Shown here: in pieces, positions 1-33,189 of the stretch | Layout of the letters: each line of letters opens with the position of its first letter | Position numbering within the stretch: the stretch's first letter is position 1 | Source: Oscillochloris sp. | Lineage (GTDB): Bacteria > Chloroflexota > Chloroflexia > Chloroflexales > Chloroflexaceae | Length of the DNA stretch: 33,189 nt | Direction: 5' to 3' | Assembly (NCBI GenBank): GCA_012032775.1 | Contig: JAAUQO010000049.1 | Span: 1-33,189 of the forward strand | Translations under genes and position numbers: made by a program | Notes under the pieces: model-generated | Seen by the model: the letters and a program-made list of their open reading frames with translations, nothing else | Databases searched by the model: none | What the model was told of the DNA's origin: nothing

Positions 1-1601
1 ATTGTTCGTAACCGCTTCACATCCGTCGGTCGCTGAAGGTGGATCACCTAAAGGTCGCGGCTGCGAGGTACCGTTCGCAACCAGCACAACCGCGGCCGTA
101 AGGTTAAAACTCAGCGGGCCGAACGAAGCCGCACCGACGGCAAGGGGCGCGGCGGCGCTGCTCACCGTCAATGTTGTAACCTGAGCAATTTCGCCCAGAT
201 ACATCTGCATACGCGGACGCTGGCCCTCGGGTGGAGTAGAGAAATTGGCGTTGGCGAACTGCGATGACTGACCGGTGCTGCTATCTTGCGCCTCGGCGCG
301 TACGTCGTCGTTGCCAAGGCCCAGACCGCTATAGTTCGTCACCTGGAAGTTGCCGGCGGCCTCGTCGAAGCCGTTGTTGAACAGAATATCGTGGATGCGG
401 TTGGTGGCGTAGAACAGATTAACGATCGCCGCATCGCGATACGTTGCCGGCGCCTGGTTGAGATCGAGCGGCAGGTCGAAATCCAGCCCGGCGCCGCCGT
501 TGGGATTGTTGGCGTCGGGGTTGCCGTCGTTATCGGCATCGGCGTAGGCGTGCGTATTATTGCCGCGCGTCTCGCCATACTCCGGGCCGCTTGCGCCGTT
601 GGTATCGTGCCAGCCATAAGGCGAGGCAGTTGGATCGGCCGGATTCACCACCAGCGTGCGATCACCCTCATGCGGGCTTTCTTTCGGGAATTCATACACC
701 CGGTAGGAACTGCCGTCATCAACGCCGACGCTTTGTAGATCGCCATGGGCCGACCCATGGGCCACATGGGCGGCAGCGGCGGAATCCTCATTGTCGTGAT
801 CGACGCCATGATCGTGAACGCTGATCTGATCATCGCTATGGGCGCCATAGTTGATCTGGGAAAGAATCGCCCCGGTCTGCGCGTCAACACGTAGGAACAA
901 CCAGTCTTCGCCATTCAACAGATGAAGCGTCATCTCCCAGCTTAAGCGCAGATCGCCGGGCGCCACCGGCATATACACCAGGCGCACCGGAATATCGTCT
1001 TGCGAGATGCCGCCGTCGCTGAGCAGTTGATGGGCGTCGCTACCGCTTAAACTCGTAAGCGGCATAATCGCCTCGGTAACCGGCAGGCGCAGTTGGTCGG
1101 CGGCACGCTGGACAGCCTTAGGCGCCGGTATGCGCGGCAACACACTGTTGAGCGAGTCGTGCAGATGCGGCACCGCCAGACTGCCCATGTTCAGAATCCG
1201 GCCATCGGCGGCCACATTGATATTGATATCGCCGTTGAAAACACCGATGCCATGCGCACGTTGCCGGAAGTACAAATGGGTTAATCCATTGTTGGGACTG
1301 ACATAGCGATCCACCAGTGCAGATCGGCCAGATCCGCAGCGCTGAGGCCGAAATGATGGCGACTCCGATCGATAAAATCGCGGGCGATCGCCTCAGGATC
1401 CCCCGGAGCCGGATCGCTCAGGTACCCGCCGGAATGGATCAACATCTGCCCGCTGCGTAGATCCGGCTGCGCAGCACTGTTGGGCGCCGCTGCGGCCAGG
1501 GCGATAACTTGCGGCGTTACCGGCACAAGCGAGGCAAGCAACGCCGTGAGCAGGATGACGACGGCGAACATGCCGAGACGATGATGGGGCGCAGATCTCA
1601 T
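1..1601 (-). CDS. Secreted fungalysin-type (M36) metallopeptidase, 5' part, frameshifted, runs off left edge
   Basis: Fungalysins are secreted zinc metalloproteases made with an FTP propeptide. The ATG at 1601 follows an AGGAAG ribosome site and starts a signal peptide (hydrophobic core FAVVILLTALLASLV). That frame stops at 1281, but the FTP propeptide continues in the next frame from about 1320 (DRYVSPNNGLTHLYFRQ, then GVFNGDININVAADGRIL). The second frame stays open to base 1 and shows M36 features: LFLRVDAQTGAILSQINYGA, DADNDGNPD, YATNRIHDILFNNGFDEAAG and NANFSTPPEGQRPRMQMYL. One base missing near 1312-1330 (CTGCACTGG where CTGGCACTGG is expected) restores a continuous protein. The zinc-binding HEXXH region would lie beyond the window, so activity cannot be judged. 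The family call is firm. Whether the shift is real or a sequencing error is open. Confidence 0.85.
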
Positions 1602-1676
1602 AAGACTTCCTGTCTATTGCGTATGAACAACTCAGGGAATTGCAACCGGACCAATACTTGTGAGGAGTAGGACAAA

Positions 1677-1682
1677 TTATAG
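1677..1682 (-). promoter_or_regulatory. Possible -10 box for the M36 protease gene
   Basis: On the minus strand this is a perfect TATAAT, about 75 bases upstream of the ATG at 1601. No good -35 hexamer lies 16 to 18 bases further upstream, so this is only a candidate. Confidence 0.3.
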
Positions 1683-1713
1683 CGAACGGACATTACAGAC
1701 TTGTGGTTTGGAA

Positions 1714-1742
1714 TTGACCCGACATATCACAAATGTTACTAT
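1714..1742 (+). promoter_or_regulatory. Sigma-70-like promoter for the Fe-S oxidoreductase gene
   Basis: TTGACC (-35, 1714-1719) and TACTAT (-10, 1737-1742) are separated by exactly 17 bases. Transcription would start near 1749, leaving a leader of about 32 bases before the ATG at 1781. Five of six and four of six bases match the consensus. Confidence 0.5.
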
Positions 1743-1780
1743 GCAGCAATCCTCACAACACTAGAAAGGTGCAGTGTCGC

Positions 1781-3922
1781 ATGTCGGAGGAACAGATTGT
1801 CGCGATTCGCGAGATCTACTGGAACATCGACCCCACCATCGGCCAATTGTTCATCTACAGCCTCGTCATTGCAGCGACAATTGTTGCGACCTGGGGCATT
1901 TTGCGTGATATCGCCCGTTGGCGCCGCGGCAAACCCGAGGCGCGGATCAGCGCGATACCGAGCCGCATCGCCGAGGTACTGGTGCAGAGCTTCGGCCAGA
2001 AAAAGGTGCTGCGCGATCGCAAACCCGGCACCATGCATGCACTGATCTTCTTCGGCTTTCTGGCGCTTTTTATCGGCACCGATATTATCGCCGTCGAAGA
2101 GGACTTCACCGTGCCGATGATCGGCGAGCAGGCCGGGCGCATCCTGGTCGGCGGATTTTACCAGAGCTACGAACTCATCCTCGACACACTCGGCCTGGCC
2201 TTTGTGGCCGGCCTGATCTGGGCGGCCTGGCGGCGCTATCGCACGCGCCCCGATCGGCTCGATAACCGGCGCACCGACGCATGGGTGCTGGCGGTGCTGC
2301 TGTTTATCGGCATCGGCGGATTCTTGATCGAGGGTCTGCGGATCGCCAATCAGCAGATCGCCGGCGCAGTTGTGTACGAACAGGGTTGGGCCCGGCTTTC
2401 ATTTATCGGCTTCTCATTCGCGACGATCTTCCGCGCCATCGGCCTTGGCGACGGTAACCCGATCGCGCTCGGCATCCACCAGTTGCTCTGGTATACCCAC
2501 GCCGCCGCCACCTTCGCCTTTATCGGAACCTTGCCCTTAAGCAAATTCCGCCACATCCTCTACACACCACTCAACGCCTTCTTCCGTGATCTGACGCCGA
2601 AAGGCGCGCTCGATCCGATCCCGAATCTGGAGGCCGAGATCGAGCGCGCCGAGCCGCAACTCGGGATTGCGACCCTGGGCGATCTGACATGGAAGCGGCG
2701 CATGGATCTTGATGCATGTATGCGCTGCGGGCGCTGCCAGAGTGTCTGCCCGGCCCACGCCGCCGGCAGCGAACTTTCGCCCAAATATATCATCACCAAG
2801 CTCGCCGATCTGCAGCGCGGCGATCCGATCTTGTTCAAAGACGGCAGCGTCAAGCCGATCAACACCCTTGATCCGGGCGAGGTCGCAGACGCAACCAGCG
2901 AACAGTACCCGCTTTACGGCAACCTGTTCAGCGAAAACGAACTCTGGTCGTGTACCACATGTAACGCCTGCGTGCATGAATGCCCGGCGATGATCGAACA
3001 TGTGGACGACATTGTCGATCTGCGGCGCAATCTGACCATGATCGCCAGCGAGGTGCCGCAGGGCGTCAAGCGGGTGTTGGAGGGGATCGAGCGCGCCGGC
3101 AATCCCTGGCGCCTGCCGACTCGCGAGCGCAGCGCATGGGCCGATGGCCTTGATGTGCCGACCCTGGCCGAGAAAGAAGAAGTCGATGTGCTCTATTGGG
3201 TCGGCTGTGCGCCGAGCTACGACGAGCGCAGCAAGCGCACGGCCCGCGCGATGGTGCAGTTGATGCAGAAGGCCGGCCTCGACTTCGCGATTCTGGGCGA
3301 CGAAGAGACATGCACCGGCGATCCGGCCCGGCGCATGGGCGAAGAGCTACTCTATCAGGCCCAGGCCGAGCAAAATATCGAGACCATGAAGCAGTATCGC
3401 GTCAAGCGGGTGGTGACAACCTGCGCCCATTGCTTCAACACGATCAAAAATGAGTATCCGCAGTTCGGCGGCACGGCCGGCGTCGATTATCAGGTGATCC
3501 ACCATACCGAACTGCTGGCCGAACTGGTGGCCGAAGGTAAACTCACGCCGAGTACACGCGTCGATGAGAAAGTGGTCTACCACGATCCCTGCTACATCGG
3601 GCGCTACAACGATGTCTACGATCCGCCGCGCCGGCTGTTGCAAAGCATCCCCGGCATCGAACTGGTCGAGGCGCCGGAACGCAACCGCGAGCGGGCGATG
3701 TGTTGCGGCGGCGGCGGCGGCAATGTCTGGATGGAGGGTTGGGGTAAAGAAGGCATGAATGTGATCAGGCTGGAACAACTCACCAAAGAACAACCCGACA
3801 CCCTGGCGATGGGATGCCCTTTCTGTATGGTGATGTTCGAAGACGCTGCGAAGAATACCGGCCGCGACGAAACCCTGAAGCGGCGCGATGTTGCCGAGAT
3901 TCTGCTCGAGTCGCTCGGCTAG
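1781..3922 (+). CDS. Membrane-bound HdrD-like Fe-S oxidoreductase (EMO-like)
   Basis: A 713-residue fusion of a NarI-like membrane cytochrome domain (first ~270 residues, several hydrophobic helices; possible haem-ligand His in GTMHALIFFGF and in LGIHQLLWYTH) to an HdrD-like cytoplasmic part. Two 4Fe-4S motifs are visible: CMRCGRCQSVC at ~313-323 and CTTCNACVHEC at ~391-401. They are followed by two CCG modules: GC at ~476 with CAHC at ~548-551, and HDPC at ~604 with CCGGGGG at ~641 and CPFC at ~679-682. Family members of this layout pass electrons between an electron-transfer flavoprotein and menaquinone, so a role in fatty-acid oxidation is likely, but no etf gene is in view. The ATG at 1781 is preferred over an in-frame TTG at 1733 because GAAAGG lies 11 bases upstream. 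The stop codon lies within the left end of the 102-bp repeat. Confidence 0.88.
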   Translation: MSEEQIVAIREIYWNIDPTIGQLFIYSLVIAATIVATWGILRDIARWRRGKPEARISAIPSRIAEVLVQSFGQKKVLRDRKPGTMHALIFFGFLALFIGTDIIAVEEDFTVPMIGEQAGRILVGGFYQSYELILDTLGLAFVAGLIWAAWRRYRTRPDRLDNRRTDAWVLAVLLFIGIGGFLIEGLRIANQQIAGAVVYEQGWARLSFIGFSFATIFRAIGLGDGNPIALGIHQLLWYTHAAATFAFIGTLPLSKFRHILYTPLNAFFRDLTPKGALDPIPNLEAEIERAEPQLGIATLGDLTWKRRMDLDACMRCGRCQSVCPAHAAGSELSPKYIITKLADLQRGDPILFKDGSVKPINTLDPGEVADATSEQYPLYGNLFSENELWSCTTCNACVHECPAMIEHVDDIVDLRRNLTMIASEVPQGVKRVLEGIERAGNPWRLPTRERSAWADGLDVPTLAEKEEVDVLYWVGCAPSYDERSKRTARAMVQLMQKAGLDFAILGDEETCTGDPARRMGEELLYQAQAEQNIETMKQYRVKRVVTTCAHCFNTIKNEYPQFGGTAGVDYQVIHHTELLAELVAEGKLTPSTRVDEKVVYHDPCYIGRYNDVYDPPRRLLQSIPGIELVEAPERNRERAMCCGGGGGNVWMEGWGKEGMNVIRLEQLTKEQPDTLAMGCPFCMVMFEDAAKNTGRDETLKRRDVAEILLESLG

Positions 3923-4016
3923 TACGCTCAAGCGTACGTACGTCTACGGCGCACATCGCACTGTGACGGCCTCAAGGCCGTTACAAACCCGCGACGGACG
4001 TAGGCCGACCTGTACT
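3915..4016. repeat. 102-bp structured dispersed repeat, copy 1
   Basis: This stretch is 98 of 102 bases identical to 16442-16543, in the same orientation. The ends are inverted (CTAGTAC at 3919-3925, GTACTAG at 4012-4018). A second inner pair (TACGTACGT near the left, ACGGACGTA near the right) can pair at 8 of 9 positions. The centre forms a six-base-pair hairpin, ACGGCC-tcaa-GGCCGT. The four differences fall in the hairpin loop and the unpaired segment after it. It could be a MITE-like element or a structured RNA or terminator. It contains no coding sequence. Confidence 0.85.
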
Positions 4017-4027
4017 AGTCGAACAGG

Positions 4028-4059
4028 ATGCCGCTGAAGCTGCACAGCTTCGGCGGCAT
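4028..4059. terminator. Hairpin, possible terminator downstream of the Fe-S oxidoreductase gene
   Basis: ATGCCGCTGAAGCT pairs with AGCTTCGGCGGCAT (14 positions, one of them G-U) around a four-base loop. There is no clear run of T, so factor-independent termination is uncertain. The rest of 3923-4251 holds the 102-bp repeat and the GCATCAGGC-type repeat. No gene is visible there. Confidence 0.45.
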
Positions 4060-4132
4060 TATAGCAGGGAGCACAACGCTTGAGCCTGATCGCGGAGCGC
4101 ATGCCTGATTGACGAGCCGCGCGGTAGCGCAT

Positions 4133-4158
4133 TCAGGCATCACGCATCAGGCATCTTG
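4133..4158. repeat. Short TCAGGCATCACGCA-type intergenic repeat
   Basis: Two TCAGGCATC units in close tandem, ending in TCAGGCATCTTG. The same ending recurs at 31484-31495, again just upstream of a response regulator gene. A related three-unit array lies at 18175-18220. Upstream, ATGCCTGATT near 4101 can pair with the first unit to make a hairpin. Confidence 0.6.
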
Positions 4159-4251
4159 CTAGAAAAAGGACGGAAGTACTACCTATCATCGTAGAGACTT
4201 CGGGTGTATAATAAAGGTCGGTGTTTTCTCATTGATTCAGCCGTTGTTCCT

Positions 4252-4698
4252 ATGCGATCTTATCTTGCCTGCCCGAGTATCAATCCCAACGACTCCTTTG
4301 AACGACAATCGCTTGATCAACCGGAGCGTGGTCGTATTTTACTGGTTGAGGATGATCAAGCGGTGCGCGGCCTGGTCGGTCGATTCCTATGCCATAAAGG
4401 CTATCAGGTGACCGAAGCGCAGAACGGACTACATGCCCTTGAGATCATCGCCGAAACAAACCTCGCATTCCAGCTTGTGTTGACCGATGTCATGATGCCG
4501 GGAATGGGCGGCGTCGATCTGGTAAATCACCTCCGGGCGCATAGTATCCGCTGCGCCGTGATCTTTATGACCGGCTATTATGATATCGAGCTACCACTGA
4601 ATCAAGAAAGCATGGTGTTGCACAAGCCATTCAAGCTCCAGACACTGCTTGAACTGGTGCATCGCGCAATCGACTCCGACCAGGCCATAACCGCATGA
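4252..4698 (+). CDS. Single-domain response regulator (CheY-like receiver)
   Basis: The receiver domain spans roughly residues 27-143 of 148: acidic pocket LLVEDDQ, phospho-acceptor Asp79 in LTDVMMPGMGG, the switch threonine in IFMTGYY, and the conserved Lys in HKPF. There is no output domain, so it would act by phosphorelay or protein contact. No kinase gene is adjacent on its own; the nearest is the hybrid kinase at 7190. An in-frame GTG at 4204 would add 16 residues, but it overlaps a perfect TATAAT (4207-4212). If that is a -10 box, the ATG at 4252 is the start. Neither start has a clear ribosome site, so the N-terminus is uncertain. Confidence 0.85.
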   Translation: MRSYLACPSINPNDSFERQSLDQPERGRILLVEDDQAVRGLVGRFLCHKGYQVTEAQNGLHALEIIAETNLAFQLVLTDVMMPGMGGVDLVNHLRAHSIRCAVIFMTGYYDIELPLNQESMVLHKPFKLQTLLELVHRAIDSDQAITA

Positions 4699-4947
4699 TC
4701 AATGCAGAATGCCAAACCTGCCATGCGAACCTCGCTATGCGAATCCTTGGGGACAGAGCGGCAGGGCTTGTGACTCGCGCGCAGGGTATGCCGTGCTAGT
4801 GTTGTCGTGCGCCTGAGCCTGTCTTTCCTGCCTTTGCTTCGTTCCCCGCTCCTCACCCATGTTCTTCCCCTGCATATCTTCTGGTACTATACCTGCGGTG
4901 GTGTCTGACGCCGATTGATCATCACTCACCGGGATAATAAACGCCTT

Positions 4948-7017
4948 ATGTCAATGAATAACCGGCCACGAGCCATGCTGCTTGTGCCGTTGCTGTTGTT
5001 GGTGCTGGCCTTGATTCCGCGCTTGCTGGTGCTGGATTGGGGCTTGCCGTATGTTGAGCACTCCGACGAGCCGAACTACATTGAGACCGTAGTCGATATG
5101 GTGCAGGCCGGCGATCCAAATCCGCGCTTTTACCGTCACCCGACACTTGTTTTTTACCTGCTGACTATTGCAACTCGTGCATACGGTTGGTGGCAGATTC
5201 AGACCGGCGCCCTCGCATCATTTGCCGAGCTGCCGAATAAAACCTACGGTTTCACCGTGGATGTGGGCCTGTATGTCTGGAATCGCGGGTTGATTGCCAT
5301 ACTTGGCGCCCTGACGGTGGTGCTGGTATACATGTTGGGGCGTCGTATGTTCGATCTGCGCACCGCCCTGCTGGCAGCAGCGCTGATCGGTGTTTCACGA
5401 TTTCATGTTGAGCATAGCTACTATATTGCAACCAGTGGCCCAACAGCGCTGACAGCCACGCTTTTTCTGCTTTGCGCCTGGAATGTAGCGCGCACGGGCC
5501 GCTGGCGCGATTACCTGGCTGCCGGTGCGGCAACCGGCCTGGCCGCAGCCACCAAATACAATGCCGGTATCATCGGCCTGGCGCTCGGCATCGCCGCGCT
5601 CTTGTACGCCTGGGGTCGTTGGGGCGAGTTCTTACGGCTGCATGTACTCAGGCTGGTGGCCGCCGCCGCAACGGCCTTGTTGGTGTTTGGGATTGTGATG
5701 CCCTACGCAGTACTCGATTGGCGAAATTTCATCGCCGATGTGACGGGCCAATCGGGATTTTATGAGCTTGGCGGCGGCAATTTTGAGGGGCCATGGAATT
5801 TCGCCGGCTATGCTCAATTCTTTTTCGAGCGCGGCCTGGCCTGGAGCGGTGTGTTGCTTGTTCTGGTAGGCACTCCGTTGCTACTGCACAAGAAGGCCCG
5901 GCCAACCATCCTGCTTGTGGCGGTGATTGCGATCGAACTGGCATTACTGTTGTCGTACACCACCAATTTCGTACGCAATCTGCTGATTATCTACCCGGCA
6001 GTCGTGCTGCTTGCGGCCGCGTCGGCGGTAGCGCTGGCCGATTGGATCGGCACATGGCTCGGACGCAGGGTTGGTATTGATGGGCCGCAAACCATCGATA
6101 TCCGCACCAGCGCACCGCAACCACCGGCGCCGAATCAGATCCGCCTTGCCCACGGGAGCAGCCGGCTGATACTCGCAATACTTACTCTTGCCCTTCTGTT
6201 CCCGCAATTCGAGGCCACGATCTGGCTGTTGCGCTACTGGAACAACCCGCATACCCTGGTGCTGGCCGCCGAGACATTGCGGGCGCAGCCGCGCGGCATG
6301 TTGGCCGCCGTCGAGAGCAATCCGGTTCAATGGGCCGGCGACCCGGCGGTTCAACCGTTGCGCTGGCTGGGCAGTTACGATGCCGATTGGTATCGGGCGC
6401 GCGGGTATCGCTACCTGCTGCTCAATAGCGAGCGTTACGGGCTTGAAGATCAAGCGAACTATCGCCGTCTGCTCGAAAGCGGGCAGATCCTCATGACAAT
6501 GCCCGACCGCGACAGCGGCGCGATGCCGGGGCCGGGCGGCGCTGTGCTGGATCTGGGCGCACACCCCGACATGATCCCGTTTGTGCGGCGCCAGGCCGTA
6601 TTCGGCGATGTGGCCGAGTTGCTGGGCTACGAACTGCGCCCCGGCGATCTGCGCGAACGCATCACCCCGCTTGAGGGCGCCGATGAACGCACATTGAGCG
6701 CCGGCCAACCTTTACAGATCAACCTTTACTGGCGGGCGCTCAACACCGCGCCGATCGATTACACACTGTTTGTCCACCTGTATAATGCCGCCGACGAGCG
6801 GGTGGCCCAACGCGATCTGCCGCTGCGCTACAGCGACTATCCAACCTCGGGTTGGGTGCCGGGCGAGTTCGTGATCGACCGGGCCGATATGCCGCTGCCG
6901 GCACTAGCGCCCGGCGACTATCAACTCAGGATCGGCCTCTACAATGCCGCCGACGGCACAGCATTGCCGGCAGCCGGCGGCGCTCCGGTTGTGCTGGCCA
7001 CGATCACAATCCGTTAA
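4948..7017 (+). CDS. GT39-family (PMT/ArnT-like) integral membrane glycosyltransferase
   Basis: A 689-residue polytopic membrane protein. The first membrane helix is residues ~10-30, followed by an extracytoplasmic loop carrying HSDEPNYIE. Asp40-Glu41 matches the acidic motif used for catalysis in lipid-phosphate-sugar glycosyltransferases of this superfamily. About eight to ten further hydrophobic segments follow up to residue ~420. The C-terminal ~270 residues are soluble. Their last part, with LQINLYWRALNTAPIDYTLF and PGDYQLRIGLYN, is a beta-sandwich often found on Chloroflexi members. It probably moves a sugar from a polyprenyl-phosphate donor onto an envelope acceptor; the substrate cannot be told. 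The ATG at 4948 is chosen over a TTG at 4915; an ATG at 4954 is also possible. The upstream gap 4699-4947 holds no visible gene. Confidence 0.85.
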   Translation: MSMNNRPRAMLLVPLLLLVLALIPRLLVLDWGLPYVEHSDEPNYIETVVDMVQAGDPNPRFYRHPTLVFYLLTIATRAYGWWQIQTGALASFAELPNKTYGFTVDVGLYVWNRGLIAILGALTVVLVYMLGRRMFDLRTALLAAALIGVSRFHVEHSYYIATSGPTALTATLFLLCAWNVARTGRWRDYLAAGAATGLAAATKYNAGIIGLALGIAALLYAWGRWGEFLRLHVLRLVAAAATALLVFGIVMPYAVLDWRNFIADVTGQSGFYELGGGNFEGPWNFAGYAQFFFERGLAWSGVLLVLVGTPLLLHKKARPTILLVAVIAIELALLLSYTTNFVRNLLIIYPAVVLLAAASAVALADWIGTWLGRRVGIDGPQTIDIRTSAPQPPAPNQIRLAHGSSRLILAILTLALLFPQFEATIWLLRYWNNPHTLVLAAETLRAQPRGMLAAVESNPVQWAGDPAVQPLRWLGSYDADWYRARGYRYLLLNSERYGLEDQANYRRLLESGQILMTMPDRDSGAMPGPGGAVLDLGAHPDMIPFVRRQAVFGDVAELLGYELRPGDLRERITPLEGADERTLSAGQPLQINLYWRALNTAPIDYTLFVHLYNAADERVAQRDLPLRYSDYPTSGWVPGEFVIDRADMPLPALAPGDYQLRIGLYNAADGTALPAAGGAPVVLATITIR

Positions 7018-7048
7018 GAAAATCGAGCGCGCGGTTTCAGATTGGGGA

Positions 7049-7076
7049 TTGGAGAAACGCGATTTTCATGTACAAT
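7049..7076 (+). promoter_or_regulatory. Possible promoter for the hybrid kinase gene
   Basis: TACAAT at 7071-7076 is a good -10 box. TTGGAG at 7049-7054 is a weak -35, with a 16-base spacer. It lies in the gap after the GT39 gene, about 110 bases before the kinase start. Confidence 0.35.
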
Positions 7077-7189
7077 AACGACACTTGAGATTTCAGTAAT
7101 CCCAACAAGCGATCACTTTCGATAGTCCTTGCATATTGGCGGGATGCACGTCGCAGCCTCGGCGGCGACAGCAACCCCTGAGGCCCGCA

Positions 7190-9493
7190 ATGGAAGCCAG
7201 ATCCGCCGATTCAGCCCTTCTTTTCCAGGCCGTGATCGATGGCGCTCCGAGCGCAATTGTGGTGGTTGATCTTGCCGGCCATGTCATGATCTGGAATCAA
7301 GAGGCCGAGCGCCTCTTCGGTTGGACGGCGCAGGAGTGCATCGGCAACGTGCCGCCGAATATACCGCCGGGCCAGGAACTCGCATTTGCCGAACTGCTGC
7401 ACCAGGGCGCACAAAACTCCACAAGCACCAATGTCGAGCGCCTGCGTAAAGACGGCACCCGGTTGCAACTGCGCCTGGCAACGGCGCCGCTCCGCAACGC
7501 CGACGGACGAATTATCGGCGTGATTGGGATGCACAACGATATTACATTGGAGTTGCAAGTCGCAGCAGATCTCAACCGGCAACAACAGTTGTTGAAAACC
7601 ATTGTTGACCATATTCCGGTGATGATCGCCTTCTTCGGTCTCGATAGTCGGTTCGAATTCGTCAACCGCGAATGGGAACGGATTCTCGGTTGGGATATCG
7701 AGATGATGAACAGGCATCCCGACATTATGAGCGTGTTTTACCCCGAACCGGAATATCGCCAAGCAGCCCTGGAGTACATGTTGGCCGCCAAGCCCGGCTG
7801 GCGCGAATTTCGCACTGTTGCCCGCAACGGCGAGCAGATCTATGCCGCCTGGGCGAATGTTCGCTTTGCCGACGGCAGCGGCATCGGCTTCGGCCAGGAT
7901 CTGACGGCGCTCAAACACCAGACCGATGAACTAGAGCAGCAAGTGGCCCTGATGCACCTGCTGTTGGAGAGTATTCCTTTCGGCTATATCTACCTGGAGG
8001 CGCCGACGGGACGGGTGCTGCACTACAATCAGCAAGCCGAACGCCTGCTTGGCCACCCTATCATTAATGCATCCGAAACCGATCCAACCAACGGGTATGG
8101 CGCATATCACCTCGACGGTCGTCCCTATACGCCGGAAGATTACCCGGCCTTTCAGGTTTTGCAGCATGCAGCGCCGGTACTGGATCTTGAGACGCGCTAC
8201 TTACGTGGCGACGACCGCTGGATCACGTTGCGCAACTCCTCGATTCCGGTTCGTAACAGCGCAGGTGCGATGATCGGGGTGATCAATCTCTTCGAGGATA
8301 TCAGCGAGCGCACGGCGTTGGAGGCCCGGCTGCAACAGGCCCAGAAGATGGAGTCGATCGGCAGGCTCGCCGGCGGCATCGCCCACGATTTCAACAACCT
8401 TCTGGTGCCGATCATCGGCTACATCGAGCTGAGTATGATCGATCTCGATCCGGAGAACAAGCTGTACAGCGATCTGCAACAGGTGCGCCGAGCGGCCGAA
8501 CAGGCGACCGATCTCACCCGGCAGATTCTCGCCTTCAGCCGCCAACAAATGCTGGAAATGCGAACATTCGATCTTAACAGCATTGTCCGCGATTTCGAGA
8601 AGATGATCCGTCGCTTGATCGGCGAAGATGTGGCGCTACGCACAAGTTTTGATCACGAGTCGGCCCCGATCCTGGCCGACAAAGGCCAGATTGAACAGGT
8701 ATTGCTGAATCTGGTCGTTAATAGCCGCGACGCCATGCCGAGCGGCGGAACTCTTACGATCGCGACGGCCAATGTGTACCTCGATCAGGCCTATGTCACG
8801 ATGTACGCCGAGGGCATAGAAGCCGGTCACTATATGATGCTCGCCGTCAGCGATACCGGCCAGGGGATGGATGCCGCAACGCGCAAGCTGATCTTCGAGC
8901 CCTTCTTCACCACCAAGGCCCGCGGCAAAGGCACCGGCCTGGGTTTATCGACCGTCTTCGGGATTATCAAACAGCATAAAGGCCATATCTCGGTTTATAG
9001 CGAGCCGAATCGCGGCACCACATTCAAGATCTACTTACCCCAGAGCGGTGATACGCCTCACCTTTCCGGCGCGAGCCCCGCCGAAAGCGCAGCACTTTAT
9101 GGCAGCGAGACGATCCTGGTGGTGGAAGATGAACCAATGGTCTGTCAACTTATCTGCGAGACGCTACGTACCTATGGGTATCGCTTGATCGAGGCGCAGG
9201 GCGCCGGCGAAGGCTTACGACAGGCGGTAGGGTGGACCGAGCCGATCCACCTGTTGCTGACCGACGTGGTTATGCCGGAGATGGACGGCATGGCGCTGTA
9301 TCATCATCTGCTGACAATGCAACCCCAACTGCGCGTCCTTTATATGTCGGGCTACACCAACGATGTGATCGTGAATCACGGGATTCTTAATCCCGGCGTG
9401 GCATTCTTGCCCAAGCCCTTTGCAATTCGCGATCTGGCGCAAAAAGTACGCCAGGTTCTCGATCGTCCCGCCAATTCCTCAACACAGCATTAA
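7190..9493 (+). CDS. Three-PAS hybrid histidine kinase with C-terminal receiver
   Basis: A 767-residue cytoplasmic kinase with no membrane helix. PAS 1 is ~10-125 (IVVVDLAGHVMIWNQEAERL), PAS 2 ~135-250 (FFGLDSRFEFVNREWERILG) and PAS 3 ~258-380, each followed by a PAC-like stretch such as GVIGMHNDIT or GVINLFEDIS. The HisKA box has His399 in GGIAHDFNNLL. The ATPase domain shows NLVVNSRDAMP (N box), SDTGQGM (G1), FEPFFTTK (F box) and GTGLGLS (G2). The receiver near the C-terminus has Asp692 in LLTDVVMPEMDG and the Lys in PKPF. The signal sensed is unknown. Phosphate could pass within the protein or to another receiver such as the one at 4252. The ATG at 7190 is preded by GAGG; a TTG at 7136 would add 18 residues. 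Confidence 0.9.
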   Translation: MEARSADSALLFQAVIDGAPSAIVVVDLAGHVMIWNQEAERLFGWTAQECIGNVPPNIPPGQELAFAELLHQGAQNSTSTNVERLRKDGTRLQLRLATAPLRNADGRIIGVIGMHNDITLELQVAADLNRQQQLLKTIVDHIPVMIAFFGLDSRFEFVNREWERILGWDIEMMNRHPDIMSVFYPEPEYRQAALEYMLAAKPGWREFRTVARNGEQIYAAWANVRFADGSGIGFGQDLTALKHQTDELEQQVALMHLLLESIPFGYIYLEAPTGRVLHYNQQAERLLGHPIINASETDPTNGYGAYHLDGRPYTPEDYPAFQVLQHAAPVLDLETRYLRGDDRWITLRNSSIPVRNSAGAMIGVINLFEDISERTALEARLQQAQKMESIGRLAGGIAHDFNNLLVPIIGYIELSMIDLDPENKLYSDLQQVRRAAEQATDLTRQILAFSRQQMLEMRTFDLNSIVRDFEKMIRRLIGEDVALRTSFDHESAPILADKGQIEQVLLNLVVNSRDAMPSGGTLTIATANVYLDQAYVTMYAEGIEAGHYMMLAVSDTGQGMDAATRKLIFEPFFTTKARGKGTGLGLSTVFGIIKQHKGHISVYSEPNRGTTFKIYLPQSGDTPHLSGASPAESAALYGSETILVVEDEPMVCQLICETLRTYGYRLIEAQGAGEGLRQAVGWTEPIHLLLTDVVMPEMDGMALYHHLLTMQPQLRVLYMSGYTNDVIVNHGILNPGVAFLPKPFAIRDLAQKVRQVLDRPANSSTQH

Positions 9494-9651
9494 GAATCCT
9501 GCCTCACAGATCGGCGTTACGCGAGCGCAGCGGCGGGCCGCTCGTGTAATGGGTTGATCTGCATCCGACACGGCTGATTCTCCACGTTGGCTGGCGCAAC
9601 TCTCCATTGGTTCTCCATAATCGGGCGTTACAGTAAGGATGTAACAAGAAC

Positions 9652-9672
9652 CCGTTCGGAACAGCCGAACGG
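9652..9672 (+). promoter_or_regulatory. Leader hairpin before the YckD-like gene
   Basis: CCGTTCGG pairs perfectly with CCGAACGG around a five-base loop. The hairpin ends six bases before the GATGGAG ribosome site, so it may influence translation or mRNA stability. Nothing else is obvious in the 9494-9691 gap. Confidence 0.4.
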
Positions 9673-9691
9673 CTGACGATGGAGTATCACC

Positions 9692-10330
9692 ATGAAACGT
9701 ATCCTTGCATTCCTTGCCGCCGGATTTGCCGGCGCCCTGCTCACATTGTTCGCCATGAGTTATGCCGCCGCCGCTTTCGCCCAGGGGCCGGCGGATCCAG
9801 GCCCGCCATTCCCCGGCAGCGGCCAGATGCTCAGCCAGGCCGGCGGGCGCGGCCAGATGCAGAACCAGGGCCGAATGATGGGCGGCGCGGAGCAATCGCT
9901 GGTTGGGATGGCGGCAGCAGAACTAAACCAGAGCCGGGCCGAACTGATCGCGCAACTCGGCGCCAACGGCACGATCGCCGATACGCTGACAAACGGCGGA
10001 GTCGATCCGGCAAGCTTTATCAGCAGCTTTGTCGCCAGTCGCGCCGAACGCCTCGACGCCGCCGTAGCCGCCGGCACAATCAGCCAGGAAGAGGCCGCAG
10101 CCCGGTTGGCTACCGTCCAGTCGATGGCCACGGCCCGGATCTATCAACCATTCACCGTGCTCGGCCCCGGCGGTCAAGGCCCGAACCAGAGCCAGGGACA
10201 AGGCGGTCAGGGCAACTGCGACCAGGCCAACTGCACCAATTTCGTGGATGCAGACGGCGACGGTGTCTGTGACCAGATGCCCGGCGACGGCAATCCACAG
10301 CGCGGCAACCGGCATGGCCCCAATCGGTAG
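9692..10330 (+). CDS. Exported YckD-like protein with Met/Gln-rich linker and DxDxDG calcium-type motif
   Basis: A 212-residue exported protein. The signal peptide is residues 1-~30, with likely cleavage after AFA. A linker rich in Gly, Gln and Met follows (GQMLSQAGGRGQMQNQGRMM). A helical unit at ~80-150 (LIAQLGANGTIADTL, then RAERLDAAVAAGTISQEEA) resembles the YckD/DUF2680-type repeat of Gram-positive and Chloroflexi exported proteins. The C-terminus has a Cys-flanked CTNFVDADGDGVCDQ, a DxDxDG loop that commonly binds calcium. The ribosome site is GATGGAG. The gene directly precedes a two-component system, with a terminator-like hairpin between them. By analogy it could be an accessory or target of that system; this is inference. 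Function unknown. Confidence 0.85.
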   Translation: MKRILAFLAAGFAGALLTLFAMSYAAAAFAQGPADPGPPFPGSGQMLSQAGGRGQMQNQGRMMGGAEQSLVGMAAAELNQSRAELIAQLGANGTIADTLTNGGVDPASFISSFVASRAERLDAAVAAGTISQEEAAARLATVQSMATARIYQPFTVLGPGGQGPNQSQGQGGQGNCDQANCTNFVDADGDGVCDQMPGDGNPQRGNRHGPNR

Positions 10331-10343
10331 TTCGATGTTCACG

Positions 10344-10376
10344 AAGGCGGGCGAGGTTTTCACCCTCGCCCGCCTT
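10344..10376. terminator. Terminator hairpin after the YckD-like gene
   Basis: A perfect 13-base-pair GC-rich stem (AAGGCGGGCGAGG with CCTCGCCCGCCTT) around a seven-base loop, 13 bases after the stop codon. Only a short T-rich tail follows. It may terminate, or attenuate transcription into the regulator gene. Confidence 0.65.
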
Positions 10377-10429
10377 CCTGTCGCTACGATAAGGTGGCAA
10401 AACCAATAATGGCACTGCGAGAGCTTTCT

Positions 10430-11128
10430 ATGGCGCAGCAGATTTTAGTTGTAGACGATGATCGTGAGATCACCCGCCTGGTGCGGGCCTACCTGGAACA
10501 AGCCGGGTTTGAGGCCGTATGCGCCCACGATGGTGCGAGCGCCCTGCGCATGCTGCACACCAAGCGGCCCGATCTGCTGATCCTCGATCTCATGTTGCCC
10601 GATTGCGATGGGATGGATATCGCCCGCAAAGTGCGGGCCGACCCCAGTGATGCAAGATTGCCGATCATCATGCTTACCGCCCGCGTCGATGATACCGACC
10701 GGATCGTCGGATTGGAACTCGGCGCCGACGATTATGTCACCAAGCCCTTCAACCCGCGCGAAGTCGTCGCACGGGTGCGTGCGGTGCTACGGCGTAGTTC
10801 CGGCGCCGCAACACCGAATCAGCGGCTGCAACACCAGGATCTGGTGCTTGATCTCGACGCCCACCGGGTAACCCTTGCCGGTGCCGAGATTGTGCTGACG
10901 CCGACTGAGTTTGATCTGCTGGCGCTGTTCCTGCACAATCCCGGCCATGCCTTCACCCGCACCGAGTTGATCGAACAGGGCCTGGGCTATGCCTACGCCG
11001 GCATGGAACGCACCGTCGATAGCCATATTAAAAATCTGCGCAAAAAGATCGAGATCGACAGCGATACGGCTTTGATAGAAACAGTTTATGGAGTCGGCTA
11101 TCGCCTGCGCCGTGAGCCGGAAAGATAA
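10430..11128 (+). CDS. OmpR/PhoB-type response regulator
   Basis: A 232-residue DNA-binding regulator. The receiver domain covers ~1-120: acidic residues in LVVDDDRE, phospho-acceptor Asp53 in LILDLMLPDCDG, switch threonine in IIMLTAR, and Lys in VTKPFNPRE. The winged-helix domain covers ~135-230: LTPTEFDLLALFLHNPGHAFTR is cut by the usual turn, then the recognition-helix region RTVDSHIKNLRKKI and the closing wing VYGVGYRLR. It almost certainly pairs with the kinase that follows. Three in-frame starts exist (GTG 10394, ATG 10409, ATG 10430). The last is favoured because GAGAG precedes it and the receiver fold begins there. Confidence 0.92.
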   Translation: MAQQILVVDDDREITRLVRAYLEQAGFEAVCAHDGASALRMLHTKRPDLLILDLMLPDCDGMDIARKVRADPSDARLPIIMLTARVDDTDRIVGLELGADDYVTKPFNPREVVARVRAVLRRSSGAATPNQRLQHQDLVLDLDAHRVTLAGAEIVLTPTEFDLLALFLHNPGHAFTRTELIEQGLGYAYAGMERTVDSHIKNLRKKIEIDSDTALIETVYGVGYRLRREPER

Positions 11129-11132
11129 ATGA

Positions 11133-11170
11133 GGTAGTTCATGGGCGGATTCATCGCACCATGAACTACC
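11133..11170 (+). promoter_or_regulatory. Inverted repeat between regulator and kinase genes
   Basis: GGTAGTTCATGG (11133-11144) is a perfect 12-base inverted repeat of CCATGAACTACC (11159-11170), with a 14-base loop. It nearly fills the 45-base gap between the two genes and ends three bases before the kinase ATG. A hairpin in the mRNA could set the kinase:regulator ratio. As DNA it could be an operator. Confidence 0.6.
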
Positions 11171-11173
11171 ATC

Positions 11174-12622
11174 ATGTTTATGCGTAGTCTCCGTAACCAA
11201 CTTATGCTTGGCTTTGCACTGGTGACGCTGGTAAGCGCACTAGTTACGGCGGTGCTGGCCAATAACCGTGCCGACGAGACGTTTCGCGGCTATCTGGCGC
11301 AAAGCCAGGCTCTTGACAGCGGAATTGTCGAGCGACTGGCTCAATTCTACGCTGCCCAGGGCTCGTGGGAAAATGCCGCAGGCTTGTTGTTGCCGGGCCA
11401 CCCTAACGGGATGAACGGCATGGGCGGCCTGGGGCGTGGTCAGAACGGTTTTATGGGCGGAAGTCTGGCCCTCGCCGACGCTGCGGGCAGGATTGTCGCC
11501 AATCCCGGCCGGATTACGAATAATGCCGTTCTTAGTGCTGCCGAGCGCTCGGCAGCCATTCCGATCAACGTCGATAACCGGACGGTCGGCTATTTGTTGG
11601 CGCACACTCCGCGCAGCGCTGCATTACCAATTGCCGGCGAGCGCTTTCTGGCCAATTTGAACACCAGTTTGTGGACAGCAGGCTTGTTGGCCGGCATGCT
11701 TGGACTGGCACTTGGTTTACTGATCGCCCGCAATCTGGCGGCGCCGCTGGGTTTGCTAGCCGACGGCGCACGGCGGATGGCGCGCGGCCATTTCAACGAA
11801 CGGGTGCCGATCGCCGGCCCGCGCGAAGTACAAACGGTTGCCCATGCATTCAACGAGATGGCGGCAACCCTGGAGTCCGCTGAGTTGCAGCGCCGCCGGA
11901 TGATGGCCGACATCGCCCATGAGTTACGGACGCCGCTCACGGTGATCCAGGGCAACTTGCGTGCGCTGCTCGACGATGTTTACCCCCTGAGTAAGCAAGA
12001 GGTTGCAACGGTGTATCAGGCCAGTCTGGGATTGCACCGGCTGGTTGATGATCTGCGCGAGTTGTCGTTAGCCGAGGCCGGACGGCTCAATCTTGATCTG
12101 CAAGCTGTGGCGGTGGCGCCGCTCCTGGAGCGCGAAGCTGCATTTTTTGCCGAAACCGCCGCAAGCCGGGGTGTAGGGCTGAACACCGCCATGATCCCCG
12201 CGCTACCGGCGGTACAGGCCGATCCCGAACGTGTGGCGCAGATGTTGCGCAACCTGATCAGCAATGCACTCCAACATACCCCAGCCGGCGGAACCATTAT
12301 GCTCGGCGCGGAATTGAACAATCCTGCCGGGCAAGCGCAGATTCGCTTCACGGTTGATGATACCGGCAACGGGATCGCACCCGCCGATGTCCCACATGTC
12401 TTCGAGCGGTTTTACCGCGCCGACAAGGGCCGCGCCCGCGAGACGGGCGGCAGCGGGTTAGGGCTGGCGATCACGGCCCAATTGGCCCGCCTGCAGGGCG
12501 GTACAATTGGCGTAAGCAGCGAACCCGGACAAGGCGCCCGCTTCTGGTTTACCCTGCCGGTGGAACCGGTTTCAGCGGCCCATGCCGTAACTATTTCCGA
12601 ACAAGCAGCATCAAAGGGTTAA
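11174..12622 (+). CDS. HAMP-domain sensor histidine kinase
   Basis: A 482-residue membrane kinase. Membrane helix 1 is ~9-30. The extracytoplasmic sensor is ~31-165 and includes a Gly/Met-rich loop (NGMNGMGGLGRGQNGFMGG). Membrane helix 2 is ~167-187. A HAMP linker follows at ~188-240. The HisKA domain has His249 in MADIAHELRTPLTV. The ATPase domain has NLISNALQHTP (N), VDDTGNGIAP (G1), FERFYRAD (F) and GGSGLGLAI (G2). It is the probable partner of the OmpR-type regulator just upstream. There is no clear ribosome site before either ATG (11174 or 11180), which fits coupling to the upstream gene or control by the hairpin there. The Met-rich loop could bind a soft metal such as copper, but this is speculation. 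Confidence 0.92.
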   Translation: MFMRSLRNQLMLGFALVTLVSALVTAVLANNRADETFRGYLAQSQALDSGIVERLAQFYAAQGSWENAAGLLLPGHPNGMNGMGGLGRGQNGFMGGSLALADAAGRIVANPGRITNNAVLSAAERSAAIPINVDNRTVGYLLAHTPRSAALPIAGERFLANLNTSLWTAGLLAGMLGLALGLLIARNLAAPLGLLADGARRMARGHFNERVPIAGPREVQTVAHAFNEMAATLESAELQRRRMMADIAHELRTPLTVIQGNLRALLDDVYPLSKQEVATVYQASLGLHRLVDDLRELSLAEAGRLNLDLQAVAVAPLLEREAAFFAETAASRGVGLNTAMIPALPAVQADPERVAQMLRNLISNALQHTPAGGTIMLGAELNNPAGQAQIRFTVDDTGNGIAPADVPHVFERFYRADKGRARETGGSGLGLAITAQLARLQGGTIGVSSEPGQGARFWFTLPVEPVSAAHAVTISEQAASKG

Positions 12623-12692
12623 GCGATCGTGGTGGTTGAGCGTGCAGCTTACTTGATGTCAACCACCGCACATACAGAGGAGGCCGAGTTCG

Positions 12693-13115
12693 ATGCGCGC
12701 ACTGAAGACATTTCTGCTGGCTGCCCTGCTCTTGTTCACCGGCGCATGTGCCGCCGCAAGTCCTTCCGCCTCGCCACAAGCTGCCGCACCCGCAGGCGGT
12801 TACACGACGATCAGTGTCGCCGATCTAAAGGCCCGCCTCGATAGCGGCGAGCCGCTGGTGGTGCTGGATGTGCGAACGCCGGAAGAGTTCACCGGCGATG
12901 GCCATGTGGCCGGCGCAACCCTTATCCCGCTTCCGGAATTGGGCCAGCGTATGGCTGAACTGGACAAGGATGCGCCGACCGCCTGTTTCTGCCGTTCGGG
13001 CAATCGCAGTCGCAGCGCCTGTGATCAATTGGCGCAGGCCGGCTTCAGCAACCTCGTGAATGTCGATGGCGGCATCATCGCCTGGGGCACCGCCGGCTAC
13101 CCGATCGAACGCTAA
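12693..13115 (+). CDS. Rhodanese-domain lipoprotein
   Basis: A 140-residue lipoprotein. The signal sequence ends in the lipobox LFTGAC, so Cys19 would be lipidated and the protein anchored outside the membrane. After a short Ala/Ser/Pro linker, a single rhodanese domain runs from ~37 to the end: VVLDVRTPEEFTGDGHVAGA, then the active-site loop CRSGNRSRSAC, then VNVDGGIIAWGTAGYP. The first Cys of CRSGNRS is the expected persulfide-forming residue. The ribosome site AGAGGAGG is strong. It follows the kinase gene by 70 bases and converges on the sulfur gene block on the other strand. It probably handles sulfane sulfur or thiosulfate outside the cytoplasm; the acceptor is unknown. Confidence 0.9.
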   Translation: MRALKTFLLAALLLFTGACAAASPSASPQAAAPAGGYTTISVADLKARLDSGEPLVVLDVRTPEEFTGDGHVAGATLIPLPELGQRMAELDKDAPTACFCRSGNRSRSACDQLAQAGFSNLVNVDGGIIAWGTAGYPIER

Positions 13116-13118
13116 CAA

Positions 13119-13161
13119 AATGGCGTATCGATGCGGCGATATGCTGCATCGATACGCCGTT
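13119..13161. terminator. Bidirectional terminator between converging genes
   Basis: A long inverted repeat: GGCGTATCGATGC pairs perfectly with GCATCGATACGCC, and the outer AAT/GTT bases nearly pair. It sits four bases after the rhodanese stop and 34 bases beyond the end of the permease gene on the other strand. It would serve both. Confidence 0.7.
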
Positions 13162-13194
13162 GGGCCGGGTATACGGCATCGCTTCAGCCCATTG

Positions 13195-13959
13195 TTACGC
13201 GAACGCCTTGCTCAAATTGTCCGCCAGCAACACCAGCGCGAGCACAATCACAAACACGGCAAAACTCTGCTGGAGCCGGGCGGGTTGGATGCGGCGCGCC
13301 AGCAGGCTGCCGCTGTAGGTGCCGGTTACTCCGGCGATGCCGAAGATGAGCAACAGATCGATGTCGAGCGGCGGGCCGCCAAGATGCCCGAGCAGACCGG
13401 CGAAACAATTCATTGCGATGACGACCAGCGAAGTGCCGACTGCCTGCGCCATCGGCAGGCCAACCAGGATCACCAGCGCCGGCACAATCAGGAAACCGCC
13501 GCCAACGCCGAGAAATCCAGTCAAAATGCCCACGCCCGCGCCACTCGCCAGGGTAACGGCGAGGCCGCCGTGGCGCCGGGACACATCACTCGCGGGCTTG
13601 CTGCGGCGCAGCAACATCATCGCGCCGACAACCAGCATTAAGCCGGCGAACATCACCATCAAGACGGCCTCAGGGATGGCTTTCGAGAGCGAAGCGGCGC
13701 AGAAAGCGGTCAGCATCCCGACACTGCCGAAGATCAGTGCCGTACGGAAGTTCAAGGTTCCGCCTCTGGCATGAAAGCCTACGCCACTAAGACTGTTCAA
13801 TCCAACGATCACCAACGAAATTGTGACAGCCTCGTGGGGCGCTTTGCCGACGATATAGACGAGCACCGGAACCGTGAGGATCGAGCCGCCGCCGCCGAGC
13901 AAGCCGAGGCTAAGCCCGATCAGAAAACCGAGCACGAGTTCGATGATGATCGAGAACAT
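13195..13959 (-). CDS. TauE/SafE-family membrane permease
   Basis: A 254-residue integral membrane protein with the two-half layout of the TauE/SafE family. Each half opens with a Gly-rich helix, GLSLGLLGGGGSILTVPVLV and later VGILTGFLGVGGGFLIVPAL. About eight hydrophobic helices can be seen. Family members move sulfite, sulfoacetate and similar anions across the membrane. Here the gene is 70 bases downstream of the persulfide dioxygenase-rhodanese gene, whose product can make sulfite, so sulfite export is a reasonable inference. The ATG at 13959 has AGGAG at good spacing. The longer reading from 14019 adds 20 polar residues without a ribosome site. Confidence 0.9.
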   Translation of the reverse strand: MFSIIIELVLGFLIGLSLGLLGGGGSILTVPVLVYIVGKAPHEAVTISLVIVGLNSLSGVGFHARGGTLNFRTALIFGSVGMLTAFCAASLSKAIPEAVLMVMFAGLMLVVGAMMLLRRSKPASDVSRRHGGLAVTLASGAGVGILTGFLGVGGGFLIVPALVILVGLPMAQAVGTSLVVIAMNCFAGLLGHLGGPPLDIDLLLIFGIAGVTGTYSGSLLARRIQPARLQQSFAVFVIVLALVLLADNLSKAFA

Positions 13960-14029
13960 GGGTCTCCTGAAATGAAGGATTCTCTTGGATGGAGTTTTCA
14001 GCTTCGTTGAAAGCTCCATCCAAAAACAT

Positions 14030-15435
14030 CTACGCCATCACCTCAGACTGGGCCAACTCCTTCCAACGTCCGTCGGGATCGAGCAGCGTCGCAACATTGC
14101 TGAAACCGAGGCGCCGCAACAAACTTGCGCCGACGTGTGAGCGATAGCCGGAGGCGCAGTGGACGATGATCGGCCGATCCTGCGGAATAGCGACAAGATG
14201 CTTCGGCAGGAAGCCCAACGGAATATGCAGCGCGTCGGGCAAATGCACCTCATCGTATTCGGTCTTGCCGCGCACGTCGAGGATCTGGGTGTCGTGGTTG
14301 GCAAGCGCCGCCGCGAGTTCGCTCAGGCTCGCTGTAGGCAACGTGGCGAGGTTGGCGCCGAGTGCGGCGGCCGGCAGGTAGCCCGGCATATCGTCGATCC
14401 CAATTGCGCGCAACGTACTCAGAATCTTGCCCAGATCGGCGCCTTCCGGCAGCACCAGATAGGTCGGCCGGCTATAATCGACGAACCAACCGGCGTAGGT
14501 ACTGTACATTGTGGTCGTCATCGGCACGCTCAGGCTACCCGGCACATGCCCGGCGATAAACTCGTCCTGGCTGCGCAGATCGATCACCAGCGCACCTGCG
14601 GCCAGGGCCGCGTCGATCTCGGCCCGATCGACCGCAACCGGGATCGCCAGTTCACTCAGCAATGCCGGGCCGACCTTGTTGACATGCTTCATGCGGGCGA
14701 AATAGCGCGGCGGTTCGGGCTGACCGCTCAGCAACCAGTTCACGAACTTGTGCTCGTCTTTGAACTGAAAGGCCGGATTGAACAACTTCTCGTAGCCGAG
14801 AGTCGAAGACGGAATCGCGCCGAGCGCCTTGCCGCATGCGCTCCCGGCGCCGTGGGCCGGCCAGACCTGCAAATAATCCGGCAGGGCCTTGAAGCGCTCG
14901 ACGGTGTGGAACTGCATGCGAGCGCCGGACTCTTTGGTGCCGGTGAAACCGGCGGCTTCTTCCAACAGATCCGGGCGACCGACATCGCCGACAAACAGGA
15001 AATCGCCGGTGAACACGCCCATCGGCGCATCAGCCCCGGCGGTGTCGGTGATCAGGAAGGCGATATGCTCAAGCGTGTGGCCCGAAGTTGCAACCACTTC
15101 GACCTTGATATTGCCGACCATCCAGCTATCGCCGTCGCGCACCAGGATCGCCCGATCAACTTCGGGATACTCGTACTTCCACGCCGCATCGCCCATATCG
15201 CTAAGGTAGATTGTTGCGCCGGTGCGGGCCGCCAACTCGCGCACGCCGCTGACAAAATCGGCGTGAATATGGGTCTCGGTAACATGAGTGATCCGCAGGC
15301 CCTCTTTGGCTGCCGCTTGCAAATACGGCTCCAGATCGCGCATTGGATCGACCACCAGTGCCTCGCCGGTCTTCGCACATCCGACCAGATACGAAGCCTG
15401 GGCCAGGGCTTATCGTAGAAGTATTTTAGAAGCAT
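14030..15435 (-). CDS. Persulfide dioxygenase (ETHE1-like) fused to two rhodanese domains, with frameshift
   Basis: Corrected length ~468 residues. The N-terminal metallo-beta-lactamase fold of the ETHE1/Blh type has VTETHIHADFVSG (metal site), TSGHTLEHIAF, GDFLFVGDVGRPDLL and VWPAHGAGSACG. It should oxidise glutathione-type persulfide to sulfite. Rhodanese 1 follows (LVIDLRSQDEFIAGHVPGS) and lacks a catalytic Cys. The final rhodanese 2 has Cys in IIVHCASGYRSHVG. The true start is the ATG at 15435, preceded by AAAGGGA and giving MLLKYFYDK. The frame then breaks near 15403-15412: AAGCCCTGG is read where AAGGCCCTGG would continue into LAQASYLVGCAKTGEALVVD. Without that one base only an N-terminally clipped frame from 15355 remains. 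The gene lies downstream of the sigma/anti-sigma pair on the same strand. Confidence 0.9.
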
Positions 15436-15548
15436 CGTTGATTCCCTTTCTAAGTTTAGATCGTCATGCGCCAGTCCGCCGGCCAGAAAACCATCCGGCT
15501 TGATCAAGCGCTCCGCGAACATGGCATTGCGCTGCGGGTGATCAGGGG

Positions 15549-15806
15549 TTATCCCAAAGGCGAAATCAAACGCTCCAGCAGGCGTGCTTCCAGATCGGCG
15601 GGCAACGGAGGCGGGGCGATGTCGAGTTTCCGCAAGATCTGCACCGTGCGTCCGAGTGTGTCCAACACGACGCTGCAATCAGGGCAATCGGCGAGATGCA
15701 CATCCAGCTCGGCGCAAAGATCTTCCGGCAGTTCGCCGTCGAGATAATCGTTCAACTGCTCCGCCAACTCGCGGCAACGCTCAAAATTATTGTGCTCATG
15801 CTTCAT
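15549..15806 (-). CDS. Zinc-finger anti-sigma factor (ZAS / zf-HC2 type)
   Basis: A small (85-86 residue) soluble protein with the ZAS signature H-x3-C-x2-C in DVHLADCPDC (His38, Cys42, Cys45 counting from the first of two ATGs) and an upstream Cys12. In the RsrA/ChrR group this site binds zinc, holds the ECF sigma factor, and in some members releases it on thiol oxidation. There is no membrane segment, so it would sense a cytoplasmic signal. The gene overlaps the end of the sigma gene by 11-14 bases, so the two are translationally coupled. The second ATG (15806) is favoured by spacing from GGAGG. Partner: the sigma factor upstream. A persulfide or oxidant signal is inferred from the downstream genes. 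Confidence 0.88.
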   Translation of the reverse strand: MKHEHNNFERCRELAEQLNDYLDGELPEDLCAELDVHLADCPDCSVVLDTLGRTVQILRKLDIAPPPLPADLEARLLERLISPLG

Positions 15807-16419
15807 CATTGCCCTCCGCCCGTTGGGCCATATAAGCGGCCAGGATCTCGCGCAGCCGTAAACGCGCCCGGTGCAGACGCACCTTCACCGTGCCGGGCGT
15901 AATCTCAAGCCGTGCGGCGGTCTCTTCGGTACTCAATCCCTCTACATCGCGTAAAATCACCACCAGGCGCAACGAATCGGGCAGTACGGCGATCGCCTGC
16001 TCAATCTGCCCGCGCAACTCGGCATCAAGGGCCGCCCGCACCGGATCGGCTGACCATGGCTCACGTTGTTGGGGCAATTCATCGGGTTGCAGTGTTTCGG
16101 CGATACTATCGAGATTCAGCTGAGGTTTGCGCCGCCGCAGCAACATCAAGCCTTCATTCGTGGCGATCCGATAGATCCAGGTGCCAAGGCTACTGGCGCC
16201 GTCAAAGGTCGGTAATGCTTTACAAACACTGATAAAGGTTGTCTGCAACACATTTTCGGCGTCGTCGGGATCGTTGGTGAGCCGCAATGCACGCGAATAG
16301 ACCAGCGGCGCGAAGCGCTTTACCAGGCAGGTACAGGCGTCGGGATCACTGCGGCGCAAGCCGGCCAGCAGCGCCGCTTCATCATCGTAAATCGATAGAT
16401 CGATGTATGGTCCGACCAT
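15796..16419 (-). CDS. ECF-type RNA polymerase sigma factor
   Basis: A 207-residue group 4 sigma factor. Region 2 lies around residues 18-85 (LVYSRALRLTNDPDDAENVLQ, then LGTWIYRIATNEGLMLLRRR, the usual core-binding and -10 reading parts). Region 4 lies around 135-195 (LPDSLRLVVILRDVEGLS is followed by EETAARLEITPGTVKVRLHR, the helix-turn-helix for the -35). A linker rich in Pro and Gln separates them. The ATG at 16419 is chosen; a TTG at 16458 would put the N-terminus inside the 102-bp repeat and is unlikely. It heads a same-strand run: anti-sigma factor, persulfide dioxygenase-rhodanese, permease. Likely it directs transcription of its own operon, but no promoter could be assigned. Confidence 0.9.
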   Translation of the reverse strand: MVGPYIDLSIYDDEAALLAGLRRSDPDACTCLVKRFAPLVYSRALRLTNDPDDAENVLQTTFISVCKALPTFDGASSLGTWIYRIATNEGLMLLRRRKPQLNLDSIAETLQPDELPQQREPWSADPVRAALDAELRGQIEQAIAVLPDSLRLVVILRDVEGLSTEETAARLEITPGTVKVRLHRARLRLREILAAYMAQRAEGNDEA

Positions 16420-16441
16420 AAGATGCAGTACCTGCCGATGA

Positions 16442-16543
16442 TCGGCTAGTACGCTCAAGCGTACGTACGTCTACGGCGCACATCGCACTGTGACGGCCTA
16501 AAGGCCGTTAAAAATCCTCGACGGACGTAGGCCGACCTGTACT
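16442..16543. repeat. 102-bp structured dispersed repeat, copy 2
   Basis: Second copy of the element at 3915-4016, same orientation, four substitutions, no length change. The central hairpin stem ACGGCC/GGCCGT is intact; one change falls in its loop (tcaa to taaa). The right end lacks the last AG of the inverted terminus. The five bases GATCG occur just left (16440-16444) and just right (16545-16549), a possible but unproven target duplication. It sits between the PDO-type thioredoxin gene and the sigma gene, so it may carry or block the sigma promoter. Confidence 0.85.
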
Positions 16544-16576
16544 GGATCGACCACCGGCAGGTACCGAAATATGCGC

Positions 16577-17236
16577 TTACGCAGCTTCGGCCACTAACGC
16601 CTCGCGCAGCTTCTCCAACAACATCGACTCGGGCGCGGCGCCTTCGACATGCACGATCTCGTCGATCACCGTCTTCGGCACGCCCATCACGGCATAGCGA
16701 TCGCCTAACTCCGGGAATTCGCTGACTTCCACACCCTCGGCATGGACGAACGGACTGGCCAGCGCCAACTGATAGGCCAGTACCACCGCCCGCGGGCAGT
16801 AGGGGCATGTCGGCGTTACAAAGACCTGCAAGCGCATCGGGTGATCCAGCGCCTGCAAAAAGTTCACCGTCGCCGGCTGCAATCTGGCCTCAGATCCGTC
16901 ACCCACCAGGCGAATCGCTTCAATCAGGGTAACAAATTCGTAGCCGGTCGGCAAGCCGGCGAAACGAATGCCGTGATCGGCCTGTTCGGAACCGCGCAAG
17001 AAGGCCAAACCGGGCGCTTTATCGAGGCCGAGTTCGGCGGCCCGGGCTGATTGCAGATCGACAGTCTCGATACGTATTTGCGGGTTGATCTTGGCTACTT
17101 CCGCCAGCAACTGATTCGCAACCGCGCTGTACTCGGCGGTTTCGGCCGAGGTTGCCAGCACAATATGCACCGCTTGCTTCAGCCCCGCAAATGCCTCGCC
17201 TACCGCTTCGCGATCCTTATCTTTCATCAAGCCCAT
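16577..17236 (-). CDS. PDO-type protein with two thioredoxin folds and one CPYC site
   Basis: A 219-residue cytoplasmic protein built like the protein disulfide oxidoreductases of archaea and deep-branching bacteria, with two thioredoxin units in tandem. The N-terminal unit (~1-115) has lost the redox cysteines: ATSAETAEYS stands where CxxC would be. The C-terminal unit (~120-219) has CPYC at 144-147 in FVTPTCPYCPRAV and the cis-Pro loop in VMGVPKTVI. It would reduce or isomerise disulfides or persulfides. The ribosome site AAAGGA precedes the ATG. It lies directly upstream of the sigma/anti-sigma operon on the same strand, separated by the 102-bp repeat, and fits the sulfur/thiol theme of the block. 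Confidence 0.85.
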   Translation of the reverse strand: MGLMKDKDREAVGEAFAGLKQAVHIVLATSAETAEYSAVANQLLAEVAKINPQIRIETVDLQSARAAELGLDKAPGLAFLRGSEQADHGIRFAGLPTGYEFVTLIEAIRLVGDGSEARLQPATVNFLQALDHPMRLQVFVTPTCPYCPRAVVLAYQLALASPFVHAEGVEVSEFPELGDRYAVMGVPKTVIDEIVHVEGAAPESMLLEKLREALVAEAA

Positions 17237-17298
17237 GACCGTATCCTTTCAGAAATTGTTCGCTCGCTGCCTATTCGATGCGGCAATAATCCGAAAGG

Positions 17299-17466
17299 TT
17301 ACAGATCAACGGTAACACGAGCGGCGAGTTTTTCAAGCGCATCGACGCCACCCTGACGATAGGCCAGCCATGCTATCGCGGGCGGATCGCGCTGCTGCTG
17401 TTCCTGCAACGCCGCCCGCCAGATTGTGCGTTCATCGCGCACTTCCATCAGAATCGTGCCGAGCAT
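17299..17466 (-). CDS. Small protein of unknown function (55 residues)
   Basis: A short frame starts at ATG 17466 (MLGTILMEVRDERTIW) and ends with LAARVTVDL before TAA. It is mostly helical and charged, with a QEQQQRDPP turn, and has no signal peptide or membrane segment. GAAGGCGAG lies upstream. It ends 62 bases before the PDO-type gene on the same strand, so the two are probably cotranscribed. I do not recognise a family. Its codon use matches neighbouring genes, and without it 17237-17597 would be an unusually long gap. Confidence 0.6.
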   Translation of the reverse strand: MLGTILMEVRDERTIWRAALQEQQQRDPPAIAWLAYRQGGVDALEKLAARVTVDL

Positions 17467-17597
17467 AAAAGCTCGCCTTCAACCCGAAAATCACCGCAGA
17501 TTTTTTGAGGATTTATTATGGTAAGATACCGGTCAAGTCAATTATGCCGAAGAATGGCAGGCAATGGATAGCGATTATATTCGGGTTGGGGGCGGTT

Positions 17598-18152
17598 ATG
17601 TCTGAGATCTATGTGAGCACCGATGTTGAGAGCGACGGGCCGATCCCCGGCCCGCATTCGATGTTGAGCTTTGCGTCGGCTGCCTACACTGCCGATAAAC
17701 ACCTGTTGCGAACATTCAGTGCGAACCTGGAACCGCTTCCCGGCGCAACCGGCCATCCCGAAACAATGGCCTGGTGGGAGACGCAACCGGAAGCATGGGC
17801 CGCTTGCCGGGTCGATCTGCAGGCGCCGGCACAGGCAATGCGCAACTATGTCGCATGGCTGAAGGCGCTGCCGGGAAAACCGGTCTTCGTAGCCTACCCG
17901 GCCGGTTTCGATTTTCTGTTCGTCTACTGGTACCTGATCCGCTTCACCGGCGAAAGCCCGTTCTCCCACTCGGCCCTCGACATCAAGAGCTACGCGATGG
18001 CGCTGTTGAAAATTGAATATCGCGCCACCGTCAAACGCGCGATGCCGAAGCACTGGTTCGATCCGCACCGGCATACCCATGTAGCCCTCGACGATGCGAT
18101 CGAGCAGGGTGCGCTCTTCTGTAACATGCTGGCCGAAAATACCGACGCCTGA
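17598..18152 (+). CDS. DnaQ-like (DEDDh) 3'-5' exonuclease family protein
   Basis: A 184-residue protein with the RNase H-like exonuclease motifs. Exo I is DVESDGP near the start (Asp9, Glu11), Exo II is in [13 protein letters not shown], and Exo III is [11 protein letters not shown] with the DEDDh His and Asp. These residues hold two metal ions that cleave the 3' end of DNA or RNA. It stands alone, not fused to a polymerase or helicase, so its substrate is unknown. The ATG at 17598 is preceded by GGGGGCGG and begins directly with the first strand of the fold. Earlier in-frame starts would add a non-homologous tail. It converges on the pRiA4b ORF-3-like gene. Confidence 0.82.
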
Positions 18153-18174
18153 GCGGGCGTGCGGCCCGGCCAGC

Positions 18175-18220
18175 CACGCCTCAGGCATCACGCCTCAGGC
18201 ATCACGCCTCAGGCATCACG
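18175..18220. repeat. Tandem 14-bp repeat CACGCCTCAGGCAT, about three units
   Basis: Three consecutive units fill the space between two converging genes. The stop codon of the minus-strand gene lies inside the third unit. Each unit contains GCCTCAGGC, which is palindromic around its central base. Related sequences lie at 4133-4158 and 31461-31495. Confidence 0.8.
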
Positions 18221-19520
18221 AATCCTCTTCCCAATCCTCATCGTAGGACGGATACTGCTCGGGCGCTTCGCCATGGGCCTCAAATACACGCGGGTACGGG
18301 TCGTCGTCGAAGCGCGGCTCGATCGCCACGAGCTTAACCGAAAACTCGTGGCTATCGCCGTAGTCGAAGTAGTAGCGCAAGCTGTGTTTCGGGCGTAACC
18401 CCAGATCACCGATTTGAGCCGTGGCAGTATTCAGAAGCGCCCCATCATCCTCATCCTCATCGTCCTCGTCGCCCGCTTCATCGCTTGCGCCATCGGAAAC
18501 AAGCCCATACTTCGCCCCGGCGATCATCTCAACCAGATCGGTCGTCCGTACTTCCCCATCGCCATCCTCGCCGGCATCCTCGTCGTCGCCATCCTCGATC
18601 ATCAAGGGATCCGACAGCGCAAAGGCGAACATGCCCAGATCGGGTTCCGGCGGTGCGATCTCGAAGCGTTCGTCGTAAAGCTTGCCGTTCAAAAAGAAGC
18701 TGTAGAGATGATCGGCATCCCAGTTGAAGGCACGCTGAATCGCATAGTGCAATTCTTCCAGGGTTTGTTCGGCGCGAATGCCGATCAGGCGTGTGGCCGG
18801 GTGCTTGCCCAGTTGCACATTGAAGAAGTAGACATGGTCTTCGTTCTCAAGCGGCAACGGCCGATCAAGCATGCGTAAGCCGCTACGAGCCTGATAGCGC
18901 GGCCCAAACGCCCGATCTTCGGTCGCACACTCGGCCAGCGCCGCCAGCACATGGGCGCCGGGTTCCTTCTGGAGCGCCATCATCACCCAGACAAGGTAGA
19001 AGATCGCCAGTTCGCGCACATGCTCGTTCTCGTGTTGCAGCGACTCCACAATCGCCGTCTCGGCCGGCGCATCTTCTTTGCCGATCGCCAGTAATGCCAG
19101 GGCCGCCATTGCATAGATCCGGCGCTGCAAAGCATGCCGATCACGCGGTTTGGTCAGATCGAGTAGTTGCTGCCAGAACGGAACTGTTGCGGGGCTGAGC
19201 GCCAGGGCGATCCCTTCAAGTAAGCCGGCGCCGGTATAACTCGCCCCGGCGCCGCCGCGCTCCCACAACTCCATGTAGATCCGCTGCGCCTCGGGCGTAT
19301 CTTTCGGCGCCAACCCGGCGCCGCGAAAGCGCGTGATATAGCCGCCCCTCACCTTGCTGAAATCGATCTTGCCGCTTGTCGCCTTGATCGCCCTGGCAAG
19401 CTCTTTCAATGCGGCGCGGTTCTCGCGCTCGCCCTGCTGGCGCCGGCTCTGCGACGTTTCGTGCGCCAACTCGACATACATCAGCCACTCTTCCAGCGGT
19501 TCTTCGTTGCGCATACTCAT
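18216..19520 (-). CDS. Plasmid pRiA4b ORF-3-like domain protein with helical N-terminal half
   Basis: A 434-residue protein. The N-terminal ~220 residues are helical and HEAT-like (RRIYAMAALALLAIGKEDAP, ELAIFYLVWVMMALQKEPG). The C-terminal half matches the pRiA4b ORF-3 fold: VYFFNVQLGKHPATRLIGI, then EELHYAIQRAFNWDADHLYSF, and at the end HSLRYYFDYGDSHEFSVKLV. A strongly acidic insert (many Asp/Glu, ~305-375) splits the domain. The molecular function of this domain is not known to me, although it occurs in mobile-element passengers and in many chromosomal genes. ATG 19520 and ATG 19514 are both possible; GAGAGATGAG is better spaced for the second. No transposase is nearby, so there is no sign that this copy is mobile. 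Confidence 0.8.
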   Translation of the reverse strand: MSMRNEEPLEEWLMYVELAHETSQSRRQQGERENRAALKELARAIKATSGKIDFSKVRGGYITRFRGAGLAPKDTPEAQRIYMELWERGGAGASYTGAGLLEGIALALSPATVPFWQQLLDLTKPRDRHALQRRIYAMAALALLAIGKEDAPAETAIVESLQHENEHVRELAIFYLVWVMMALQKEPGAHVLAALAECATEDRAFGPRYQARSGLRMLDRPLPLENEDHVYFFNVQLGKHPATRLIGIRAEQTLEELHYAIQRAFNWDADHLYSFFLNGKLYDERFEIAPPEPDLGMFAFALSDPLMIEDGDDEDAGEDGDGEVRTTDLVEMIAGAKYGLVSDGASDEAGDEDDEDEDDGALLNTATAQIGDLGLRPKHSLRYYFDYGDSHEFSVKLVAIEPRFDDDPYPRVFEAHGEAPEQYPSYDEDWEEDS

Positions 19521-19556
19521 CTCTCTGTATCCTGTATTTTAATACCCTGCATCCTA

Positions 19557-20777
19557 TCATCCGCGCCCACCAGCCATCAGCGCCGCTGCGGGCGATCGGC
19601 GTAAGGACGCCATTGCCCACACGCCCAGCGCCGGGCCGATTGCGAGAAAGGCGAACGCCCATTGCCAGCCGACCAGGCGCACCAACGGCGGGATCATCCA
19701 GATTGTGAACAGCGTAAGCAAGAAGCCCAGGCTCGTCTGCAAGGTTAAGGCCGTGCCGGTGAACTCGCCCCGGCAGAGTTCGCTTACAGCCGCCGAGAAT
19801 TGAGCCGAGTCGGCAACCACGGCGAAACCCCAGATCAGGGCCAGCGCCGTTACCAACACTGGGCTGGCGCCGTACAATTGCCCGATCAGCAACGCACATG
19901 TGCCGCTGATCAGCAGTGAACTGATCGCCACGGTACTGCGCCCGATTCGGTCGGCCAGGATCCCGGCCAGTAAACTTCCCAGGCCACCGGCCGCAATCAC
20001 GGCGAACGCCGCCATCCCCGCCCAGACCGCCGAGACTCCGGCCAACTCAAAGCTACCGAGCAGAAACAGCGGCACCCAGGCCCACATTGCGTACAGCTCC
20101 CACATGTGACCAAGGTAGCCCAGGTTTGTCAGCACCAGATTGCGGTCGCGGGCTACTTCAGCAATATAGCGCCAGTTGAAGCGCGGCGCCGGACTGCGAT
20201 ACGGCCCCTCGTCCACAAACAGCAGGCCCAGCAAACCGCCGGTCGCCGCTAAACCGGCCGCCAGGTACAACACCGGCCGCCAATCTGCGATTCCGCCCAG
20301 GGCATTCAACAAGTGCGGCGCCGCCGAACCAACCGTCAACGCACCGACAAGAAGGCCGATCCCCAACCCGCGATCGGCCTTCGTCCAGGTGGCCATGATC
20401 TTCATACCCACCGGATATACACCGGCAAGAAACATACCGGTTAGAAAGCGTAACGGCAGCGCCAACACCAGATTTGCCGCAACCAGCGGAATAAGCGCCG
20501 TTGCCAGCGCGGCCAACAAGGCCGAAACAGCGAACAGCAAGCGGGCCGCAACCCGGTCGGCCAGGTTAAAGAGCGTTGAACCCAGTGCGCCCACCACAAA
20601 CCCGATTTGCACCGACATCGTAAGCCAGGCTCGCCCGGTATCATCGAGCGACCACTCAGCCGTCAGCGCCGGCACAACCGCCGAAGCCGAGAACCAGGTA
20701 CCCATCGCCAACAATTCAGCCAGCGCCAATACCAGCAAGGTCGGCCATTTCCGGCGCAATGGATCGGAGCCATTCAT
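19557..20777 (-). CDS. MFS transporter
   Basis: A 406-residue protein with about twelve hydrophobic helices in two halves. The loop between helices 2 and 3 reads FNLADRVAARLL; the equivalent in the second half is GILADRIGRSTVAI, the typical MFS D-R-x-G-R motif. The segment after helix 4 contains FLTGMFLAGVYPVGMKIMATW, as seen in sugar-phosphate/organic anion and CynX-like subgroups. The substrate cannot be assigned. The ATG at 20777 follows GGAG. A longer reading from 20969 adds 64 residues unlike any transporter. It ends close to the start of the ORF-3-like gene (36 bases), so it could be upstream of it in one transcript. It diverges from the CHAT gene. Confidence 0.87.
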   Translation of the reverse strand: MNGSDPLRRKWPTLLVLALAELLAMGTWFSASAVVPALTAEWSLDDTGRAWLTMSVQIGFVVGALGSTLFNLADRVAARLLFAVSALLAALATALIPLVAANLVLALPLRFLTGMFLAGVYPVGMKIMATWTKADRGLGIGLLVGALTVGSAAPHLLNALGGIADWRPVLYLAAGLAATGGLLGLLFVDEGPYRSPAPRFNWRYIAEVARDRNLVLTNLGYLGHMWELYAMWAWVPLFLLGSFELAGVSAVWAGMAAFAVIAAGGLGSLLAGILADRIGRSTVAISSLLISGTCALLIGQLYGASPVLVTALALIWGFAVVADSAQFSAAVSELCRGEFTGTALTLQTSLGFLLTLFTIWMIPPLVRLVGWQWAFAFLAIGPALGVWAMASLRRSPAAALMAGGRG

Positions 20778-20934
20778 GGGAACTCCACATTGAGTTGACA
20801 CATGTAAACCTGTTCGAGCACCCTGTACTTTACCAGAAAAGCAGGTACCGGTTTGAGCGACAGGCAACCTATCCCCACCGACACTCTCATCGCCGCTAGT
20901 ATACGAAATTCCTGACACATTCACCAACAGAATC

Positions 20935-20963
20935 TGGACAGAGAGCCATGAACGTGCTATAGT
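20935..20963 (+). promoter_or_regulatory. Sigma-70-like promoter for the CHAT gene
   Basis: TGGACA (-35, 20935-20940) and TATAGT (-10, 20958-20963) are separated by 17 bases; each matches the consensus at five of six positions. Transcription would start near 20970, 38 bases before the ATG at 21008. The remainder of the divergent gap 20778-21007 shows no gene. Confidence 0.6.
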
Positions 20964-21007
20964 CCGCACGGAAGCGCTGTTTATTCACCCAGTAAAGCGT
21001 CAAGAAT

Positions 21008-22255
21008 ATGCAGACCTCGATTATTCCGTTTCGGATCGTCGTCGGCGGTCACAGCGTCGATGGGTACGACGTGCGGGCCGGCGCCGCCGGTCGCGAGGCT
21101 GAGAGCGTGCTGAATCTGGGAGAATTGCCGGATGATCAGGCCGAACTGGGGCAGGTGCTTGGCGCCGCACTGTTTTCCGGCTCGATCCATCGCCTGCTGC
21201 TCGATACCGCTCAGGGCGCCGATGTCTCCGGTGCCCGCCTGCAGATCCAACTCCAGGTAACAGCGCCCGAATTGGCGGTGTTGCCCTGGGAGTGGGCAAC
21301 CCTGGGGCAACGCACCCTCTGGCAGCCCGCCCTCCGCGACGATTACCCACTGGTGCGGATCGGCCGTCGCCCGCGGCCCTTGCCGCCGCTGGATCTGAAT
21401 GGCCCGTTGCGGCTGTTGATCGTGTGTGCGCCCGGCGCCGACGGCGCGATCGCCGAACTTGGCCATGCCCTGGCCGGACCGGTTCGCGCCGGCACACTGG
21501 TGGCCGATCTGCTGCGCGATGCCTCGCCATCCGATCTGGCGGCGGCGCTGGCCGAAGAACCCTGCCATCTGCTGCATATCATCGCCCCGATCGGACACAG
21601 TGCGTACGATGCCACGCCGCGCCTGCAATTGGCCCGCAATCTCGATCCGGCCGGATTGGCCGCGCTGCTCGCCGATTATCCCGATCTGCGCATGTGCAGC
21701 TTCTCAGGCGGCGGCGAACCAGCGGCGACCAGCCATTTTGCCGGGCTGCTCCACGAATATCACGGGATGGCGACCCTGGCCCTGGGTGGGTTGGACAACC
21801 CAACCAATGCGCTGTTCTGCAGCGTCGTCTACGGCGAACTGGCCGCCGGCGAACTGGCCGAACTGGCCGTTACCAACGGCCGGATTGCGCTGGCCAACTC
21901 CGGCGCCGGCTGGGGCTTGCCGCAGTTGTGGATGGCCGCCGGAGGTGAGCAACTTTTCACGCTGCATCCGTTGCCGGCGGAACCGGACATCTCGTTGGCC
22001 CAACCGACACTCATCGATCGGGTGAATCGCAACCGGCGCAGCCGCGAAGAGCGCAAGCAACGCAGCCGTAACGCGCAAGGGCCACGATCGCGCGTGGGTA
22101 TTCCCTGGGAACCGATGGTGCAACGGATCGGGGCGGTTTTCGAGCGTCACAGCAAAAGTTTCACCATCGCCAAAACCATTGTCGCGCCCCGGCCCGCCGG
22201 ATCGCCGAAAAACCACAGCAACGCTCGATCCTCAGCTTGCGGATCGTTGTCCTGA
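21008..22255 (+). CDS. CHAT-domain (caspase-like) protein
   Basis: The protein reads as a CHAT-type domain with its usual lead-in. PELAVLPWEWATL corresponds to the LPWEL motif, and YPLVRI then PLRLLIVCAPGA start the core. LLHIIAPIGHSAYD holds the candidate catalytic His, DLRMCSFSGGG the candidate Cys, and ALGGLDNPTNALFCSVVYGE the closing helix. The His motif is not the classic HGH, so peptidase activity is uncertain. After ~residue 335 comes a basic linker (NRRSREERKQRSRN). The frame ends out of register with the next gene. One missing base near 22185-22200 would instead join it to the membrane helix, LysM and NodB parts downstream (736 residues in all). As read it is 415 residues, and its last ~20 residues are probably not real. 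Confidence 0.75.
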   Translation: MQTSIIPFRIVVGGHSVDGYDVRAGAAGREAESVLNLGELPDDQAELGQVLGAALFSGSIHRLLLDTAQGADVSGARLQIQLQVTAPELAVLPWEWATLGQRTLWQPALRDDYPLVRIGRRPRPLPPLDLNGPLRLLIVCAPGADGAIAELGHALAGPVRAGTLVADLLRDASPSDLAAALAEEPCHLLHIIAPIGHSAYDATPRLQLARNLDPAGLAALLADYPDLRMCSFSGGGEPAATSHFAGLLHEYHGMATLALGGLDNPTNALFCSVVYGELAAGELAELAVTNGRIALANSGAGWGLPQLWMAAGGEQLFTLHPLPAEPDISLAQPTLIDRVNRNRRSREERKQRSRNAQGPRSRVGIPWEPMVQRIGAVFERHSKSFTIAKTIVAPRPAGSPKNHSNARSSACGSLS

Positions 22256-23217
22256 GCATCGCGCTGATTATTCTGGCCCTGATGGTTGCGCGCGTGCTGG
22301 AGCGCCCCGAAGCGCAAACTGCGGTTGCCGCCGCCCCGCCGCCGGCGAGCAACGCCACTGAACTTCCGATTGCCGCCCTGATCCCGCAGATGCAAGCTAT
22401 CGTCGATGCCGCAGTTGCCGAGATCGGACAGCGTGGCCCGTTGGCGGCGCCGGAACCGACCGCCTACACCACATATCTGACCCTTGAAGGCGATACGCTG
22501 GCGCAGATTGCGGAGCGCGCCGGCAGCGATCCATACGCCATCGCTGCATACAATTTCCTGAATCCGCAGACGCCGCTACGGGTCGGTCGCCCACTGGTGT
22601 TGCCGATCTATACGCCGCGCGACGGCTTACCGACGGCGCCGATCATCAATCGCGGGAATCCGGCCGAGCCGCTGCTAGCCATGACCTTCGATATTGAACT
22701 CGACGCCGCCTCGCTCTACGATATTCTCACGATTTTGCGCGGGCGCAGCATCAAAGCGACCTTCTTCGTCACCGGGAGTTGGGTGAACAATTTTCCCGAC
22801 GCGGCCCGTGCGATCGTCGATGAAGGCCACGAGATCGCCAATCACTCCCTAACCCACCCCGCATTCACAACGATCGGGCTTGATGGCATCGCCAATGAAC
22901 TCGACGAAACCGAGCGGATTATCCGCGAGGCTACCGGCGTCTCCAGCCGGCCCTACTTCCGCTTCCCCTATGGTGAATCGAACGAGGCCACAATCCAGGC
23001 TGTAGCGCAACGGGGATATGTGGCGTACCACTGGAGCACCGACGATAACGGCATGCCCTTCTGGCTCGATGCCGCCAATGCTGATCCGGGCGCCCTTTAC
23101 GGCGGGATCGTTTTGCTGCATGGCCGCGCCACTACTGTTGAAGCGCTCCCCGGCTACCTTGATCGGCTTGAGGCCCTCGGCATCACCCCAACTACTCTCG
23201 GCACGATCCTGCAGTAG
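22237..23217 (+). CDS. Membrane-anchored LysM + NodB polysaccharide deacetylase
   Basis: Residues 1-~20 form a membrane anchor (VVLSIALIILALMVARVL). After an Ala/Pro linker, a LysM-type module spans ~83-130 (LTLEGDTLAQIAERAG, then LNPQTPLRVGRPLVLP) and should bind peptidoglycan-like glycans. The NodB domain fills ~145-326: MTFDIEL (motif 1, Glu instead of the second Asp), HEIANHSLTHP (metal His pair), RFPYGESN (motif 3) and IVLLHGR (motif 5). It would remove acetyl groups from an extracellular glycan. The only available start before the anchor is TTG 22237, inside the end of the CHAT frame. The same frame is open back to 22072. This lack of a good start is one reason to suspect a single CHAT-anchor-LysM-NodB protein broken by an artefact. 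Confidence 0.85.
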   Translation: MRIVVLSIALIILALMVARVLERPEAQTAVAAAPPPASNATELPIAALIPQMQAIVDAAVAEIGQRGPLAAPEPTAYTTYLTLEGDTLAQIAERAGSDPYAIAAYNFLNPQTPLRVGRPLVLPIYTPRDGLPTAPIINRGNPAEPLLAMTFDIELDAASLYDILTILRGRSIKATFFVTGSWVNNFPDAARAIVDEGHEIANHSLTHPAFTTIGLDGIANELDETERIIREATGVSSRPYFRFPYGESNEATIQAVAQRGYVAYHWSTDDNGMPFWLDAANADPGALYGGIVLLHGRATTVEALPGYLDRLEALGITPTTLGTILQ

Positions 23218-23259
23218 GGATAAAGGATTGCGCAAAGTGCAATCCTTTATCCCTACTGC
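23211..23259. terminator. Perfect 21-bp inverted-repeat terminator holding both stop codons
   Basis: GCAGTAGGGATAAAGG plus ATTGC is repeated in perfect inversion around the loop GCAAAGT (23232-23238). The TAG of the plus-strand deacetylase (23215-23217) and the TAG of the minus-strand small membrane protein (23253-23255) both lie inside the stem, each preceded by CAG. It is clearly a bidirectional terminator. Confidence 0.85.
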
Positions 23260-23576
23260 CCCAACAAATCCCGTAGTAAGTCGTCATCCTCGCCGGGCGG
23301 CGCAGCCGCAGGTTGGCGTGGTACGGCATGCGCAAGCGGTTCCGCCTGCGATCGGGCGGCGGCACGGGCGGTGGCAAACCGTTCATGTGCGCTCTTCCGG
23401 CGGCGATAACCGCGCCTGGTGCCACGACGCTGATAGCGACTCCAATCGGCAAAAGCCAAAAACCCCAATGCTCCTGCAGCGGTCAGTAACGCCGCGATCA
23501 ATAACGCCGGCAAAAGCCAGCCGGGTAATTCCAGCATCTGCGCCGCCACTCTTTCAGCTATATCGTACTCAAACAT
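23253..23576 (-). CDS. Small single-pass membrane protein of unknown function
   Basis: A 107-residue protein. One hydrophobic helix spans ~19-42 (WLLPALLIAALLTAAGALGF). It is followed by a strongly basic stretch (RYQRRGTRRGYRRRK), so the C-terminal part is cytoplasmic by the positive-inside rule. The tail is Ala/Pro-rich and ends in an acidic DDDLLRDLL motif. A similar ADLLRDLL stretch occurs after the zinc finger of the LCP protein at 24830-26308; this may be chance or a shared docking motif. No family is recognised. The ATG at 23576 has no clear ribosome site; a leaderless or short-leader transcript is possible. Confidence 0.65.
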   Translation of the reverse strand: MFEYDIAERVAAQMLELPGWLLPALLIAALLTAAGALGFLAFADWSRYQRRGTRRGYRRRKSAHERFATARAAARSQAEPLAHAVPRQPAAAPPGEDDDLLRDLLGQ

Positions 23577-23741
23577 ATGTGCTATACTACCATATCGAAT
23601 AACGTCGAAAGATCGTCAATTTTCCTGCGGGAGTGCGGCTGAGCATTTGCGCGGCTACGCTGCCGAAACTTCAACCGGAATGTACCGATCTGCAATCTCG
23701 TGGCGCCCCCGTGGTTCGCAATTCCGCGTACAATGAGGCCG

Positions 23742-24794
23742 ATGTTTCGTCACCAGACATTGTTGTTGGCGCCGTTGGCGCTGCTGGGCTTACTGGCATT
23801 CCTGTTCGGTATGAGCGGGCGCGAACCGGTTATTTCGCGCTGGGGTGCGAACCTCGCCGCGTCAACCAAACTTGATGTACCCGCCGCGCAGGGGTTATCG
23901 GGGATCGCCGAACCGATGCGCGCGGTCGCACTTCCGGTCGCTGACGGCACAGCAGGCGATCGACAAGCATTTCAGCCGGCCGGCAATCTGATCGAAGCAA
24001 CCACCGATCACCAGGCCGCCCTTTACCGCCAGGCAGTCGGCGGCGGCGAACTGCTGTATATCGTCGCGTCACTCGGCGAACCGCTACATCTCCAAGTGAT
24101 TACGGCCAATGGCGCAATTCCGGCCAGCGATGCAACCGGCGACACGATCTGGCGTGACGGCGGCCGCCACTTACAAAGCGTCGCGGCAATGGCCGCAGCC
24201 CCCCACGCATTGCATCAGGCCCAGGTGCCGCTTGGCGCGCTCGCGTTCAGCTTCCACGGCGCCGAACGTACTTCGCCCGAAGGCAGCGTCGTGATCAACG
24301 GCGTCGTCCACCGGGTGAACGCCGGGCGCGGCACACTCTGCATCAGGCCCGACAACAGCGCCGCGATCGGTCTGTTTAGCGCCGAAGAACTCGCCGGCTG
24401 CGCTCAGGCGATCGGCGGCGGGCCGATGATGCTCTGGCAAGGCAAGATCGCCAACCCCGACATCAACGCGGCCACCGATGAGTTTCTGCCGTTCAACCCG
24501 TTGAACGAAGATTTCGTGCAACTCGATTGGCGGATCAAAGTCTATCGCGGAGGATACCCGAAAACCGCCGTTTGTGTCGGCGATCATCCCGATGGCCGAT
24601 CCTTCCTTGTTCTGGCGGTCTCGAATGGCGTCACCGGGGTTGATTTCGCCCGCGCCCTGCGCGATATGGGCTGCCACAGCGCCCTCGGCGGCGATGACGA
24701 CACCTCGACCCAGCTTGTCTGGCGGGGGAAACCACTCCTCGGCAGCAACCGCCCCGTCCCCGATGCGTTGGCGATTTACCACCCCGCACCGTAG
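23742..24794 (+). CDS. Exported phosphodiester glycosidase (NAGPA/DUF2233)-like protein
   Basis: About 350 residues. The N-terminal signal or anchor is LLLAPLALLGLLAFLFGM. The C-terminal half has the family pattern: SVVINGVVHRVNAGRGTLC, then TAVCVGDHPDGRSFLVLAVS, then VDFARALRDMGCHSALGGDDDTST. In the last segment GGDDDTST stands where NAGPA-like proteins have DGGGSs, so the active-site loop is altered. The family hydrolyses sugar-phosphodiester bonds in envelope polymers or capsules. The substrate here is unknown. Starts at GTG 23700, ATG 23733 and ATG 23742 are in frame; the last follows GAGG. It is a lone plus-strand gene between two minus-strand genes, converging on the LCP gene. Confidence 0.7.
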   Translation: MFRHQTLLLAPLALLGLLAFLFGMSGREPVISRWGANLAASTKLDVPAAQGLSGIAEPMRAVALPVADGTAGDRQAFQPAGNLIEATTDHQAALYRQAVGGGELLYIVASLGEPLHLQVITANGAIPASDATGDTIWRDGGRHLQSVAAMAAAPHALHQAQVPLGALAFSFHGAERTSPEGSVVINGVVHRVNAGRGTLCIRPDNSAAIGLFSAEELAGCAQAIGGGPMMLWQGKIANPDINAATDEFLPFNPLNEDFVQLDWRIKVYRGGYPKTAVCVGDHPDGRSFLVLAVSNGVTGVDFARALRDMGCHSALGGDDDTSTQLVWRGKPLLGSNRPVPDALAIYHPAP

Positions 24795-24829
24795 AGTCAA
24801 AGCATCACGCATAGCATCATGCTTCGCCC

Positions 24830-26308
24830 CTACGGCGTCATATCCCCGCGCAAGAACCGGCTCATCAAGGCGCTTATCGCCCCCGGATTCGCGAAAGTCG
24901 CATATGGGTCGTCCGCCAGTACACCCTCCGAAACCATGGTTTCGTCCACGGCGTAGCGCTCAACATGTTGCGGCAAGATCGTGCGAAACGCCCAGGCGAA
25001 ACCCAGCATTTGCTCAAGCGACATATCGGTCTGCACATGATCGCGCAGGGCCACACTCACATCGGATAACAATTCAACTTGCGACACCGGATCACGTTGG
25101 CGCACCTGATCGATCATGGCCAGCAAAATCTGTTGCTGGCGACGGTTGCGCGCGTAGTTGCTGTCCATATGTCGCACGCGCGCATAAACCAGGGCGGTCG
25201 CACCATCCATGCGCTGCATCCCCGGCGCAAAATACACCTCGCGATAGCCGTAATCCATGGTTGGATAGGCCGAATCGTACAACGCCTCCTCAACAAAGAT
25301 ATCAACCCCGCCGATCGCATCCACCGCAGCGATAAAAGCACTAAAATCAACCCGTAACACATGCTGGATCGGGATATCCAGGTATTCCGACACTGTCCGG
25401 CGGGCCAATTCAACCCCACCGCCCAACCCCGGATCAAGATCACCATACACCGTCGCGGCATTGATCCGGGCCTGGCCATAACCAGGGATCGGCACGATCA
25501 GATCGCGCGGCAACGAAAGCATCGCCACGCGCTGGCGGCGCGGTTCCAGCCGCAACACCATGATCGAATCGGAGCGCGTAGCCCAGCTTTCGCCCGGCCG
25601 GCGATCACTGCCAAGCAGCAAAATATTCACCGCTTCGTCGCCGATCGGCTGCACCGGCGCAGTCGCCATCAACGTCGGCACCGGCATCCCAACGGCAGGC
25701 AAGCGCACTGCGGTCGGGCTGGGCCGAAAGCCGGCGGTCGGCGTCGCAACCGGCGGAACGGTCGGCGGCTCAGCGATCAGCGGATCGAGCGGCGTGATCT
25801 GAATTGGCGCAAGATCGAGCGGCGCCTCGGTCGCAACGGCACTGGGGCGCACGATCACTGCCGTTGGCACAAGCGCTGTCGGCCCGGCCGAATTGGGCAA
25901 ACCAGGCCGGGCGAGTGCCGGTGTCGGCTGGAGTTGCATTGCCGCCACACTTTGGCTGATCGTATATGCGGCAAATGCCACCCGCCCGAGATTGATCAGC
26001 ATAAACAACAGCACAATACCCAACACTGCTGTTCCGGCAATTCGCAACCAGGATGAACGAGCAGGCCGTATATGCGTTCCGCTTCGTCGCATCACCGGAA
26101 CAGCCGGGCGTAGTATCGCGGGATTTATCGCCGGCTTTGTCAGCAGATCGCGCAACAGATCGGCATCCTGCTGCATCCGCACGCTACGACAATCGACGCA
26201 TCGCGCCAGATGCATATCAAGCTGCTCGCGATCGGGGCCTTCGCCGGATTCACGCAGAAGGCGGCGCGCAGTCCGGCAGTCTATTTCTATCGGAGGTTTT
26301 TTGGGCAT
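24830..26308 (-). CDS. LytR-CpsA-Psr (LCP) protein with N-terminal anti-sigma-like zinc finger
   Basis: A 492-residue protein with an unusual front end. Residues 1-~55 are a ZAS-like finger: Cys11, then MHLARCVDC with His33, Cys37 and Cys40 (H-x3-C-x2-C). A membrane helix follows at ~85-105 (IAGTAVLGIVLLFMLINLG), then a long Pro/Thr/Ala-rich extracellular linker to ~220. The LCP catalytic domain follows: NILLLGSDRRPG, TRSDSIMVLRLEP, MLSLPRDLIVPIPG, ARINAATVYGD and ALVYARVRHMDSNYARNRRQ. LCP enzymes attach polyprenyl-linked glycans to the wall or envelope. The ATG at 26308 starts the finger; the longer reading from 26467 adds unrelated residues. The finger faces the cytoplasm, so it could bind a sigma factor or another regulator. 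It converges on the glycosidase gene. Confidence 0.88.
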   Translation of the reverse strand: MPKKPPIEIDCRTARRLLRESGEGPDREQLDMHLARCVDCRSVRMQQDADLLRDLLTKPAINPAILRPAVPVMRRSGTHIRPARSSWLRIAGTAVLGIVLLFMLINLGRVAFAAYTISQSVAAMQLQPTPALARPGLPNSAGPTALVPTAVIVRPSAVATEAPLDLAPIQITPLDPLIAEPPTVPPVATPTAGFRPSPTAVRLPAVGMPVPTLMATAPVQPIGDEAVNILLLGSDRRPGESWATRSDSIMVLRLEPRRQRVAMLSLPRDLIVPIPGYGQARINAATVYGDLDPGLGGGVELARRTVSEYLDIPIQHVLRVDFSAFIAAVDAIGGVDIFVEEALYDSAYPTMDYGYREVYFAPGMQRMDGATALVYARVRHMDSNYARNRRQQQILLAMIDQVRQRDPVSQVELLSDVSVALRDHVQTDMSLEQMLGFAWAFRTILPQHVERYAVDETMVSEGVLADDPYATFANPGAISALMSRFLRGDMTP

Positions 26309-26613
26309 AACAGCCGTAAATATGCCGACATCGCCATAACAAACATTGCACAATCGAACTGTTGCCGTTTCGACGGCACATGGAAAGAATATGTTGAAAG
26401 TCAGCGCCGGAACAGCGAAATCGCGCCATGCCTCAGGCATAACAATAAGCGCCCGGCATAGCGCCACAATCGTTGCGACAGTATACCATTGTGCGCTGGA
26501 ATCTGGTATTATGGGGCCGTCTTATTCAATACATTCACCCTATTTTTCGCGAAGCTATGCCATGCTGGGATAGGCTTTCGCCGTTCACCAGAGCTGCGTC
26601 CGGCTGTTGGTCC

Positions 26614-26629
26614 ACCGGGCATGCCCGGT
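26614..26629. promoter_or_regulatory. 16-bp perfect palindrome upstream of the S9 peptidase gene
   Basis: ACCGGGCATGCCCGGT is its own reverse complement and lies 37 bases before the ATG at 26666. It could be an operator or an mRNA hairpin. The gap 26309-26665 (357 bases) between the divergent LCP and S9 genes holds no gene. Apart from this palindrome there is only a possible TATTAT -10 box at 26507-26512, without a convincing -35. Confidence 0.5.
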
Positions 26630-26665
26630 CCGTCCCCTATCACGTGCTGCGAAGGAGCATTACGT

Positions 26666-29025
26666 ATGCGCTCGTTCCGCTGGCTACTCATTCCAATCTT
26701 GCTCGCCATGCTCGCCGTTGCCGTCCCCGCAACGGCGCCCGCACCGCCAAGAACAACATCCAGATCGTTGAACCCGACAGCATCCCGGATAACATCCTCA
26801 CCGATGAAGAGGTCGCCAAGATTGAACGGCTGCAGAATGAAGCCGTTTATACCCTGCCAACCAGCCCGGTAAGCCCCGACGACCAGGCGGTCTTCGTTAC
26901 CAGCGGTGAATCGCTGGGCTTCCTTAATCTGACCGACGGCAGTTTTAACGAGATCGACCCGAATAACTTCGGACCGGTTATTCCGCTACCGTTGCTCGGC
27001 GCAACGCAGTTTAGCTGGGTTGATGAGCGCACCCTTGGCGCGTTGGGATTGAACTTCTTCGCCAGCAGCCTCGATGAGCTGTATGTGGTGATCTTGATCG
27101 ACCGCATCACCGGCGAAGTTAACGGCGCTCGGGTGCCGCTGCCGGCCAACACCGATGTTGTCGGTGTCGGCCCCGATTTCACCCGCTATTTGCTGGTTCG
27201 CATCCCCGATGAGTTCCTGGCCGCCGCCGGCTCAAGCGAGGGCGCACTGCGCACAAAGAGTGTGCGTGTGATGCAGTCGGCAGCGAAGTTTCAGCCCGAG
27301 GCCAAGCCGTTGCTGCCGGTCGCCTTCCAGGCCAAGATCGACAAACTGGCCGCTCAGAAGCCGCACCTGATGCGCAAGATCGAGTGGTTGCGCCAGGATG
27401 GCGATGAAGAAGAGATCGACCTGACGACGATCCCGCTCGATCTGCTGCGCTACGACGCGGTCAGTGGTGATGTCGGCTATGTAACCACGATCCCCCAGGC
27501 GTCGGGTATTCTGGGCGAAACCTGGAGCAACGACTCGAATAAACTGGCCTTCTCGCTGCTCTCGCTCGCCGAACCCGATGATCTGCGGCCACAGTACGAC
27601 GGCGCCCTGATCTCGGAGATTGTTTATCGCGATGTGACCGGTAATCTGTCGCCGGCCGCCAATCCGCTGTTGCAGGGCAACAACTCCTATATCGTCGATT
27701 TCGTCGGCGGTGAGACCCGGTTGGTGCGCGCCAGCGAGGGCGCCGGTAATGCGCCGCCGCTGCTCGTGGCCGCCGACTGGTCGCCCGACGGCAACACCCT
27801 GATGATGCAGGCCTGGCATCCGACAAAACTGGTCGGACGCACATACCCGACCTATGTCACGCAGTTTAGCGAGCGCGTCAGTTACCGCTTCTACAACAAC
27901 AACCTGGAGCAGATCGGCAACTTCGCGCCGAATATCTTCTCGGCAAGCGCATTCAGTAGCCCGATCGGCGCGTTTGTCTCCAACGACGAAGTGATCTTCC
28001 GTGGGATCAGCGGCACCGATCGCCATCCCTATTATTACAACCGGGTCAGCGGCGAGTTCCGCAATCTCGCCAATCGCGCCGGCTCGTATTTCAATGTCTT
28101 CCCGTTGAATAACTCGCCCCGCTTCGTCTTCACCCATACATCCTTCACCACCCCGCCCGATGTTTATACGCTCGGCTTCGACGGCAAGGGCTTGCAGCGG
28201 CTAACCTGGACGAATGAGGAGTTGCGCCAGGTAGCCAATCTGGCCGAGCATCCGGTCAGCTTCCGGCTGAGTAATGGTCAGACCAGGGTTGGAACGTTGA
28301 TTCAGCCTGCCGATGCCGAGTTCCCGCCGCGCAATCGCCAGATCATCGTCTGGCAAGAAGGTGGGCCGGGCGTGTCGATGAACGGCATGTGGTTGGCGAA
28401 TGTCGAGAATCCCTTCGCATTGTTGCCCAGCTTCGGCTACTCGTTGTTGGTGATGCCGCTCTCGGGCCGGCCCGGCTACACCCCGGCTACGTTCAACGCC
28501 CTGGCCGACAGCGACAATTTCGGCCAGATCGATATCGACGAGCAGGCTCAGGTGGTGCGCCAGATGATCGCCGGCGGCTGGACCAGCAGCGGCAAAGTCG
28601 GGATCACCGGCTGTTCCTACGGCGGTTACTTCACATGGCAGAGTATCATCCGCCACCCGGATCTGTACACCGCCGCCAACCCGCAGTGTGCGCTGGTTGA
28701 CACGGTTACCGAGTGGTCACGCGGCTTCTCGACGCTGATCCCGCACCTGATGGGCTTGCCGCCCTATGCCAACCCGAACGAGTACCGCGCCGACTCGCCC
28801 TTCTACAATGCGAACCGCGTGCGCATTCCGGTGTTGACCTTCCACGGCAGCGAGGATTTCCTGCCGGTGGTGCAGAATGAGAATCTGCACTTGCAGTTGT
28901 TCAACCAGGGCACCACGGCGCGCATGGTTAAGTTCATCGGCGCCGGCCATGGCCTTGGCAGCCCCGATTACCAGTTGTACGCCGCCCAAGAGCAGATCAA
29001 CTGGTTCCGCACCTATCTGAAGTAG
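26666..29025 (+). CDS. Secreted S9-family (prolyl oligopeptidase-type) serine peptidase, frameshifted near N-terminus
   Basis: Corrected length ~786 residues. The start is ATG 26666 after GAAGGAG, giving a clear signal peptide (MRSFRWLLIPILLAMLAVAV). That frame breaks at 26735-26752, where one missing base is needed to enter the long frame at AKNNIQIVEPDSIPDN. A beta-propeller-like region follows with repeated WSPDG/SWVDE-type strands (FSWVDERTL, AADWSPDGNTLMMQ). The alpha/beta-hydrolase domain is C-terminal: IIVWQEGGPG, nucleophile Ser in GITGCSYGGYFTW, Asp in TFHGSEDFLPV, His in FIGAGHGLG. The triad is intact, so the enzyme is probably active on extracellular peptides. Starts upstream of 26666 in the long frame give no signal peptide and should be ignored. 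Confidence 0.9.
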
Positions 29026-29072
29026 GTTTCTCCCCCGCTAACCAGTGGGTAATTCTGGTATCGTTGAAGGGT

Positions 29073-29097
29073 TACGGGGTGGCAATGCCACCCCGTA
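29073..29097. terminator. Terminator hairpin after the S9 peptidase gene
   Basis: TACGGGGTGG pairs with CCACCCCGTA around the loop CAATG; a CGCTTTGT tail follows. It lies 48 bases after the peptidase stop and before the Gmad2 lipoprotein gene. Confidence 0.65.
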
Positions 29098-29148
29098 CGC
29101 TTTGTAAAAGAACAAAGCGATAGGTTATCTTCACCTGTATATGGAACA

Positions 29149-31311
29149 ATGTCTATGCTGAAGCAGAGATCCTGGGTACTCCATAGGCTATTCAGCATCC
29201 CCTCGGTTGCAATACTTCTGATCGGCAGTCTGCTTCTGGCCGGCTGTGGCCTGTTCGGCGGCAGCAGCCCTGATCCTGTGCCAACCACACCGCCCACGGC
29301 TAGCGATACACAGATAACCCTTGACTCACCGGCCGGCGGCGCCAATGTACGTAGCCCGCTCATCATCAGCGGCCGCGTCACACCTCGCCCACCGAATAAT
29401 ACCGTCAGCTATAGCGTCTTCGACCTCTCCAATACATTGCTCGCCAGAGGCACCATCCAATTGCAAGGCGATCCCAACGGGCCGGGCACATTCGCCCAGC
29501 CGGTTGCCTACACCCTGGAACAGGCCGGTATGGGCCGCGTCGAAGTTGTGGCGATCAATCCTAACAGCGGCGAAGTCCTGGCGATTGCGTCACTGAATAT
29601 CAGCCTTAGTGCAAATCCCGGCCAAGCGGGGCAAACAACGCTGACACCAACCAATGCGCCGCCCCAAACGCCAATCCCTACGATCGTCGGCTCGGATCAA
29701 ACAATCACGATTGAGACACCGCCGCCCGGCACTACGGTCGGCAGCCCGGTTGTCATTACCGGCCGCACAACACAGATGCCGGCCAACGGGCAGTTGTTCT
29801 ACCTGGTGCGCGATCAGGTCGGCGCGGTGATCGGCTCCGGCCAGTTCGGCGTTAACTCAAGCGGTAGCGGCAATTCCTTCAACGCCTCAATCAATTTTAA
29901 TCTGCCTGCACAGGGCGGCCAGATCGAGATCGATCTGTTTGAACCGGCGGCAAACGGCTCCGCCAGAGCCAGAGCAGCCATTTTACTAACCGTGGCCCCG
30001 CCCCAACAGATCACGATCGAAAGCCCGCCGCCCGGCACTACGGTCGGCAGCCCAGTCGTGATCACCGGGCGCACCGCCCGCTACCCGTTCCAGGGCAATC
30101 TAGCCTACCGCTTCACCGATAACAGCGGCCAGAATCTTGGCGAAGGAATCTTCCCGGTCAATGGCAACCCCGGCGGCCCAAGCAACTTCACCGCTTCACT
30201 CCAGTTCAATCTGCCGGCTCAAGGTGGTGTTGTGCGGCTGGAAGTGTACGACCAGAATGCCGTCAATAACGAGATCGTCGCTAATACGTCGCTTGATCTG
30301 AATGTGCTCCCGCCGTCCCAGACAATCACAATCGAAACTCCGCCGCCCGGCACGGTTGTCGGCAGCCCGGTTGTGCTTACCGGCCGCGTGGTGCGCCCGC
30401 CGGTCGGCGGCCAGATCAGCTATCTGGTACGCGGGCCTAACGGCACAAATATCGGCCAGGGTTCGTTCGGTATCAACGGTACGACGTTCAATGCCTCGAT
30501 CAGTTTCACACCTCCGCCCCAGGGCGGCGCGATCACAATTGAGTTGCGCGCCAATGATTCATCGCCAACCCAGCCGCCGGCCAGCGCCTCGATCAGCCTG
30601 AATGTCAACCCGACCACACCACCGACAACCAGCCAGCAGATCACGATCGACAGCCCGGCGCCCGGCACCGCCGTCGGCAGCCCGGTTGTACTCACCGGCC
30701 GCGTGGCTCGCTATCCCTTCGAGGGCAACCTCGGCTATCGCATCAGCAGCGGCAGCGGGCAAGAGTTGGGGCGCGGCACGATCCCGGTGCAGGGCGGGCC
30801 GAACAGCACCGCCATCCCGTGGGTCGGTTCCCTGACGTTCAGCGAGCCGGCCGGCGGCGGCCAGATCATCGTCGAGGTCTTCGATCAAGATCAGGGCAGC
30901 GGCGCGATCCTCGCCACCGCAACCCTGCGGCTTCAGGTTAATGCTCCACCGATTCAACCTACCGCACCGATCGTGATCGGCCAGGAGATCGTGATCGAAA
31001 CGCCTACCGATGGTACACTGATCGGCAATCCGGTGGTGCTGACCGGTCGCGCAGGCCTGCGGCCATCAGACGGTAACCTGAACTATCGTGTGCTGACACT
31101 CGATGGAAGCGAGATCGCCGCCGGCATCTTCCCGGTCGATCCATCGCCGCGCAGCAACACCATCGAATGGCAAGTCTCGATCAACTTCCCGGCGCCACGT
31201 ACTGCCCAGGATCTTATTATCGAGATCAGCGACCGGCCTGATGCTGCCGACCCCGCCGACGACGAACCTAATCAGATCGCAAAAGATAGTGTGCAGGTAC
31301 GGCTGAATTAA
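29149..31311 (+). CDS. Lipoprotein with six Gmad2-type immunoglobulin-like repeats
   Basis: A 720-residue lipoprotein. The signal sequence ends in LLLAGC, so Cys33 is the lipidated residue. Six repeats of roughly 100-115 residues follow. Each opens with a variant of ITIETPPPGTTVGSPVVITG followed by a GR motif, and later carries NLPAQGG-type strands. The openings lie near nucleotides 29314, 29701, 30007, 30322, 30637 and 30985. The first and last units are the most diverged. The repeat matches the Gmad2 domain known from spore germination and envelope proteins; in an organism without spores it is probably a stalk or adhesion module. Thr/Pro linkers separate the first units. Function unknown. 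ATG 29149 or 29155 could be used. Confidence 0.88.
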   Translation: MSMLKQRSWVLHRLFSIPSVAILLIGSLLLAGCGLFGGSSPDPVPTTPPTASDTQITLDSPAGGANVRSPLIISGRVTPRPPNNTVSYSVFDLSNTLLARGTIQLQGDPNGPGTFAQPVAYTLEQAGMGRVEVVAINPNSGEVLAIASLNISLSANPGQAGQTTLTPTNAPPQTPIPTIVGSDQTITIETPPPGTTVGSPVVITGRTTQMPANGQLFYLVRDQVGAVIGSGQFGVNSSGSGNSFNASINFNLPAQGGQIEIDLFEPAANGSARARAAILLTVAPPQQITIESPPPGTTVGSPVVITGRTARYPFQGNLAYRFTDNSGQNLGEGIFPVNGNPGGPSNFTASLQFNLPAQGGVVRLEVYDQNAVNNEIVANTSLDLNVLPPSQTITIETPPPGTVVGSPVVLTGRVVRPPVGGQISYLVRGPNGTNIGQGSFGINGTTFNASISFTPPPQGGAITIELRANDSSPTQPPASASISLNVNPTTPPTTSQQITIDSPAPGTAVGSPVVLTGRVARYPFEGNLGYRISSGSGQELGRGTIPVQGGPNSTAIPWVGSLTFSEPAGGGQIIVEVFDQDQGSGAILATATLRLQVNAPPIQPTAPIVIGQEIVIETPTDGTLIGNPVVLTGRAGLRPSDGNLNYRVLTLDGSEIAAGIFPVDPSPRSNTIEWQVSINFPAPRTAQDLIIEISDRPDAADPADDEPNQIAKDSVQVRLN

Positions 31312-31460
31312 GCATATCCGTGAGGGTACAGGCCACAGCCGGCCGGCAGCGGATCGCGGCCTGAGCAACATTCTTTCGCGATACAGAAAACGCCCAGGCC
31401 GCATACAATACCTGGTGCCGGGTAAGCGAGCCGCGCGTCAACCCGATGCGCCGATACGAA

Positions 31461-31495
31461 CATCAGGCATCAAGCATCAGCCGTCAGGCATCTTG
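31461..31495. repeat. CATCAGGCATCAAGCATCAG-type intergenic repeat
   Basis: Degenerate tandem CATCAGG(C) units ending in TCAGGCATCTTG, the same ending as at 4147-4158. It lies 16 bases before the response regulator start. The rest of 31312-31510 shows no gene. Confidence 0.6.
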
Positions 31496-31510
31496 TGATT
31501 GGAAATGATG

Positions 31511-32176
31511 ATGATCCGCGTACTGCTTGTCGATGATCAAACGTTGATCCGTCAGGGCATTCAGACCTTGTTGGAGATCGAGGAGGATTTGACGGTGGTT
31601 GGCACGGCAGCAAACGGCGCCGAAGCGATCGAGCAGACCGCCGCACTGAAGCCCGATGTGGTGTTGATGGATATTCGCATGCCGCTGATGGACGGCGTGC
31701 AGGCGACCCGGATCCTGACGACGCAACACCCGGAGATCGGCGTGATCATCCTGACCACCTTTGACGACGACGAGTATGTCTTCGAGGGCTTGAAGGCCGG
31801 CGCACGCGGCTACATGCTCAAAGATGCCGACAGTAGCGAGATCGTCGCCGCCATTCGTGCCGTCGCCGGCGGCGCAGCCCTGATCCAGCCCAGCATCGCC
31901 CGCAAAGTCGTGGCCGAATTTTCGCGCCTGGCACGCACTACAAGCCCCGAAATTGCAACTCCTGCGCCGCCATCGCCACTCGCCGAGCCACTGACCGAGC
32001 GTGAGCACGATGTCTTACGTGCGATTGCCGCCGGGTGCTCGAACCGCGAGATCGCCGAACAACTTGTGATCACCGAAGGCACCGTCAAAAACCATGTCTC
32101 CAATTTGCTGGCCAAACTCGGCGTCCGCGACCGCACCCAGGCCGTGATTCGTGGGCGAGAATTGGGGCTGATGTAA
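31511..32176 (+). CDS. NarL/FixJ-type response regulator
   Basis: A 221-residue regulator. The receiver covers ~1-120: VLLVDDQTLIRQG, phospho-acceptor Asp54 in VVLMDIRMPLMDG, switch Thr in IILTTFDDD, Lys in GYMLKDA. After a Pro/Ala linker comes a LuxR-type helix-turn-helix at ~155-215: LTEREHDVLRAIAAGCSNRE, then IAEQLVITEGTVKNHVSNLL. No kinase gene is adjacent in the window, so its partner is elsewhere. The small membrane protein downstream has the look of proteins that sit beside LiaR-type regulators. Four starts are in frame (TTG 31499, ATG 31505, 31508, 31511). The last has GGAA six bases upstream and begins directly at the receiver fold. Confidence 0.9.
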   Translation: MIRVLLVDDQTLIRQGIQTLLEIEEDLTVVGTAANGAEAIEQTAALKPDVVLMDIRMPLMDGVQATRILTTQHPEIGVIILTTFDDDEYVFEGLKAGARGYMLKDADSSEIVAAIRAVAGGAALIQPSIARKVVAEFSRLARTTSPEIATPAPPSPLAEPLTEREHDVLRAIAAGCSNREIAEQLVITEGTVKNHVSNLLAKLGVRDRTQAVIRGRELGLM

Positions 32177-32342
32177 GGGCGCCGCCGTTGCGCATGGTGC
32201 ATTGCGTATTGCGCATCTCTATCCAAAGTTATAGGCCTTCGACGGCATAAATCTATCTTTTCACACTCCCGCAAAACCGCTTGCAGCGCTATCCTAGAGT
32301 CAGAACCGTATACGCGAATCGTTCGACTGAAAGGATACAACC

Positions 32343-32883
32343 ATGCAAGCACATACTATCAATGAACCGCGCGATCAAGACCACAAGGCGAAAGATCGCC
32401 GGATCACCGGCATCATTCTGGTAGCAATCGGATTGACGGCTCTGGCAGGCCAGTTCTCGATCTCGGCGTGTGGACTCTCGCCATTCTGGCGCTGATCTTT
32501 CTTGTTACCGGCGCAATGAATCGCTCGGCCGGCCTGCTCATTCCCGGCGGCATCCTGGGTGGTATCGCCCTTGGCGCGGGTTTGATCGAAGGGCCGTTCG
32601 CAGGTGTTGGTGATCCACTGAGCGGCGGTATCTTCCTGCTGAGTTTCGCCGCCGGTTGGGTGCTGATCACCGTGATGTCGCTCATTTTCACCAAAATCCG
32701 CAGCCCTGGGCGCTGATCCCGGCCGGCGTGATGGCCTTTATCGGCGGCGCGATTATGTTCGGCGAACGCGGCGAAAAGCTGCTGGAGAGCGTCTTCGGGT
32801 CGCTGAATTACTTCTGGCCGGTGGCCCTGATTATCGGCGGCGCATTCATTCTGCTGCGGCGGAAAAGCCCAAATGGTGAGTGA
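32343..32883 (+). CDS. Small polytopic membrane protein (LiaF/LiaI-like region), two frameshifts
   Basis: Corrected length ~180 residues with about five to six hydrophobic helices. The start is ATG 32343 after GAAAGGA; a polar front (NEPRDQDHKAKDRR) leads into ITGIILVAIGLTALAGQF. The frame breaks at ~32450-32456 and resumes as LDLGVWTLAILALIFLVTG. It breaks again at ~32700-32712 and resumes as WALIPAGVMAFIGGAIMFG, ending in VALIIGGAFILLRRKSPNGE. Each break is cured by one extra base (the second lies in an AGCCCTGGG run). The closing FWPVALIIGGAFILLRR pattern resembles the LiaF/DUF5668-type membrane region. Its position after a NarL-type regulator supports a role in envelope stress signalling, but that is inference. 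If the breaks are real the gene is dead. Confidence 0.7.
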
Positions 32884-32914
32884 CAAGTATGTGACAAGTA
32901 GCGAGCGACGAGCG

Positions 32915-32940
32915 ACGGGGTACAGCATGCTGTGCCCCGT
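32915..32940. terminator. Terminator hairpin after the small membrane protein gene
   Basis: ACGGGG-T-ACAGC pairs with GCTGT-G-CCCCGT (one G-U pair) and is followed by TGTTAT. Just before it are two TGACAAGTA direct repeats (32881-32889 and 32892-32900). Nothing coding is seen between 32884 and 33080. Confidence 0.55.
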
Positions 32941-33045
32941 TGTTATGCATGGCGCTATTGTACTCGCCGTGATCGCTGCCGCCGGCGGATAATATACTCA
33001 CTCCAGCCGAACCGCACTTGTCGTTTATAATCATCCTCGTGCCCA

Positions 33046-33080
33046 ATCCTGTATCCTGTATCCTGTATCCCGTATCCTCC
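33046..33080. repeat. 7-bp tandem repeat ATCCTGT, five units
   Basis: Three perfect ATCCTGT units followed by ATCCCGT and ATCCTCC, ending directly at the ATG of the next gene. A degenerate relative (TATCCTGTATTTTAATACCC) occurs near 19527, upstream of the ORF-3-like gene. Confidence 0.8.
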
Positions 33081-33189
33081 ATGCGATTTTTACTGTTGTT
33101 CGCTTTGATAAGCGCGCTCGTCGGCTGTACCTCTCCACCGCCCGCCCCGCCGACAACCAGCGCCCCGGCCCAGGCCGCAGCCCCGCCGC
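33081..33189 (+). CDS. Lipoprotein, N-terminal fragment cut by the window end
   Basis: The frame opens with MRFLLLFALISALVGC, a lipoprotein signal sequence with the lipobox ALVGC (Cys16). It continues as a Pro/Ala/Thr-rich linker up to the right edge. No ribosome site is visible because the ATCCTGT repeat abuts the start codon. The mature domain is outside the window, so no function can be given. Confidence 0.7.
   Translation, partial: MRFLLLFALISALVGCTSPPPAPPTTSAPAQAAAPP

Follow-up and report, generated by a model that had tools for sequence, protein, structure and literature searches.

When a reading frame for a CHAT-like product runs out of register into a second frame for a membrane-anchored LysM-NodB product, are these two neighbouring genes or one gene with a broken frame, and what would a protein joining them do? 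This question is raised by a locus of Oscillochloris sp. lying in the 33,189 nucleotides of DNA that were analysed (contig JAAUQO010000049.1, hereafter the window). What is known of CHAT domains comes chiefly from proteases of cell death and defence and, with HetF, from septal wall synthesis.

The CHAT frame of the window runs from ATG 21008 to a stop codon ending at 22255 (415 aa), and the LysM-NodB frame is free of stop codons from 22072 to 23217 (381 codons). The two frames share 19 bases (22237-22255) and are related by a shift of the -1 type; TTG 22237 is the sole common start codon 5' of the membrane helix in the LysM-NodB frame, where no ATG is present. This reading bears out the initial annotation, which had reported the 19-base overlap out of register, the extension of the second frame back to 22072 and TTG 22237 as its only start before the helix. 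Pfam identified LysM (PF01476, 1.1e-6, frame residues 139-178) and Polysacc_deac_1 (PF01522, 1.6e-29) in the second frame; for the CHAT frame, Pfam, NCBIfam and PADLOC gave no family. Comparisons were made with the two window frames as they stand and with intact proteins from other genomes. The best overall explanation, to which we assign a probability of about 0.6, is that 21008-23217 would be a single gene that a change of frame within the linker has broken in this assembly, and that its bitopic product would couple a pseudo-CHAT domain to a wall domain. The features of the locus are as follows:

21008..21990, plus strand: putative pseudo-CHAT domain, lacking the His and Cys of the dyad, with the predicted fold over residues 1-320 (AF2 model with pLDDT 93, Foldseek, profile match to 8tl0, dyad columns)
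21991..22183, plus strand: predicted cytoplasmic linker, basic and poorly conserved, in the CHAT frame (alignment to intact chains; low-confidence segment in the model of a full-length relative)
22183..22212, no strand given: frame-change stretch, -1 type (codon log-odds, Viterbi path, intact-chain residues 386-398)
22072..23217, plus strand: open frame with the linker end, membrane helix, LysM and NodB (frame reading, Pfam)
22243..22299, plus strand: predicted single membrane helix IVVLSIALIILALMVARVL, basic N-side flank 6+/1- (hydropathy 2.94, flank charge; position equal in relatives and in the model)
22462..22605, plus strand: LysM domain (PF01476, 1.1e-6)
22654..23214, plus strand: NodB (polysaccharide deacetylase-like) domain with TFDIE, NHSLTHP, RFPYG, HWSTDD and IVLLH (PF01522, 1.6e-29; PDB phmmer matches to CE4 proteins; motif table)

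The two frames correspond to one chain in relatives

The CHAT frame was searched against 61 relatives and found a match in 42 of these genomes, many of them with an open frame of 707-803 aa. In 14 genomes, the CHAT fold, one membrane helix, LysM and NodB are encoded by a single uninterrupted frame of 707-803 aa (loci L003, L005, L008, L009, L012, L014, L016, L036 and L024-L029). The complete fused frames come from two families and four genera of Chloroflexales, and one of the 14 genomes, G042, is a single contig of 5.8 Mb. Two further fused frames are cut by contig ends (L085 and L091); the 661 aa frame of L091 reaches the contig end with the residues DRKSTRLNSSH, which resemble adapter-derived sequence. 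The fused gene of L015 (L037:5908-8082) carries an in-frame TAG within the CHAT part and has lost the NodB metal His (NLSQTHP), and is probably a decaying copy. Class-wide and phylum-wide searches for orthologues outside Chloroflexales gave only weaker, ordinary CHAT matches (1e-43 or worse).

The whole chains of the relatives align to both window frames with E values of 1e-49 to 1e-104, which excludes a match by chance. With tblastn, intact chains match the window end to end, in two pieces that lie in different frames; in L003 and L005, whose linkers can be aligned, the junction between the pieces falls at chain residues 386-398, with an overlap at window positions 22189-22234. The initial annotation had proposed that CHAT domain, membrane anchor, LysM and NodB form one protein, had suggested searching for homologues with both domains in one chain and comparing their linkers, and had named close homologues encoded as two genes as the observation that would speak against it. 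The proposal holds for the family: the fused chains exist, residues 386-398 of intact chains lie at the frame-change stretch, and no close homologues encoded as two genes were found, the homologues being either fused or devoid of the NodB half. These data make it very likely that, in the organism itself, the window's two frames are translated into a single chain.

Fused and short forms are intermixed

Many relatives encode a short form of about 390-494 aa, composed of the pseudo-CHAT, the membrane helix and a proline-rich tail, without LysM-NodB (L002, L004, L006, L007, L010, L011, L013, L017-L023, L030 and others). The short forms are under purifying selection and include those of single-contig Chloroflexus-like genomes; when the short-form genomes were searched for a NodB copy elsewhere, no close one was found. 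In a CHAT tree of 45 rows, which is unrooted, fused and short forms are intermixed and at least four changes are required; the window lies among fused and short forms, and its nearest kin are without strong support. In the NodB tree, the window, all fused members and L052 form one clade (support 100/100), and the stand-alone LysM-NodB proteins form a clade separate from it. L052 (minus strand, 503 aa) is the only non-fused NodB in the fused clade and has a signal-like N-terminus and two surface-repeat-like stretches where CHAT would be. The simplest reading is one old fusion followed by several losses of the outer half, with the proviso that unrooted counts give no direction between gain and loss. 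Because the short forms keep CHAT and helix without LysM-NodB, the sequences indicate that the CHAT part must have a role independent of the NodB half.

The frame break is probably an assembly error

Codon log-odds trained on the other genes of the window, without homologues, placed the best frame switch at 22183-22200. A seven-state codon-usage Viterbi path switched directly at 22183/22184, with no non-coding gap between the frames, and with another training set the switch fell at 22186. This agrees with the initial annotation, which had located the loss of frame near 22185-22200 and had considered the repair credible in view of other one-base losses. The genome is indeed rich in such breaks: counting frame switches whose old frame continues for more than 25 bases, in the window and 20 other contig stretches (285.5 kb) and, as control, in 400 kb of a complete relative, we obtained 23 and 8 breaks, respectively. 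This is a four-fold excess (80 versus 20 per Mb, p = 2e-4) in a comparison where overlapping genes add to both counts and the control genome is a different species. The breaks of this genome are of the one-base-loss type in 19 of the 23 cases (p = 0.0013). Codon usage also revealed further same-strand frame changes in the window at 1320, 15410-15800 and 32336-32856, which fits a break-rich assembly. Given this four-fold excess of breaks, mostly of the base-loss type, an error of assembly has more in its favour than a real split of the gene; we consider the frame break probably to be such an error, and otherwise a natural variant.

The alternative with most in its favour is a true mutation, by which the outer half would be in the process of being lost in the window's lineage, as happened several times in relatives. 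The intermixing of fused and short forms over the CHAT tree, the short-form genomes without a close NodB copy and the decaying gene of L015/L037 would all accommodate it. However, (i) the window NodB shows no sign of decay (381 codons free of stops, motifs 2-5 retained, normal codon scores), (ii) the short forms stop 3' of the helix whereas the window CHAT frame stops before it, and (iii) frame breaks are numerous in this genome. We regard a true mutation as unlikely.

We find still less probable a pair of real, translationally coupled genes overlapping by 19 bases, which would yield a soluble CHAT-like product and, from TTG 22237, a LysM-NodB product anchored in the membrane. The sequence as given does read so, and a product from this TTG would start with a good signal anchor. 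However, no purine-rich ribosome-binding stretch was seen 5' of TTG 22237, and the last ~20 codons of the CHAT frame score strongly negative for codon usage and match nothing. The relatives also disagree with two genes: the close NodB proteins are all fused or, in L052 only, joined to another N-terminal part, none was found as a separate gene beside a CHAT gene, and the helix is on the CHAT chain in all family members with a complete CHAT but one (L094). Finally, a programmed -1 frameshift at the run near 22208-22212 that would give a soluble CHAT protein besides the full chain is highly improbable: although a -1 shift is what is seen and the CHAT frame contains an A run (GAAAAAC) inside the possible switch stretch, such a shift occurs in 0/14 intact relatives, so that no signal is conserved, codon scores place the switch 5' of the A run, and the many unrelated breaks of the same genome require no such device.

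The inner domain has a CHAT fold without catalytic dyad

PF12770 was matched by 3/10 relatives (best 4.6e-8); the window copy alone is without a Pfam match. A family profile matches the solved SAVED-CHAT protein 8tl0 (1.5e-15). The AF2 model of the window's CHAT domain reached a pLDDT of 93.2 and a pTM of 0.91, and the top Foldseek matches of the predicted fold were SAVED-CHAT (4.9e-10) and separase (4.5e-7). Membership in the CHAT fold, as judged from similarity and from the caspase-hemoglobinase fold of the model, is well supported.

The catalytic residues are missing. In an alignment that is gapped around the Cys column and in which most rows have no Cys within the strand end, the Cys of the NAC-type motif is absent from all ~40 family members. 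The position of the catalytic His (GHG) is occupied by P, T, A, G, D, E or R, and by His in L029 alone; the dyad His and Cys are retained in 4/6 and 5/7 of the CHAT paralogues shown from the same order. The dN/dS values between close pairs, 0.05-0.25 for CHAT and 0.06-0.14 for LysM-NodB, indicate purifying selection on both halves. Because the dyad is lost and the dN/dS of CHAT is 0.05-0.25, we conclude that the inner domain is almost certainly a conserved pseudoprotease rather than a relic. A further observation on CHAT proteins concerns L053:279-2651 and L057 (minus strand), each of which encodes a response-regulator receiver, an AAA (NtrC-like) region and a C-terminal CHAT in one chain, with the Cys motif in one and not in the other.

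A signal-transducing caspase, in which an active CHAT protease would be freed or switched by the wall-binding outer part, is very improbable. Proteases of the CHAT family do work through a His-Cys pair that is allosterically controlled (PMC10028731), and active CHAT-TM-outer-domain proteins occur in Chloroflexota. However, the dyad is lost at both positions across the family, and no other conserved Cys-His pair substitutes for it: the sole invariant His pair is HxxH (window residues 187 and 190), and the family's near-invariant Cys 274, adjacent to Val/Tyr, is not invariant. Of the caspase-like cytoplasmic domain announced by the initial annotation, the fold and, by flank charge, the predicted inside location are thus retained, and an active caspase is not.

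The outer half and the predicted topology

A single hydrophobic segment separates the two halves, with a basic N-side flank in almost every member (in the window 6+/1-, versus 1+/2- on the C side). Since the N-side flank is basic, the positive-inside rule predicts the CHAT domain inside, and the sequence fits a NodB domain outside. The model of a full-length relative has a moderate pLDDT of 70, and the mutual placement of its domains was not used.

The NodB domain of the window keeps motifs 2-5 (NHSLTHP, RPYFRFPYG, HWSTDD and IVLLH), with two His, Arg, Asp and His, the Arg and Asp being assigned from motif position alone. Motif 1 reads TFDIE: the first Asp, the presumed base, is kept, but in every fused member Ile stands in place of the metal-binding Asp, and the Glu that follows is kept in all of them but L015. 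Active CE4 enzymes have two Asp in motif 1, one as base and one for the metal (PMC4505593, PMC10967932). At this motif, the LysM-NodB proteins that stand alone in the same genomes read TLDAG or TIDLE. CE4 structures topped the fold search, and among the nearest solved structures several carry the label CE4 pseudoenzyme. By predicted fold and PF01522 the domain belongs to the CE4/NodB family; its activity as a deacetylase is uncertain because motif 1 lacks the metal Asp. The glycan deacetylase that the initial annotation had placed outside can therefore be kept as a NodB fold on the predicted outer side, its enzymatic role being in doubt.

Genes around the locus

Two neighbours are syntenic with those of fused relatives:

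23700..24794, plus strand: phosphodiester glycosidase (NAGPA), syntenic with fused relatives at three loci
24830..26467, minus strand: LytR-CpsA-Psr wall-polymer ligase family, syntenic with fused relatives

NAGPA and LytR-CpsA-Psr adjoin the fused gene in L031, L034 and L037, and a PGA_cap protein lies in between at the syntenic relative locus; the synteny is confined to three of the loci examined, the others having different neighbours. NAGPA, LytR-CpsA-Psr and PGA_cap point to envelope glycans, which fits the outer half. PADLOC gave no match here, the neighbours being ordinary envelope genes with no known anti-phage CHAT system. Elsewhere in the window, 29149-31311 encodes a protein of 720 aa in which four stretches are of the Gmad2 type (spore-germination immunoglobulin-like).

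A proposed link between cytoplasm and cell wall

We propose a bitopic protein in which an N-terminal CHAT fold without dyad would lie in the cytoplasm, followed by the basic linker, one helix and, outside, a proline-rich spacer, LysM and NodB in this order. LysM would anchor the outer part on peptidoglycan, NodB would act on or bind N-acetylated wall glycan, and the pseudo-CHAT may be a module for protein docking or regulation, connecting the outer part with a partner in the cytoplasm. Candidate partners would be the divisome, the elongation machinery or a nucleotide or stress signal, and the result would be wall modification at the right place or time. This coupling by the pseudo-CHAT is offered tentatively, as an argument from analogy to which we give a little under even odds. 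It is also conceivable, if rather doubtful, that the family is a conserved double pseudoenzyme, in which the dead caspase on the inside and a CE4 domain with an altered metal site on the outside, linked across the membrane, would serve to tether or sense the wall. On the same doubtful footing, such a protein might convey information between peptidoglycan and a cytoplasmic partner and be neither protease nor deacetylase.

With the preferred reading, that of a broken single gene, the locus reveals a Chloroflexales family in which a CHAT fold kept without its dyad is tied via one helix to a putative wall-binding NodB domain. Here a protease fold would have been taken over for coupling the cytoplasm to the cell wall, a clean case open to tests, in filamentous bacteria about whose division and envelope little has been learnt. 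Relatives that lack the outer half but retain CHAT and helix, a pattern seen repeatedly, are natural mutants in which to study the role of the inner half.

Comparison with known systems

A limited literature search found no paper on a layout of CHAT, polysaccharide deacetylase and LysM, and none on a catalytically inactive caspase-type CHAT. One paper on a CHAT fusion in Chloroflexi was considered and set aside, as it deals with hypermutated antigen sensors and not with the CHAT-LysM-NodB layout. The initial annotation had called the layout one not known to it from described families; this stands for the exact CHAT/LysM/NodB arrangement and has to be narrowed for the general design, for which the CHAT-TM-PD40 protein of L055 and HetF are precedents.

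The LysM- or lipobox-anchored CE4/NodB wall proteins (PgdA, PdaB, PdaC and the Bacillus anthracis CE4 pseudoenzymes) share the NodB fold and motifs 2-5 with the family, and the solved structures nearest to the family NodB are CE4 proteins, the top ones labelled pseudoenzymes. However, these wall proteins have TFDD at motif 1, whereas the family has TFDIE and a cytoplasmic CHAT half. Some inactive CE4 family members still shape the wall (PMC4505593).

On the inner side, SAVED-CHAT (8tl0), separase and the TPR-CHAT protein Csx29 have the same fold as the family. They are active proteases, whereas the family has no SAVED, no TPR, no CRISPR link and no PADLOC match. Csx29 and separase carry a pseudo-caspase domain beside the active one, and the CHAT1 pseudo-caspase of Csx29 is an interface (PMC10028731). 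The Chloroflexota CHAT-TM-PD40 protein (L055:2153-4486), from the same bacterial order, has the same succession of CHAT, helix and outer domain as the family. Unlike the family, it keeps GHG and NAC and looks active, and its outer domain is a beta-propeller; the CHAT tree separates the two (100/100).

HetF of Anabaena (CHAT-TM-TPR) docks on the septal peptidoglycan synthase FtsI in the divisome (PMC8406250). It resembles the family in its N-terminal CHAT, its membrane helix and, through FtsI, its role in septal peptidoglycan (PMC8406250), but its C-terminus is TPR and not LysM-NodB, and the dyad is absent in the family. The match to HetF is weak (one fused relative, L026, E 0.003): with the NCBIfam HetF model, L026 scored 15.9 bits against a cut-off of 1200, the window copy gave no match, and there was no TPR. 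Nevertheless, HetF, which sits in the divisome through FtsI (PMC8406250), is the best precedent for the proposed docking role of the pseudo-CHAT, and the interface formed by Csx29 CHAT1 is another (PMC10028731).
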